Assembly (NCBI GenBank): GCA_001603595.1
Contig: LUZK01000030.1
Coordinates: 1 to 62,567 of the forward strand
Direction: 5' to 3'
DNA from: Bacteroidales bacterium Bact_19
GTDB taxonomy: Bacteria > Bacteroidota > Bacteroidia > Bacteroidales > ML635J-15
DNA: 62,567 nucleotides
Shown here: in pieces, positions 1 to 62,567 of the stretch
Layout of the letters: every line of letters starts with the position of its first letter
How positions within the stretch are numbered: the stretch's first letter is position 1
Program-made: the position numbers and the translations under genes
The notes under the pieces: generated by a model
Seen by the model: only the letters and a program-made list of their open reading frames with translations
Databases searched by the model: none
Told to the model about the DNA's origin: nothing

Positions 1-2
1 TA

Positions 3-692
3 ATATGGAATTTAACTAATCCCATGCATGATTCTTTGCAGTTTCATCTTTTACCAGTTTATATGTTAACTAATCTGATGATTTTTATTTCTTTTATAAT
101 TGTATATAATAAAATAAATGATTTTAAACATGTGATAAAATATATTTTTTTCATTTTCTGGATTGTAATGATAACTATAAATTTTTTGCAGTTTAGTAAT
201 AAAGCATTTTTTAGATATAAAAAAATTACGAATTATTATTCATTAGAATACCTTGAAAAAATTTCTATGCTTGTTCCTAAGAGTTACAAGAGTGCTATAG
301 GAGTTCTTTCTTCTCCTATTGAAATAAGAACTTCTTTTAATGCACAAATGAATTGGATTACTATGCCTCCTTTGGACAATTTGATTCCAAATGTTGTTAT
401 GGTAAATTTAACTGCTGATGAATATGTAATTCTTTCTGATGACTTAAAAATTCTAAAACGAGCAAATAAATTTATAAATTCATCTCCTTTTAATAAATTT
501 TCGTTTCAAAATGATCCTCAAAATGTTTTAAATAAAGATTCATTAAGATTGGAATTTATTAAAAAGAACAATATAAAATACTTAATTGTTAAAGATCAAA
601 GAGAAATTAGCTCAATACTAATGGAAATCACTAAATTAATAGTCTTTGACCCGGTAAGCAAAGAAAAATTTCTTGTATTAAATTATGAATAA
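3..692 (+). CDS. C-terminal part of a membrane protein, 5' end outside the window
   Basis: The reading frame is open from base 3 to the TAA at 690-692, so the gene begins before the window; the first in-frame ATG (24) need not be the start. The visible part has two hydrophobic segments in its first 60 residues, then a soluble tail of about 160 residues. This layout (membrane helices followed by a C-terminal extracytoplasmic domain) is seen in several envelope glycosyltransferase-like families, but I see no diagnostic motif and assign no function. It overlaps the next membrane-protein gene by 8 bp (ATG inside the last codons), so the two are probably translationally coupled. Confidence 0.75.
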   Translation: MWNLTNPMHDSLQFHLLPVYMLTNLMIFISFIIVYNKINDFKHVIKYIFFIFWIVMITINFLQFSNKAFFRYKKITNYYSLEYLEKISMLVPKSYKSAIGVLSSPIEIRTSFNAQMNWITMPPLDNLIPNVVMVNLTADEYVILSDDLKILKRANKFINSSPFNKFSFQNDPQNVLNKDSLRLEFIKKNNIKYLIVKDQREISSILMEITKLIVFDPVSKEKFLVLNYE

Positions 693-2037
693 AAATTTTC
701 TTGATATAGAAGGGATATTTTTAATAACGGTTTATTTACTTCTATTTACCATTGGTTTTAATATTTATTCCTCGATAAAATATTCCGGTGAGCAAAAACT
801 AAAGAAATTTTTCCTTTATGGATTTTATTTAAAAATTTTTGCATCTTTAGGTTTTGCTTTAGTTTTTGATTTGTATTATCGAAGAGGAGGAGATTCTTTT
901 TCTTATTTTTATAACGCTTGCAATTTGGGAAATGTTTTTTTCGATGACTTTAAAAGTTATATTCGAATATTTTTTGGCTTTATTTCAAAAGAAAATCTTT
1001 ATACTCTTCCTACAGGCTTAAGTTATATTCCGGCTTTTAAAGATTCCGGAGTTATTGCTGTTCATCGTTTTCTTTCTCCTTTTACGATATTGGGATTAAA
1101 GAATTACTATCTTACAATTATTGTATTAAATGTGTTTTTGTATATTATCAATTGGAGGATATTTTTGTTTTTTAATAAGATATATCCCGAGAAAACGAAA
1201 ATACTTGCTTACGGTTTTCTTTTTGTGCCTTCGGTTTTATTTTGGGGATCCGGAATTTTAAAGGATTCTTTCACTTTTACTTTCGGGCTGGTTTTTTTAA
1301 GTAATTTTTATAAAATATTCTTTCAACGCAAATTAAATATCTTGAATGCGGCAAAGTTTTTACTGGCAGCTTATGTTGTAATTACTCTGAAACCGTATAT
1401 TTTATACTCCTATATTGCAGGAGGATTTGTATGGTTGGGATTAAATTCACTTAAGGTTATTAAAAATCGAATGTTGAGAGTTTTTGTTTTGCCTGTTGTT
1501 ATCGTAAGTATAGGTTTTGCCGGAATTTACGTTTTAAACTCGGTTGCAAATGTTGTAGGAGGCTCTTATAAAGATATTGACAGTATGCTTAACAAAGCAG
1601 TGGTGTCGCAACAAGATCTAAAGCAGGAATATTATCAGGGATCATCTTTTGATATAGGAGATTATGAGCCTACCTTTGAGGGAGCATTATCGGTAACTCC
1701 TGCGGCTATTGTTGCCGGTTTATACAGGCCTTTTATTTTTGAAGCAAGATTGGTAGTTGTATTTTTATCCGGATTGGAAAATTTGGCATTATTGCTAATT
1801 ACAATATATGTGTTTTTTAAAGCCGGTTTTGTTGGTACTTTAAGGATTATTTCAAGAGAGCCGTTTTTGGTTTTTTGTCTTGTATTTTCAATAATTATGG
1901 CTTGGGGGATAGGTTTGTCAACTTCAAATTTCGGGGCTCTGGTGAGATTTAAAATACCTCTCACTCCATTTTTTCTTATTTTGTGGTTGTTTATTTTGGA
2001 TGAATATAAAAAGGTAAAAAGCGAAGTAAAAAGTTAA
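685..2037 (+). CDS. Polytopic membrane protein of unknown function
   Basis: A 450-residue protein with about nine or ten hydrophobic segments spread over its whole length. A short charged loop after the second helix contains YYRRGGDSFSYF, and a hydrophilic loop of about 60 residues lies in the middle (around residues 290-345). The arrangement resembles polymerases or transferases of cell-surface polysaccharide synthesis, but that is analogy, not a motif match. The start ATG overlaps the stop of the preceding membrane-protein gene. No gene follows on this strand for about 4 kb, so it is probably the last gene of an operon that begins outside the window. Confidence 0.75.
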   Translation: MNKNFLDIEGIFLITVYLLLFTIGFNIYSSIKYSGEQKLKKFFLYGFYLKIFASLGFALVFDLYYRRGGDSFSYFYNACNLGNVFFDDFKSYIRIFFGFISKENLYTLPTGLSYIPAFKDSGVIAVHRFLSPFTILGLKNYYLTIIVLNVFLYIINWRIFLFFNKIYPEKTKILAYGFLFVPSVLFWGSGILKDSFTFTFGLVFLSNFYKIFFQRKLNILNAAKFLLAAYVVITLKPYILYSYIAGGFVWLGLNSLKVIKNRMLRVFVLPVVIVSIGFAGIYVLNSVANVVGGSYKDIDSMLNKAVVSQQDLKQEYYQGSSFDIGDYEPTFEGALSVTPAAIVAGLYRPFIFEARLVVVFLSGLENLALLLITIYVFFKAGFVGTLRIISREPFLVFCLVFSIIMAWGIGLSTSNFGALVRFKIPLTPFFLILWLFILDEYKKVKSEVKS

Positions 2038-2216
2038 TATAGCAAAGATAAATATTCAATACAAGAGATTAATTTCGAGTAGATTTATGAAAAAAAATAA
2101 GTAAATACTACAAAACGGATAACCATCTCTAAAACAAAAAGAAAAGCACAAAAAAATCAACTACTAAATATCAAAAGGGAAAAAATAAATTTTTCATAAA
2201 ATTCTGGATAAAAAAC

Positions 2217-3032
2217 TCAATCAAAAGTTTTCAACTTTTCGCCGCAATATTTACAATAGTTAAAGTCTTTTCCGTTTTCGGTAAAACATCTAGGGCATTT
2301 TATATTTTCTTCTTTCTTTTGGCGTATAGCTTCTGCAGTAATTAAACCTGTGGGTACGGCAATGATTGAGTAGCCAATAAGCATTGTGATAGAAGCAATA
2401 AATTTCCCAATCATCGTAACAGGAGCGATATCTCCGTAACCTACAGTAGTAATTGTAACAATTGTCCAGTAAATTGAAACAGGGATATTACTATAACCGT
2501 GTTCGGGTCCTTCAATTAAAAACATCAAAGTGCCTATAACTACAATTGCTGTAAAAACAGCAAGCATAAAAACTGCAATTTTCGACCAGCTTCTTCCAAT
2601 GGATTGTAATAATAGTCTGCTTTGTTTGGTGTAATCGCTCATCTGAAATATCGAAAATATTCTTAGAAGTCGCAGAGTCCTGATTGCTATTAGGATCTGT
2701 GTTCCGGGGATAAATAAACTGATAAATGGCGGTAAAATTGCTAAAACATCAATAATCCCGTAGAAACTTAGAATGTATTTCAATTTACTGTTTACAGACC
2801 ATATTCTGAGTATGTATTCAATTAGAAATAAAGAAGTTATTACCCATTCCGCCACATAAAGTTGCAATCCGTATTTGTTGTGAATATCTTCGAAGCTGTC
2901 GAGCATCACTAAAAGCATATTTATTAGAATAACTGCTAATAGAGTAACGTCAAAGGCTTTTCCTGCCGGAGTATTTGATTTGAAAATTATTACATAAATT
3001 TTACATTTAAGTTTATTAAGCCTAGTGTTCAT
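2217..3032 (-). CDS. Voltage-gated-type potassium channel (ion transporter) with C-terminal zinc ribbon
   Basis: A 271-residue six-helix cation channel of the inner membrane. The potassium selectivity filter TTVGYGD is at residues 195-201 between the last two helices. An arginine-rich S4-like helix (RTLRLLRIF) is at 118-126. Length and layout match bacterial Kv-like 'ion transporter' proteins. After the last helix there is a short linker and a CPRC...CKYC zinc ribbon (Cys 246, 249, 260, 263), so the cytoplasmic end probably binds zinc. A good -7 element lies just upstream at 3048-3055, supporting the ATG at 3032 and a single-gene transcript. The selectivity assignment is firm; voltage gating is inferred from S4 only. 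Confidence 0.93.
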   Translation of the reverse strand: MNTRLNKLKCKIYVIIFKSNTPAGKAFDVTLLAVILINMLLVMLDSFEDIHNKYGLQLYVAEWVITSLFLIEYILRIWSVNSKLKYILSFYGIIDVLAILPPFISLFIPGTQILIAIRTLRLLRIFSIFQMSDYTKQSRLLLQSIGRSWSKIAVFMLAVFTAIVVIGTLMFLIEGPEHGYSNIPVSIYWTIVTITTVGYGDIAPVTMIGKFIASITMLIGYSIIAVPTGLITAEAIRQKKEENIKCPRCFTENGKDFNYCKYCGEKLKTFD

Positions 3033-3047
3033 AAAAAGATATTTTTA

Positions 3048-3055
3048 CAAAACTA
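3048..3055 (-). promoter_or_regulatory. Bacteroidetes -7 element for the potassium channel gene
   Basis: Read on the minus strand this is TAGTTTTG, a match to TAnnTTTG, the -7 element of the Bacteroidetes housekeeping sigma factor. It would place the transcript start about 9 bases before the ATG. I see no clear -33 TTTG. Confidence 0.45.
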
Positions 3056-3216
3056 TTAAAAATTTATAAATGACTTTGATTTCCCGAATAAAAATCAAAA
3101 TAAGACAATTTCCAATATAAGGTAAGTTTTATAAATTTTCTTTCACGGGAAAAAATTATATTAACCTTGTGCAAAAAAATAAGAGATAAGCACAAAACAA
3201 TCTTATAAAAACCACC

Positions 3217-3380
3217 AACCAACTAACCAACTAACCAACCAACTAACCAACCAACTAACTAACTAACTAACCAACCAACCAACCAACTAACCAACCAACT
3301 AACCAACCAACTAACTAACTAACCAACCAACTAACCAACCAACTAACTAACCAACTAACTAACCAACCAACCAACTAACC
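3217..3380. repeat. Tandem tetranucleotide array (AACY)41
   Basis: Forty-one uninterrupted 4-bp units, each AACC or AACT, tile exactly from 3217 to 3380; degenerate units (acc acc before, aatc aact after) flank it. Only the fourth base varies, always C or T. The right end runs into the 3' end of lpxD: its TAG stop (3375-3377 on the minus strand) is made of repeat sequence. Four AACC units in a row at 3269-3284 give a GGTT x4 run on the minus strand, which could form a two-tetrad G-quadruplex. A second array of the same unit and orientation lies on the other side of the operon at 5711-5914. Confidence 0.97.
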
Positions 3381-4406
3381 AATCAACTTCTCCAACTTCT
3401 CCAATCTTTTCACTATATCATCCAGATTTTTAAAATGAACGTAAGATCTGTGATATGCTCTGATGTCGAAAGCCGGTGCGCCCATAAGAATGCTGTTTTC
3501 TTTAGTAACATTATTTGATACTCCCGACTGAGCAGAAATTTTTGTTCCGTTTGCAATAGTGATGTGTGGGCTGATACCTACCTGACCGCCAAACATACAG
3601 TTTTCTCCGATTTTAGCAGTTCCTGCAATGCCTGTTTGGGCAGCAATAACTGTGTTTTTGCCTATCTCTACATTATGAGCTATATGAATATGGTTGTCAA
3701 GTTTAACCCCTTTTCTTATTGTTGTTGAGCCCATAGTTGCTCTGTCAATTGTTACTAGGGCCCCGATTTCTACATTATCCTCGATTACGACATTACCTAT
3801 TTGGGCAATTTTTACAAATTCCTGACCTTCGTTAGGAGCAAATCCAAAACCATCAGCTCCGATTACCGTACCGGAATGAATAGTGCAATTGTTGCCTATA
3901 ACACTATTATGATATATAGTTACGTTGGGGTAAATTATATTATTATCGCCAATTTTTACATTTTCTCCGATGTAGCATTGTGGGTAAATCAAAACATTAT
4001 TTCCAATTTTAGCATCTTTGCCGATATAAGTGAAAGCTCCAATATAAACGTCATTTCCCAGTACAGCTCGTTTGTGTACAAAGCAAGGTTTTTCTTTTCC
4101 TTTGGGTTTTTCTGTGAGTTTGTTGTAAAAATCAAGTAAAATTGCTATAGATTTATAAGCATCCGGAACGCGGATTAATGTAGATTTTACCGGTTTTTGC
4201 GGGACAAAATCATCGTTTACAAGAACGATACTTGCTTTTGTAGTATAGATATAATGTGTGTATTTGGGATTGGCAAGAAAGCACAAAGACCCGGGTTCTG
4301 CTTCTTCAATTTTTGAAAATCTCGTTACCACGGCATTTTCGTCACCTTCTATAGTTCCGTTTAAAATGTCTGCAATTTGTCTAGCATTAAATTCTATTTC
4401 TACCAT
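3375..4406 (-). CDS. lpxD: UDP-3-O-(3-hydroxyacyl)glucosamine N-acyltransferase
   Basis: LpxD adds the N-linked hydroxyacyl chain to UDP-3-O-acylglucosamine in lipid A synthesis, using acyl-ACP. The 343-residue protein has the family layout: an N-terminal uridine-binding domain (residues 1 to about 100, with [10 protein letters not shown]), a long left-handed beta-helix of hexapeptide repeats (about 105-315, many I-G-x-N turns) and a short C-terminal helix. The catalytic-histidine region [12 protein letters not shown] is intact. The ATG follows the stop of the upstream HD gene by one base, so the two are one operon. The last codons and the TAG stop lie in or at the edge of the AACY array, so array changes could alter the C-terminus. 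The lpxC/fabZ and lpxA genes that usually follow lpxD in this phylum are absent here. Confidence 0.97.
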
Positions 4407-4407
4407 A

Positions 4408-5631
4408 TTAGTCTTTGTTTAAAATTATTTTTGGAACACAAACATAATATTTTTTCACTACTTTGCTTAATACTGAAATGTTTAACATATCTGAAGCTTC
4501 GGCAATATCAATTAATTTATTACCGTATTGAATGTTAATTCTCTCGTCGTCAACTCTGTAAGTATTATTAGAAACTTCCCCTGAAAAAACGTAATATTCT
4601 AGTTCTTCTGAAGAAAGATTAAATCTTTTAGAGGTTTTTAGTTTGAGTTCTTTTATATAATTATCGGGGATAGGGTCTTTTCCAATAATAATTTTAGGAA
4701 ATTTTCTGTTCATCAGGCTGTTTGCAAGATAAGATATTATTTTGTCGTCATGATTCAGGAGTTGTTTAACCAGATATACGAAGTCAAAATCATCCAGCAT
4801 TGAGAAGTTATCGAGAATTTCTTTGTTATTTTTATTTTTGTTATCGTCGAGGAAGAATTTAAGATATTTGTTATCAATATTAATTTTGTTTTGTTGGTAG
4901 AGATGTTTTAATCTTTTGAGAAAGTGAATAAGTTGTAATTCTCCCACAAGTACGGTTTTATGCAAATAAACTTGCCAATACATAAGGCGTCGGGCAATAA
5001 GGAATTTTTCAACGCTGTAGATTCCTTTAGCTTCTACAACCAGATTGTCATCAACTACCTGAAGCATTTTAATTATTCTTTCGCTACCAACAACACCTTC
5101 GGTGACTCCAGTAAAGAAGCTATCGCGTCGTAGGTAATCCAGGCGGTCCATGTCTAATTGCCCTGAAACTAATTGATGAAGGAATTTTTTATGATATTCG
5201 TCTTTAAAAATTTTTATGGCAAGTTCCAGTTTGCCGTTGTACTGATTGTTAAGTTCCTGCATGAACATCAGGCTTAATTCTTCATGTGGATGATTTGGAA
5301 TTATACAGCTTTCGAGTGCATGAGAAAAAGGGCCATGACCTATATCGTGGAGCAGAATGGCTATTCGTGCACCATCTGCTTCTTCTTCCGTAATATTGTG
5401 TCCTTTACTTCGGAGTACGTCTATAGCAAGGTTTATCAGGTGCATACAGCCAATAGCGTGTTGAAACCTTGTATGTACTGCTCCCGGAAATACCAGGTAC
5501 GTTAAACCAAGTTGTTTTATTCTCCTTAAGCGTTGAAAGTATGGATGTTCAATCAGCTCGAACAGCAAGCCTCCCGGAATATTTATAAATCCGTAAACCG
5601 GGTCATTAAGTATTTTTTTCTTAGTATTCAA
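4408..5631 (-). CDS. HD-superfamily phosphohydrolase (dNTPase/SAMHD1-like)
   Basis: A cytoplasmic metal-dependent phosphohydrolase of about 407 residues. The HD-domain ligands are visible: HTRFQH near residue 53, [12 protein letters not shown] near 92-103, and the distal aspartate in [14 protein letters not shown]. The family includes dNTP triphosphohydrolase-like proteins; the true substrate is not known from sequence. The frame is open up to a TTG at 5649, but that TTG lies inside a -7 element, so I prefer the in-frame TTG at 5631, giving [15 protein letters not shown], the usual family N-terminus. It is cotranscribed with lpxD, as is common in Bacteroidetes. Confidence 0.92.
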
Positions 5632-5646
5632 TTTTATGCTTTTTTG

Positions 5647-5654
5647 CAAAAATA
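5647..5654 (-). promoter_or_regulatory. -7 element for the HD phosphohydrolase-lpxD operon
   Basis: Minus-strand TATTTTTG matches TAnnTTTG. It overlaps the most upstream possible TTG start (5649), which argues for the start at 5631 with a leader of about 10 bases. The AACY array begins about 57 bp further upstream. Confidence 0.5.
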
Positions 5655-5710
5655 ATTTATTATTTAAAATTTTGTCCCCCTTTCCCCACAGAATTTAATC
5701 TTTCGCACAA

Positions 5711-5914
<204 letters not shown>

Positions 5915-5925
5915 AAATTTTTTCG

Positions 5926-5933
5926 TATGTTTG
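5926..5933 (+). promoter_or_regulatory. -7 element for riboflavin synthase
   Basis: TATGTTTG fits TAnnTTTG. The expected start of transcription, near 5940, leaves about 20 bases to the ATG at 5961. The -33 position falls in the AACY array, which contains no TTTG. Confidence 0.5.
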
Positions 5934-5960
5934 CAGTGTATAATTTTAAAATTAATGCTT

Positions 5961-6575
5961 ATGTTTTCAGGAATAGTAGAAGAAACCGCAAGAGTTATAA
6001 AAATTGAAAAAGACAAGACAAATTATCATTTTTATTTGACCTGTTCTTTTGCCGATAAATTAAAAATTGACCAGAGTGTGTCGCATAATGGTGTTTGTTT
6101 AACGGTTGTAGAAGTTTTTCCCGAAGAAAAGCTTTACAAAGTAACGGCGATACAGGAAACACTCGACAAATCGAACCTTGGACTATTGCAACCCGGCGAT
6201 GAAGTTAATGTCGAAAGAAGTATGTCAATGGATAAGCTTCTTGACGGGCATCTAGTTCAGGGGCATGTTGATCAAACTGCTATTTGTACCGATATTAAGG
6301 AAGTTGACGGAAGCTGGTATTTTACTTTTAAATACGATAAGTCAAAAGGAAACATTACTGTTGAGAAGGGCTCAATTTCTGTTAATGGTGTTAGTTTAAC
6401 CGTTGTTAATTCGAGGGATGACAGTTTTTCTGTAGCAATTATTCCTTTTACTTATCAGGTTACAAATTTTCATACTTTCAAAGTTGGTACTGTTGTAAAT
6501 CTGGAATTTGATATTATCGGTAAATATATTCAGAAAATAATGTCAACTTATATTGAACAATTGTCAAAAAAGTAA
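5961..6575 (+). CDS. ribE: Riboflavin synthase alpha chain
   Basis: Converts two molecules of 6,7-dimethyl-8-ribityllumazine to riboflavin. The 204-residue protein is two tandem lumazine-binding beta-barrels (about 1-97 and 98-200). Each has its signature: MFSGIVEE at the start, SVSHNGVCLTVV in the first barrel, GSISVNGVSLTVV in the second. The start at 5961 gives the conserved N-terminus; upstream in-frame codons (5931, 5955) are rejected because they lie in or just after the promoter. The end overlaps the next gene by 23 bp. I see no FMN riboswitch: the leader is too short. Confidence 0.96.
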   Translation: MFSGIVEETARVIKIEKDKTNYHFYLTCSFADKLKIDQSVSHNGVCLTVVEVFPEEKLYKVTAIQETLDKSNLGLLQPGDEVNVERSMSMDKLLDGHLVQGHVDQTAICTDIKEVDGSWYFTFKYDKSKGNITVEKGSISVNGVSLTVVNSRDDSFSVAIIPFTYQVTNFHTFKVGTVVNLEFDIIGKYIQKIMSTYIEQLSKK

Positions 6576-7911
6576 AAAACTGAAAACGAGGTTTTCTTTA
6601 AATAAATTAAACAAGGTACTTGCATTGCAGTTTTTCCAAATTTTTCGATTTGGGATATTGTTATTGATAAGTATTATATTTACCAAAACCAATTTAAGTC
6701 TCGGTCAGATTGGTGTTTATGAGACTTTTTTACTAATTGCGGGCAGTGTTAGTTTTTTCTGGATAGGTGCAATGCAGCAAACTTTATTAGCTACTTATGC
6801 AGAAAACAAAACATTTGGTAAAACTACTGAAAAATCACCCGTATTGTTTAACATTTCTATTTTATTTACCGCTTTAAGTGTATTGTCTGCCGTTTTTGTT
6901 TTTCTTCTTCAGCCAGTTATTTCCGGAATGTTTTCAATTCATGGAGAACAAATTCCTTACATGAAAATTCTTTTTCTATATATAATTTTTTCCGGACCCG
7001 TAAATCTGGTTGAGTATGTTTATTTATTACTTGATAAGCCACTGAAAATAATTTATTTCGGAGTTTTAACTTTTACGTTACAGTTATTTTGTGTTACCAT
7101 ACCAATAATTTTAGGTTTTGATTTGGGTTATGGGCTTTACGGATTAGTTTTTGTTAATATTTTGCGTTTTATCTGGTTGGGTTTTATTATTTTCAAATAT
7201 TCAAAGATTCAGCTTTCGGTAAAATTTATCCATGAATTTCTGATACTTTCCGCTCCTTTGGTAACAAGTTTTCTTTTGAGTGGGTCTGCACAATATATTG
7301 ATGGATTTATTATTTCTTACAAATTCGATGAAGCTACATTGGCAATATTCAGATATGGTGCACGCGAAGTTCCGGTTTATGTACTTTTGATAAATGCTTT
7401 CGGTAATGCAATGACTCCCGCATTTGCAATAAAAGACAATCTTAAGCAATCTCTTGCCGAATTGAAAAAAGGAACTGAAAATCTTATGAACTGGATGTTT
7501 CCCACTGCTTTTATTCTTATTATCTCAAGTAAATATCTTTTTCCGCTGGTTTTTAATAAAAACTTTATCGAAAGTGCTTTTGTTTTCAATATTTATCTTT
7601 TGATTTTAATTACAAGGTTTATTTTTTCGAGAATTATTCTCATCGGGTTTAAAAATACTAAACCAATACTTTATTCTTCACTTGTTGAAATAATTATAAA
7701 TATAACTTTAAGTTTTGCTTTAATTAATTTTTGGGGAATTTACGGAGTTGCTTTCGCAACTTTTGTGTCTTATGTTATCGAAAAAATTATTTTGATTAGA
7801 ATTTTAAACAAAAAATACAATATCCCTTTGGGACAGTATGTTAATGTTAAAAAACTTTATTTATTTTCGGCTATTCTTCTGATTTGTTGGATTATAGGAT
7901 GGTATATTTAA
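6553..7911 (+). CDS. Polysaccharide flippase-like (MATE/Wzx-type) membrane protein
   Basis: A polytopic protein of about 452 residues with roughly 12 hydrophobic segments, typical in length and layout of oligosaccharide flippases of the MVF/MATE superfamily. A stretch such as KNTKPILYSSLVEIIINI resembles the C-terminal half of these proteins. The likely start is TTG at 6553, inside the end of ribE (23-bp overlap); no in-frame ATG occurs before the first membrane helices. It would move a lipid-linked glycan across the inner membrane. The next gene, 11 bp downstream, is an asparagine-synthase-like protein, a common partner in surface-glycan loci. Start site is uncertain. Confidence 0.8.
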   Translation: MNNCQKSKKLKTRFSLNKLNKVLALQFFQIFRFGILLLISIIFTKTNLSLGQIGVYETFLLIAGSVSFFWIGAMQQTLLATYAENKTFGKTTEKSPVLFNISILFTALSVLSAVFVFLLQPVISGMFSIHGEQIPYMKILFLYIIFSGPVNLVEYVYLLLDKPLKIIYFGVLTFTLQLFCVTIPIILGFDLGYGLYGLVFVNILRFIWLGFIIFKYSKIQLSVKFIHEFLILSAPLVTSFLLSGSAQYIDGFIISYKFDEATLAIFRYGAREVPVYVLLINAFGNAMTPAFAIKDNLKQSLAELKKGTENLMNWMFPTAFILIISSKYLFPLVFNKNFIESAFVFNIYLLILITRFIFSRIILIGFKNTKPILYSSLVEIIINITLSFALINFWGIYGVAFATFVSYVIEKIILIRILNKKYNIPLGQYVNVKKLYLFSAILLICWIIGWYI

Positions 7912-7922
7912 TTTTTTAGTTT

Positions 7923-9524
7923 ATGTTTGAATTTTATCTTTCGGCTAACAATCCCTATAAATGGACTCATTCCGATAATGCCTATTTTATAGGATATCTT
8001 GTTGATAACGAAAACGTATTTCGACAAAATTCAGCTATTGATAAAATAACGTCTTCCGACCAAAAAATTTGTTCAGGCATTTATTCTTTTATTCAGCTAA
8101 AAAGAGACAAAGTTTTGATAAGCAATGATATAAATAATTTTTTCCCTGTATTCTGTTATTATAAATCCGGTTCAGGTTGGATTATAAGCGATAGTTTTCA
8201 AAAAATTTTGCAGTTTAAAGATTTGGAACTTAACGATAATATTGTTCCTGCTTTTGAAAATGCCGGCTTTGTTCCTGATAAATTTACGCTTGATAAAAAA
8301 ATAATAAAATCCCGTGCTGCCTATAAACTTATTTTGCAGAACGATGGAAATTTTTACTATCAGGGCGATTATTATTGGATAACAAAAATTTTTTTTGACC
8401 AAAGTTTTAATGACTTGCTTGAATTAACAAGCAAAGAAATTTTTGAAGCAGGGGAGAAGATGATTAAATTTCTTAAAGGCAGAATGGCTGTTGTTCCTCT
8501 CAGCGGAGGCTTCGACTCAAGATTGATTGCCTGTTTGTTAAAAAAATTTGGGTATAAAAATGTTGTTTGTTTTACTTACGGAAAATACAATCACGAAACT
8601 GATTTAAGTAAAAAAGTAGCTCAAACGCTAGGGTTTAAATGGTATTTTATTGATTACACCCAACTCAATTATTCCGGGTATACTCAAGATAAAACTTTTT
8701 TAAGATATGTTTCCGATTATGCAAATGGCTATTGTATGCCTTATCTTCAGGAATATTTTGCGGTGAAATATCTTAAAGAAAACAACATAATTGATGAAGA
8801 TGCAGTTTTTCTTCCCGGACATTCCGGAGATTACATTGCAGGAAGTTATATTAACAAAACTATAATCACTGACTCAACCGATATCAAATTGGCAAATCAC
8901 ATAGCCAAAAAATATTTTTATTTTAGAAAAAAGAGCGTCAATGAACATCTACAAATCCGACAAATTATATTAGAAACAATAAAAGAATACAACGATCTTG
9001 AAAATTTGCTTATTGATGGTAAATTTAATCAGGCTATTGAAGACTGGGATATTAAAGAAAAACTAGCAAAGTTTATTGTTAGATCTTGTTTTGTATTTAC
9101 ATTTTTTGGTTACGAACATTATCTTTTGTATTGGGACATCAAATTGATTAATTACTTTAGAAAAATTCCTTTTAAATATCGCGAAAATAAAAAGCTATAT
9201 GATGAATGCTTGATACAAAAATTTTTTGTTCCCAAACAAATATATTTTGGAGAAAAAGAAATAAAATCCGGACGATTAAAACTTTATTTCCAGAAATTTA
9301 AGGACAATATCAGATATTTTTTCCCGTGGAAAATTGTTCTTGCAAAGATGCAAAAATTTGACTGGATGAATTATTACGAATTTACAAAAGAGATGAACAA
9401 AGAAATTTTTATTGAAACAGGGAAATATCTGAAGAATTTTAAAACTTTCAATGCTGTCATTTGCCGCTGGTATTTGGTATTGTTAAAAAAATCACATACT
9501 GAAAAACAAAAAATTGAAATTTGA
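7923..9524 (+). CDS. Asparagine-synthase-like amidotransferase/ATPase
   Basis: A 533-residue protein with an asparagine-synthetase C-terminal domain. The ATP-pyrophosphatase loop PLSGGFDSR is at about residues 190-198, followed by the usual LIACLLKK helix. The N-terminal 170 residues look like a worn Ntn-type glutaminase domain (ISNDINNFFPVFCYY), but the protein begins Met-Phe, not Met-Cys, so the glutaminase nucleophile is missing. It probably activates a carboxylate with ATP and uses ammonia or another amine. Proteins of this kind often modify surface glycans or peptides; the flippase-like gene 11 bp upstream fits that. The substrate cannot be told from sequence. Confidence 0.82.
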   Translation: MFEFYLSANNPYKWTHSDNAYFIGYLVDNENVFRQNSAIDKITSSDQKICSGIYSFIQLKRDKVLISNDINNFFPVFCYYKSGSGWIISDSFQKILQFKDLELNDNIVPAFENAGFVPDKFTLDKKIIKSRAAYKLILQNDGNFYYQGDYYWITKIFFDQSFNDLLELTSKEIFEAGEKMIKFLKGRMAVVPLSGGFDSRLIACLLKKFGYKNVVCFTYGKYNHETDLSKKVAQTLGFKWYFIDYTQLNYSGYTQDKTFLRYVSDYANGYCMPYLQEYFAVKYLKENNIIDEDAVFLPGHSGDYIAGSYINKTIITDSTDIKLANHIAKKYFYFRKKSVNEHLQIRQIILETIKEYNDLENLLIDGKFNQAIEDWDIKEKLAKFIVRSCFVFTFFGYEHYLLYWDIKLINYFRKIPFKYRENKKLYDECLIQKFFVPKQIYFGEKEIKSGRLKLYFQKFKDNIRYFFPWKIVLAKMQKFDWMNYYEFTKEMNKEIFIETGKYLKNFKTFNAVICRWYLVLLKKSHTEKQKIEI

Positions 9525-9534
9525 TTAAGTTTTA

Positions 9535-9542
9535 TAATTTTG
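9535..9542 (+). promoter_or_regulatory. -7 element for ruvA-sprA
   Basis: TAATTTTG fits TAnnTTTG and lies 20 bp before the ruvA ATG, so transcription should begin at about 9549. Confidence 0.45.
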
Positions 9543-9561
9543 CACATTAAATATATTTTAA

Positions 9562-10152
9562 ATGTTTGAATACGTTAAAGGACTTTTAGTTGAACTCACG
9601 CCAACTTCAGCAATCGTTGAAACAAACGGTTTGGCTTTTAATATTAACATAAGTTTATTTTCTTACACCTCTTTAAAACAAGGACAGGAATGTAAACTTT
9701 ATTTACATCAGATTATAAGAGAGGATGCTCATATTTTATATGGGTTTTCAGAAAAATTTGAAAGAGAATTATTCAGAAATCTCATCTCGGTTAATGGAGT
9801 TGGACCTAATACCGCACGATTGATTTTATCATCGGTAAATCCTAATTTAATTATTAAAGCCATTGCAGAAGAAGATGTAAATATTTTTAAGAATGTTAAA
9901 GGTATTGGGATAAAAACAGCTCAAAGAATTGTTATTGAACTTAAAGGAAAAAATCTCATCCCCGAATCCGAATTCATTTCAGGTGAAATTTTTACTGTTT
10001 CAAACAATACTTTGTACAAAGATTCGTTAAATGCTTTAATGATGTTAGGTTTTTCGAAACCTGCAATTGAGAAAGTTTTAAATAAAATATTTAAAGAAAA
10101 TAATGATATCAACTTGGAAGAAGTGATAAAGAAAGCATTGGTTTATTTATAA
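9562..10152 (+). CDS. ruvA: Holliday junction branch migration protein RuvA
   Basis: RuvA binds four-way DNA junctions and loads the RuvB motor. The 196-residue protein has the three family domains: an N-terminal OB-fold (1 to about 63, MFEYVKGLL), two helix-hairpin-helix motifs (NGVGPNTARLIL near 77 and VKGIGIKTAQRIVIELK near 112) and a C-terminal RuvB-binding domain (about 150-196). sprA begins 14 bp downstream; this ruvA-sprA-gcvH order is widespread in Bacteroidetes. Confidence 0.97.
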   Translation: MFEYVKGLLVELTPTSAIVETNGLAFNINISLFSYTSLKQGQECKLYLHQIIREDAHILYGFSEKFERELFRNLISVNGVGPNTARLILSSVNPNLIIKAIAEEDVNIFKNVKGIGIKTAQRIVIELKGKNLIPESEFISGEIFTVSNNTLYKDSLNALMMLGFSKPAIEKVLNKIFKENNDINLEEVIKKALVYL

Positions 10153-10165
10153 AATTTGTTAAAAA

Positions 10166-13100
10166 TTGGTCGGAAGAGTTTTTAAATATCTGTTTTTTGG
10201 AGGTTTAATAATAACTTTAATTTCTATTATTTTCCCTTCAAATGCCAACATAAATGATTACTTTGGTGGTAATTATATTCCTGAAAATAATTATGTTCAT
10301 AATGATGATACCATTAAGGACGGCTTGCCATTTAAATCTAATCGTCCTAATATTAATCCAACCCAAGATCAGGAATTTAGTCCAATATACGGTCCTAATA
10401 GCTCTCTATATAATACCGAAGTTGTTTATGATCCTGTAACAAATGAATACATATTTTACCGAAAGGTCGGCGAATATGAGATTGAAACTCCTTTTGCCGT
10501 TGGTTTCAAAGAATACCTTGAATATGATTTCGAAAAAGCAATGAAATCATATTGGAGACAACGTTCAAAATCGGACATTTCAGAAAAAAGAGAAACTTTA
10601 ATCCCTAAATTGGAAGTTGGTGGCGAAATTTTCGACAGAATTTTTGGAAGTAACGAAGTAAATATTAAACCTCAAGGTTCTGCTGAATTAAGTTTTGGAC
10701 TAAATATTTCAAGAGTCGAAAACCCTGCCTTACCGGTTAAAATGCAGCGTACTGTTGTTTTTGATTTTAATGAAAAAATCAGAATGAACGTGGTTGGGCA
10801 AATCGGCGATAAAATGAAAATTAACGTTCAGTATGATACCGAAGCCGCTTTTGACTTCGAAAATTCAGTAAAAATCGAATATACCGGACACGAAGACGAA
10901 ATAATTCAAAAAATCGAAGCTGGTAACGTGTCCTTGCCATTAACAGGAACATTAATCACCGGAAGTCAATCTCTTTTCGGATTTAAAACAGAATTGAAAT
11001 TTGGGAAACTTACCGTAACAACATTATTCTCCCAACAAAAAGGTGAATCCTCTGTGATTGAAGTTGAGGGGGGAGCAATGACCAAAGAATTCTCTATCAA
11101 AGCGGATAATTACGAAGCAAACAAACATTTTTTCCTATCACACTATTTTAAAGAAAATTATGACCGAGCATTAGCCGGACTGCCTTTAATAAACAGTGGA
11201 GTAAATATTACTCGTATCGAAGTTTGGGTTACTAACAGAGCCGGAAATTTTGAAAGCTCAAGAAATATTGTTGCCTTTGCAGATCTTGGCGAAAGCAATA
11301 AAAATGATATTCAATCAGATTTCGTTTATAACGATCCAAACTTGCTTAATTCCACAGCTTATCCAAATAACAATGTAAATATTTTAGGAACAATAGCCGA
11401 TAATATTCCCGAAGTAAGAGATATTAATCAGGTTGGCAATGCCCTTTTAAATTATGGTATGGTTGGCGGCGTGGATTATGAAAAGGTGGAGTCAGCAAGA
11501 TTACTGTCTCCAAATGAATATACCGTTAATAACAGATTGGGTTATATTTCACTTAATTCTGCATTGAGTTCAGACCAAGTGCTTGCTGTTGCTTACGAAT
11601 TCACTGTTGGTGGAAATGTTTATAAGGTTGGAGAGTTTTCAAACTCTGCTATCAGTGCCCCCAATGCTTTGGTTGTAAAATTAATTAAAGGAACATCTTT
11701 TACTCCCAGAAATAAAGCCTGGGATCTTATGATGAAAAATATTTATAATATCGGAGCTTATCAATTGTCCAGCGAAGACTTTTTCCTCGATATTTTCTAT
11801 ACCAACGATAAAACAGGAACTCAAATTAACTTTATCCCTGCCGGAGCAATTGATAGTGTAAGATTATTAAGTGTTTTAAATCTTGATAATTTGAATTCTC
11901 AATTAGACCCCTATCCCGATGGAATTTTTGACTTTATTGATAATGTTACTGTTAGTGCAAGTAATGGTAGAATCATTTTCCCCGTACGTGAACCTTTTGG
12001 TAATTATTTAAAAAATAAAATTACCGGCGGAAATTCTGCTCTTAATAATGTGGCAAATCAATTTGTTTTTCAGGAATTGTATGATAGTACTCAAAGCACT
12101 GCCCGACAAATTGCTGAAAAAAATAAATTCACAATTAAAGGTAAATACAAATCTTCCGGAGGTAGCGATATTGCTTTAAATGCAGTAAACATACCTCAAG
12201 GTAGCGTTAAAGTTACTGCCGGAGCTCAGATTCTTACAGAAAATGTTGATTATACAGTTGATTATAATTTGGGTAGAGTAAAAATTATCAATCAAGGTAT
12301 TCTTGAATCTCGCACCCCGATTAGAATTTCTCTTGAAAGCAATTCGATGTTAAACATTCAAACAAAAACTTTAATAGGATCACATTTTAATTATGAATTT
12401 TCCAAAGATTTCAACATAGGTGCTACAGTACTGAATTTAACAGAAAAACCTTTGACTCAAAAAGTGGGGATTGGCAGTGAACCTATTTCGAACACTATTT
12501 GGGGTGTTAATACTTCGTATCGAAAAGATGTGCCGTTTCTCACAAAAGCTGTTGACTTTATACCGTTTATCGAAACCAAGGAAATGTCAACAATAACTTT
12601 TAACGGAGAGTTTGCCCATTTAATTCCCGGACATTCAAAAGCTATTCAAAAAGAAGGAAATGCATATATTGACGATTTTGAGGGCACAAAAACAAAAATA
12701 GATTTAAAAACGCATACTGCCTGGTCGTTGGCAAGCACTCCTGCCGATACATCAATGTTCCCTGAATCGAGACTTGTTAACAATCTAGAATACGGCTACA
12801 ATAGAGCTAAATTAACATGGTTCTTTATTGATGACTCTTTTTTCCATCGTTCCGGTTCTCCCGTTTCTGTTGAAGATAGATCAAGCCATTATGTCCGCGA
12901 AGTGTATGAAAAAGAATTATTTCCAAAAAAAGAAAGCACTACTGGTATTCCGACTAACCTCGTTGCTTTAAATCTTGTTTATTATCCCAATGAACGCGGA
13001 CCTTATAACTACGATTACAGAAATATTGATGCAAACGGTAATTTATTATATCCCAAAACACGGTGGGGTGGTATTATGCGTCAATTGACTACCACAGATT

Positions 13101-16100
13101 TCGAGGAAAACAATATCGAATACATCGAATTCTGGTTGATGGACCCATTTGTTGAAGATTCTTTAAATACCGGCGGTGATTTGTACTTTAACCTTGGTGA
13201 CATTTCGGAAGATGTTCTTAAAGACGGTAGAAAATCGTTCGAACATGGGCTTCCAACTCCAACAAGCAATCATCCTGTTGATACAACTGCTTGGGGAATT
13301 GTACCTCTTATGCAATCTCTAGTTAATGCCTTCGATAACGATCCTTTGTCCCGAATTGCTCAGGATGTCGGTCTCGATGGGTTAAATGACGACAATGAAA
13401 GAACTTTCTTCTCTGAATTAGGTCGTCATCCATACCTTGATTCAATTAGAGCCATATTTGGCGAGAATTCTCTAGCTTATCAAAAAGCCTTCGCCGACCC
13501 CTCAAGCGACAATTACCATCACTATAGAGGATCTGATTATGATGCTCAAAATTTAAAAATAATTGATCGTTATAAATTTTACAACGGCCTCGAAGGAAAT
13601 TCTCCTCCGGCAGAATTTTCTACAGAAAGTTATTCAACTAGCGCTTCTACAGTACCAAATGTCGAAGACATCAATAGAGATAATACTCTTAACGAAAACG
13701 AAAATTATTTTCAATATCGTGTAAGTATAAGAAAAGACGACCTCGAAGTAGGAAGAAATTATATAGTTGATAAAATTGAAACTACTGTCTCACTTGCCAA
13801 CGATAAAAAATCTAAAGTTAACTGGTATCAGTTTAAAATTCCGGTTTATGATTTCGACAAACGCATAGGCTCGATTCAAGATTTTAAGTCTATCAGGTTT
13901 ATGCGTATTTTCATGAATAACTTTGAAAATCAAACAATATTGCGTTTTGCAACAATGCACCTTGTTCGAGGCGAATGGCGAAAATACAATGCCTCATTTT
14001 TACAGCCGGGCGAATATCTCGTTGATGAATTTTCTGATACTCCATTTGATGTTAGTGCCGTTAATATCGAAGAAAATTCCAATAAAACCCCGGTTAACTA
14101 TATCTTACCTCCGGGCATTAACCGTCAGATTGATCCCATGAATCCACAGTTGCGTCAACTTAACGAACAGGCAATGAGCTTAAAAGTTTGTGGTTTACAA
14201 GATGGTGATGCCAGAGCTGTTTACAAGAATGTGAACATGGACCTAAGACGATATTTACGACTTAAGATGTTCGTTCATGCAGAATCTGTTCCCGGAGAAC
14301 AACCTCTCAAAGATGGCGATATTTCTCTATTTGTACGGCTTGGAACAGATTACAGAAATAATTATTACGAATACGAAATTCCTTTAAAAATAACTCCACC
14401 GGGCAACTACAAAGGAGATGAAGATGAATTTGCTCCCGACAGGTATATTGTTTGGCCTGAAGAAAATGAATTGAATCTGTTGTTCGAAGATTTGCAATCT
14501 GTTAAGCAGCAACGTAACGAACTAATCCGAACAGGAAATCCCAATGTTAATGTCTCTAAACTTTATACCGTAATCTTAGAAGGCAGAAAAATAAGCGTAA
14601 TGGGAAATCCTAATATTGCAAATGTACAAACTATTATGATCGGTATCCGGAATCCTAAAAAACAATCACCATTGGATGAAGATGACGGATTACCAAAATG
14701 TGTTGAAGTCTGGGTTAACGAACTCCGACTTACCGATTTCGACGAAAAGGGAGGCTGGGCAGCAAATGCAAGAATAACTGCTAAACTTGCCGATTTTGGT
14801 ACCGTTACTCTTGCCGGTCATACCAGTAAGCCCGGATTTGGTGCAATAAATCAAAAAATCAACGAACGACAGAAAGAAGAAATTAATAGATACGATGTTT
14901 CTAGCAATCTCGAATTAGGAAAATTCTTCCCTGAAAAACTTAACGTCAGAATTCCTATGTACATCGGATACTCCGAAAGTATTAAAAATCCAGAATTTAA
15001 TCCCCTCGACCCGGATATTCCTTTTAAAGTGGCTATGCGTGACCCCAACCTAAGTCAAGAGTATAAAGACAGCATGAAATATATATCTCAGGATTATACC
15101 ATGCGTAAAAGTCTGAATTTTACTAATGTTAAAGTTAACAAAACCGGCGGTAAACCTCATATTTATGACCTTGCTAACTGGTCGGTAAGTTATGGTTACA
15201 ACGAAATGTTTGCTCGCGATGTAAATACTGTTTTTAACACAAATAAATTATATCAGGGAGCATTATTCTATAATTATAATGCTACTCCAAAAATTGTGGA
15301 ACCGTTTAAAAATTCTAAGATTTTAAGTAAAAAAGCATTTCAGATTATTCGCGATTTTAATTTCTATTATTTGCCATCACAGCTTTCTTTCAGAACTAAT
15401 ATAAATAGACAATATTCCGAAACACAATTACGCAATATTTATAACTCTGCATTACCATTACCTGTAAGTGTTCGTAAAGATTTCACATGGCTTAGACAAT
15501 ACGATTTTAAATATAATTTCTCCAAAAACTTAAAACTAGACTTTTCTGCTTCAAATATGGCTCGTATTGACGAACCTCAAGGAAGATTATACCGCCAAGA
15601 TCCTTTCTACGAAGAGAAAATGGATACTATTTGGACTAACTTTAAAAATTTCGGCAGAAATGTTCAATATAATCACCGCTGGGAATTAAATTATACTTTA
15701 CCTATTAATAAAATACCTATCCTTAATTGGGTTTCTGCTAATTTACGATATGCAGGTACCTATGATTGGACAGCAGGACCAATTACTGCCGATACGATTA
15801 AATTGGGAAACACCCTGCAAAATGGAAATTCCTTATCTTACAACGTACAATTTAATTTAGTTAATTTATACTCTAAAGTAAAATATCTGGATAACGTAAA
15901 TAAAAAGTACAGAGGCCGACAACCGGCTCAAAAAGCCAAAAAAGAAAAAGAAACTGTTACTTACGAAACTTCAATATCAAAATTAAGAGCCGGAAAAGAA
16001 AAAATCATAACCCATAAATTAAAAACTCAGGATATTGTTATTAAAGTAACTGGTGAATCTGATATCGAAGTTAAAGGAGAACTCAGAATTATTGATGACA

Positions 16101-17632
16101 ATAAAATTGGATTTACTCCACAGGCTGATGCAGAAAAAACTAAAGTTATTGTTACTGGTAAACGCGATAAAACTGAAAGTATTCCAAAAATAATTTTTGA
16201 TAACACTCTCTCGTTGATGATGAGTGTAAGAAATATTTCAATAGGGCTAACCGAAACTAACGGAACTTTATTACCAGGATATATGGGAACTACTTATATA
16301 ATGGGTATGTCAAATTATGTTCCTGACCCCTCAATGTTTGGGACTCAGCCTATCGTTCGTACCCCAACAATCCCGTTTATACTCGGCTGGCAAGATCCAG
16401 ACTTCGGATGGTGGGCAATTGAAAACAACCTTGTTACTAAAGACACTTTCAACGTTCAACCTTATGTTCAGACAAACAACCGAAATTGGAATATCCGAGC
16501 TACAGTAGAGCCAATCAGAGATTTACGGATTGACCTTACGATGACTCATTCCTTCAGTCAAAATAATTCACAATATTTCCGTTACGGTTACGACACTCAA
16601 CGCGGTGTGTATGATTTTATGTCGTTAAATCCTGCTAGTACCGGAAGCTTCTCAATGTCAACAATTACATGGAATTCCGCTTTTGAACCTTTTAAGAAAA
16701 AAGGAGAATATACTTCTGATGTATTTATTACCTTTAGCGAAAATAGATTAATAATAGCTAAAAGACTTGCCTCACAGCGTCCGGATTACGATCCTTCCGA
16801 TATAGATGCCGATGGTTTCCCAAGAGGATATGGAAAAACTTCTCAGGATGTTCTTATCCCTGCATTCCTTGCTGCATATACCGGTAAAGATCCTGATAAA
16901 GTTGGGTTGGAGATATTCCCATCAGTATTTAAAGCTCTTCCTAATTGGAGAATTACTTACGACGGTTTGGGAAAAATTCCAAAGCTGAAAAAATACTTCA
17001 GAACAGTTAATCTTAATCATGTTTATCGTTCTACCTATAACATAGGGAATTTCCAGACCAGACTTTCTAATGAATACTTTGAAATTGACGGTTTCAACAT
17101 CATCCGCGACGAACTCGAAAATTTCTACTCAAAATATCAAATCAATGGTATCAGCATATCCGAACAATTCTCTCCTCTTTTCTCTATTGATATGACAATG
17201 ACTAACAGTTTTATCGCCAAAATAGAAGTAAAGAAAAGCAGAAATCTTAATATGAGCTTTACCAATAATCAGCTCTCCGAAATGAAAAACGACGAGTATG
17301 TGATTGGTACAGGTTATAGGTTCAAAGATGTTGAAATTACTATAAATTCCGGAGGCAGAGCCAGAAACTTCAAGAGCGATTTGAATGTAAGACTGGATTT
17401 CTCAATACGAAATACTCTGACTGTAATCAGAAAACTCGAAGAAGGATTTAATCAACCAACTGCAGGTCAAATTATTTATTCGATAAAAACTTCTGCGGAT
17501 TATGTTCTAAGCAACAGATTTAATTTGAGAATTTTCTACGATCAGGTTATCAATAGACCTACTCTGAATGTTACATTTCCAACCTCGAACACAAATTTTG
17601 GCGTTAGTTTGAGATTTACTCTTGCAACTTAA
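10166..17632 (+). CDS. sprA: SprA, outer-membrane translocon of the type IX secretion system
   Basis: At 2488 residues this has the size of SprA/Sov, the very large beta-barrel through which T9SS cargo crosses the outer membrane; it is also needed for gliding where gliding exists. An N-terminal hydrophobic segment (KYLFFGGLIITLISIIFPS) is a signal peptide. The rest is beta-rich, with recognisable SprA features such as the early GNVSLPLTGTLI region, the IPFILGWQDPDFGWWA segment and an ending in LRFTLAT typical of outer-membrane barrels. The best start is TTG at 10166, 14 bp after ruvA. The frame is intact over 7.4 kb. Its cargo is probably represented in this window by the sorting-domain proteins at 32.9, 39.7 and 41.6 kb. 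Confidence 0.96.
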   Translation: MVGRVFKYLFFGGLIITLISIIFPSNANINDYFGGNYIPENNYVHNDDTIKDGLPFKSNRPNINPTQDQEFSPIYGPNSSLYNTEVVYDPVTNEYIFYRKVGEYEIETPFAVGFKEYLEYDFEKAMKSYWRQRSKSDISEKRETLIPKLEVGGEIFDRIFGSNEVNIKPQGSAELSFGLNISRVENPALPVKMQRTVVFDFNEKIRMNVVGQIGDKMKINVQYDTEAAFDFENSVKIEYTGHEDEIIQKIEAGNVSLPLTGTLITGSQSLFGFKTELKFGKLTVTTLFSQQKGESSVIEVEGGAMTKEFSIKADNYEANKHFFLSHYFKENYDRALAGLPLINSGVNITRIEVWVTNRAGNFESSRNIVAFADLGESNKNDIQSDFVYNDPNLLNSTAYPNNNVNILGTIADNIPEVRDINQVGNALLNYGMVGGVDYEKVESARLLSPNEYTVNNRLGYISLNSALSSDQVLAVAYEFTVGGNVYKVGEFSNSAISAPNALVVKLIKGTSFTPRNKAWDLMMKNIYNIGAYQLSSEDFFLDIFYTNDKTGTQINFIPAGAIDSVRLLSVLNLDNLNSQLDPYPDGIFDFIDNVTVSASNGRIIFPVREPFGNYLKNKITGGNSALNNVANQFVFQELYDSTQSTARQIAEKNKFTIKGKYKSSGGSDIALNAVNIPQGSVKVTAGAQILTENVDYTVDYNLGRVKIINQGILESRTPIRISLESNSMLNIQTKTLIGSHFNYEFSKDFNIGATVLNLTEKPLTQKVGIGSEPISNTIWGVNTSYRKDVPFLTKAVDFIPFIETKEMSTITFNGEFAHLIPGHSKAIQKEGNAYIDDFEGTKTKIDLKTHTAWSLASTPADTSMFPESRLVNNLEYGYNRAKLTWFFIDDSFFHRSGSPVSVEDRSSHYVREVYEKELFPKKESTTGIPTNLVALNLVYYPNERGPYNYDYRNIDANGNLLYPKTRWGGIMRQLTTTDFEENNIEYIEFWLMDPFVEDSLNTGGDLYFNLGDISEDVLKDGRKSFEHGLPTPTSNHPVDTTAWGIVPLMQSLVNAFDNDPLSRIAQDVGLDGLNDDNERTFFSELGRHPYLDSIRAIFGENSLAYQKAFADPSSDNYHHYRGSDYDAQNLKIIDRYKFYNGLEGNSPPAEFSTESYSTSASTVPNVEDINRDNTLNENENYFQYRVSIRKDDLEVGRNYIVDKIETTVSLANDKKSKVNWYQFKIPVYDFDKRIGSIQDFKSIRFMRIFMNNFENQTILRFATMHLVRGEWRKYNASFLQPGEYLVDEFSDTPFDVSAVNIEENSNKTPVNYILPPGINRQIDPMNPQLRQLNEQAMSLKVCGLQDGDARAVYKNVNMDLRRYLRLKMFVHAESVPGEQPLKDGDISLFVRLGTDYRNNYYEYEIPLKITPPGNYKGDEDEFAPDRYIVWPEENELNLLFEDLQSVKQQRNELIRTGNPNVNVSKLYTVILEGRKISVMGNPNIANVQTIMIGIRNPKKQSPLDEDDGLPKCVEVWVNELRLTDFDEKGGWAANARITAKLADFGTVTLAGHTSKPGFGAINQKINERQKEEINRYDVSSNLELGKFFPEKLNVRIPMYIGYSESIKNPEFNPLDPDIPFKVAMRDPNLSQEYKDSMKYISQDYTMRKSLNFTNVKVNKTGGKPHIYDLANWSVSYGYNEMFARDVNTVFNTNKLYQGALFYNYNATPKIVEPFKNSKILSKKAFQIIRDFNFYYLPSQLSFRTNINRQYSETQLRNIYNSALPLPVSVRKDFTWLRQYDFKYNFSKNLKLDFSASNMARIDEPQGRLYRQDPFYEEKMDTIWTNFKNFGRNVQYNHRWELNYTLPINKIPILNWVSANLRYAGTYDWTAGPITADTIKLGNTLQNGNSLSYNVQFNLVNLYSKVKYLDNVNKKYRGRQPAQKAKKEKETVTYETSISKLRAGKEKIITHKLKTQDIVIKVTGESDIEVKGELRIIDDNKIGFTPQADAEKTKVIVTGKRDKTESIPKIIFDNTLSLMMSVRNISIGLTETNGTLLPGYMGTTYIMGMSNYVPDPSMFGTQPIVRTPTIPFILGWQDPDFGWWAIENNLVTKDTFNVQPYVQTNNRNWNIRATVEPIRDLRIDLTMTHSFSQNNSQYFRYGYDTQRGVYDFMSLNPASTGSFSMSTITWNSAFEPFKKKGEYTSDVFITFSENRLIIAKRLASQRPDYDPSDIDADGFPRGYGKTSQDVLIPAFLAAYTGKDPDKVGLEIFPSVFKALPNWRITYDGLGKIPKLKKYFRTVNLNHVYRSTYNIGNFQTRLSNEYFEIDGFNIIRDELENFYSKYQINGISISEQFSPLFSIDMTMTNSFIAKIEVKKSRNLNMSFTNNQLSEMKNDEYVIGTGYRFKDVEITINSGGRARNFKSDLNVRLDFSIRNTLTVIRKLEEGFNQPTAGQIIYSIKTSADYVLSNRFNLRIFYDQVINRPTLNVTFPTSNTNFGVSLRFTLAT

Positions 17633-17693
17633 AAAAAATATGATTTATTTTGAACGTTAAAAATATTGTTTAATCATTTAAAAAAATAATAAA

Positions 17694-18074
17694 ATGAACT
17701 TCCCAAAAGAATTAAAGTACACCGAAACTCACGAATGGATTAAAGTTGATGGCGAAAACGCTTTCGTAGGAATTACTGAATTCGCTGCAACACATTTGGG
17801 CGATATCGTTTTTATCGAAATTGAAACCGAAGGAGAAAATCTCGAGGCAAAAGAAGCTTTCGGAAGCATCGAAGCTGTTAAAACTGTTTCTGACGTTTAT
17901 ATGCCTGTTTCCGGTGAAGTTATTGAAGTTAATCAGGCTATCCTCGATGATCCTGCTTTAGTTAACAAAGATTGTTATGGCGAAGGTTGGTTAATTAAAA
18001 TTAAAATCAATAACCCCGAGGAATTAAACAATCTTCTGGATGCTAAAGCTTACGAAGCTGTTGCAAAAGAATAA
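17694..18074 (+). CDS. gcvH: Glycine cleavage system H protein
   Basis: The lipoyl-carrier protein that shuttles the aminomethyl group between P, T and L proteins. It has 126 residues, the normal length, with the lipoyl-lysine motif SIEAVKTVSDVYMPVSGEV; the modified residue is Lys63. The THEWIK motif near the N-terminus and the GEGWLIKI motif near the C-terminus are present. It lies 61 bp after sprA and is followed by a strong terminator, so it is probably the last gene of the ruvA transcript. The position next to sprA is conserved in the phylum without an obvious functional reason. Confidence 0.97.
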   Translation: MNFPKELKYTETHEWIKVDGENAFVGITEFAATHLGDIVFIEIETEGENLEAKEAFGSIEAVKTVSDVYMPVSGEVIEVNQAILDDPALVNKDCYGEGWLIKIKINNPEELNNLLDAKAYEAVAKE

Positions 18075-18093
18075 TATTATTTAATTTTATATT

Positions 18094-18136
18094 GCCTGAA
18101 AGTTAGTTTTTTAAGCTGACTTATCAGGCTTTTTTT
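18094..18136 (+). terminator. Rho-independent terminator after gcvH
   Basis: GCCTGAAAGTTAG and CTGACTTATCAGGC form a stem (one G-U pair, one bulged base) followed by seven T. It ends right before the ispD-like gene. Confidence 0.85.
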
Positions 18137-18142
18137 GTGTTT

Positions 18143-18853
18143 ATGGCAGTTTTTGCATTGATATTATCCGGTGGGGCTGGAAATAGATTTGGAAGCGATT
18201 TACCTAAACAATTTGCAGAAGTTTTTGGTAAAACAATTCTGGATTATTGCATTTCTCGTTTTCAAAAAAACGATCTGGTTGACCATTTAATTGTAGTTGG
18301 TAATCCCGATCATTTTCAACGCACCTGTCAGATCGCTACAAAATGCAAATTTTCAAAAATTATTTCTGTAATCGAAGGTGGTCAAACGCGTGGCGAATCA
18401 TCATATATCGGAATTTCTGAGGCTGTAAGGCTAAGTTCAGATCCCGAAAACGATATTATTTTAATTCAAGATGCAGTTAGACCAAATACATCCGATAAAA
18501 TTATTTCAACAGCAATTAATGCTCTAAAAACTTTTGATGCAGTTTCCGTCGCAGTTCAATCTACCGATACTGTGTATATCGTTGACGATGACAAAAATAT
18601 AAATCAAATTCCCAAAAGATCTTATGTTTTTAATGCTCAAACACCTCAAGGTTTTAAACTGAAGACTATTTTCGAAGCTTATAATATCATGGAAAAAGTT
18701 CGCAGATTCTCCTTCACCGACGACTGCGGGTTATTAAATTTTGTAAATCCAAATATTAAAATTCAAATCATCGAAGGTGAAAACTCAAACCTAAAAATTA
18801 CTTTTTCTGAAGACCTCGAAATCTTCAGGGAATTTTTGCTTAAAAAATGTTAG
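18143..18853 (+). CDS. ispD: IspD/TarI-family cytidylyltransferase, probably MEP cytidylyltransferase
   Basis: A 236-residue nucleotidyltransferase that transfers CMP from CTP to a sugar-alcohol phosphate. Family motifs are present: LSGGAGNRFGSDLPKQF at residues 8-24 (nucleotide-binding loop and lysine), RGESSYIGI, QDAVRPN (metal/substrate aspartate), NAQTPQGF, and the C-terminal TDDC...NLKIT. Length fits IspD (2-C-methyl-erythritol 4-phosphate cytidylyltransferase). The related TarI (ribitol-5-phosphate) family has nearly the same motifs, and the GG rather than AAG loop leaves some doubt. I start it at the ATG at 18143; the GTG two codons earlier is also possible. No isoprenoid or teichoic neighbours help decide. 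Confidence 0.8.
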   Translation: MAVFALILSGGAGNRFGSDLPKQFAEVFGKTILDYCISRFQKNDLVDHLIVVGNPDHFQRTCQIATKCKFSKIISVIEGGQTRGESSYIGISEAVRLSSDPENDIILIQDAVRPNTSDKIISTAINALKTFDAVSVAVQSTDTVYIVDDDKNINQIPKRSYVFNAQTPQGFKLKTIFEAYNIMEKVRRFSFTDDCGLLNFVNPNIKIQIIEGENSNLKITFSEDLEIFREFLLKKC

Positions 18854-19099
18854 AACGCGAAAGATAAAAGGAAAAAGAAAATCTTCAAGCCGAATAGCAA
18901 AAACCAAAAAAAAAGTCCATCAAAGTACGAAGCCAATTAAATTATAGAAGATAATTTGCAAAATGTTCAATGATTTAAAATGTTCGCAGGCTAAAATTTA
19001 TAGTTTACATTAAATATAACTCAGCCCTTTTGCTATTAATTTTCTATTAAGTTTTTGTAATTAGGGAAATTTCATTACAAAAAAATTTTTAAATCGTAT

Positions 19100-19107
19100 T
19101 ATATTTG
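19100..19107 (+). promoter_or_regulatory. -7 element for the glycogen synthase/phosphorylase gene
   Basis: TATATTTG, followed by CAAC, is a good TAnnTTTG match 23 bp before the ATG. The rest of the 277-bp gap after the ispD-like gene shows no other feature. Confidence 0.5.
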
Positions 19108-19130
19108 CAACTTAATAAAAAATAAAAAAT

Positions 19131-22100
19131 ATGGAACACAAATACTTTAAACCAGATTATATCTTCGAAGTGAGTTGGGAAGTCTGTAACAAAGTTGGCG
19201 GAATACACACAGTACTTAGTACAAAATCTATATCACTTTCGAAAAATTGTGGCAAATTAATTTTAATTGGTCCCGATGTTTGGAGAGATAACGAAGAACA
19301 TCCGGAGTTCGAAGAAGACAATTCTTTGTTTTCCGACTGGAAGCGAAAACTCGATTCGGAAAATTTAAGAGTTAGAGTCGGGCGTTGGAAAATACCCGGC
19401 AACCCGGTTGCATTGTTGGTTGATTTTTCAAATTACATCAGTCAAAAAGATCAGATTTTTTATGAATTCTGGGAGAAATACAAACTCGATTCATTGTCCG
19501 GACAATGGGATTACATCGAGCCGGCTTTGTTTGGTTATGCCTCCGGAAAAGTTATTGAAAGTTTTGTTAGATTTTACTCTTCAATTCACGATAAAATTAT
19601 CGCCCATTTCCACGAGTGGATGACAGGTACGGGAATTCTGTATCTAAAGAACGAAATGCCTCAGATAGCTACAGCTTTCACCACTCATGCAACTGTAATT
19701 GGCCGTTGTGTTGCCGGAAATAGAATACCTTTATATAAAAATCTCGAAAAACTTAATGCTGATCTTTTATCTGTAGAGTTTAACATAGTTTCTAAACAAA
19801 GTCTCGAAAAAATTAGTGCTCAGAATGCCGATGTTTTTACTACTGTAAGCGAAATTACTGCTCAGGAATGTCTTCAGTTTTTGAAAAAAAGTGTTGACAA
19901 AGTTACACCTAACGGATTTGAAGATAATTTCGTGCCGGCTGAAGAGGAATATAAAAATAAACGTGCTCATGCTCGCAAAATGTTTATTTCTGTTGCCGAA
20001 GCCCTTACTGATTACAAATTTAATCAGGACCCAATTATCCTTGCAACTTCAGGAAGGTACGAATTTTATAATAAAGGATATGATTTGTTTATTGATTCAT
20101 TGGGGCAGATAAATAAGAACAAAAACATTAAAAAAGAAGTTTTGGCATATATTCTTGTTCCTGCTAATCATTACGGCCCAATAAAGAATCTTTACAATAA
20201 AATCAACAAAATCGAAGGCGATCAACATATTCATAATAAACATTTAACTCATAATTTACATGATCCGGAATATGATCCTATTATAAAGAGAATAGAAGAA
20301 AACGAATTATTTAATTCTCCCGATGATAAGGTTAAAGTTGTTTTTGTTCCTTCGTATCTTAACGGTGATGATGGTATTTTTAACACAAAATATTATGATT
20401 TGCTTCCCGGATTGGATCTCACAGCTTTTGTTTCGTATTACGAGCCATGGGGATATACGCCTCTTGAATCTACAGCTTTTGGAATTCCCACGATAACAAC
20501 AAGTCTGGCCGGTTTTGGCAAATGGATGAAAAATTACTCCGAAACAGAAAAATGTGTAAAAGTTATTGAACGTACAGATGAAAATTCTGATTTCGTTATT
20601 ACAGAAATCGTTAATTATGTTGAGAATTTTTCTCGCCTGACAGATGATGACATTGAAGCTCTGCGTAAATGTGCAAAAAATGCAGCATCGAAAGCTCTTT
20701 GGAAAAACCTTATCTTTGAATACCTCGAAGCCTATAATATTGCTTTTCAGAAAATTAAAGAGCGTCATGATATTATCCTGCAAAAACCTGTTATCAGAAA
20801 AATTACAGAAACTGCTGTTTTGGAAGTTCAAGAACCGGTTTGGAGAAAGATTGAAGTTCAGACAATTCTGCCCGAAAAATTCAAATGCCTTGATAAATTT
20901 GCTTTAAATTTATGGTGGTCTTGGAATCCAAAGGCTGCAAAGATGTTTAAATATATTAGCCCGGAATTATGGAAAAAATCTGAATATAATCCCGTTGTTT
21001 TCCTCGATAGCATAAGCTCAGAAAGGTTGTCCGAACTCGAAAACGATACTTGCTTTTTGAAAATGTACGAAGAGGTGTGTAATGATTTTAAAGCTTATAT
21101 GAAAGAAGCTGAAAATAAAAAACCACCGAAAATTGCGTATTTTTCCATGGAGTTCGGCTTGATAGATTGTGTTAAGATTTTTTCTGGGGGTTTAGGTATT
21201 CTTGCCGGGGATTACCTCAAAGAAGCCAGTGATTCGAATATTGATATGGTTGGTATAGGCTTGCTTTACCGTTATGGATATTTTAAGCAAAAACTTACTT
21301 CTTACGGTGATCAGCAAGCTGAATACATACCCCAAAATTTCGACAAAATGCCTATACTTCCCGTTCGGGATGAAAATGGTGCTCAGTTAAAAACAGCTGT
21401 AAATTTTCCCGGACGTACTGTTTATGCTAAAATCTGGGAAGTAAATGTAGGTCGAGTTAAACTCTATTTGCTTGATACTGACACTGAAGATAACCAGGAA
21501 CAGGACCGCTATATAACATCTCAATTATACGGCGGCGACAGCGAAATGCGATTTAAACAAGAAATGATTCTCGGGGTTGCTGGTGTTAGAGCATTGCACG
21601 AATTAAAAATCTATCCTGATGTTTATCACTGCAACGAAGGTCATGCTGCATTTATCGGTCTAGAAAGATTGAGATTATTACGTACGAAACGTAATCTTAA
21701 ATTTGACGAGGCTCTAGAAATAATAAGAGCATCAACTTTATTTACTACTCACACTCCTGTACCTGCCGGACACGATGCTTTCGACGAAAACCTTATGCGT
21801 GTTTATATGGCTCATTATCCCGAAAGATTGAAAATCACATGGGAAGAAATGATGAAACTCGGAAAATTGAAACCCGATGAGAAGTTCTCTATGAGTTTTT
21901 TAGCATCAAATGTTTCTCAGGAAATAAATGGAGTGTCGAAATTACACGGCGAAGTTTCAAAAAAAATGTTTGTGGATTTGTGGCCGGGATATTTTGCTAA
22001 GGAAAACCATGTTGGATATGTTACTAATGGTGTGCATTTTAAAACATGGGCAGCAAAAGAATGGCAGGAACTTTACATAAACACTTTTGGAACCGAATTC

Positions 22101-23360
22101 CTGAAAGACCAATCAAATCCCGAACATTGGAGAAAAATTCATGATGTTGATGATATCGTCATCTGGAAATTACGTCAGCATTTCAGAAAAAAACTCGTCA
22201 ACTACGTTAAAGAAAAAGCTAAACAAAATATAATCAGACGCTACGATGATCCGAAATATTTAGTTGATATTCAAGAAAAAATTAACGAAAATGTTTTAAC
22301 CATCGGTTTTGCAAGACGTTTTGCTACTTACAAACGGGGAGATTTGTTACTCAGAAATCCCGACAGATTGGCCAGAATTCTCAATAATAAAGAAATGCCC
22401 GTACAAATTTTATTTGCCGGTAAAGCCCACCCAAACGACGTGGCAGGTCAAAAACTTATTAAGAGAATTGTTGAATTGTCAAAAATGCCGGCATTCCTCG
22501 GTAAAATAATTTTTATCGAAGATTATGATATAAATCTTGCAAAAAAACTCGTCCAGGGAGTTGATATCTGGTTAAATACTCCTACTCGACCCATGGAAGC
22601 AAGCGGAACAAGCGGAATGAAAGCCGTAATGAACGGAGTGCTCCATTTCAGCGTTTTAGACGGATGGTGGGTCGAAGGATACAGAGAAAATGCCGGTTGG
22701 GCATTGCCAGCCGAAAGAACATACCAAAATCAGGATTTCCAGAATGAATTGGATGCTCAGGTAATATTTAGCATGCTGGAAAACGAAATAGTTCCTCTGT
22801 TTTATAATCGCGACGAAAACGGCATTCCTCACGAATGGGTAAAATTTATTAAAAATTCTATCGCTGAAATAGCTCCGCAATTCACAACAAAACGAATGAT
22901 TGATGATTATATTAAAAGATATTACTCAAAATTATACAGCCGTAGTCTCGAAATGAAAAAGAACGATTATGAAATGGCTGTAAGAATTGCTGAATGGAAA
23001 CGGAACGTCAGAAGAATCTGGGACGACGTTAAAGTTATTAGTGCTAGATTCCCCGATTACGAAACTCAGCCTATGAATTTGAATGAAAACTTCTACGGCG
23101 AAGTAACTCTCGACTTAAGCATGCTTAGCCCTGATGATGTTGGCGTTGAAGTTGTTATAACAGATAGTACTGATAAAATAAATGCAAACATTCTTGCAAA
23201 GTATCCCGGCAATCTGGTTGAAATAAATAACAAAATTGCTCGTTACGAAATTGTTGGAAGCACTAAAAAACCGGGATTCTATAATTATGCGGTGCGAATT
23301 TTCGCTAAAAACGATTTACTTCCTTATCCGCAGGATTCAGGTCTTGTTAAATGGGTTTAG
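19131..23360 (+). CDS. Fused glycogen synthase (GT3) and alpha-glucan phosphorylase (GT35)
   Basis: A 1409-residue fusion of enzymes that build and break glycogen. Residues 1 to about 560 are a eukaryote-like GT3 glycogen synthase: KVGGIHTVLS at 21-30, the donor-binding EPWGYTPLE near 437. A linker of about 40 residues follows. From about 595 comes the alpha-glucan phosphorylase with its family N-terminal region (LNLWWSWNPKAAKMF) and the pyridoxal-phosphate motif EASGTSGMKAVMNG, with Lys1164 as the cofactor lysine. The C-terminal 60 residues are beta-rich. GT3 synthase and phosphorylase are commonly adjacent in Bacteroidetes; here they form one polypeptide with no internal stop. The 3' end overlaps convergent queG by 14 bp. 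Confidence 0.95.
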   Translation: MEHKYFKPDYIFEVSWEVCNKVGGIHTVLSTKSISLSKNCGKLILIGPDVWRDNEEHPEFEEDNSLFSDWKRKLDSENLRVRVGRWKIPGNPVALLVDFSNYISQKDQIFYEFWEKYKLDSLSGQWDYIEPALFGYASGKVIESFVRFYSSIHDKIIAHFHEWMTGTGILYLKNEMPQIATAFTTHATVIGRCVAGNRIPLYKNLEKLNADLLSVEFNIVSKQSLEKISAQNADVFTTVSEITAQECLQFLKKSVDKVTPNGFEDNFVPAEEEYKNKRAHARKMFISVAEALTDYKFNQDPIILATSGRYEFYNKGYDLFIDSLGQINKNKNIKKEVLAYILVPANHYGPIKNLYNKINKIEGDQHIHNKHLTHNLHDPEYDPIIKRIEENELFNSPDDKVKVVFVPSYLNGDDGIFNTKYYDLLPGLDLTAFVSYYEPWGYTPLESTAFGIPTITTSLAGFGKWMKNYSETEKCVKVIERTDENSDFVITEIVNYVENFSRLTDDDIEALRKCAKNAASKALWKNLIFEYLEAYNIAFQKIKERHDIILQKPVIRKITETAVLEVQEPVWRKIEVQTILPEKFKCLDKFALNLWWSWNPKAAKMFKYISPELWKKSEYNPVVFLDSISSERLSELENDTCFLKMYEEVCNDFKAYMKEAENKKPPKIAYFSMEFGLIDCVKIFSGGLGILAGDYLKEASDSNIDMVGIGLLYRYGYFKQKLTSYGDQQAEYIPQNFDKMPILPVRDENGAQLKTAVNFPGRTVYAKIWEVNVGRVKLYLLDTDTEDNQEQDRYITSQLYGGDSEMRFKQEMILGVAGVRALHELKIYPDVYHCNEGHAAFIGLERLRLLRTKRNLKFDEALEIIRASTLFTTHTPVPAGHDAFDENLMRVYMAHYPERLKITWEEMMKLGKLKPDEKFSMSFLASNVSQEINGVSKLHGEVSKKMFVDLWPGYFAKENHVGYVTNGVHFKTWAAKEWQELYINTFGTEFLKDQSNPEHWRKIHDVDDIVIWKLRQHFRKKLVNYVKEKAKQNIIRRYDDPKYLVDIQEKINENVLTIGFARRFATYKRGDLLLRNPDRLARILNNKEMPVQILFAGKAHPNDVAGQKLIKRIVELSKMPAFLGKIIFIEDYDINLAKKLVQGVDIWLNTPTRPMEASGTSGMKAVMNGVLHFSVLDGWWVEGYRENAGWALPAERTYQNQDFQNELDAQVIFSMLENEIVPLFYNRDENGIPHEWVKFIKNSIAEIAPQFTTKRMIDDYIKRYYSKLYSRSLEMKKNDYEMAVRIAEWKRNVRRIWDDVKVISARFPDYETQPMNLNENFYGEVTLDLSMLSPDDVGVEVVITDSTDKINANILAKYPGNLVEINNKIARYEIVGSTKKPGFYNYAVRIFAKNDLLPYPQDSGLVKWV

Positions 23361-24288
23361 TGCTGTTGAAATTGCTGAGGATTATATTATAAGTTTTTAG
23401 TAATTTGTATCTTCCTGCTCTGGTTAATACGGTATTATTGTATATTTTCAAGAATTGACGATTGCTCAGACTCTTAAGTGAGTTTATATCGAAGTTTTCT
23501 ATTTCTTCGCAAAGCTTAAAATCAGGGTTTTTGTGCTTATTTTTACCTTTATTAAGCGGGCATACATCCTGGCAAATATCACATCCAAAGAGTTGATCAA
23601 CGATAGCATTTGCAATATTTTCGGGAATTTCATCTCTGGATTCAATTGTGTGATATGCTATGCACTTTTTGGCATCTAAAAAACCATTGTCTAGGGCATT
23701 AGTAGGACAGGATTTTTCACATAAAGTGCAATTCCCACAATCTTTATTTAACGGGACATCATAATTATTACTTTCGAGATTTGTTATTATATCCGAAACA
23801 AAAACATAAGAACCATACTCCTGATTTATGAGACAGGAATTTTTCCCAATAAAACCCAATCCGGATTGCACAGCAAAATATCTTTCGCTAAGCGGAACTG
23901 AATCAGTATAAAATCTGAATTCTGCTTCCGGATAATATTCTTTAAGTTTTTCAATTAGTTCTTGTCCTCTTATTCTTAATACTTTGTGATAATCTTTTCC
24001 GAGAGCATATTTAGCGATCTTGAAATTTTTAAAATCAGGTATTTTGTCGGGAAAATACGAAGTCAAAAGTGAAATTATTGATTTTGCTTCGAAACCGGTG
24101 ATCTCTGTTATGCTGTTGATAGAAATATTTTTTTTTAGATATTCCATTCCTGCATTGTTGTTTGCAGTGATCCAGCTTTCGTATTTTTTAATGTAATTAT
24201 CGGGTATTTCGGCTTTTGAAATACCGCAATCACAAAAACCACATTCTAAAGCAAGTTTTGATACTAATTCATGGTCTAATACAGCCAT
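23347..24288 (-). CDS. queG: Epoxyqueuosine reductase
   Basis: QueG performs the last step of queuosine synthesis, reducing epoxyqueuosine in tRNA with a cobalamin cofactor and two [4Fe-4S] clusters. About 313 residues, slightly short of the E. coli protein. Two ferredoxin-type motifs are visible: CGNCTLCEKSCP and CDICQDVCP. The family region GFIGKNSCLI is present. The ATG at 24288 overlaps the TGA of the upstream gene (TGATG), so the two are coupled; a TTG one codon earlier is less likely. The tail overlaps the convergent phosphorylase fusion gene by 14 bp. Confidence 0.93.
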   Translation of the reverse strand: MAVLDHELVSKLALECGFCDCGISKAEIPDNYIKKYESWITANNNAGMEYLKKNISINSITEITGFEAKSIISLLTSYFPDKIPDFKNFKIAKYALGKDYHKVLRIRGQELIEKLKEYYPEAEFRFYTDSVPLSERYFAVQSGLGFIGKNSCLINQEYGSYVFVSDIITNLESNNYDVPLNKDCGNCTLCEKSCPTNALDNGFLDAKKCIAYHTIESRDEIPENIANAIVDQLFGCDICQDVCPLNKGKNKHKNPDFKLCEEIENFDINSLKSLSNRQFLKIYNNTVLTRAGRYKLLKTYNIILSNFNSTKPI

Positions 24289-25382
24289 CAATCGTTGTTG
24301 TAGAGTTTTGAATTAAAATAAATACTTTCGGAATTAACTCCATATCTGAACTTAGGCAAAGACCCGTGAAGATCGAAATCAGTAACTTTTTCATATGTAA
24401 TTGTTTCTGTTTTATTCCCGTCGAAAAATTTCAAATATCCCATTTGGTCTTTGTAAACTAACACATTGTTATTACATTTATATTCTTCGGGAATATAATT
24501 TTCCAGTGTATAAACATTACCTTTATGGTAAACTTTAAAATAATTTTGAACAGCAAATACTACCAGATCATCAACAGCTTCATAAAAAATAGGCTTATCA
24601 AACGAAATAATTTCTGTTTTAAAATCATAAAAAATTTTGAGGTAATTACTTGCATCAATATAAACTACAAAATCGTGACCAGTTTTGAAAGATTGCGGTT
24701 CAAAATTTTCGAGATCAATAATTTCACCAAAATAAAAAACTCTGAAAACATTTACCGGTTCTTCGATATAAGCAAGAATATTTCGATTTGCGGAGAATGA
24801 TTTCAATCTGTCGGAAAAACAGATTTTTTCGATGTTACCTTCGAAAAAAACATTAAAATAGCCCTGATTATCATGAAATGCTCCAATATTTTCAACGACA
24901 GTAAATTCTTTGTATGTTCCACTGGCCAGAGCGTCATCAAGTTCGTAAATTTTATTATCGTAATAGGCTTTTAGTCTTTTTTCAATGTCATCAAACCACA
25001 AAATTAAATCGTTTCCTAAAGAAAATTTAGGAGAATACACACTTAATGTCTTTACTGTGCCGTGATCAAAAACTTTTACTTGAGTGTTTAATCTGAAAAC
25101 AACATAAGTATCGCTTGCAAAATATTCGGAAACAAAATTCGAAATTGAATTCACAAATTCATTATAATAAATTTTAAAATTTCCTGCATTATCTTCATAA
25201 GCCATTATAATATTTCCAATCTTGTGTGATCTTAATGGTAAATGTTCTATTTGCTTAATTTTACCGTTATCAAATATCATTACATTTCCTAAATAGTTAT
25301 TAAGGAATGAAATATTCTGCGAAAGCATCTGATTGATGGTTATAATGTTCAAGATTAGTATTAAACTGGCAAATAATTTCAT
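24288..25382 (-). CDS. Secreted protein with internal beta-repeats, function unknown
   Basis: A 364-residue protein with a signal peptide (hydrophobic residues 3-20, ending MLSQ). The rest consists of about eight imperfect repeats of 40-45 residues, each with a pattern like V-VY-D--G-LK-FY-G. This suggests a beta-propeller or beta-solenoid fold, like WG- or kelch-type repeats, in the periplasm or outside. I do not recognise the family. It is translationally coupled to queG downstream but need not share its function. A -7 element for it lies at 25414-25421. Confidence 0.75.
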   Translation of the reverse strand: MKLFASLILILNIITINQMLSQNISFLNNYLGNVMIFDNGKIKQIEHLPLRSHKIGNIIMAYEDNAGNFKIYYNEFVNSISNFVSEYFASDTYVVFRLNTQVKVFDHGTVKTLSVYSPKFSLGNDLILWFDDIEKRLKAYYDNKIYELDDALASGTYKEFTVVENIGAFHDNQGYFNVFFEGNIEKICFSDRLKSFSANRNILAYIEEPVNVFRVFYFGEIIDLENFEPQSFKTGHDFVVYIDASNYLKIFYDFKTEIISFDKPIFYEAVDDLVVFAVQNYFKVYHKGNVYTLENYIPEEYKCNNNVLVYKDQMGYLKFFDGNKTETITYEKVTDFDLHGSLPKFRYGVNSESIYFNSKLYNND

Positions 25383-25413
25383 GATATTAAATTTTAATCC
25401 TTAATATGATAAA

Positions 25414-25440
25414 CAAATATAGTTAAAACTTTTATTTTTG
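25414..25440. promoter_or_regulatory. Divergent promoters between the secreted protein and thiL
   Basis: Two -7 elements lie back to back: TATATTTG on the minus strand (25414-25421) for the secreted protein and queG, and TATTTTTG on the plus strand (25433-25440) for thiL. They are only 11 bp apart, so the two promoters should compete for polymerase. No TPP riboswitch fold is visible in the short thiL leader. Confidence 0.45.
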
Positions 25441-25469
25441 TAATAATATTAACAAAAATATTGCCGTAA

Positions 25470-26513
25470 ATGGAAAACAAAAAAAAATTAAGAAAAATTT
25501 CGGAATTGGGAGAGTTTGGCTTAATAGATTATATTACAAAAGATTTCAATCAAAGTAAAGATGGCCTAATTAAAGGAATTGGTGATGATGCAGCTGTTTT
25601 TGAAACAAAAAATAAACTTTCAGTTATTACAACCGATTTACTTGTTGAGGGAGTTCATTTTAATTTAATTTACACTCCTCTAAAGCATCTTGGTTATAAA
25701 TCTGTAGTTGTGAATTTGAGTGATTTGTATTCTATGAATGCAGTTCCTCAATACATATTGGTTTCAATAGCATTAAGTGCAAAATTTTCTGTTGAAGCTG
25801 TCGAAGAAATTTATAAAGGCATAAAACTCGCATGCGAAAGATTTGGAGTAGTGTTAATTGGTGGTGATACTACAAGTTCTTTATCAGGATTGTTCATCAA
25901 TATTACTGCCATTGGTTTTGCTGAAAAAGATAAGGTTTATTACCGTTCGGGGGCAAAAAAGAACGACCTTATTTGTGTAAGCGGAGATCTTGGAGCAGCT
26001 TATATGGGATTGCAAATACTCGAAAGAGAAAAAGAAATTTTTCTTAAAGACAGTTACATAAAACCGGACTTCGAAGGTTTTGATTATCTGATTGAAAGAC
26101 AGCTTAAGCCCGAACCACGTAGGGATATAATTCATTTTATCGAAGAAAATAACATAAAGGTAAATGCAATGATAGATATTTCTGATGGTCTTTCTTCTGA
26201 ACTGTTGCATTTATGTAAAAATTCAAACTTAGGTTGTAGAGTATATTCCGAAAAAATTCCGATAAATCCTCAAACAGAAGCAGCTGCCGATAAGTTCAGA
26301 ATTGATGCTCTTACCGCAGCTTTGAATGGGGGTGAAGATTATGAACTTTTATTCACTGCTCCTATAGAAATGAAAGAAAAATTAGAAAAGCATAACGATA
26401 TAAGCATTATTGGCTACATTACAGAAGATATTGCAAAAGTTCTGGTTACACCAACAGGTTCTGAAATTGAGCTTAAAGCTCAGGGTTGGAATGCAATGAG
26501 TAAAAATGACTAA
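25470..26513 (+). CDS. thiL: Thiamine-monophosphate kinase
   Basis: ThiL phosphorylates thiamine monophosphate to the active cofactor thiamine diphosphate using ATP. The 347-residue protein has the AIR-synthase-like layout. Motifs: KGIGDDAAVF near residue 40, TTDLLVEGVHF near 55, GGDTTSS near 132, MIDISDGLSSEL near 233 and GGEDYELLFT near 290. It ends one base before the convergent response-regulator gene. No other thiamine genes are in the window. Confidence 0.96.
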   Translation: MENKKKLRKISELGEFGLIDYITKDFNQSKDGLIKGIGDDAAVFETKNKLSVITTDLLVEGVHFNLIYTPLKHLGYKSVVVNLSDLYSMNAVPQYILVSIALSAKFSVEAVEEIYKGIKLACERFGVVLIGGDTTSSLSGLFINITAIGFAEKDKVYYRSGAKKNDLICVSGDLGAAYMGLQILEREKEIFLKDSYIKPDFEGFDYLIERQLKPEPRRDIIHFIEENNIKVNAMIDISDGLSSELLHLCKNSNLGCRVYSEKIPINPQTEAAADKFRIDALTAALNGGEDYELLFTAPIEMKEKLEKHNDISIIGYITEDIAKVLVTPTGSEIELKAQGWNAMSKND

Positions 26514-26514
26514 G

Positions 26515-27204
26515 TTATTTTGATATTTCTATTTTATATCCGATACCTTTGACTGTCTTTATTATATCTTCTCCTATTTTGTCTCTAAGTTTGCGTATAT
26601 GAACGTCAATGGTTCTTTCGCCGACATATGAATCTCCCCATACTTCATCATAAATTTCGTCGCGATGAAAAACTTTTCCGGGCTTCGAAGCAAGAAGCTC
26701 CAGAAGTTTGAATTCTTTTCGCGGTAAAATTATTTGTTTGCCGTTTTTCCAAACAATAAATTGGTCTTTGTCAATTTTAATAACTCCTAAATCTATTATC
26801 GAGTTTTCTTTTCCGGTTTGTAACGAAGATTTTTCTCTTCGTAAAAGAGCTTCGACCCTTTTAATCAATACTTTAGGGTTTACAGGCTTTGCCACAAAAT
26901 CATCAGCTCCCGATTCAAAGCCGGCAATCTGTGAAAAATCTTCTCCTCTTGCTGTCAAAAACATTTTATATCCGGTAATCTGATCTTTTCTTTTGTGTAT
27001 CTCTTCGCAAAGCTGAATGCCATCCATACCTTTCATCATTATGTCAATTATTATTACCGATGGGTTATGTTCTATCGCGGATTTTAATCCCGAAATTCCA
27101 TCTTTGGCTCTATAAACAATAAAACCTTCTTTTTTGAAATTATATTCCAGAAACTCCAGAATATCTTCGTCATCATCTATTAATAATATTGAAAATTTTT
27201 CCAT
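26515..27204 (-). CDS. OmpR/PhoB-family response regulator
   Basis: A 229-residue two-component regulator. The N-terminal receiver domain has the acidic pair in LLIDDDEDILEF, the phosphorylated Asp54 (IIIDIMM) and the conserved lysine in AKPVNPKVL. The C-terminal winged helix (about 130-229) has ERTIDVHIRKLRDKI and VKGIGYKI, typical of OmpR/PhoB. The receiver segment SQIAGFESGADDFVAKP is the form seen in Bacteroidetes PhoB-like regulators. I start it at the ATG at 27204; a TTG at 27228 would add eight unneeded residues. No histidine kinase is adjacent. The TTAA direct repeats in the divergent region (27267-27323) and the phosphatase genes nearby suggest, but do not prove, phosphate control. 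Confidence 0.93.
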   Translation of the reverse strand: MEKFSILLIDDDEDILEFLEYNFKKEGFIVYRAKDGISGLKSAIEHNPSVIIIDIMMKGMDGIQLCEEIHKRKDQITGYKMFLTARGEDFSQIAGFESGADDFVAKPVNPKVLIKRVEALLRREKSSLQTGKENSIIDLGVIKIDKDQFIVWKNGKQIILPRKEFKLLELLASKPGKVFHRDEIYDEVWGDSYVGERTIDVHIRKLRDKIGEDIIKTVKGIGYKIEISK

Positions 27205-27266
27205 AAAACTAATTTTTTTTTGCTCCAATTATAATTAGGTTTATTTAATAACAAGAAAAATGGCCT

Positions 27267-27323
27267 TTAAGTTTGTGTTAAGATTTTAAATTTTATATCA
27301 AAAAACTTAACTATTAGGTAACA
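27267..27323 (+). promoter_or_regulatory. Two pairs of 11-bp-spaced TTAA(G/C) direct repeats (putative PhoB-type sites)
   Basis: Pair one is TTAAGT at 27267 and TTAAGA at 27278; pair two is TTAACT at 27307 and GTAACA at 27318. Within each pair the spacing is 11 bp, one helical turn, as expected for tandem binding by an OmpR-family dimer. The region lies between the response-regulator gene and the lipoprotein gene. Similar repeats occur at 31574-31612 and 45849-45886. Unlike those, no good TAnnTTTG element follows at the matching distance. Confidence 0.45.
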
Positions 27324-27398
27324 TAAAATTATTATCAAATTAAAAAACTTTAAAATAAGAGATTGTTTTTTTGCTTCATAAATTTTAAAACAAGAATT

Positions 27399-28607
27399 AT
27401 GAAAAAAGTATTTAGTTTAATTTTAGTTTTTGCTAGTTTGATTTATGTAATGAATTCGTGTAAACCTAAAGATCCGGAAGAAGAACCGGAAACAACTGTT
27501 GTTATTTCTCAAAACATCACTCAAAACACTACTTGGGAAACAGGTAAGACTTACATTTTGGCTGGAAGAATTTCTGTAGTTTCTGGTGTTACTTTAACAA
27601 TTCAACCGGGTGTAGTTGTTAAAGGGCAGGCCGGAACCGGAGCTAATGCAACTGCACTGATTATTGCTCGCGGAGCTCAGATCATTGCTGAAGGAACTGC
27701 AACTCAACCAATTATTTTTACTTCTATTGCTGATGAAATTGAACCGGGAATGATTGCAAGTCCTAATATGGATCCAAACATGAGCGCATTATGGGGAGGA
27801 TTAATAGTATTAGGTAATGCTCCAATTTCTGCAGCTGCAGCATCTGTTCAGATCGAAGGTATTCCTGCTTCAGACCAGAATGGTTTGTATGGCGGAAATA
27901 ACCCCGACGATAATTCCGGTGTTTTGAAGTATATTTCTATTCGCCATGGAGGAGCAAATATTGGCGAAGGAAACGAAATAAACGGCCTTACACTCGGTGG
28001 TGTAGGAAGAGGAACAGTTGTTGAAAATATAGAAATTGTTTCTAACCAAGATGATGGAATCGAAATTTTCGGCGGAACTGTAAATGTAAAAAATGTTTTA
28101 GTTTGGAATGTTGAAGATGATGGAATTGACACTGATCAAGGATGGTCAGGAACTCTGGATAACTTTATCGTTATTTGTGGTCCGAATACCGATCATGCTC
28201 TCGAAATTGACGGTCCGGAAGGTTCTTTAATGGCAGCCCATACTGTGAAAAACGGTTCATTAAAAGGGCATCATAATTCAGAATTAGGAGATTTCAGAGA
28301 CGGGGCAAGAGGTACATTCGAAAATATATATTTCTTTGGATTTACGGATCCTGAATCTAGTGAAGGCCGTGGTGATTTATCATTATCCGGCACTCAAACA
28401 TTAGAGAATTTTGCAAACGGGATTTTGACATTTAATAATTTACAAATTACTCCTGCTGAAGGTGTAGAATTAAGTGCAATTTTCAAAAATGGTGTTGCTC
28501 AGTATGCAACTTCTGTTGCACTTAAAGCTAATACCGTTGGTGCTGATAAATCAAAATTCACATTTACTTGGGCAAACCAAAATAGTGAACTTGTTGATTT
28601 TAAATAA
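27399..28607 (+). CDS. Outer-surface lipoprotein with right-handed beta-helix-like repeats
   Basis: A 402-residue lipoprotein: signal peptide MKKVFSLILVFASLIYVMNS with the lipidated Cys21, then a charged linker (KPKDPEEEPE). The body resembles parallel beta-helix proteins: a start like TLTIQPGVVVKG, then G-rich short repeats (GGTVNVKNVLVWNVEDDG, NDGI-like turns). The start is the ATG at 27399, which gives the signal peptide; an in-frame upstream ATG (27363) adds an unlikely leader. A TonB-dependent receptor follows after a hairpin, and TTAAC-type repeats lie upstream. I infer that it helps the receptor capture a ligand at the cell surface. The ligand is unknown. Confidence 0.82.
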   Translation: MKKVFSLILVFASLIYVMNSCKPKDPEEEPETTVVISQNITQNTTWETGKTYILAGRISVVSGVTLTIQPGVVVKGQAGTGANATALIIARGAQIIAEGTATQPIIFTSIADEIEPGMIASPNMDPNMSALWGGLIVLGNAPISAAAASVQIEGIPASDQNGLYGGNNPDDNSGVLKYISIRHGGANIGEGNEINGLTLGGVGRGTVVENIEIVSNQDDGIEIFGGTVNVKNVLVWNVEDDGIDTDQGWSGTLDNFIVICGPNTDHALEIDGPEGSLMAAHTVKNGSLKGHHNSELGDFRDGARGTFENIYFFGFTDPESSEGRGDLSLSGTQTLENFANGILTFNNLQITPAEGVELSAIFKNGVAQYATSVALKANTVGADKSKFTFTWANQNSELVDFK

Positions 28608-28628
28608 GATTTTAATATTTTAAAAAAT

Positions 28629-28658
28629 AAAACTCGCAAGATAAGTCTTGCGAGTTTT
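28629..28658 (+). terminator. Perfect 13-bp hairpin between lipoprotein and TonB receptor genes
   Basis: AAAACTCGCAAGA, loop TAAG, TCTTGCGAGTTTT. It has a terminator's stem and a short T tract (four T inside the stem end). The receptor gene 32 bp downstream shows no promoter of its own, so the hairpin may act as a partial terminator or protect the 3' end of the lipoprotein message. Confidence 0.8.
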
Positions 28659-28689
28659 ATCTGTTTAATAAATTGTATTATAAAGTATT

Positions 28690-31572
28690 ATGATGAAGGG
28701 AATTTTTTTTATAGGGATTTTATTTTTAGTGTCTGTTGTTGGCATATCTCAGAATGCAATTGTCCGGGGTAGTGTTTATGATTCTAAATCCGGCGAATCA
28801 ATGCCAGGAGTAGCTATTGTGGTTAAAGGTACTTCTCTTGGGACAACAACAGATTTGGACGGAAAATTTTCTATACAGTTATCTCCGGGAAATTACACTT
28901 TAGAAATTTCTTTCATTTCATACAAAACTTATGTTATTTCAGACATAAATCTAAAACCCGGACAGGTTTATGTCGCAGATAATATCATGATGACCGAAGA
29001 AAGTATTATGTTAAACGAAATTACTGTTGTTTCCAAAGAAGTACGTAATACAGAAAACGCTCTTATAGCAATGAAAAGAAATTCTGTTAATACAATAGAC
29101 GGGATTTCTGCAGTAGGAATAAAAAGAACAGGAGATTCTGATGTTGCACAAACGATGAAACGCGTTACGGGAGTTTCCGTTAGCGGAGGAAAATATGTTT
29201 TTGTAAGAGGATTAGGAGATCGTTATACCAAAACCATTTTAAACGGACTTGACATTCCCGGATTAGACCCCGACAGAAATACTGTTCAGATGGATCTTTT
29301 TCCTACGAATATAATAAACAATTTGATTGTAATAAAAACTTTTTCCGCTGATGTTCCTGCTGATTTTACAGGTGGAGTTATTAAAATAGAAACCAAGGAT
29401 TTCCCTGACGAAAAAACAAATTCTCTTTCTATTTCGGGAGCTTATAAACCGGGTGTACATTTTAACGAAAACTTTCTGACTTACTCCGGTGGAAAACTCG
29501 ACTTGCTAGGAATTGACGACGGAACCAGAACAATTCCTGCCGAAACAAATATCCCTCATTTTGCCGAAGTCATTGGCCGCCCCGATGGTGAAAAGGCAAT
29601 GCGTTATAGAGAAATCCTCAGTAAATTCAATCCTGAAATGGCTGCTAAAAAATCAAAGAGCTTAATGGATTTTGAAGGTAGTTACAATATTGGAAATCAA
29701 ACTGTTTTTAGAAAGTATAATCTCGGGTATAATTTCGCATTATCATATAAATATTCTACCGAAATGTACGAAGATGCTTTATACGCACGTTACGGAATGT
29801 ATGCAGATAAGAACGAATATGAACTCGAACGTCGCGAATTACAACAGGGTAATCTTAGCAAAGAGGAAGTTTATATCAACACACTTGCCGGATTCGCAAT
29901 TAAAACCAAAAATTCTAAATATCGAATAAATTTATTACATATTCAAAATGCCGAAAAAGGTGCAGCTATTTTTGATTATGATAAAACAAGCCAAGGAACT
30001 AATTTTAGTGGTATTGTTCATACTCTTGATTTCAGTCAAAGAAGTATTTCGAATATTATCATTGACGGAAAACACAACATCGAAAATAAAGATTTGCTAT
30101 TAGATTGGAAAATTTCTCCTACATTGAGTTTAATAAGAGACCCGGATGTTCGTTTCACACGTTACGAAGACCGTCAGGGAGTGTATTCGATAAGTACCGA
30201 ATCTGGATTTCCGGAAAGAATATGGCGAAAACTAACCGAATATAACATATCTGCCCTTGCAAGTGCTACTAAAAATACCAAGATAGGAAGTATAAAAACA
30301 AGATTAAAATTTGGAATTAGTAATACTTTCAAAAACAGATCTTTTATAATCAGAAATTTTATGATCAATATTCGCAATGTTGACTTAACGGGAGAACCTG
30401 ACGAAATATTTAAACCCGAAAATTTATGGCCTAAAAATGATAACATAATTTCTGGCACTACCTACGAAGCCCCGTTTATCCCAAATAATCCAAATCAATT
30501 TATTTCATATTCTAATACTTCGGGAGCTTATTTTTCAACAGAGTTTTCTCCTTTTGCAAGTTTTAAGTTCATTGCAGGAATGAGATTAGAGAATTATATT
30601 CAGTTATACACTGGACGAGATCAGTTAGGATACAATGTATTAAATAATGATATTGTTATTAATGAAACAAAAATATTTCCGACCTTAAATGTAATTTATT
30701 CTATAAGCGAAAAACAAAATCTTAGATTAAATGCTTCTAGAACTGTTGCACGTCCTTCATTTAAAGAAATGTCTTATGCGGAAATTTTTGATCCAATAAG
30801 CGGCAGAACATTTATAGGTGGAATGTTCCGTGATGCAAATGATATTGCAGGAATAGAATATTGGAACGGAAAACTTGTCAGCACTGATATTTATAACTTT
30901 GATATTCGCTGGGAATTATTTGGTAAAGCAAGTAATTTTGTTTCTCTTAGTGCTTTTGGTAAATTGTTTGAAAAGCCAATAGAGATAGTTCAATTTGCAA
31001 CTCAGATAGGAGCTTATCAACCTCGTAATGTTGGTAATGGCCAACTTGTTGGGGCAGAAGCCGAACTTAAAACAGATCTGGGATTTATTTCAAAAAGTCT
31101 TTCAGGTTTTGGATTAAATGCTAATTATACATACGTTTACTCTCGCATAGAGTTAAGCAAAACTGAATTTGACTCGCGAGTTGAAAATGCACGTTCGGGT
31201 CAGGAAATTTCCAAGTATAGAGATATGGCAGGTCAAGCTCCTCATATTATAAATTTTGGAATTACGTATCAGGGGGATAAAGGTATATGGAATAGGATAG
31301 AAGCAGGTCTGTATTATAATGTTCAAGGCCGTACGTTACTTTATGCAGGTATTGCCGACCGTCCGGATATTTATTCTAATCCTTTTCATTCTTTGAACTT
31401 TAATTCTAATTTTAAAATAAAAGATAATCTGCAAATAGGTTTCAAAGTTGATAATTTACTTAATGCAACCGAAGAAAATGTTTTTGTATCGTATATGGCT
31501 CAAGATCAGCTTTTTTCGAGTCTAAGGAAACCACGAACTTTTAGACTTAAAGTTGTTTATGACTTTAAATAA
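28690..31572 (+). CDS. TonB-dependent outer-membrane receptor with carboxypeptidase-like N-terminal domain
   Basis: A 960-residue receptor that would import a ligand across the outer membrane using TonB energy. After the signal peptide (to about ISQ, residue 21) comes a CarboxypepD_reg-like beta-sandwich (VRGSVYDSKSGESMPGVAI... about 24-110), a plug domain (about 125-240, with YVFVRGLGDRYTKTILNGL) and a 22-strand barrel ending in TFRLKVVYDFK. Length is normal. It follows the beta-helix lipoprotein, which may be its surface partner. It lacks SusC/SusD features: no SusD homologue is nearby, and the plug has no clear SusC motif. Substrate unknown; phosphorus compounds are suggested only by context. 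Confidence 0.93.
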   Translation: MMKGIFFIGILFLVSVVGISQNAIVRGSVYDSKSGESMPGVAIVVKGTSLGTTTDLDGKFSIQLSPGNYTLEISFISYKTYVISDINLKPGQVYVADNIMMTEESIMLNEITVVSKEVRNTENALIAMKRNSVNTIDGISAVGIKRTGDSDVAQTMKRVTGVSVSGGKYVFVRGLGDRYTKTILNGLDIPGLDPDRNTVQMDLFPTNIINNLIVIKTFSADVPADFTGGVIKIETKDFPDEKTNSLSISGAYKPGVHFNENFLTYSGGKLDLLGIDDGTRTIPAETNIPHFAEVIGRPDGEKAMRYREILSKFNPEMAAKKSKSLMDFEGSYNIGNQTVFRKYNLGYNFALSYKYSTEMYEDALYARYGMYADKNEYELERRELQQGNLSKEEVYINTLAGFAIKTKNSKYRINLLHIQNAEKGAAIFDYDKTSQGTNFSGIVHTLDFSQRSISNIIIDGKHNIENKDLLLDWKISPTLSLIRDPDVRFTRYEDRQGVYSISTESGFPERIWRKLTEYNISALASATKNTKIGSIKTRLKFGISNTFKNRSFIIRNFMINIRNVDLTGEPDEIFKPENLWPKNDNIISGTTYEAPFIPNNPNQFISYSNTSGAYFSTEFSPFASFKFIAGMRLENYIQLYTGRDQLGYNVLNNDIVINETKIFPTLNVIYSISEKQNLRLNASRTVARPSFKEMSYAEIFDPISGRTFIGGMFRDANDIAGIEYWNGKLVSTDIYNFDIRWELFGKASNFVSLSAFGKLFEKPIEIVQFATQIGAYQPRNVGNGQLVGAEAELKTDLGFISKSLSGFGLNANYTYVYSRIELSKTEFDSRVENARSGQEISKYRDMAGQAPHIINFGITYQGDKGIWNRIEAGLYYNVQGRTLLYAGIADRPDIYSNPFHSLNFNSNFKIKDNLQIGFKVDNLLNATEENVFVSYMAQDQLFSSLRKPRTFRLKVVYDFK

Positions 31573-31573
31573 G

Positions 31574-31640
31574 TTAACAATAACTTAACATAAAAATAAA
31601 ATTATAGTAACAAAGTCTTTTAAACTTCAACTTACTTTTG
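31574..31640 (+). promoter_or_regulatory. Putative activated promoter: TTAACA repeats in 11-bp register plus -7 element
   Basis: TTAACA at 31574, TTAACA at 31585 and GTAACA at 31607 lie at 0, 11 and 33 bp, one helical face. A -7 element TACTTTTG is at 31633-31640, and the GTAACA half-site begins exactly 26 bp before it, where a -33 element would otherwise be. No TTTG -33 is present. This is the arrangement expected for class II activation by an OmpR/PhoB-type protein. The same 26-bp spacing is seen upstream of the porin operon. Confidence 0.6.
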
Positions 31641-31662
31641 CAGTATAACAGAAAGTAAAATT

Positions 31663-32001
31663 ATGAAAACCATTTTAAGTTTAGTTTTAGTCTTAACAAT
31701 TACTTTAGCTTTTGCAGGAAATATCAAAGATAAAGAACAAAAAGCAAAAAGCGAAAATTCTTTCAGCATAAGCGGTAAAATTGTTGATTCTGTTTCTAAA
31801 GAAGCTCTAACCGGAGTGAAGGTTTACGTCGAAGAATTAAATCAGGTTGTTTATACTGATTTTGACGGTAATTTTTATATTCCAGTTTCTACTGAAAAAG
31901 AAATTTCTAAATTGAAAATTTCTTACATTTCGTATGAAGAAAAGAGTGTTGAAATAAATGCAGGTAGTTCTTTAAATATTGAAATAAATAAAGTTTTTTA
32001 A
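31663..32001 (+). CDS. Small secreted protein made of one carboxypeptidase-like regulatory domain
   Basis: A 112-residue protein: a signal peptide (MKTILSLVLVLTITLAFA), a short charged stretch, then one CarboxypepD_reg-like beta-sandwich (SGKIVDSVSKEALTGVKVYV...DFDGNFYIPV...ISYEEKSVEI). The domain is the same type as the N-terminal domain of the TonB receptor just upstream, but here it stands alone with no plug or barrel. It has its own promoter with the clearest TTAACA repeats in the window and is followed by a strong terminator, so it is a separately controlled single gene. Role unknown; it may bind a receptor or a peptide in the periplasm. Confidence 0.82.
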   Translation: MKTILSLVLVLTITLAFAGNIKDKEQKAKSENSFSISGKIVDSVSKEALTGVKVYVEELNQVVYTDFDGNFYIPVSTEKEISKLKISYISYEEKSVEINAGSSLNIEINKVF

Positions 32002-32023
32002 ATTATTAAATGTAAATTGTTAT

Positions 32024-32065
32024 AATAATAGTATCTTGCATTCTGAAGATACTATTATTTTTTTA
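32024..32065 (+). terminator. Rho-independent terminator after the small secreted protein
   Basis: A perfect 14-bp stem (AATAATAGTATCTT with AAGATACTATTATT, 8-base loop) followed by a T run. Confidence 0.88.
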
Positions 32066-32079
32066 ATATGTTCTGTATG

Positions 32080-32535
32080 ATGAAAAAATTTTTTTGTGTT
32101 TTAATTCCGATTCTAATTTCGCTGATGACGTTTTCACAAGAAATAAAAGAAGACGGACTGGTTTATTACGAAGGGAAACTGTTTACAGGTAAGTTTAAAG
32201 AATTTTATCAGGATGGAATAAGTTTAAAGTCGGAAACAACTGTTAAAAACGGACTGATTCAAGGCAAGTCTTATGTTTATTTTCCTGATGGAAATGTAAA
32301 GGAAGTTCGTTCTTTTAAAAATGGGCAGAAACACGGAAAATGGCTTAAATATAACGAAAAAAGCATGCTTGTTTCACTTGCCCGATACAAAAACAATCTA
32401 AAACACGGAACATGGAAAATTTGGGACGATAATGGTGTCTTACGATATTTGATGTTCTATAAAAACGGTGAAAAAAAGGGAGAGTGGAAAATGTACGATG
32501 AAAAAGGTAAACTTATTGATACAAAAAAATATTAA
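32080..32535 (+). CDS. Secreted MORN-repeat (YwqK-like) protein
   Basis: About 151 residues: a signal peptide (MKKFFCVLIPILISLMTFSQ), then four or five MORN-variant repeats of about 22 residues (YYEGKLFTGKFKEFYQDG, YFPDGNVKEVRSFKNGQKHG, KWLKYNEKSMLV, WKIWDDNGVLRYLMFYKNG). Such repeats occur in many Bacteroidetes proteins annotated as YwqK-family antitoxins, but this one is exported and no toxin is adjacent, so I do not call it an antitoxin. In-frame ATGs at 32068 and 32077 would add up to four residues; the one at 32080 gives the cleanest signal peptide. It starts right after a terminator and has no clear promoter. Confidence 0.78.
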   Translation: MKKFFCVLIPILISLMTFSQEIKEDGLVYYEGKLFTGKFKEFYQDGISLKSETTVKNGLIQGKSYVYFPDGNVKEVRSFKNGQKHGKWLKYNEKSMLVSLARYKNNLKHGTWKIWDDNGVLRYLMFYKNGEKKGEWKMYDEKGKLIDTKKY

Positions 32536-32926
32536 AATTTTAATGGCGTTTGTTTAAATATAAAAAAATATTCGATAATATTAGTAAATTATAAGTTTGT
32601 AGGCTCTAAAACAATCAGTAAATAATTAATTTTAAAATATCCTAAGGAAAGTACTACTAACATATTTTATTACATCTTACTATTTATTCTCCCTTTATAA
32701 AATAAAATAGTATCCATAAATCTTAAATAAGATGTAGTTCGTGTTGTATTTTTCAATATGCAATTATTAGCAATTTTTTTGTTGCTTTTTATTTTTATTG
32801 CTTAAAAAATTTAACTTCAAAAAAATTTTAAAAAAACAAATAAATATTAAAAGTATTAAACTATTTAGAAAAATAACTGTTAAAAAAATAGTTGTTATTT
32901 TTTTAAACATGTAAATAGTTATCATC
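32536..32926. other. AT-rich intergenic region with two inverted repeats
   Basis: No gene is visible. TACATCTTA at 32671-32679 pairs with TAAGATGTA at 32728-32736, and CTATTTATT pairs loosely with AATAAAATAG between them, giving a possible long bulged stem. Closer to the next gene, AAAAATAAC at 32869-32877 pairs with GTTATTTTT at 32894-32902. Either could be a regulatory or small RNA structure; neither has a T tract that makes it a clear terminator. Confidence 0.5.
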
Positions 32927-34258
32927 ATGAAACAAAAAATTATAGCATTTTATGTAGGATTATTCTTGTTTAATTTTGTGTTTTCACAAAATTACGCATT
33001 ACGTTTTTTCGGTAATGGTGAAGGTGATATTGATAGAGTAAAAATACCCATAGATAATCCCCCAAAAAATGCTAACGTGGGAAATGATTTTACCATTGAA
33101 TTTCAGATGAAAGCAACTATTACGGATAATCCACTAGGAAGTAATGCATCTGAAGGCGAAAACGATGATTGGACCTTAGGACATATAATTATAGACAGGG
33201 ATATTTTTGGACCGGGGGATTACGGAGATTACGGGCTTTCCCTTGCAAACGGAAAAATTGCTTTTGGAGTTAATAATGGAACAGATTCTTATACAGCAAT
33301 TTCAGAAACATTTGTTGCTGACGGGAATTGGCATCATATTGCAGTAACTCGAAATTCTGAATCTGGTGTAATACAGATTTTTATTGATGGAATTTTGGAT
33401 AAATCTGTTTCAACTAATGTAACCGGAAATATTAGTTACAGAAATGGGAGAGATGTTAATTGGCCAAATGAACCATACATTGTTCTATGTGCCGAAAAAC
33501 ATGATTATGACAATAGCAACTATCCATCATACAACGGAATTTTAGATGAGTTAAGAATTTCTAACATAATCAGATATTCTTCGAATTATACTCCGCTGTT
33601 AATCCTGCCAGACGATGATTTTACCATGGCCTTGTATCATTTTGATGAAGGTTCCGGAAATTTATTAAATGATCAAGCTGTTATTTCCGGTAATGGATCT
33701 CACGGAATTATAAAGTATGGGGGAAACCCTTATGGTCCATTGTGGGTGTTAAATGATATGTCGCAAAATCAAACTGTTGAAATTATGGTAAATATATACC
33801 CTCCTAATTCCGGTAATGTAACAGGTGCAGGATTATATCAAATTGGAGAACAGGTAATACTTGAAGCAATTCCAGCAGAGAATTTTGTATTCTTAAATTG
33901 GTCAGAAAACAATAATACAATTTCCAATAATCCAATTTTAAGTTTTAGTGCTGAAAATACAAGGATAATTACAGCAAATTTTCAGGAAGCCGTCAATTCA
34001 ATAAAAGTTCAAAATGATAATTCTATTATTATTGCTAATCCAGTTCATGATTTTATTAAAATTAATTTTCAAATGAAAAATTCATTTCCGGTATATCTTG
34101 AACTTTTTTCATCATCAGGAATTTTGCAAGATAAATTTATCATTCAATCTGATTGTACTGAGTTTATAATGGATATATCAGGATTAAAATCGGGAATTTA
34201 CTTTTTAAAATTAATTCAAAACGACAAAATTTTCAATTATAAAATTTTAAAAAAATGA
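32927..34258 (+). CDS. T9SS-exported LamG-domain (lectin-like) protein
   Basis: A 443-residue secreted protein. After the signal peptide (about 1-21, ending VFSQ) comes a concanavalin-like LamG domain (about 22-245) with FTIEFQMKA, GNWHHIAVTRN and GILDELRISN. A small InlB-type repeat follows (about 285-345, YPPNSGNVTGAG...GEQVILEAIPA...FLNWSENN). The last 75 residues are a T9SS type A sorting domain (IANPVHDFIKINFQ...DISGLKSGIYFLKL). It is therefore probably sent out through SprA and anchored on or released from the cell. LamG domains bind glycans or proteins; I cannot name a target. No enzyme domain is visible. Confidence 0.88.
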   Translation: MKQKIIAFYVGLFLFNFVFSQNYALRFFGNGEGDIDRVKIPIDNPPKNANVGNDFTIEFQMKATITDNPLGSNASEGENDDWTLGHIIIDRDIFGPGDYGDYGLSLANGKIAFGVNNGTDSYTAISETFVADGNWHHIAVTRNSESGVIQIFIDGILDKSVSTNVTGNISYRNGRDVNWPNEPYIVLCAEKHDYDNSNYPSYNGILDELRISNIIRYSSNYTPLLILPDDDFTMALYHFDEGSGNLLNDQAVISGNGSHGIIKYGGNPYGPLWVLNDMSQNQTVEIMVNIYPPNSGNVTGAGLYQIGEQVILEAIPAENFVFLNWSENNNTISNNPILSFSAENTRIITANFQEAVNSIKVQNDNSIIIANPVHDFIKINFQMKNSFPVYLELFSSSGILQDKFIIQSDCTEFIMDISGLKSGIYFLKLIQNDKIFNYKILKK

Positions 34259-34314
34259 GCATTGAATAAAATTTAAACGACATTTTTCTATTTGAAAATT
34301 TTTTAATCAATTTA

Positions 34315-34346
34315 TTTGGATTTAATAAAAACATTCTTTATCTTTG
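34315..34346 (+). promoter_or_regulatory. Canonical Bacteroidetes promoter of the L31 gene
   Basis: TTTG at 34315-34318 (-33) and TATCTTTG at 34339-34346 (-7) with a 20-bp spacer, the textbook layout for the phylum. Predicted transcript start is about 30 bp before the ATG. Confidence 0.7.
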
Positions 34347-34381
34347 CAGCCCTAAAATGTAACAGTTAAAATTATATTGAA

Positions 34382-34648
34382 ATGAAAAAAGGCATACATC
34401 CGGAAAGTTATCGTTTGGTCGCATTTAAAGATATGTCGAATGACCACGTGTTTATTACAAAATCAACCTGCAGAACAAAAGAAACTATTGTGATTGATGG
34501 TGTTGAATACCCTCTTTATAAACTTGAAATATCAAACACCTCACATCCTTTCTATACCGGTAAGATGAAATTGGTTGACTCAACAGGTCGTGTTGACAAA
34601 TTCCGCAATCGTTATCAAAAACGTTACGAAAATAAAAAAGACGAATAA
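34382..34648 (+). CDS. rpmE2: 50S ribosomal protein L31 type B
   Basis: An 88-residue ribosomal protein. MKKGIHPESYRLVAFKDMSN and the C-terminal HPFYTGKMKLVDSTGRVDKF are typical of the B (zinc-independent) form: the CxxC zinc ligands of type A L31 are absent. In many bacteria the zinc-free form is made when zinc is scarce, but most Bacteroidetes carry only this type, so it is probably constitutive here; the canonical promoter agrees. It sits as a lone housekeeping gene in the accessory region and ends at a bidirectional terminator. Confidence 0.96.
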   Translation: MKKGIHPESYRLVAFKDMSNDHVFITKSTCRTKETIVIDGVEYPLYKLEISNTSHPFYTGKMKLVDSTGRVDKFRNRYQKRYENKKDE

Positions 34649-34671
34649 TAAATTCATTCTTATAACTAATA

Positions 34672-34701
34672 AAAAAGGCTGTCTGAAAAGGCAGCCTTTT
34701 T
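34672..34701. terminator. Bidirectional terminator between L31 and the TonB receptor
   Basis: AAAAAGGCTG and CAGCCTTTTT form a perfect 10-bp stem with A and T tracts on the two sides, so it can end both the plus-strand L31 transcript and the long minus-strand operon. Confidence 0.88.
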
Positions 34702-34714
34702 GTGTTTAATGTTA

Positions 34715-36625
34715 TTATAATTTTATTTTTAACCCAAATTTATACGTAGGTTCTCCATATAATGTAAACAGAGCATCGTCAAGGTATTGAATTTCTTGTC
34801 CAAGAATATTATAGATATTAAAATATAACTGGTACTTGTTGATGAAAGTTATACCAATACCTGCATCGAGTTTTTGAAAATCATTGAGTTCAATAATTTT
34901 ACCTGTAAGGTCGTCATGGGGATTCCCTGATGCAGGAGACCATTTCCATGCACTTCGACTATGTGAGGTATTTAAACTAATAAATTGGTTTAATGATATT
35001 GATTTTCCTAAATTTTGTTTTCCATTAAGTTTTACAGTTATTCCCTGACCTGCATTGTATGGTAGTTTCTGAGTCACATTATCCCTTGACCAATTATCCG
35101 AATAACTATAGGAAATATAGACAAAATAGTTAGGGATAAAATGATAGGATGCCGAAATTTCTGCAAGGATTATATCTGCTTTGAGTATATTCTCACGCCT
35201 CCATACATCTTTTGTGGGATCTTCTGCCCATTGGCCTGCAAATACAGGGACAATCATATTTTCTACAGATGAGTATTGAACACTTGTGTAAATAAATAAT
35301 TTGTTGAAAAACCTTAAATCAGTTCCTAAAGTATAACTAGTTGAATATTCGGGTTTAAGGTTGGGATTACCAAAACGTAAAGCAGTACCACCATGTCCGA
35401 AAGCTTCTTCATACATTTCTTGAACAGTAGGGGCATGAAATCCTCTGTTTAATCCAGCTCTTATTTTTAGGAACGAATTCAAATTATATAGTCCTGTGAT
35501 TTTGGGAGTAAATACCGGTTTTAAATCACCAATTAAATCAAAACGTATTGCTGAGTTAAGAATAAAAGTTTGATTAAAATTATGCTCGTATTCTATGTAT
35601 GAGCCAATTCCTGAGAGAGAATTTCTATTAACAGCTTTTCTTTCAAAATAATTAAAAAAGTAATCAACTCCGCCTAACAAACTACCATTTTTTGTTTTAT
35701 AGACTATCCATAACTCAGGTCTAAATAAGGAGTTTAATTCTGAATTTCGTTCGGATTCCCACTTAGTATATGCAGCTTTACCCGAAAGAAAAAGATTTTC
35801 TTTTATTTTATATTCTAAATTTAAATCAGGTATTAAAAGAGTTCCACGATTTATGCCATTTGTCCAATCCATCGCAGTGTTAATGGCGTTAAGCCAAGCA
35901 TCAATTTTGAAATTTTTTAATGGTTCTACATTTACTCTATTATGTATTATAAGTGTTTTGTAGCCCATTAGGTCAATACGACTTGCTGGTTCAATTAGTT
36001 TTATACCATCAGATTCTTCATACTCAACAAAAGAATATATACCTGCAATGTTATTTATTGGGGTTTTTATTGAAGCACCTATCTTATGTGTTTTATAGCT
36101 TCCTTTTTCTCCATATAGAATTGCTTCTGGTTCATTCCCTGCTTCTTTTGTTATTATGTTAATTACTCCGGCAATAGCATCGCTGCCATATTGAGAAGAA
36201 GCCGAACTTTTAACAACTTCTATTCTTTCAATGGATTCAACCGGGATAAAATTAAGATTTTGTCCGGTATGGATATGGTCCGAAAGAATTCTGGTTCCAT
36301 TTAATAAAACAAGAGTGTAAGGAGCAGGTAATCCATTTAAACTTGCAACTGCACGTTTTGGAAATCCTCCTCCTGTTCCTGTTTCTATATTTATTCCTGA
36401 TACAAAATCCAATACTTCTCCCAGAGAATTTGCTTTTAGCTCGGAAATTTCTTCTTTAGTTATTATTCGTATTATTTCAGGTGTATTTTTAAGTAAACTT
36501 TTATTTCTAATACTTACAACTTCTACCTCATCTAAAAGATAAACATCAGATTGTTGTGAGGTTAAATTTTGAATAATAAGCATAGCTGTTAACAATAAAA
36601 ATAGAATTTTTATAGTTTTTTTCAT
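34715..36625 (-). CDS. TonB-dependent receptor (BtuB/CirA-like)
   Basis: A 636-residue outer-membrane receptor, the last gene of the porin-phosphatase operon. A signal peptide (to about SQQ, residue 25) leads into a plug domain (about 30-160: EVVSIRNKSLLKNTPEIIRIITKEEI, then GSDAIAGVINIITK) and a barrel ending in YKFGLKIKL. It is shorter than the 960-residue receptor at 28.7 kb and lacks the carboxypeptidase-like domain. Sequence style is that of siderophore/cobalamin-type receptors; given its operon, a phosphorus-containing ligand released by the phosphatases is a reasonable guess. The frame is intact, unlike several genes upstream. Its start is 5 bp after the PorP/SprF stop. Confidence 0.92.
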   Translation of the reverse strand: MKKTIKILFLLLTAMLIIQNLTSQQSDVYLLDEVEVVSIRNKSLLKNTPEIIRIITKEEISELKANSLGEVLDFVSGINIETGTGGGFPKRAVASLNGLPAPYTLVLLNGTRILSDHIHTGQNLNFIPVESIERIEVVKSSASSQYGSDAIAGVINIITKEAGNEPEAILYGEKGSYKTHKIGASIKTPINNIAGIYSFVEYEESDGIKLIEPASRIDLMGYKTLIIHNRVNVEPLKNFKIDAWLNAINTAMDWTNGINRGTLLIPDLNLEYKIKENLFLSGKAAYTKWESERNSELNSLFRPELWIVYKTKNGSLLGGVDYFFNYFERKAVNRNSLSGIGSYIEYEHNFNQTFILNSAIRFDLIGDLKPVFTPKITGLYNLNSFLKIRAGLNRGFHAPTVQEMYEEAFGHGGTALRFGNPNLKPEYSTSYTLGTDLRFFNKLFIYTSVQYSSVENMIVPVFAGQWAEDPTKDVWRRENILKADIILAEISASYHFIPNYFVYISYSYSDNWSRDNVTQKLPYNAGQGITVKLNGKQNLGKSISLNQFISLNTSHSRSAWKWSPASGNPHDDLTGKIIELNDFQKLDAGIGITFINKYQLYFNIYNILGQEIQYLDDALFTLYGEPTYKFGLKIKL

Positions 36626-36630
36626 AAATA

Positions 36631-37524
36631 TTAGTATTTAGAAGTACTTCCCAAATTATTTATACGAATACCTAAAAATATCTCGTGCATACCAAGGCTA
36701 AATCCTGATAAATGTGAAAGGTAATGATCGTATGAATACGCAAAACTGTAATTCTTGTAGTCGAGGCCAAACATTATATTTAATGCCTTTATTTGTTTGT
36801 ATCCAGTACCAACCCAAACTAAATCTTTGATTTTTGCTTTTAAGTTAAGGTCATAATATAAATTAAAAGTATTGTAAGCTAGAAAAAATCCAGGTTGAAT
36901 AATAAAATCATCATTTAATATATATTTATATTTTCCGGAAAAATTATAGGTGCGAAGAATTTTGTTTAATCTAGAATTATTATCTCCAAGGCTTATATTA
37001 GGTTCTAACAGGTTGTTAACGGAAAATCCTGCTTCGTAATTATCAGCATATAATAATATCCCAAAATCTGCATCAAAATTCATTTTATGTTCATTAGCAT
37101 TACTAATTGCCTCGTCGTTATCGTCAAAATAAATATAATTAGATTCATTTAAACTATATTGAGAAAATTTTGGAGATAAAGCAAAAGCAATAGAATTAGA
37201 TTCCATATCAATATGGTAAGCATAGGTTAATCCCACACCTGTGTAACGTGTGTTACCAAAATAGTCATTAAAAAAGAATAAACCCATACCATAGTATTCT
37301 TTACGAGTTGCAAAATTCAATGATTGAAAACCGGGATTTTTATTTGCGAACCCAAGGAAATAAGTTTTTGCCGTAAGTCCTAATTCCGGGGATTTTACGT
37401 ATCCAGTATAAGCTTTATTGATTATATAAGGGTTAGATTGGTAGTTGCTTATAATTGGTTGTTGCTGTGCTTTAGTAAAAACAAATAAAAGCAATAAAGT
37501 TGTAAAAAAAATAGCCTTTTTCAT
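36631..37524 (-). CDS. PorP/SprF-family type IX secretion membrane protein
   Basis: A 297-residue outer-membrane protein of the PorP/SprF family. It has a signal peptide (MKKAIFFTTLLLLFVFTKAQ), then NYQSNPYIINKAYTGYV, the family's conserved N-terminus, and a beta-barrel with alternating aromatic strands. SprF-type members are dedicated helpers for the export or anchoring of one partner with a CHU_C domain, encoded next to them. Here the partner is the gene 18 bp upstream, which is broken. This copy is intact. Confidence 0.93.
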   Translation of the reverse strand: MKKAIFFTTLLLLFVFTKAQQQPIISNYQSNPYIINKAYTGYVKSPELGLTAKTYFLGFANKNPGFQSLNFATRKEYYGMGLFFFNDYFGNTRYTGVGLTYAYHIDMESNSIAFALSPKFSQYSLNESNYIYFDDNDEAISNANEHKMNFDADFGILLYADNYEAGFSVNNLLEPNISLGDNNSRLNKILRTYNFSGKYKYILNDDFIIQPGFFLAYNTFNLYYDLNLKAKIKDLVWVGTGYKQIKALNIMFGLDYKNYSFAYSYDHYLSHLSGFSLGMHEIFLGIRINNLGSTSKY

Positions 37525-37542
37525 ATTATATAATTTTTTATA

Positions 37543-39706
37543 TTATCTTATTATATCTACAAAACCTCTCTGTACATCTGAGCCGTCATTTAGGTCAATA
37601 ATGTACATATATGAACCTGAAGGAAGATTTTTACCCTGATATTTTCCGTCCCAGTCCGAAGAATAACCTTTTGTTTCAAACACTAATTGTCCGGTTTTTG
37701 AAAAGACTTTAATTGTTGCTTGGGGATATAATTCTATAAATTTTATTTGCCATGTGTCATTTTTTTCCATCTCCATTTGGAGTAAATACTGTTGCAGGAA
37801 CAAGGCAAATAGAATAATTATCTGTTAAATTAAATTCTTTTGTATATTCACAATCATAAAAATCAGTGATGGTTAATGAGTAAGTTCCCGAACTTAAGTT
37901 TTCTGCTATTTCTGAATTTGCACCGGATGTCCAGGCATAGCTATAAGGTTGAGTACCTCCTGTTACTTCAACTGAAATACTCCCATCACTGTTTAGCGGA
38001 CACGAAGATTTAGTTATACTTGCCACAACATTAAAATTATCTGGTTTATACAATGTTTCTGTTTATGTAACCTGACAGTTATTTTCATCTGTTATTGTAA
38101 GATTGTATGTTCCGTGTGGAACGTTTTGCAAATCTGAAGATGTGCTGCCATCTGACCACAAGAAATTGTATGGAGGAGTACCACCTGAAACGGAGGTATT
38201 TATTCGAATAAAATCATCATAAGGGCAAAATCCGGTTACTGCATTTGTTTCAACAACAAGTTCATTGGGCTCAGAAATTACAAAATCAAGGATTTTAATA
38301 CAGTAATTAGCATCACGAATAATTACAGAATGATCTCCTGCACCAAACCCTGATGTATTTTCAGTTTCTGCTCCATTAGACCATAAGAAACTAAAGGGAG
38401 AATTTCCATTAAGATTTACTACCGCAGCGGTGCCATCGTTGGATTGATAACACTTAGCATTTGATGTAACTACTTCAGCACTGATAGCATCAATAATACT
38501 AAAACTCAGATTTACAGGGTCGCTTACGCAAGTCCCTGCTTCGTTAGTCTGAACAACATAGTAAGAATATTCTCCTTCCTGATTGTGCTGTATATTTAAA
38601 ATGTTTCCGTCACAAATCCAATTTTGAAGGTTAGCATCATGGTACCATTTTAAATTATTTCCAGTTGCTGAAAATTCGGGAATAATTTGTCCTAAACAAT
38701 AAGTATTGTTATATGGATTTAATACAGGAGACGGAATTTTCGTTATATTTATTGTTACGTTTGAAGGTGTGCTTTCGCAATTATTGGTGTTTGTTTGAGT
38801 TGCATAGTATGAAAAAGTACCTTCGCCAGATAAATCCGGAGAAATATTGTTTCCGGTATGAACCAAATTCTGTAGGTTTTCGTCGGAATACCATTTAATT
38901 GTATTTCCGGGACTGCCGACTGCTGAAATTTCCGGAACTTGTTCTCCTAAACAAATGTTTATTATATTATTACTTAATATTGGAGCATCAGGTTTTTCAA
39001 AGATTTGAATTTGTTGTGTTTCTGTGTAGGTAATCACTGGCTTATAGAAAGTGAATTTATATTCTAGACCACCATTTGTACCTGTATAAATTGTTGTCCC
39101 GAATCCATTAGCATTATTTGCTGGTAAAACGATTTGAGTACTTGTTCCCGGAGTATTTTCTGTTCCGTCAACGCAATTGTCATCAGCATCCATACTATCA
39201 CTATCCCAAACCCAAATGAAATAAGGAGGATTGTCGAGTTTTAGATTAAAATTCCATTCATAAGGAGGATTTTGATTGCTGTATGGATTGGATTGAGTTG
39301 TATAAACTACATTGTAAGATCCATCTCGAATTATTATGTATGGGTCAGGAGCTCCACCAAAAGGATCTGATGCTCCTATGGCAGTAACATCTACTTTTGT
39401 TAAAAAAAATCCAACGGTATCAATCGTTAAAATATAATTTACATCGTAAATTCCGGGTTGAGAATAATTTATAGGTCCGGGGTTTTCAAGAGTAGAAGTT
39501 TGTCCGTTCCCAAAATCCCAATTATACTTGAATCCAGTTGTAAGCATAAAAACGGGTTGGTAATTTTGGGAGGGATTTAGATTCGTGAAATTAACACTTG
39601 CATTGCCACATGCTGCAGTTGGTGTTACCGTAAAGTGATTTTGTGAAAATAGTTCAACTACATAAAGTAAAAATACTAATAAAATGATAAAATTCTTGAT
39701 TTTCAT
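37543..39706 (-). pseudogene. SprB-like protein with CHU_C (gliding-associated) C-terminus, two lesions
   Basis: The full gene would encode about 720 residues. Domains in order: signal peptide (to FSQ, residue 22), PKD-like domain (about 30-110), two or three Ig-like repeats (CLGEQVPEISAVG, CLGQIIPEFSATG), three SprB-type repeats (SNDGTAAVV, GGTPPYNFLWSDGST, LNSDGSISVEV) and the CHU_C domain (VFTPNGDGKNDTW to the end). Two lesions split it. A TAA at 38063-38065 lies in frame where the repeat spacing calls for one sense codon. A run of seven A (37760-37766 on the minus strand) has one A too many: with six, GDGKNDTW reads straight on. The CHU_C sorting domain is thus separated from the body. 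It belongs with PorP/SprF downstream. Confidence 0.85.
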
Positions 39707-39710
39707 AAGT

Positions 39711-41605
39711 TTATTCTTTTATAAAATGTTTAATTGCCAATATTTCGTAATTAGTATTTGCAATTTCAAGAATGTATTTTCCGGAATTAAGAGTGGAAAA
39801 TTCAAAGTTCATGTATTGAATATCGCATTTAACAAATAATTCTTTTTTACTAAATACTTTTTTACCGCTTAATTCGTAAACATTAAAAATAAGTTCTGAA
39901 TCTGTATCAAGATGAAATTGAATGAAAAATTTTCCGTTTGTGGGATTTGGAAAACCTGATAACAATATGAAATTTCTTTTGTCATCAACCGAAACAGGAT
40001 TGTTTTCTCCTTGATAAGGTGTTTCGGGGACTAAATCAGGAAGTATATCATCCGATAAAGATGGATACATAGCTTCACGCACAAAATTTTCGTTATCTTG
40101 CAAATACCATGATTTTTCCCAATATCTGTTGTAAGATGTGCTGTTGATATTATCAATAAAATAATAATCGCATTGAAATCTATTGTTATTAATGTCCAAT
40201 ATAGAATAACCTCGATTTACCAGTTCAACCCATTTTACATGATTATTCTGCCACATAATTGCTGAGGCTCCAATTCCTCCCCCAAAATTTGTTGATGGTG
40301 AGGTTATACTTGTACAAATAAATTCAACTGCATTTGCACATCCCTGTCCATTATTCCCGTAGTTACCCAATATCGGATTTGGAATATCATTAGCCCATGC
40401 TGTATGTATATCTCCTGTTATAATTACATTATTCTTTATATTCCATCCAGTTATAAAATTAAGTAGTCTTTGTCTTTCGTGTTTGTATCCATCCCACTGA
40501 TCCTTATTTGCTGTCCATCCAAAAATTTCCAATGGTGCAAACATAACCTGATTTGCAATTATTCTCCACTTTATGTTGTCTTCATGATAAGAATTATAAA
40601 GATTTTGAGTTAACCATTGATATTGAGCCTCGCCAAGTAATTTTTTATCTGGAGAGTCATTTGCTAAATCTCCTGGGTCCATTCTTGCTTCGTTTCTGGT
40701 ATCTAGAAATATTAAGAATGCCAAATTCCCCCAGTTTACTGTTTTTCTAATGTAATTATTCGGATTTGAAGGATCATTAACAGGACGTAAAGGCATCCAT
40801 TCAAAATATGCTTGAATAGCAGCAGCTTTTCGCACCAAAAAATCTCCTTGGGTAGCAGGGTCGTGATTTTCTGCTCCTCCAACCCATGCATCGTTGGCAA
40901 TTTCATGATCATCCCATATTGCATACCATGGATATTGTTGGTGAATGTATCTTAAATCAGGATCTAGTCTATAATGAGAATATCTTGCACGATAATCGTC
41001 TAATGTTACAATATCATGATTTGGAACAAGCCATCTATCTGGATGATTCCCATATTGACCACTTCCGTATTCATAAATATAGTCTCCGAGATGAAAAACA
41101 AATTCGAAATCATTTCTTTCAGCTAAATCTCTAAATGCATTGAAATATCCATTGTTGTAGTTTGAACCGTGAACCATCGCAAATCTCAAATGATCAATAG
41201 GTCCTAGTATTGCGGTTTTAGTTCTTCCCATAACAGAATTTCTCCCTTCGGCATTAAAATAATAGTAATAATAAGTATCAGGTTGTAATCCTGTAACATC
41301 TATTTTTACGGTATAATCAATTTCGGGTCCCGTTTGAAATGTTCCACTTTGAACAATGTTATTAAAATTTGTATCAGTTGCAACAAACCAATTAACATCA
41401 ATACTTTCTATGCCTTGATTTAGAGGGGTTATTCTAGTCCAGATTATTACCCTATCACATGTAAAGGATCTCCTGAGGCAACCCCATGATAAAATGGTGC
41501 ATAAATTGGATCAAATGATTTTTCTATTCTGTTGCAGAAATATTGACCAAAATTCTGTAAAATAAAACTTACTAAAAGAGCTAATAACAAACTTAATTTT
41601 TTCAT
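39711..41605 (-). pseudogene. phoD: PhoD-family alkaline phosphatase with T9SS sorting domain, frameshifted
   Basis: PhoD enzymes are calcium/iron-dependent phosphodiesterase/phosphomonoesterases that free phosphate outside the cytoplasm. The gene starts at the ATG at 41605 with a signal peptide (MKKLSLLLALLVSFILQNFG) and YHGVASGDPLH. There the frame breaks: CATGTGATAGG has two extra bases (a doubled TG, about 41456-41460). Without them it reads DPLHDRVIIWTRITP, the family signature. The remaining 506 codons are open, with catalytic motifs HLGDYIYEYG, DDHEIANDAW and GDIHTAWAND. A T9SS type A domain ends the protein (GFPNPTNGKFFIQF). As written, only a peptide of about 50 residues or an N-truncated protein could be made. 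Confidence 0.88.
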
Positions 41606-41608
41606 TTT

Positions 41609-44293
41609 TTATAATTTTATGATTCTATGTAAATCTGATTTTTGATTTTCATAAAGCACAATAACGAAATATGTCCCCGATGCTAAATCAAAAACATCAA
41701 ATTCTGCTTCAGAAGTGTTTGGTTCAATATTCTTTTCGAATACGTTATATCCAAAACCATTATGTATGACTATTTTACATTTATCGTTGTTATTGTGGAG
41801 CTTTACTACAAGGCGATTTTTTGTGGGATTGGGATAAACTTCTGAATATCTACCAAGTGATAAATCTTCGATGTTAGAACTTTGGTAAGAAAAAAGAATA
41901 GAATAGATTTTAGAGTTTATACCGTTTGGTGCAACTACTACAACAGTTGTTGTTCGTTGGGCCATACTACCGTTAAGATTTGTATAAGGAAAAATTCTTA
42001 CATCCGCATTAGGGTCTTCGGGGTTTGCAGTTACTTCAACGTAACTTACTTCAGGTTCAAGTGTAACAGTATAAATATATGTGTTTGAATTAAATTCAGG
42101 ATTTAATGTTCCGCTGCTTACCAAAAGACTAGCAAGATTTGCATTGTCGGATTGATATTCAATAAGTTCTACACTTGCCGTATAAGTTACTGTGCTATTA
42201 TCATAGGCTGTTACCGTATATTGAACTGGATTTGAAAAATCTTGTGCTTGCCCGGATGGTGGCACTAAACTACTCCCTATAAAACTTATAATTGGAGTTA
42301 GGTTAGTTATGTTGGTTTGTGCGGGCATTCTAATTTTTATGGTTTTTAGATTTTGGTCAATATCTGTTTCTCCGATTTGTCCATTTATGTAAAATGAAGT
42401 TATCATTTTGGTATCATCGGCAGTTTTAACAAAATTTACTGTATATGTATTTGTGCTCAAACCATCTGCTGCATGAACAACAATAGAGGCAAGCCCTTCT
42501 ACGCTTGTTGCCTGTGTTATTGTAACAGTAGCCTGAGGATCTATAGGAGTAGCTGATACCTGTGATATTTGATTAGTTTGTGGAGGGAGTACTCCGGTAT
42601 AGTGAAAATGGTCGGGACTGAATATAGGGTCTAATTCGCCGATGCTAAGGTTTATTGATGCTAATCTGGCATCGGCAAAGTTTGCAACCTCAAAAGTTAC
42701 ATTATATGTGAGTGTTGTTGTAAGATTTTCCGCTGTTACCTCTATCTGAGTTGTTCTTTGTGCGGGGGTACCATTGAGATTAACAGCATTGGTTATTTGC
42801 AAATTTGCTCCCGGGTGATTTGGAACAGCAATAACTTGTGGTACAATTGTAGTTCCTGCCGGTAAACTTACAGTGTAATTTAAAACCTGAGGATTAAATG
42901 TCGGGTTAAGAGTTCCTAAGCTGGTGTTTAGTTGAGCCAAACTAGCATCATTACTAAATGAAAATCTGTTGTTGTACATTGTATAAACGTTGCTTCCATC
43001 CATATTCCAGTATGCAAGATTTTGAGGAAGTGTTGCAGGGGGATCATTTTCGCTTACCTGTGTTACAGAGTTTACATTTGTATCGTCAAATTTTACGGCT
43101 CTTACTTCGTATTTTTGTTTATAAACTGTAACAATATTAAAACCTGCGAATTTAGCCTGCGCTTTTGTCCACGAATAAGCTTTACCGCCTGCTGCAGTAT
43201 ATAGGTTTCGCATTGGGGCTCCCCAACTTCCTTCTCCAATATAAACACACCCGTTTTCTAAATCTAAAACATATCCGGCATCACTTCCGGGTCCTGTTCC
43301 GGGAGAAATGGGATTGGTTATTTTCATTACGTGTGTATGCCCATCCATACTTAATCTAATGTTGTATTGAGCAAATAATGTGGTCCAACAATTTATAAGA
43401 CTTGGCAAAACACTGTATTCTCCATGTGGTGCTAAAGGAATATGATATTGAATAAATTTCCAAAAAGGTTCATTTTCATTATTGGTATAATTTTGAAGAT
43501 CGTTTGTAAACCAGTTTAATTGAGTTTGGTCACATACCAAATCTGTATTTAGACAGTAAAAACGAAAAAGTTTTCCACTGCTGAAAGCATAATAATTACT
43601 ACTGTTAGGAATATCAAAAAGGTTATATAAATCGCTGTTGTCTTCGTGGTTTCCATATACCGGAGCAATGGCAGGTAAACGACGCTTTGTTTCTTCAGGC
43701 CCGATTACTCTCTGGAAATTCTCAAACCATTCCCTCCATAAAGTGTTTGCACCAACAAGGAAGTTCTCGGAAAATATAAAATCACCAGAAAAAGCAATGA
43801 AATCTGGACGAATTTTTGCGACAAGATCAAATCCCGCTCTTCGGCGTGGTACACATAAATTAGTTTCGAACTCAAATCCTGAAGCTCCTGTTCTGGTATC
43901 TCCTCCATTGATAAACATTACTGGAATATTTGGATTATCCGGAAGTGTCTTGAACGACATTCTCTGCGAAACGCTGTTGTCGTCTTTAATAACAAAATAA
44001 TATACCGTATTAGGTGTTAAATTTGTCAGACGGGCAAATCTGTTGTTCAAATCTCTATGATTAACTGTTCTATCTATTCCATGATTTAGAGGATATGCCT
44101 GCCAGTTATTACCATGATCAACTGTCCCATAATAAACTTTTGCATTGTTTGATGTGCCATCGTCACTCCAACCAATTACAATTGTTGTTGTTGGATCATC
44201 ACGATAAGATGTTCTATAAAATCTTGTTCCTGCAAGTACATAACTTGTAACTACAATGGCTAAAATAAGTAAAATGTTTTTTTCATAATCCAA
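41609..44293 (-). CDS. Purple-acid-phosphatase-like metallophosphoesterase with T9SS sorting domain
   Basis: An 894-residue exported enzyme. A signal-like segment is followed by a fibronectin-type PAP N-terminal domain (about 25-115). The metallophosphoesterase domain (about 125-400) has GGDTRTG, SGDFIFSE, YGNHED, QYHIPLAPHG and DGHTHVMK, the metal ligands of the family. Three cadherin-like beta-sandwich repeats and one DUF5018-like domain follow (about 450-805), then a type A sorting domain (VYPNPTKNRLVVKL). As written the start must be TTG at 44293. The natural ATG at 44286 is followed by A7 and is out of frame; A8 would give MKKNILLILAIVVTSYVLAG, a perfect signal peptide. Second gene of the porin operon. 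Confidence 0.87.
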   Translation of the reverse strand: MDYEKNILLILAIVVTSYVLAGTRFYRTSYRDDPTTTIVIGWSDDGTSNNAKVYYGTVDHGNNWQAYPLNHGIDRTVNHRDLNNRFARLTNLTPNTVYYFVIKDDNSVSQRMSFKTLPDNPNIPVMFINGGDTRTGASGFEFETNLCVPRRRAGFDLVAKIRPDFIAFSGDFIFSENFLVGANTLWREWFENFQRVIGPEETKRRLPAIAPVYGNHEDNSDLYNLFDIPNSSNYYAFSSGKLFRFYCLNTDLVCDQTQLNWFTNDLQNYTNNENEPFWKFIQYHIPLAPHGEYSVLPSLINCWTTLFAQYNIRLSMDGHTHVMKITNPISPGTGPGSDAGYVLDLENGCVYIGEGSWGAPMRNLYTAAGGKAYSWTKAQAKFAGFNIVTVYKQKYEVRAVKFDDTNVNSVTQVSENDPPATLPQNLAYWNMDGSNVYTMYNNRFSFSNDASLAQLNTSLGTLNPTFNPQVLNYTVSLPAGTTIVPQVIAVPNHPGANLQITNAVNLNGTPAQRTTQIEVTAENLTTTLTYNVTFEVANFADARLASINLSIGELDPIFSPDHFHYTGVLPPQTNQISQVSATPIDPQATVTITQATSVEGLASIVVHAADGLSTNTYTVNFVKTADDTKMITSFYINGQIGETDIDQNLKTIKIRMPAQTNITNLTPIISFIGSSLVPPSGQAQDFSNPVQYTVTAYDNSTVTYTASVELIEYQSDNANLASLLVSSGTLNPEFNSNTYIYTVTLEPEVSYVEVTANPEDPNADVRIFPYTNLNGSMAQRTTTVVVVAPNGINSKIYSILFSYQSSNIEDLSLGRYSEVYPNPTKNRLVVKLHNNNDKCKIVIHNGFGYNVFEKNIEPNTSEAEFDVFDLASGTYFVIVLYENQKSDLHRIIKL

Positions 44294-44294
44294 A

Positions 44295-45803
44295 TTAAAA
44301 TTTATATTGTAACCGTATTGTTAAACAGTCGTCTTTAATATCTTTTTCAAAACCAGGAGAAGGTCTTTGTCCTAATCTTATATTTCCTGTAAATGATCCT
44401 ATCCCTGTATTTTCATTCGTAACATTTTCATAATATACGGTAAATCTCAAATTAGGATTGATATCCCAAACCCATCCGATACCAATTGTAGAAAATTTTA
44501 CATCTGCCGGCGAAAGAAAAGTATTGCCAGCTTGATGGCCGTCATTATCGAAGTATAATAATTTAATTTTTTTGTCAGATACATCGGTATTTGGATCATA
44601 CCAGTCGTATTTTATTAATAATTTATGTTTTGATTCTAAAATAGTTTGAGTAATAGAAACATAACCTCCATTAAAATTTCTAACCATTGTACTATGGTAT
44701 TTGTTAGTGGGTTTTACCATGGTAGGATTATATGGTTGAGGTTGATCATATAATGGCCATGCCACTCCAAGTTGAGGTCCTGTTGGTGAAAAACTGTTTA
44801 TTTCGTTGTAAACTACGTAATCTTTTTCAATATTTATATTATTTACAGCAGAAGGTTGTGTTCCCCAAACATATTCTGCACTGATTTCTGTTTTACCAAA
44901 AGGCGAATTAACTTCAATTTTGCCGTCAATCCCATAATAAATTCTTTCAACTCCAATTCCTCTAGTTCCGGATGCAAATGTTTTACTCGTGTCTATGTAA
45001 AATCCTTTGTAAGATATTCCTGCGGTATCGGTTAAATTACCAAAATAGTATATGTAATATTTTGTATTTGTATTGGAGGCAATTGTATCAACAGGTTCAT
45101 AAATGTGAAGCATTTTTCCGTTGTAATATGATGCTCCTACTGAAGCTTTGATATTTTGTATTGATTTTGGTGTTAAAAGGTTAATTCTTCCAATGTAATC
45201 TTTATAGTTATTGGTTTCTACTGCAGAACTGTTTCCATTAACTATTGCACCCTCGATTCTAAAGAACGAAAGATTAGAATCTTCGGGGAACTGAAATCCA
45301 ATTTTTAATCCTAAATCTCTTTCGTTTGGTAATATAGTTTGTATTACTCTTGAACGTTCAGGGGAATATCTGATTGAAGATGATTCTTCAGGTTCAATTC
45401 CAAATGGTCGTGGAAAAAGTCCGGCAGTAATGTTTAAAGCTTCAAATCCCTGAATGGAAGACTTTATATAAATATCTTTAATTCCAACACCTCTTTCTGA
45501 AACGTCAATGGATATTTTGGAGCTTGTAAAATCTTTTTTATAAGATAAGTTTATTCGTCCTCGTCTGATCATAAACCTTTCAAAGGTATTGTCATTAACA
45601 AAATTTCCTCCGCTGAAATGAGCAAAATCTCTACGTGTCGAACCAATCGAATCCGGAATAAAAAATTTTTGATATTGTGTCTGAATATAACCGGAAAATT
45701 TTATCTTTTCATCATCATCTTATTCTATGTTTTGTGAATAAAGATTTAATCCCTGAAATAAAATTAATCCGAGTAAAAAGTAAATTAATTTCTTTTTGTG
45801 CAT
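44295..45803 (-). pseudogene. Phosphate-selective porin O/P family protein, in-frame TAA at codon 28
   Basis: A porin of the OprO/OprP family, outer-membrane channels linked to phosphate uptake. From the ATG at 45803 the frame gives a signal peptide (MHKKKLIYFLLGLILFQGLN, then LYSQ), then NIE, a TAA (45720-45722), then DDDEKIKFSGYIQTQYQKFF and the barrel, all in one frame to 44295 (503 codons). Family marks are the start of the barrel (FSGYIQTQYQ), FMIRRGRINL, and GLFPRPFG, ending in RLQYKF. Only the single stop codon disturbs it, just after the signal peptide. A truncated protein could start at the ATG at 45572 but would lack export. First gene of the six-gene operon, with its own repeat-bearing promoter. 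Confidence 0.85.
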
Positions 45804-45831
45804 AACGTTTTTTTTTGGACATTTTTCGGAG

Positions 45832-45886
45832 CAAACATAATTTTATTACATTAAGGAATTCGTAAATTAATGTTAAGTAATTGTAA
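45832..45886 (-). promoter_or_regulatory. Porin-phosphatase operon promoter with TTAAC-type repeats
   Basis: On the minus strand, reading toward the porin: TTACAA (45886), TTAACA (45876), TTACGA (45865), TTAATG (45854), spaced 10, 11 and 11 bp, then a -7 element TATGTTTG (45839-45832). TTACGA begins 26 bp before the -7 element, the same spacing as GTAACA in the promoter at 31.6 kb, and TTAACA 37 bp before. There is no TTTG -33. The predicted leader is about 20 bases. Confidence 0.6.
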
Positions 45887-46010
45887 ATATATTTTTATAA
45901 TTATTGAAAAATCAGTATTTTAAATAAATATTGTTATTAATTGTGAATATCTGTTTTTAAAGTTATTTCATAGAAATAATTTTGTTTTACTATCTTTACA
46001 AAAAAAAGTT

Positions 46011-47177
46011 ATGAATGTAGTTTTAGGCGATTTTGATAATCACAAAAGATTTTTACCTCTTACATTTACACGTCCAGTGGCTGATATTCGTTGCGGAATT
46101 TTCACCTTTCGTGAGAGATGGGAATTTTTTCTGAAAAATAAAATCTCAATTCTTACACAGGAGTATTTACAAAAAAAATATCCAACAAATTTCGATAGTA
46201 AAAATATTATCATTAATCCTTTATTTCTGCCGGACAAGGAACTTGTTGAACTTATTCTTTCTCTCAAAAATGAAAAATTGGTTTACAACAATAAAATTAT
46301 TGCTTACACATTCGATAATAACGAGGTTGAAAAAATTCCCGATAAGGAAAAGCAAATTTTCGGTAATCCGTTTTTTATTGAAAAAATTACCGACATATTC
46401 ACAAAAAATGGCGAGCTAATAAAATATGATTTCGACCTTATTACCAAAGGGAGAAACTCTGCCGGACTAAGTAGTACAAATATAGTTTTTGGAAAATATC
46501 CAGTTTTTGTTGAAGAAGGATGTTTTGTGGAATGTACCACATTAAACACAAATGAAGGACCTATTTATTTAGGTAAAAACTCCGTTGTAATGGAAGGTGC
46601 GAACATTCGCGGACCTTTTGCTTTATGTGAGGATTCGGAGGTAAAAATGGGAGCAAAAATTTATTCAAATACTACAATAGGCCCGGTTTGCAAGGTTGGC
46701 GGCGAAATTAATAATTCGGTGTTCTTTGGATTTTCCAATAAAGCTCACGATGGATTTTTAGGAAATTCCATTATTGGAGAATGGTGTAATCTGGGTGCTG
46801 ATACAAATAATTCCAATCTCAAAAATAATTATGCTGAAGTAAAAATCTGGAGTTACGAACATGAAAGATTTGTTAATTCCGGTTTGCAATTTTGTGGTTT
46901 GATAATGGGCGACCATTCAAAATCAGGAATAAATACTATGTTTAACACAGGCACAGTTGTGGGTGTTTCTTCAAATATTTTTGGAGCAGGATTTCCTCGA
47001 AATTTTATTCCGTCTTTTTCATGGGGTGGTTACGAAAAAATGACGGAGTTTAAACTAAATAGTGCTTTTGACGTGATGGAAAAAGTTATGAGTCGTCGAA
47101 ATGTCAAATTGTCAGATGTTGATAAAGAAATTTTTAGCCACATTTTTAACATAACAGCCTCTTACCGCCGATACTGA
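46011..47177 (+). CDS. GlmU-family putative sugar nucleotidyltransferase
   Basis: A 388-residue cytoplasmic protein of the Bacteroidetes 'GlmU family'. The first part (1 to about 190) is a divergent nucleotidyltransferase domain with NVVLGDFDNHKRFLPLTFTR and RPVADIRCGI. The second (about 190-350) is a left-handed beta-helix of hexapeptide repeats (YLGKNSVVMEGANIRGPFAL, GPVCKVGGEINNSVFFG). The classical GlmU loop (LAAGxGTRM) is absent, so it is not the standard UDP-GlcNAc pyrophosphorylase; the sugar substrate is unknown. It stands between the porin promoter and lon, in a single-gene unit. Confidence 0.88.
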   Translation: MNVVLGDFDNHKRFLPLTFTRPVADIRCGIFTFRERWEFFLKNKISILTQEYLQKKYPTNFDSKNIIINPLFLPDKELVELILSLKNEKLVYNNKIIAYTFDNNEVEKIPDKEKQIFGNPFFIEKITDIFTKNGELIKYDFDLITKGRNSAGLSSTNIVFGKYPVFVEEGCFVECTTLNTNEGPIYLGKNSVVMEGANIRGPFALCEDSEVKMGAKIYSNTTIGPVCKVGGEINNSVFFGFSNKAHDGFLGNSIIGEWCNLGADTNNSNLKNNYAEVKIWSYEHERFVNSGLQFCGLIMGDHSKSGINTMFNTGTVVGVSSNIFGAGFPRNFIPSFSWGGYEKMTEFKLNSAFDVMEKVMSRRNVKLSDVDKEIFSHIFNITASYRRY

Positions 47178-47203
47178 ACAATTTTGAAAGTTTTGTGTTT
47201 TAG

Positions 47204-47219
47204 TGGCATAAGAATTGCT
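47204..47219 (+). promoter_or_regulatory. Sigma-54-type (-24/-12) promoter upstream of lon
   Basis: TGGCATAAGAATTGCT matches TGGCAC-N5-TTGCW with one change (C to T in TGGCAC). The invariant GG and GC doublets are exactly 12 bp apart. It would start transcription near 47231, about 42 bases before the lon ATG. No TAnnTTTG element is seen in this gap. Confidence 0.6.
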
Positions 47220-47272
47220 TTCAAGAAAAGGCAAAAATTTTTTTATTTTATAATGACAAAGAGACAGTTAAT

Positions 47273-49711
47273 ATGAGAAACAAAGAATTATTAAAAATAT
47301 TTTTAACCGGTTCGGAAGGGGAGGGAGATTTAATTCCTATTGTTACTGAATTTGATGAACTGAAAGATAATCAGAGCTACGAAGAAACAATTCCAATACT
47401 TCCTTTAAGGAATGCTGTACTTTTTCCCGGAGTAGTTATTCCTCTAACAATTGGGAGAAATAAATCATATAAACTTATCAAAGAAATTTCTAAATCCACA
47501 AAAATTTTTGGCACTGTAACCCAAAAAGCAGCCGAAATAGAAGATCCTGTTTATGAAGATTTTTACAGAATTGGAACTGTTGCTGAAATCCTGAAAGTTA
47601 TAGAAATGCCCGATGATACTATTTCTGTTATCATTCAAGGCAGAACGAGATTTAAAGTTAAAGAATATCTTACCGACGAACCTTATTTCTTAGGCAAGGT
47701 TGATTATATACCCGAAATTCCTGCCGATAATGATGATAAAAGATTTCAGGCTATAGTTGCATCTCTAAAAGAATTGTCACTTAAAATTGTTAAATTAAGT
47801 GCTACCATTCCTCACGAAATTTCATTTGCCATAAAAAATATTGATAATTCTTCGTTTTTAATAAATTTTTTATGTTCCAACAGTGATATTGACCCTGCGG
47901 AAAAACAAGCCCTGCTCGAAATTAATACAATCATCGAACGTTCAGAAAAATTAATGGAAATTCTAACTAATCAAGTTCAACTTCTCGAACTTAAAAACGA
48001 AATTCAGTTTAAAGTTAAAAAAGAAATTGACAGGCAACAAAAGGAATATTTGTTGCATCAACAGATGAAGACAATCCAGCAGGAATTGGGCGACAGTCCG
48101 GCAGAACAGGAAATAAAAGAACTAGAAGACCTAGCAAAAACCAAAAAGTGGACCAAAGAAGTTGCGAAGCATTTCGACAAAGAATTAAAAAAACTGCAAC
48201 AGCTTAATCCTGCCTCGGCAGAGTATTCTGTTCAAGTAAATTATCTCCACACTCTTGTTGATTTACCTTGGGGTGAATATACCAAAGATAATTTCGACTT
48301 GAAAAGGGCACAGAAAATCCTTGATGAAGACCATTATGGTCTTGAAAAAATCAAAGAAAGAATAATTGAACATCTTGCCGTTCTTAAATTGAAAGGAGAT
48401 TTAAAATCTCCGATTTTATGCTTATATGGACCTCCTGGTGTTGGAAAAACTTCGTTAGGCAGAAGTATAGCTCGTGCTCTGGGACGTAAGTATGTACGTA
48501 TGTCGCTTGGTGGTTTGCACGACGAATCCGAAATACGCGGTCATAGAAAAACATATATCGGGGCTATGCCGGGTAGAATTATTCAAAATCTTAAAAAGGC
48601 AAAGTCTTCAAATCCAGTTTTCGTTCTCGACGAAATTGATAAAGTTGGCACTGATTTCAGGGGAGATCCTGCTTCTGCCTTACTCGAGGTTTTAGACCCC
48701 GAACAAAACTTCGAATTTCATGATAATTATCTCGAAGTAGAGTATGATTTATCTAAAGTAATGTTTATTGCTACAGCCAATAACATAAGTACCATAAGTC
48801 CGGCCTTACGCGACAGAATGGAAATGATTGAAGTTTCAGGTTATGTAATTGATGAAAAAGTTCAGATTGCAAATAGACATCTTATTCCTAAACAACTCGA
48901 AAATCACGGACTTACGGATATTAAAATTAAGTTCGAAGATAAAGCAATTGTTAAAATTATAGAATCATATACTCGTGAATCTGGAGTGAGAAATCTTGAT
49001 AAAAATATTTCTAAAGTTGTACGTCAGATCGCACGAAAGGTTGGATTAGGTGAAGAAGTTCCTGCTGTAATTACCGAGGAAATGATTCCTGAATTTTTAG
49101 GAGTTGAAAAATATTTCAGAGAAGAATATCACGACGATGAAGTTCCCGGAGTGGTTACAGGATTAGCATGGACTGCTGTTGGCGGAGATATTCTTTATGT
49201 TGAAACTAGCCTTTCTAGAGGTAAGGGAAATCTTACAATAACCGGTAACCTTGGAGATGTGATGAAAGAATCTGCCACGATTGCTATGGAATATGTTAAA
49301 GCAAATGCCGAAGATTTGGGAATTGATCCTACCGCTTTTGAAAGATGGAATGTGCATATTCACGTTCCCGAAGGAGCTATCCCAAAAGACGGTCCTTCAG
49401 CCGGTATTACTATGGCTACTGCAATTGCTTCGGCATTTACACAACGAAAAGTTAAAAAAGGTATAGCAATGACCGGCGAAATAACGCTCAGAGGAAAAGT
49501 TTTGCCTGTAGGTGGTATTAAAGAAAAAATTCTTGCTGCTAAAAGAGCCGGAATAAAACAGATTATACTTTCCGAAGATAATAAAAAAGATATATCCGAA
49601 ATTAAGAATATTTATTTGAAAGGGCTTAATTTTATTTATGTTAAAACAATTTCTGATGTCTTCGAAGCTGCTTTAACAAAAACTAAAGTAAAAAACGCTA
49701 AGCAAATTTAG
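47273..49711 (+). CDS. lon: ATP-dependent Lon protease
   Basis: A cytoplasmic AAA+ serine protease that degrades misfolded and regulatory proteins. At 812 residues it has the full LonA layout: N-terminal substrate domain (about 40-240, [19 protein letters not shown]), coiled helices, AAA+ module (Walker [10 protein letters not shown] near 386, Walker [10 protein letters not shown]) and protease domain. The catalytic pair is Ser709 in DGPSAGIT and Lys752 in [10 protein letters not shown], the family's usual 43-residue spacing. A sigma-54-type promoter 54 bp upstream suggests stress or nutrient control by an enhancer-binding protein. Convergent with der. Confidence 0.98.
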
Positions 49712-49757
49712 GTATATTAATTTTTAAGATTGCAATAACCTAATATAGAATTTGGTT

Positions 49758-51068
49758 TTATTTAGATTTTGGTCTGAATACCAAACTTATAGGAACACCG
49801 CAAAAATCGTAGTTTTCCCGGATTTTGTTTTCGAGGTATCTTTTGTATGGCTCTTTAATATATTGAGGCAAATTTACAAAAAATGCAAATGTTGGAGAAG
49901 GGGTTGGTAACTGAGTTACATATTTAATCTTGATGTATTTTCCTTTGTAAGCTGGTGGTGGATATGACTCGATAACATCAAGCAGATATTCGTTTAGTTT
50001 AGATGTGGAAATTTTTTGCTTTAAGTTGTTGTAAACTCGCATAGCTTCTTCTACAACCTTAAATATTCTTTGATTATTTATTGCAGATGTAAATAAAATT
50101 GGTATATCATTAAAAGGAGCTAAAATTTGCTTTAATTGGTTTGTATAGTCTCGTGCGGTATTTGTGTTTTTTTGCACAAGGTCCCATTTGTTCACAATTA
50201 ATACTATTCCTTTTTTGTTTTTACGAATGATGTTAAGAATGTTTTGGTCTTGCGCTTCGAAACCAATAGTTGCATCAATCATCAGCAAGCACACATCTGA
50301 ATGTTCTATAGCCCTGATTGCCCTCATAACAGAATAAAACTCGATATCTTCGCGAACTTTTGATTTGCGGCGTACTCCTGCAGTATCTATCAACCAGAAA
50401 TCAAATCCGAATTTATTATACCTTGTTCTGATTGAGTCGCGGGTGGTTCCAGCGATATCCGTAACAATGTTTCGATTTTCTCCTAACAAAGAATTTGTGA
50501 GCGAAGATTTCCCTACATTTGGTCGTCCAACTATTGTTATTTTAGGAATGTTTTCTTCGTCTGATTCTTCTGAGGATCTAATATTTTTACAAATTTCGTC
50601 AAGCAATTCTCCTGTCCCTGAGCCGTTTATAGAAGAAATCGGATATATTTCACCCAATCCAAGATTATAAAATTCGTAAGTTTCAGTTAAGCGAATGTTG
50701 TTGTCAACTTTGTTTACAGCTATAAATACGGGTTTTTGGGATTTTCTTAACAACTCGGCAACAGATTTATCCATATCGGTTATTCCGGTTGTTACATCAG
50801 TGAGAAAAATTATTTGATCTGCTTCTTCAATAGCAATTTCAACCTGACGAGCAATTTCTTTTTCGAAAATATCTTCTGTATCAGCAACATAGCCTCCCGT
50901 ATCAACTACAGAAAAAATTTTTCCGTTCCATTCGCAATGTCCGTAAATTCTGTCTCTTGTAACGCCGCTTACATCATCAACAATGGCTTCTCGTCTTTCG
51001 GTAAGACGATTAAAAAGTGTCGATTTTCCAACATTGGGACGACCTACTATTGCTACTAAATTTCCCAT
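49758..51068 (-). CDS. der: Ribosome biogenesis GTPase Der (EngA)
   Basis: An essential double-GTPase for 50S subunit assembly. The 436-residue protein has two tandem G domains: first [15 protein letters not shown] and NKVD (about 8-120); second [18 protein letters not shown] and NKWD (about 180-295). A KH-like RNA-binding domain ends it (about 350-436). A -7 element (TATATTTG on the minus strand, 51083-51090) precedes the ATG. Confidence 0.97.
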
Positions 51069-51941
51069 AAATAAAATTTTTGCAAATATACTGATTTAAA
51101 ACGAATTAGTTTTGTAAAAACAAAAAATCTATGTGTAAATGTGTCTTGCCCTAATATTGTGTTGCATAAAAAATAAACTTATTATAGAATTAAAAAATAT
51201 GTGTTAATTAGAATTAGGTTAAAATGTAAAAAGAGAAACTTTTTTAGGTTGATTCAATTCAATTTCCGTCACAAAAAAATATGAACAGAATAAAATCAGA
51301 AAAAAAATAAAAGAAATTGCAACTCAACATGACTAGGGTTTTCGTGCTTTAATTAATAAAACAACAGAATAGCTGAGTTTTGTGTCTGACGAAAACAACA
51401 TGACTGGTATTGACCTTGTTACCTAAAAAGTTGAGTTTGAACTATTATAAAACAAGTTCACAGATAATTAAAAAATTTAAAGGAGGACTTCTATCTAGGC
51501 ATTTGAAATCATGAGTTACCTTTCAACAAGGTTTCAGACTATAATATTCAAAAAACGAATGTTTAAGGCTTTACATAAGAAAATCTATTTATAGAATTTA
51601 AGTTCATTATTGATAATTCAAGCAATTTAAACAACTATAGTTTGAATTTAAAGGTAAATTGCAGCAGAACTTTTTAGCAAGAAAATTAAGCAGGCTAAAC
51701 TTAATGGACGAATGATAACAATTACTACACCTAACAGCAGTTTGCTGCAATGCGTCTGACCTCTGAAATCTTTACAAGTTGTTTAGGAAAATTTTGCAAT
51801 TAATTTTGGAGAAAATTAAGCCGCTTATCCATAGAATTATCATTTTTAATTCGGGATACGATTTACTATTGCAGAATTCGTTTTAAAGCAAAAGACGCAG
51901 ACCTTTTTAGGTCTGCGTCTTAGTTTCGTTAAACGACTTTT
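51069..51941. other. 870-bp region without an intact gene
   Basis: Apart from the der promoter at the left and a terminator at the right end (51892-51921), I see no open frame, RNA gene or repeat. Some short protein-like runs occur on the plus strand around 51320-51560, but stops come about as often as expected by chance at this base composition, so I do not call a pseudogene. It could hold an unrecognised small RNA. Confidence 0.5.
51892..51921 (-). terminator. Terminator of the 518-residue secreted protein gene
   Basis: A perfect 13-bp stem, AAGACGCAGACCT with AGGTCTGCGTCTT, loop of four, GC-rich for this genome. On the minus strand it comes 20 bp after the stop. Confidence 0.87.
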
Positions 51942-53498
51942 CTATCTACCAGTGAAAACAGCAAATTTAACTTTATTTTTATTTTCGGCGTAAATCAAAA
52001 TTCTGCCGTTAAATTCTTTAATTAGTTCTGGGATAATCTTAAAGTTTTTGTTTTTTCCCGAAAATAAAGGAGCTGCAGATACTTTTCCGTCAGAGAAAAT
52101 CGAAACTGCAACGGCTGTTCCTTTTCTTCCTGGAGCAACGATTTCTTTGTAAAGATCTCCTGTTAAGTTTTGTTGTTGTAATAACTCAATATTTTTTGGA
52201 TGTTCGTTGTAGAATAAATATACTTTTTCTCCAACTGGAAATGCTGCAATAGAAGAGTATTTTCCTAAATCGTTATAGCTGTATTGAGCCTTAGGAATAC
52301 GAGTCATCCATTCCATATTGTTTTCGGGACTGCAATAAGCAACTAAAACATCATTAAATCTGAAATAATCATTATATATAACTTCTTTTGATCCGGGAAC
52401 AATTATGGAGTCAACCCAGTAGTTTCTGTGTTCGGCTATCATTACAGAACCACCATTCGACAAATAGAATACATTCAATAATTTATAATTATACATTTCA
52501 TCGTAAATCTTTGTCAAACGATCGGCTCTGAATTCCGGGATTTCAGTTTTACTAAAAACGTAATCAGCCATTTTTGCATCACCAAGAACAAATGAATCTG
52601 TTTTGGTGTTGTATTTTTGATGGAAAATACCTTCGTAGGTGTCTTTTCCTTTTCTTACCATAAATCCGAAAATGTCAACATTTTCTTCTTCATCAACGCC
52701 TATAATAGCATCAACAAGAATGAATTTTTTACCTTTAATGTCTATATCTTTTATATTACCTGATTTTTCATCGAAAATCAATAATTTATAATCATAAACT
52801 ATGTTTTTCATTCTTTTCATTTGACGGGCATCGGGAGCTATTCTTGCTACCATGTAAATGTTTCCGTTATTGGAAATGATTGTTTGGTCAATTTCAAAAG
52901 ATTTATCTTTCATTGGTAATTTTAAGCGATAATTGTAAATTTCTTTCATATCGCTGTTGTAAACCTTGAAAAAGAAAGGTTCTTCGTTGTAGGTCTGGAA
53001 CGGGATATTATAGTAAACAAAAATATTTTGCTGATTTGGGGTAAGACTTACGTTAAATTTCTGTGAAATGTTTTGATTTGTAAGTTTCCCAATTATCTGA
53101 GGTTCGCCAATAACTTGACCACTTTTGTTCACCTCTTGCATGTATAATGTTTTTTCTTTAGTGGTATTATTTAAAACTTCTGTTAACAAGATTAAAGTTC
53201 CTCTTAAATAAAACATTGCAACATAATCTGACTTTATTCCGCCAATCGAAGGAAGTATCAACTGATTGGAGTTTTCACGAATCAGTGAATTGGCATTAAA
53301 AAATTCAAGATGTAAATCATCTTTTTCATCAATACGTATTACATAAAAACCTTCTGAATCTGAACCTACAAATTTTACATATTCATTTAATTTTGCCAGA
53401 GTGAGGGCTTTATCGTAACCAAAACTGGTTAACCCCTGTGATTCTCCATAACTTATCAAAATGATTAAAAGAACTAATGTGTAAAGTAATTTTTTCAT
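51942..53498 (-). CDS. Secreted protein of unknown function, possible beta-propeller
   Basis: A 518-residue protein with a signal peptide (MKKLLYTLVLLIILISYGES). The rest is beta-rich, with repeated short strands ending in hydrophobic-aromatic pairs and segments such as NGNIYMVARI, NGGSVMIAEH and GEKVYLFYNEHP, which read like blades of a propeller. No T9SS sorting domain is present, so it is probably periplasmic or outer-membrane associated. The family is not recognised. It is a single-gene unit with a strong terminator. Confidence 0.75.
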   Translation of the reverse strand: MKKLLYTLVLLIILISYGESQGLTSFGYDKALTLAKLNEYVKFVGSDSEGFYVIRIDEKDDLHLEFFNANSLIRENSNQLILPSIGGIKSDYVAMFYLRGTLILLTEVLNNTTKEKTLYMQEVNKSGQVIGEPQIIGKLTNQNISQKFNVSLTPNQQNIFVYYNIPFQTYNEEPFFFKVYNSDMKEIYNYRLKLPMKDKSFEIDQTIISNNGNIYMVARIAPDARQMKRMKNIVYDYKLLIFDEKSGNIKDIDIKGKKFILVDAIIGVDEEENVDIFGFMVRKGKDTYEGIFHQKYNTKTDSFVLGDAKMADYVFSKTEIPEFRADRLTKIYDEMYNYKLLNVFYLSNGGSVMIAEHRNYWVDSIIVPGSKEVIYNDYFRFNDVLVAYCSPENNMEWMTRIPKAQYSYNDLGKYSSIAAFPVGEKVYLFYNEHPKNIELLQQQNLTGDLYKEIVAPGRKGTAVAVSIFSDGKVSAAPLFSGKNKNFKIIPELIKEFNGRILIYAENKNKVKFAVFTGR

Positions 53499-53635
53499 AG
53501 TATTTATTGTTTTTTTACAGACTGCTAATATATAAAAATTTTTTATTCCGTAAATTAAACGAATAATTTTAATAAAAATTTAATTTTCCATTTTTATTCC
53601 GTATCTTTATCCAGTAATAACTAAATATTAATCTT

Positions 53636-54325
53636 ATGAAAAATAATTTTTTTAATTTTATCTGCCTCACAACAATATTATTATTTTTGTTTTCATCTCA
53701 AGTTTTTGCACAAAAGAGCTTTGATAATCAATATCAAATTATATCAAAACATCTTAAAGTAAAAAAAGCTGTTTTTTCTCCGCAAGAACGAATTTCTATT
53801 GAATATTTTAATTTGCCGGGTAATAATAACGACTGGATAACTATAATTGAGAAATCTAAACCGGATAACACTTATGGGCAATGGTTTTATACTCAATCAA
53901 AGTCTTCGGGAGAATATACTTTTGATATTCTTCCGATTGGCGATTATGAAATCAGAGTTTATTATAATTGGCCTGAAGGACAATTTAATGTGCAGGATAG
54001 GCTTTTAATAAGTGTATTAAATCAGGATGATGGAAATTCGATTAGAGATACCCAATATTTTAGATTTAAAAAAGTTAATGACGCCAATCAAGTTATTAGC
54101 ATTGAATATAAAAATTTGCCGGGTAATTCCCAAGACTGGATAACTTTAGTTGAAGCAAGTAGCCCGGATAATGTTTTTGGGCAATATTTTTATTCACAAG
54201 GTAAAAAAAATGGGACTCACAGTTTTTCTGGAGTACCTGCTGGAACTTATGAATTGAGATTATATTTTGATTGGCCCCAAGGAAAATACGAAGTAAAAGC
54301 CAGAGAAACAATTATTGTAAAATAA
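53636..54325 (+). CDS. Secreted protein with two tandem copies of a beta domain
   Basis: A 229-residue protein with a signal peptide (hydrophobic residues 7-25, ending VFAQ). Residues about 48-130 and 150-229 are two copies of one domain: each has ISIEYxNLPGNxxDWIT, SxPDNxxGQxFYxQ and GxYExRxYxxWPxG, about 60% identical by eye. The pattern recalls small sugar- or lipid-binding beta-sandwiches, with DWIT a likely structural core, but I cannot name the family. It lies between divergent unknown genes with no evident partner. No sorting domain follows, so it is probably periplasmic or released by another route. Confidence 0.78.
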   Translation: MKNNFFNFICLTTILLFLFSSQVFAQKSFDNQYQIISKHLKVKKAVFSPQERISIEYFNLPGNNNDWITIIEKSKPDNTYGQWFYTQSKSSGEYTFDILPIGDYEIRVYYNWPEGQFNVQDRLLISVLNQDDGNSIRDTQYFRFKKVNDANQVISIEYKNLPGNSQDWITLVEASSPDNVFGQYFYSQGKKNGTHSFSGVPAGTYELRLYFDWPQGKYEVKARETIIVK

Positions 54326-54490
54326 TTTTTTAACAAAAAATCTTTGGTTTTTTCATCTTAATTAGTCATAATAATCCTTTTTCTGAAAATATCTTAACTT
54401 ATTGCAGGCAATTTATTTAATTAAGTGTTAAAAACTGAACTTTTTCTACAATCTATTGGTTAGATATTTAAGTTTCTAATTACTTGAATT

Positions 54491-54856
54491 ATGAAAGATA
54501 AAATTATTTTCTGGATAAGTACAGCTTTTATTTCGTTATGGATGTTAATGAGTGCCGTTGGATATTTTTTGATTCCTGATATGAAAACAAATTTTCAGCA
54601 TTTGGGATTTCCGGATTATTTTAGAATTGAGCTTGGAATAGCTAAGATACTTGGGGCTCTGGCAATACTTTTACCTCTTGTTCCTTCTAAACTAAAAGAA
54701 TTCTCATACTTTGGGTTTATACTTACTTTTTTCTCTGCAATTGTTGCTCATCTGTCGGTAGGAGATCCTTTTTATGTGTCTCTTTTCCCTCTTTTTGCTT
54801 TAATCGTTATTTTGATTTCATTCACTTATTATCATAAGTTAAACAATAAAAACTAA
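54491..54856 (+). CDS. DoxX-like small membrane protein
   Basis: A 121-residue inner-membrane protein with four hydrophobic helices, the length and layout of the DoxX/DoxX-like family (YFLIPDMKTNFQHLGFPDYF, then GIAKILGALAILLP). Relatives are tied to quinone or redox maintenance, without a settled reaction. It is followed after 4 bp by an NADPH-dependent FMN-reductase gene, a pairing often seen in this phylum, but that partner carries a stop codon here. Confidence 0.87.
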   Translation: MKDKIIFWISTAFISLWMLMSAVGYFLIPDMKTNFQHLGFPDYFRIELGIAKILGALAILLPLVPSKLKEFSYFGFILTFFSAIVAHLSVGDPFYVSLFPLFALIVILISFTYYHKLNNKN

Positions 54857-54860
54857 ATAT

Positions 54861-55418
54861 ATGTTAAAAATTGGAATTATAGTAGGTAGCACCCGTCCAG
54901 GGAGAAATGCTGTTCAAGTTGCCGACTGGGTTTATAGTATAGCATCTCAACGAAAAGATGCTGAATTTGAGATTGTTGATATTTAAGCATATAATTTACC
55001 TTTGCTCGACGAACCAATACCTCCGTTATATGGACAGTATTCAAAGGAGCATACAAAAAAATGGGCAGAAAAAATAAAATCATTGGATGGGTTTATTTTT
55101 GTTACACCCGAATACAATCATGGTCTTACCGGAGCTCTTAAAAATGCTTTGGATTATCTGTTTACCGAATGGAACAACAAGGCTGCGGGTTTTGTAAGCT
55201 ATGGTTCTGCCGGTGGAGTAAGGGCAGTTGAACACCTCAGGCATATTATGGGCGAATTATTGGTTGCCGATGTGAGAACTCAGGTTGCTCTCAATTTATT
55301 TACTGATTTTGAAAACTTCACCAAATTTAATCCTAATCCACAGCATGAAAATACAGTAAATCAAATGATTGACCAAATTCTTTCATGGACAGGAGTATTA
55401 AAAACATTACGAAGCTGA
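54861..55418 (+). pseudogene. NAD(P)H-dependent FMN reductase, in-frame TAA at codon 42
   Basis: A flavodoxin-like fold enzyme that reduces FMN or quinones. From the ATG at 54861 the frame runs MLKIGIIVGSTRPGRN, with the FMN phosphate loop GSTRPGRN, through VDI, then TAA (54984-54986), then AYNLPLLDEPIPP and on to the end (186 codons). The rest is normal: FVTPEYNHGLTGALKNALDYL and AAGFVSYGSAGGVRAVEHLR. Exactly one codon is replaced by the stop; no indel. The downstream part could start at a TTG (55002) but would lack the FMN loop. Coupled to the DoxX-like gene, 4 bp upstream. Confidence 0.9.
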
Positions 55419-55435
55419 TAATGGAATCATAATTA

Positions 55436-58400
55436 TTAGAAAAAAGCTCTCATCTGAACTCCTGCATTGTGAATGACTTTGACGCCCGGACTTTTGCGGG
55501 CGTTATATATTATATTTATCTGTAAGCCATTAGTTAGCATACGCTGAATTGTGACATTCCAAGTGAAATTCAATCCGGGCTGTAACCCTTCAAGCATTTC
55601 GTATGCTATTGGAGTGTTTGTTTGTGAATTATAATTATTATAAATTATGCTAAAACTCGAATTAATGAAGGATTTTTTTGCTGTAAAAAAATTTCCTTCG
55701 ATTTTAGCTTCATTTGAATTCAAAACTTCCGTTCCCGATAAGTTTATCTTGTTTTTTAATATGTATGTCCCGGAAAATCTTAAATTAACATTAGGTTGAT
55801 ATATCACAGTTCCTTCATAGAAATTATTATTAATAAGGTAGTTTTTGTTATTGAAAAATTCTGAATTGTAAACTCTTCTGCCAAAATTTAGTTTTCCCTC
55901 TATTCCAATGTTCGGACTGAAAAAATATCTCGTCTGAAATGTGTTTAAGTAATTATTTCTGGTTTCAAAGCCTGATATTAAGAGCATTTTATTGTTTGTG
56001 AGCTGATATATGTAATCTGCTCCGAATTTGGGATTAGTCCTGTTAAAAGAAAATGAATTTCTTATATTTTGATTCATACTGAGTATATTGATATCCTCAA
56101 TATTGTTAATAAAAGGATTTGCATAAACAAAAAACTCATCGGATGTATTTTTGGTGCCTGTACGAAAAGCAAATTGATTGGAAAAACGTGATATAAACTT
56201 TTTAATCTTAAATTCGGAGCGTTGCCAAACTGCATCGGGATTGGTGTTTAGAACATAACTGAATTGGTTTGAATAAGTTTTAATATATTCTGATGATGGA
56301 ATAAATATTCTGATGTAGTTTGCCTGGTCGTTGAAAAAAGCAACTTCAAATTCGTCAAGTTCTTTAATTCCGTTATTGTTATAATCTGTCCAGGTATAAA
56401 CGCCTTGCCCGGTAGGTACTTCCAAATACGAAAATTCTATTTTTCTTTCCATTCCCGAACCTGTCTCGTAAAAACAACTGCCTGAAAATACTCCTTTTAA
56501 TATTTTATAACTATATTCTAAACGTCCAACCAAATTGTTTTCTGAAGGATTACTATATAAACTGTTGTCGGAAATGTTAAGTCTACGAAAAGTTGCAGTA
56601 CTCGAAATTCTGTGATTAGATGATAAGTTGTAATTCAAAATGAAACTTAAATTATCTGATTGAGTTGCAGGACTGAGTTCATAATTTGTTGCTAAAAAAT
56701 CTTTTCTTAATTTATAGTTTGTTTCTAACTGTAATTTGGTACTGTCGATTGTTTTAACGAAACAGTTAAAACTTTGAAAAGCAAAACTGTTATTATTAAG
56801 TACATTTTGGTTATTATCCTTAAGTTGATTGTTTTCGGCTTCTTCTCCCACACCTATCATAAAATATTTAAAACTTTGAGTTACCAAAAAATTGTGACGG
56901 ATAAATCTGCTTACGAAAACTTGAGTTTCTGCATCTAAAATATAAGCTTTGCCACTAATGTTTAATTTTTTTATTTGATAATTTAATTGAATTCCACCGT
57001 TGTTGCCTGTGTACACTGACCCTCTTTTGAGGAGATTGTATTCTAATTTTGAGTTCAGACTGTTTTTTGAATTAAAGTTTAAAGTAAAATTCAAAAAGTT
57101 TTCGTCTGATTCGGGATAAAATTCCTTAAAATTCCAGTCTCTCGTAAATTCCGGAGTTCTATAGTTTTCTATTCCCCTGAAATATTTTTGCTGATAAGAG
57201 TAAGTGATTTTGACTGAAAGCAGGTTTTTATCGTTTTTTAAAAAGCTGCGTTCCAGAGATGATATGCAGGCTAATCCTTGATTATCATCGGCATCTTTGT
57301 TCGAAAAAGTGTTTTTGTCGTTATTACTGATGGCTATTTCTGTACTAAATGTTGTTTTTTCATCGAGTTTAACATTGACACCAAAGTTTATTAATTGTTT
57401 TTGTTCGGGACTTATTAATATTTTATATGGTTCATAATCTCCCTGTGGGATTCCATTTTCAGGAGCAACCCATTCAAAAACTCTTCCGTTTACCGTGTTT
57501 ATGCTTCTCTTATAATTTCCTTTATTAGGTCCGGAATACACAAATCTAACTCTGTAAATTGCTTTTATGGGGTTTGTGCTGTAAACAAAAATTGAGTCGA
57601 AATATTCTTCTTTGACAATACTGTCTCTTAATTCATATCTTATTTCTTCGGTTGAGAATCCTATCGAATCAAAGGCAGGAACTCTTGCAAATTCTGTGTT
57701 GTCGCCTGCCTGCATAAGTAAAAATCTTTCATAAGGTGTTAAATCTTGGTCAATCGGGCTGTTTTTGCTGTCTTTTTCCTGATAAAAATTCAAATAAAAT
57801 TCTGAATTACCGTAAGTCACTTTATTTGTACTTCCAATCAAAAAACGGGTGTAACTTTTTTCTGTATATTCAAATTCGATAATTATTCTTTTGTCTTTAT
57901 TAATAGGTTGTTTTGGAGTAAATGTAATTTCTCCCGTATTATAGTCTATAACATATTGATTGTCCAAACCTCGAACTTGTAAAATTCCGTCAACAAAAAC
58001 TTTTTCCGAACCTGCAAGGATTATTATGTTTTGTTCGTTATTTGCTCCGGTAAGTTTATATGGGCCTTGATTACCTTCCTGTCCTCTTAACTCCAGCCTG
58101 TGGAATTTTCCTTTTGTTGCCGCCCCACTTAAACTTGATTCAAGACCAAATTTTTTATCCTTGACATATTTTTCTTGTTTTACACTAATACTTGCTCCTT
58201 GGACTTTTTTTAAATAATTCATATAAAAACCTGTGGGCTTTCTTAGTTCAAAGTCTCCGAAAGTAAGAGCTAAATTTTCGTTATAAAGTTTAATGAAAAC
58301 CTTGTCGAACTCTTGAATGTATTGAGTATTGCCTTCTGGTTGAATGGGAATGTTATTGTCGCTTATGGCAGCAACGATATAAATTTCTTCGTTAAGTTTT

Positions 58401-58900
58401 CCGTCGAGTTGTAAATTCAATCCCGAATTTAAAGAAACATTCTGGTTGTTACCAAAATTAACACCTCTACTTATGCTTCCTCTACGGGATAGATCTTTGT
58501 TTAGATTGGCATCTCTCAGATAATCTCTTTCAATAACATAATCATATTTCTTTTCAGGTAATCTTTCTGCTTTTAGATGTTTACTCTTATCGAATAATGA
58601 AATCGGCTTTGAATAATTTACCGGAAAAACTTTGTATTCTACAGCAATACTATCATATTTGGGGATTTCTTTAAAAATAATTGCTGACTTGAAAAAATCA
58701 AATTCATAATTAAAATTTAAAAGTTGTTCATTCTTTATGTCGTAAAATTTTATGCTTTCCTGCCAGATGCTTAAAGTATCAATTAAGAGTGTGTCTGATT
58801 TTATTTGAAATATTTTTCTGCGAGTATTAATAAGATTTTGAGATTTTACTTCTGGTAAAATAGTAATAAAAACAAACAATATTATTAGAATTTTCTTCAA
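55436..58900 (-). CDS. Large outer-membrane protein of unknown function
   Basis: A 1154-residue protein with a signal peptide (MKKILIILFVFITILPEVKS). The first 350 residues form beta domains, the rest looks like a large barrel of alternating aromatic/polar strands, ending in GVQMRAFF, with a C-terminal aromatic residue as in outer-membrane proteins. A segment near residues 310-350 (VIDYNTGEITFTPKQPI) resembles a motif in SprA (TVDYNLGRVKIINQGI), so it may share a domain with the T9SS translocon. It is not SprA itself, which is intact at 10.2 kb. Single gene; the ATG gives a clean signal peptide. Confidence 0.78.
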   Translation of the reverse strand: MKKILIILFVFITILPEVKSQNLINTRRKIFQIKSDTLLIDTLSIWQESIKFYDIKNEQLLNFNYEFDFFKSAIIFKEIPKYDSIAVEYKVFPVNYSKPISLFDKSKHLKAERLPEKKYDYVIERDYLRDANLNKDLSRRGSISRGVNFGNNQNVSLNSGLNLQLDGKLNEEIYIVAAISDNNIPIQPEGNTQYIQEFDKVFIKLYNENLALTFGDFELRKPTGFYMNYLKKVQGASISVKQEKYVKDKKFGLESSLSGAATKGKFHRLELRGQEGNQGPYKLTGANNEQNIIILAGSEKVFVDGILQVRGLDNQYVIDYNTGEITFTPKQPINKDKRIIIEFEYTEKSYTRFLIGSTNKVTYGNSEFYLNFYQEKDSKNSPIDQDLTPYERFLLMQAGDNTEFARVPAFDSIGFSTEEIRYELRDSIVKEEYFDSIFVYSTNPIKAIYRVRFVYSGPNKGNYKRSINTVNGRVFEWVAPENGIPQGDYEPYKILISPEQKQLINFGVNVKLDEKTTFSTEIAISNNDKNTFSNKDADDNQGLACISSLERSFLKNDKNLLSVKITYSYQQKYFRGIENYRTPEFTRDWNFKEFYPESDENFLNFTLNFNSKNSLNSKLEYNLLKRGSVYTGNNGGIQLNYQIKKLNISGKAYILDAETQVFVSRFIRHNFLVTQSFKYFMIGVGEEAENNQLKDNNQNVLNNNSFAFQSFNCFVKTIDSTKLQLETNYKLRKDFLATNYELSPATQSDNLSFILNYNLSSNHRISSTATFRRLNISDNSLYSNPSENNLVGRLEYSYKILKGVFSGSCFYETGSGMERKIEFSYLEVPTGQGVYTWTDYNNNGIKELDEFEVAFFNDQANYIRIFIPSSEYIKTYSNQFSYVLNTNPDAVWQRSEFKIKKFISRFSNQFAFRTGTKNTSDEFFVYANPFINNIEDINILSMNQNIRNSFSFNRTNPKFGADYIYQLTNNKMLLISGFETRNNYLNTFQTRYFFSPNIGIEGKLNFGRRVYNSEFFNNKNYLINNNFYEGTVIYQPNVNLRFSGTYILKNKINLSGTEVLNSNEAKIEGNFFTAKKSFINSSFSIIYNNYNSQTNTPIAYEMLEGLQPGLNFTWNVTIQRMLTNGLQINIIYNARKSPGVKVIHNAGVQMRAFF

Positions 58901-58989
58901 TTTTTTTGCTCGTAAAAAAGATTTAACGCAATAATTACAAATAATGTTTTAAAAATAAAAAAATTAAATTTTTTCTATGTCAAAATTAT

Positions 58990-58997
58990 TATTTTTG
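58990..58997 (+). promoter_or_regulatory. -7 element for kbl
   Basis: TATTTTTG fits TAnnTTTG, 29 bp before the ATG. Confidence 0.45.
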
Positions 58998-59025
58998 TTG
59001 CAAGTAATCATTAAAAATATCAGAT

Positions 59026-60216
59026 ATGTACAGCGATTTTAAGAGCTATTTACAAAAAGAAATCAGTGATATCAGAGAAGCCGGTCTTTATAAATCGGAA
59101 AGGATAATTGTATCACCGCAAGGAGCTGAAATTGAGTTAAATACCGGACAAAAGGTATTAAATTTTTGTGCAAATAATTATCTTGGACTTTCGAACAACC
59201 CTCAGCTTATAGAGGCTGCAAAAAAAGCCCTGGATTCTCACGGCTATGGCATGTCCTCCGTAAGATTTATTTGCGGAACAACTAATCTTCATAAAGAATT
59301 GGAAGCAAAAATTGCAGAATTTTTCGGTACCGAAGATACCATTTTATATGCAGCTTGCTTTGATGCAAATGGTGGAGTTTTTGAACCACTGCTTAACGAA
59401 CAGGATGCAATAATTTCGGATTCTTTAAATCATGCTTCCATCATTGATGGTGTTCGTCTTTGTAAAGCTCAGAGATTCAGATATGAAAATGCTAATGTTG
59501 AGGATCTCGAAAAACAATTGATTGCTGCCAAAGATTGCAGATTTAAACTCATAGTAACAGACGGAGTTTTCTCCATGGACGGAAATGTCGCTCCTCTTGA
59601 TAAAATTTATCAGTTGGCAGAGAAATATAACGCAATGATTATGGTTGACGAATCGCATTCTGCCGGTGTTGTCGGAGAAACCGGACGCGGAGTTACCGAA
59701 CATTTTAACCTTAAAGGCAAAATAGAAATAATTACCGGAACCTTAGGAAAAGCTTTTGGTGGTGCTATAGGCGGATTTACTACCGGTAAGAAAGAAATTA
59801 TTGAAATGCTTCGTCAACGGTCAAGACCATATTTATTCTCAAATTCAATTCCTCCGATGGTTGTTGCTGCCGGTATAAAAATGCTCGAAATGATGAGTGC
59901 GACTAACGAACTTCAGGATAAACTCCACTTTAATACAAAATATTTCATGGAGAAAATGTCCAACATCGGATTTGATATTAAACCTACGCAATCTGCTATT
60001 TGTGCAGTAATGTTATACGAGGCAAAATTAGCTCAGGATTTTGCTGCCAAACTGCTCGAAGAAGGTATTTACGTTATTGGCTTTTCATATCCGGTTGTTC
60101 CTAAAGGGCTTGCAAGAATAAGAGTTCAGTTGTCGGCAGCTCACGAAATTCACCATCTTGATAAAGCTATATATGCATTCACAAAAGTTGGAAAAGAAAT
60201 GGGTGTAATAAATTAA
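59026..60216 (+). CDS. kbl: Glycine C-acetyltransferase (2-amino-3-ketobutyrate CoA ligase)
   Basis: A pyridoxal-phosphate enzyme that splits 2-amino-3-oxobutanoate with CoA into glycine and acetyl-CoA, the second step of threonine breakdown. The 396-residue protein is normal for the alpha-oxoamine synthase family: FCANNYLGLSNNP, SVRFICGTTNLHKELE, DESHSAGVVG and the cofactor lysine, Lys242, in TGTLGKAFGGAIGG. Its partner threonine dehydrogenase is not in the window. Other alpha-oxoamine synthases (BioF, serine palmitoyltransferase) share the motifs, but the GMSSVRFICG motif and N-terminus fit Kbl best. A terminator follows. Confidence 0.94.
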   Translation: MYSDFKSYLQKEISDIREAGLYKSERIIVSPQGAEIELNTGQKVLNFCANNYLGLSNNPQLIEAAKKALDSHGYGMSSVRFICGTTNLHKELEAKIAEFFGTEDTILYAACFDANGGVFEPLLNEQDAIISDSLNHASIIDGVRLCKAQRFRYENANVEDLEKQLIAAKDCRFKLIVTDGVFSMDGNVAPLDKIYQLAEKYNAMIMVDESHSAGVVGETGRGVTEHFNLKGKIEIITGTLGKAFGGAIGGFTTGKKEIIEMLRQRSRPYLFSNSIPPMVVAAGIKMLEMMSATNELQDKLHFNTKYFMEKMSNIGFDIKPTQSAICAVMLYEAKLAQDFAAKLLEEGIYVIGFSYPVVPKGLARIRVQLSAAHEIHHLDKAIYAFTKVGKEMGVIN

Positions 60217-60218
60217 AA

Positions 60219-60243
60219 AAAAGCCGGTTTAACCGGCTTTTTT
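60219..60243. terminator. Bidirectional terminator between kbl and the acidic protein gene
   Basis: AAGCCGGTT and AACCGGCTT are perfect arms with A and T tracts outside, so it can serve both convergent genes. Confidence 0.88.
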
Positions 60244-60244
60244 A

Positions 60245-60679
60245 CTAAATGTCTTCATCGTCAATATCATCAATATTATCTACATCATCTACTTCATCAT
60301 CGATATCATCATCAAAATCATCATCATCATAACTGTCGTCATCAAAGTCATCTTCTGAGTTGCCCAATACTTCATTAAGATAATCCAATTCGGCATACTT
60401 GTCTGAAAACTCTTCTTTTACGGTCTCTTTCAATATTCCGTCTTCGTCGTAATCATCATCGGCAAAAACAATATCCAAAGCCTCTTGCTTTGTCATTCGT
60501 ACTAAATAGTACTTGTCTTCTGTTTCAAAAGGAAGTGCACTAACTAATTTACCGTCTTTGTCTGTAAAAGTTATTAAATGCTGGCTAAATCCATTGGGAT
60601 AAGTCAGTTTAATCTGTTCCTGAATTTCTTTAGGCAACTTTTCGTAATCTTTTATCACTCTTAATTTATTTCCGTTCAT
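60245..60679 (-). CDS. Small protein with a very acidic C-terminal tail
   Basis: A 144-residue cytoplasmic protein. Residues 1 to about 75 form a compact domain (MNGNKLRVIKDYEKLPKEIQ, then FSQHLITFTDKDGKLVSALP, YYLVRMTKQEALDI). The last 50 residues are almost all Asp, with Ile, Val and Tyr. The tail resembles those of RNA polymerase delta subunits or DNA-mimic proteins, but the N-terminal domain is not one I can place. The start is well supported. The family seems to be typical of Bacteroidetes; function unknown. Confidence 0.8.
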   Translation of the reverse strand: MNGNKLRVIKDYEKLPKEIQEQIKLTYPNGFSQHLITFTDKDGKLVSALPFETEDKYYLVRMTKQEALDIVFADDDYDEDGILKETVKEEFSDKYAELDYLNEVLGNSEDDFDDDSYDDDDFDDDIDDEVDDVDNIDDIDDEDI

Positions 60680-60709
60680 TGTGCTCTATATTTAATTTTT
60701 TTTTTTACT

Positions 60710-60717
60710 TAATTTTG
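60710..60717 (+). promoter_or_regulatory. Possible -7 element for the transglutaminase-like protein gene
   Basis: TAATTTTG fits TAnnTTTG. It leaves a leader of about 100 bases before the ATG at 60827, longer than usual here. Confidence 0.35.
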
Positions 60718-60826
60718 CGGTGTAAAAGTGATAAAAATTTTTAAACCTGCAACAATCTTAAAAAAAATTTTTTTCATTTTTTTTGATGGTACAATAATTG
60801 TTTCTTTGGATACAAAAATTAAGTGT

Positions 60827-62567
60827 ATGAAAAATATTTTTTTTGTCGGTGTTTTACTGTTATTTGGAATTTATACAGTTGCTCAAGTTGATACGGCATT
60901 CTATAACAAACTTAAAAATGATTATGAAAGGTTTTTTATAGAAGAAACTAAGAATTTTGAAAAATTTAAAGAAGACAGAGATAAAGAATTTCTCGAATTT
61001 TTAAAACAAGACTGGGAAAATTTTAAATTATTTTCCGAACAAAAACCAATAACATTGCCGGGTCCGGATAAAATTCCTGTTTATGATAAAAAAAATGAGA
61101 AAACTCCAGCTAAAAAACTCTCTCAGAAAAAATCAAACATCACCGAAGAAAATGAAGTATATCAAATAAGTTCTAATTATGTTAATATACCTGTTTCGGA
61201 AACTCCTGCCTCTAAAAAAGATTATGATGATTTAACGTTGAATTTTTACGGTTCTGATTTTAATTTGATTTTTCCAAAAAAGTTTAAAGAAATAGAGATA
61301 AGTTATGTTAACGAATCAAATATTGCAAATTTTTGGGAATCGATCCTCGAAACCGATTATTACAGAGTAGTGGGTCAAATGCTTGATTTTAAAAAGTATC
61401 ATTCTCTTAATGACTGGGGATATTATAAATTGGTTGAAAATTGTGCATCACGTATTTATGAAAATACTAATTCCGCAAAATTACTCACATGGTTCTTACT
61501 TTCAAAATCGGGTTACAGAGTAAAAGTAGGCTATTCCGGAACAAATATTTATTTGTTAATTCCTTCGATAAATACAATTTACGGTTATTCATATTTTGTG
61601 TTGGATAATTTAAAGTATTACATTTTTGAAAACGGGTCGGGAGTGAAAACAATATACACCTTCCGCAGTAATTATCCCGAAGCAAATCAAATAATGAATT
61701 TTAACATTTATCAAACTCCGGTATTGGGGGATCTTGTTGTTATTAAGAAACTGAGTTTTGAGTATAATGGAAAAACTTACAATTTTGATATTAACTATAG
61801 TAAGAATCTTATTGATTTTTATAACGACTATCCTCAGGGAGAAATTCAGATATTTTTTAATGCAGGGATTTCTTCTTATGTAAAAGAATCTTTGAATAAA
61901 AATATTTATCCGATTATAAAGGATATGGGAGAACTTGAGGCTGCAAACTTTTTGCTTGCTTTTGTTCAGCTTGCATTTGATTACCAAACCGATCAAGAAC
62001 AATTTGGATACGAGAAGTTTTTCTTCCCCGAGGAAATTTTCCATTATAAATATTGCGATTGTGAAGATAGAGCAGTGTTTTACTCATATCTTGTCCGACA
62101 ATTTCTAAACTTGCCTTTGGTAGCTCTTAATTATCCCGACCACGTTGCAACTGCGGTTAAATTTAACGAGTTAATAAACGGAGCTTATTATCTTATTGAC
62201 AACAGCAGGTATGTAATTTGTGATCCTACATACATAAACGCTCCGGTTGGACTATGTATGCCTGAATATGTTAAATCAGAAGTTAATATTATAAAACTTA
62301 GATCTTCGGAGTCTGTTTATAACATTAATGACGATATCTGGAAAAATTTTGTGGCTAAAGGCTTTATTAAAACTAATTATTCAGGAGATATTGTAAATCC
62401 TTCAAAAAATTTATGGTTATTGACCGGACTTATAGAGGACGAAATTGTTTATAATAACAATACCATTAAACCTGCAGAAAACGAATCAATGGCATTTGTT
62501 GCAAAATCAAACGATAAAGCCGAAATTCTACATATTGAACTTATTCACGGAAATGGAAGTCTAATGC
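60827..62567 (+). CDS. Secreted transglutaminase-like protein (3' end outside window)
   Basis: An open frame from the ATG at 60827 to the right edge of the window, 580 codons, with no stop yet. A signal peptide (MKNIFFVGVLLLFGIYTVAQ) is followed by a coiled, charged stretch (about 25-75), a beta-rich middle part, and a transglutaminase-core domain with its catalytic triad: Cys in YCDCEDRAVFYSYLVR, His in NYPDHVATAV, and Asp in VICDPTYIN. Members act as cysteine proteases or amide-transferring enzymes in the periplasm. The C-terminus is not visible, so I cannot tell whether a sorting domain follows. Unusually long N-terminal region before the catalytic core. Confidence 0.85.
   Translation, partial: MKNIFFVGVLLLFGIYTVAQVDTAFYNKLKNDYERFFIEETKNFEKFKEDRDKEFLEFLKQDWENFKLFSEQKPITLPGPDKIPVYDKKNEKTPAKKLSQKKSNITEENEVYQISSNYVNIPVSETPASKKDYDDLTLNFYGSDFNLIFPKKFKEIEISYVNESNIANFWESILETDYYRVVGQMLDFKKYHSLNDWGYYKLVENCASRIYENTNSAKLLTWFLLSKSGYRVKVGYSGTNIYLLIPSINTIYGYSYFVLDNLKYYIFENGSGVKTIYTFRSNYPEANQIMNFNIYQTPVLGDLVVIKKLSFEYNGKTYNFDINYSKNLIDFYNDYPQGEIQIFFNAGISSYVKESLNKNIYPIIKDMGELEAANFLLAFVQLAFDYQTDQEQFGYEKFFFPEEIFHYKYCDCEDRAVFYSYLVRQFLNLPLVALNYPDHVATAVKFNELINGAYYLIDNSRYVICDPTYINAPVGLCMPEYVKSEVNIIKLRSSESVYNINDDIWKNFVAKGFIKTNYSGDIVNPSKNLWLLTGLIEDEIVYNNNTIKPAENESMAFVAKSNDKAEILHIELIHGNGSLM

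Follow-up and report, generated by a model that had tools for sequence, protein, structure and literature searches.

A probable Pho box of TTAACA-type direct repeats, locked in phase to the -7 element of Bacteroidales promoters

The promoter of a small gene in a Bacteroidales genome carries an array of 11-bp direct repeats (TTAAYA/GTAACA) that is very probably a Pho box, the site to which phosphorylated PhoB would bind when phosphate is low. The array, called site A here, lies in a stretch of 62,567 nucleotides from Bacteroidales bacterium Bact_19, which was analysed at its full length and is referred to as the window. The array is conserved among relatives, locked in phase to the promoter element behind it and associated with phosphate genes; the regulator encoded at 26515-27228 is predicted to bind it, and phosphate shortage would be the signal for activation. 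In soils, seas and guts alike, Bacteroidota play a major part in scavenging phosphate, and their phosphate regulons are known from transcriptomics. A definition of a PhoB site for the phylum was not found in the literature by title and abstract, with subscription journals mostly beyond reach. A phase-locked box could serve as a regulon predictor, and also as a clean system for the study of an activator at a promoter with a -7 element and without a -33 element.

The housekeeping promoter of Bacteroidota consists of a TTG at -33 and a TAnnTTTG element at -7. Site A possesses the -7 element (TACTTTTG, 31633-31640, plus strand), which is conserved in relatives as T(A/T)nnTTTG at the same phase, and no TTG was found in its usual -33 zone. 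Upstream, five units follow each other on the plus strand, with positions counted from the first T of TTTG (31637) as zero: TTAACA at -63 (31574-31579), TTAACA at -52 (31585-31590), a degenerate ATAAAA at -41 (31596-31601) in a slot that is well conserved among relatives, GTAACA at -30 (31607-31612), and a weak TTTTAA at -19 (31618-31623), where the commonest letters in relatives are TTAATA. The original prediction placed TTAACA, TTAACA and GTAACA at offsets 0, 11 and 33, followed after exactly 20 bp by the -7 element, and all of these positions were verified. It also held that the array replaces the -33 element, and this is borne out by the phase lock to -7; a TTG was present in the -33 zone of 2 of 28 promoters, which does not exceed chance, since shuffles give 11%. 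Over the whole window and on both strands, site A is the sole TAnnTTTG site with at least two in-phase KTAACA units. When the window was shuffled 150 times with its dinucleotides preserved, phased KTAACA pairs or triples never appeared, and a single shuffle contained an 11-bp KTAACA array with any three of four units. Two marks of a Pho box are present: the direct repeats have an 11-bp period, and they stand in for the upstream promoter element at a constant distance from the downstream element.

On direct repeats, PhoB-like proteins form head-to-tail dimers in which each monomer occupies one 11-bp repeat, as established for E. coli PhoB. At site A, low phosphate would give rise to phosphorylated PhoB, which would fill the array head-to-tail on one face of the DNA. 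The last slot of the array ends nine bases before the -7 element, and its fixed helical phase would offer a surface of the kind that sigma otherwise meets at -33. Bound PhoB would then keep RNA polymerase and sigma at a promoter with only a -7 element, and the gene at 31663 would be turned on. That PhoB binds this class of site is a prediction drawn from the analogous pstC promoter of B. fragilis (PMC3547664), and the low-phosphate induction of promoters with a box is predicted by analogy with a like cluster that is induced in F. johnsoniae (PMC8115612).

The gene behind site A encodes P112 (31663-32001, plus strand), a 112-aa protein with a CarboxypepD_reg-like domain, and its ATG starts 22 bases past the end of the -7 element. 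Its conserved neighbour, a MORN-repeat protein gene (32068-32535, plus strand), is perhaps read through from site A. Two more phased arrays, more degenerate, are present in the window. Site C (27307-27373, plus strand) consists of TTAACT, GTAACA, TTATTA and TTAAAA in 11-bp steps (27307-27345), with the -7 element TTTTTTTG at 27366-27373, and lies upstream of a lipoprotein gene (27399-28607, plus strand). The lipoprotein is FII-like, probably a beta-helix by analogy with FII, has no Pfam or NCBIfam match, and is placed like Fjoh_0546 in the PhoBR operon of Flavobacterium johnsoniae. The TonB-dependent receptor gene that follows (28690-31572, plus strand) is presumably in one operon with it. On the minus strand, at 26515-27228, is the gene for a PhoB-type response regulator whose best NCBIfam models are TIGR02154 (PhoB) and NF053854 (Bacteroides PhoB); it stays under the equivalog cut-off of the former (181 bits versus 296) and under the cut-off of the latter (179.5 bits versus 270). 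By reading of the gene list, no histidine kinase is among the genes that neighbour this regulator.

Site B (minus strand, 45887-45832) carries TTTACA, TTAACA, TTACGA and TTAATG in 11-bp steps from -52 to -19 (45849-45887), with the -7 element TATGTTTG at 45832-45839. The first gene of the operon behind it (44295-45803, minus strand) is porin-like by reading, with no Pfam or NCBIfam match. On the same strand are the genes for a purple-acid-phosphatase-like protein (41609-44293) and a PhoD-like phosphatase (39711-41231), each with a T9SS tail. Sites B and C would act like site A, for the porin-phosphatase operon and for the operon of the lipoprotein and TonB receptor, respectively. The porin-like gene contains an in-frame TAA at codon 28 (45720-45722, minus strand), just past the signal peptide, which means either a degraded gene or a sequence error.

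In the genome of Bact_19 itself, nothing reaches the family cut-off for PstS, and the PstC-like match is weak (E 5.4e-9) and below the cut-off. The enrichment of boxes before pst genes can therefore be tested in relatives only. For the same reason, most of the regulon of this genome may consist of outer-membrane uptake and phosphatases. A TTAACA array at C112:68742 lies at a distance of about 1 kb from a second lipoprotein paralogue of this genome, which has 45% identity (G000 C112:66734-67663, minus strand).

Matches to the lipoprotein (E <= 0.001) were obtained in 137 of 198 genomes of the order. The relatives considered here are the 19 best lipoprotein loci of other genomes, one per genome, representing 18 genera. 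All 19 possess the TonB receptor; the MORN protein is present in 13, a homologue of P112 in nine, and a PhoB-type regulator divergent to the lipoprotein gene in eight. The cluster adjoins a pst operon in one relative (L106, with a pstC family match at the same place), PstS in another (L111), and a PitA-type permease in two (L105 and L120). In F. johnsoniae, a PhoBR cluster with a TonB receptor and the FII lipoprotein, the latter of pectate-lyase-type fold, was reported to be induced upon phosphate depletion, with table values of 8.02 for the receptor, 9.91 for the lipoprotein, 3.06 for PhoB and 0.76 for PhoR (PMC8115612).

Spacing and phase were assessed on the upstream regions of 20 lipoprotein and 10 P112 genes (n = 28 without the window). 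The best three-unit score had a mean of 11.6 at a spacing of 11 bp versus 2.4-4.3 at 7-10 and 12-17 bp (n = 28), and 200 shuffle rounds gave a mean of 2.8, a standard deviation of 0.6 and a maximum of 4.5. At the phase -63/-52/-41/-30/-19, a score of at least 9 was reached in 22 of 30 regions; each of ten other phases gave 0-2 such regions out of 30. MAFFT placed 32 of 33 promoters without gaps in the register of site A and displaced the remaining one by exactly 11 columns. These 33 were chosen by eye among 47 promoters (alignment A1), and the alignment is not independent of the scoring matrix described below, because 23 of the 47, beyond the 24 training rows, had been found with that matrix.

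The original prediction proposed to scan the genome with a consensus, and such scans did not tell the sites apart from chance: 41 matches versus 53 in the reversed control were obtained for three units when up to 3 mismatches were allowed, 102 versus 86 for the phased pattern when up to 2 were allowed, and 508 versus 488 in the control for TTWACA pairs at 0-30 bp. Those of the three-unit matches in the genome of Bact_19 that were inspected precede genes that read as ileS, rpsL, arginine deiminase, phosphotransacetylase type, and others. One of them (C53:5798) has the phase of site A, with a matrix score of 3.4, while the other inspected ones with a nearby -7 element are off phase; the inspected consensus matches were provisionally treated as chance. 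Only a position-specific model separates the sites from chance, and since the simple patterns were not clearly enriched, a position-specific matrix was used instead.

The matrix for the scan of the window was built from 24 of the 30 promoters, all from other genomes. The two rows of the window were left out deliberately, as were two without the TTTG anchor (P112 of L108 and FII of L113) and two that fitted badly (P112 of L119 and FII of L112). Site A scored 28.2, site B 14.2 and site C 11.4, and the fourth place in the window scored 6.6. Ten shuffled windows produced two scores of at least 10, namely 13.9 and 13.4, so that scores like those of sites B and C may also arise by chance; these two sites stand out by place more than by score. 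The gene class behind site B, a porin-phosphatase operon, was absent from the training set.

A leave-one-locus-out test was performed on the genes of 19 loci with 26 of the 30 rows, including those of the window and never those of the locus under test, at a score of at least 11. A box was found before 17 of 18 lipoprotein genes (that of L116 was omitted), 7 of 9 P112 genes and 5 of 8 phoB genes, as well as before the single PstS gene, one of two PitA genes and one of 13 MORN genes. None was found before the TonB receptors of the 19 relatives. Other genes had a box in 2 of 75 cases; one of these two boxes (L114) occupies the region upstream of a P112 gene, on the other strand. A sample of 400 kb of the genome of Bact_19 contained no match of at least 11 and two of at least 10; outside this sample, matches of 13.8 (L238) and 12.2 (L061, with no gene behind it) were obtained. 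At two places, L119 7678 (plus strand) and L114 8438 (plus strand), TTAACA arrays lie on the strand opposite to P112 genes, and the boxes there may work both ways or be doubled.

A sequence-only model, R1, ranks site A at the top of the 31 matches listed for its own genome (E 0.004). This list, obtained by scoring 150 of the 4862 first-look candidates, does not include site B or site C. Inside the window and without filters, the bit scores from R1 are 20.4 for site A, 12.7 for a place within the porin gene, 10.1 for one at 680, 10.1 for site B (fourth) and 5.8 for site C. Applied to Bacteroides, R1 gives the pstC promoter of B. faecichinchillae no better than E 2.7, and that of B. faecis is not among the matches listed. 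The model is good for site A and poor for Bacteroides and for sites B and C, in our view because short local matches to an A/T-rich model carry few bits. The second best R1 match of the Bact_19 genome is L238 (G000 C83:5439-5502, minus strand; E 0.016), and a 396-aa gene starts 174 bases further on. The best R1 match in both Bacteroides genomes (L234 in B. faecis, L236 in B. faecichinchillae) is a conserved 11-bp array of GTAATA/GCAACA with a TTTG, located before a gene of unknown function.

Boxes were also sought at other phosphate genes, on both strands, with a threshold of 9 for pstC, PF12849, PF07396, porin and lipoprotein paralogue loci and of 8 for PitA. Matches occur in 6 of 30 pstC loci, the genes behind them being PstS, some other binding protein or a porin by reading, and the other 24 are without a box in the DNA covered; pstC is frequently internal to an operon. 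The lipoprotein paralogue loci have a box in 7 of 10 cases, two of these also before phoB. Boxes were present in 4 of 25 PF12849 loci (21 without), in 6 of 30 PitA-type permease loci (24 without, including that of the Bact_19 genome), and in one of the 18 porin loci, with a further, unexplained place shared by two overlapping loci (15 without). By and large, the box precedes phosphate-starvation genes and not others, but 2 of 75 other genes do score and many phosphate loci have no detectable box. In L126, a PstS-type gene and an adjacent gene that reads as a porin each have their own box, at 2438 and 3602 on the minus strand (scores 42.9 and 24.4). In L111, a box with a score of 12 at 862 (minus strand) precedes a gene read as a phospholipid acyltransferase type, possibly for lipid remodelling at phosphate shortage.

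The pstC promoter is the top-scoring place of its 3.7-kb locus in 18 of 22 Bacteroides-type loci, those of B. faecis MAJ27 and B. faecichinchillae JCM 17102 being among the loci with a boxed pstC promoter. The 22 comprise 20 of 29 drawn loci that were over the family cut-off, and two named ones, with L363 counted as unconfirmed; the group was drawn around Bacteroides faecis, and sizes of 1.7-7.0 Mb suggest that it is a wide one. The units there are GTAACA, GAAACA, TTCAAA, GTCACA and TTAAYA, in the phase of site A. A matrix-free spacing test with GTAACA on these promoters gave 13.7 at 11 bp versus at most 4.5 elsewhere, in a set that includes four upstream regions on the wrong strand. In B. fragilis, recombinant PhoB was reported to bind a 512-bp pstC promoter fragment in vitro and pstC expression to require phoB (PMC3547664). 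Among lipoprotein loci from across the phylum, 11 of 29 have a match of at least 9, and the spacing test on 24 of the 29 gave 5.7 at 11 bp versus at most 2.6 elsewhere, with shuffles reaching at most 3.05. The signal is weaker in 20 further lipoprotein loci, several of which were taken to be from Flavobacterium: 9 have a match of at least 7, and the spacing test on 16 of the 20 gave 5.4 at 11 bp, with other spacings reaching at most 4.4 and shuffles at most 5.3. Within the order and at the Bacteroides-type pstC promoters the box is thus firm, and the evidence for it in the phylum beyond these is suggestive.

Three other explanations of site A have to be weighed against the Pho box. The array could be the site of another regulator of the OmpR family, RprY-like or broad like the PhoP of Riemerella, perhaps with many other targets. 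Such breadth has a precedent within the phylum, as the TTTAACA motif of Riemerella PhoP was described as ArcA-like and precedes hundreds of genes (PMC9603813). In the genome of Bact_19, TTAACA arrays also lie before the genes read as ileS, rpsL and phosphotransacetylase type, and the regulator at 26515-27228 falls below the PhoB cut-offs. We nevertheless consider this reading unlikely, given that the phased box is found at phoB, PstS, PitA, pstC and porin genes but at few other genes, and that B. fragilis PhoB was reported to bind the promoter class that carries it (PMC3547664).

An upstream element rich in A/T, or repeats that arose by chance in an A/T-rich genome, would fit a G+C content of 0.325 and the loose repeat patterns, which are about as frequent as in the reversed control; yet the 11-bp spacing and the phase recur in 18 other genera, the spacing also beyond them, and exact phased triples were absent from all 150 shuffles, which makes this explanation very improbable. 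Hardly more credible is a hairpin (TAAGTTA-ACAA-TAACTTA) formed by the first two units, by which the transcript of the TonB receptor would be ended or attenuated. The 7-bp inverted repeat does exist and starts within the stop codon of the receptor gene, but its fold has a z-score of only -0.63, 48 of 200 shuffles fold equally well, and no terminator-like site was found, so that a hairpin and a terminator were both rejected as explanations of site A. The Pho box remains the preferred reading, as does the geometry of a PhoB/OmpR activation site on which the original prediction was based: the array is conserved before orthologues at a fixed phase to -7 and before few other genes, and boxes precede phoB, PstS, PitA, porin and Bacteroides pstC genes.

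Judged by its unit, the Bacteroidota box resembles the PhoP box of B. subtilis more closely than the box of E. coli. The PhoP consensus, TT(A/T/C)ACA at about 11 bp in several units, includes TTAACA, as had been predicted, and site A resembles that box in its hexamer, its period of about 11 bp, its several upstream units and its association with phosphate genes. The promoter and the phylum differ: the PhoP box works with a -10 element of the sigma-A type, whereas the Bacteroidota array is locked in phase to T(A/T)nnTTTG at -7, without a -33 element. The E. coli PhoB box is like the array in being made of 11-bp direct repeats that replace the upstream element and end about 10 bp before the downstream one. 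However, its unit is CTGTCAT, usually present twice, and this heptamer is not found in the Bacteroidota consensus, TTAAYA/GTAACA, which occurs in three or more units and in six in one Bacteroides pstC promoter.

Within the phylum, the claim that no Pho box had been defined needs amendment, since a DAP-seq motif containing TTTAACA has been published for PhoP of Riemerella anatipestifer (PMC9603813). It shares with site A the phylum, an OmpR-type regulator and the TTTAACA core. It was presented as ArcA-like with 583 peaks, no phase to a -7 element was noted there, and the main text of that paper does not contain the terms 'pst' and 'Pho box' (PMC9603813). The B. fragilis study concerns the same class of promoter as the one that bears the box, and it defines no motif, with a main text that does not mention motif, repeat or consensus (PMC3547664). 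Putative Pho boxes have also been reported in plcP clusters of marine bacteria (PMC4796936).

A wider proposal, to which we give about even chances, is that a single phase-locked Pho promoter with only a -7 element (-63/-52/-41/-30/-19) serves much of Bacteroidota, with a unit that resembles the one of Bacillus PhoP more than the one of E. coli PhoB, and with PhoB replacing the contact of sigma at -33. If this is true, specificity of the TTAACA type may be older than that of the E. coli type, and the box would allow the phosphate regulon to be read from any Bacteroidota genome.
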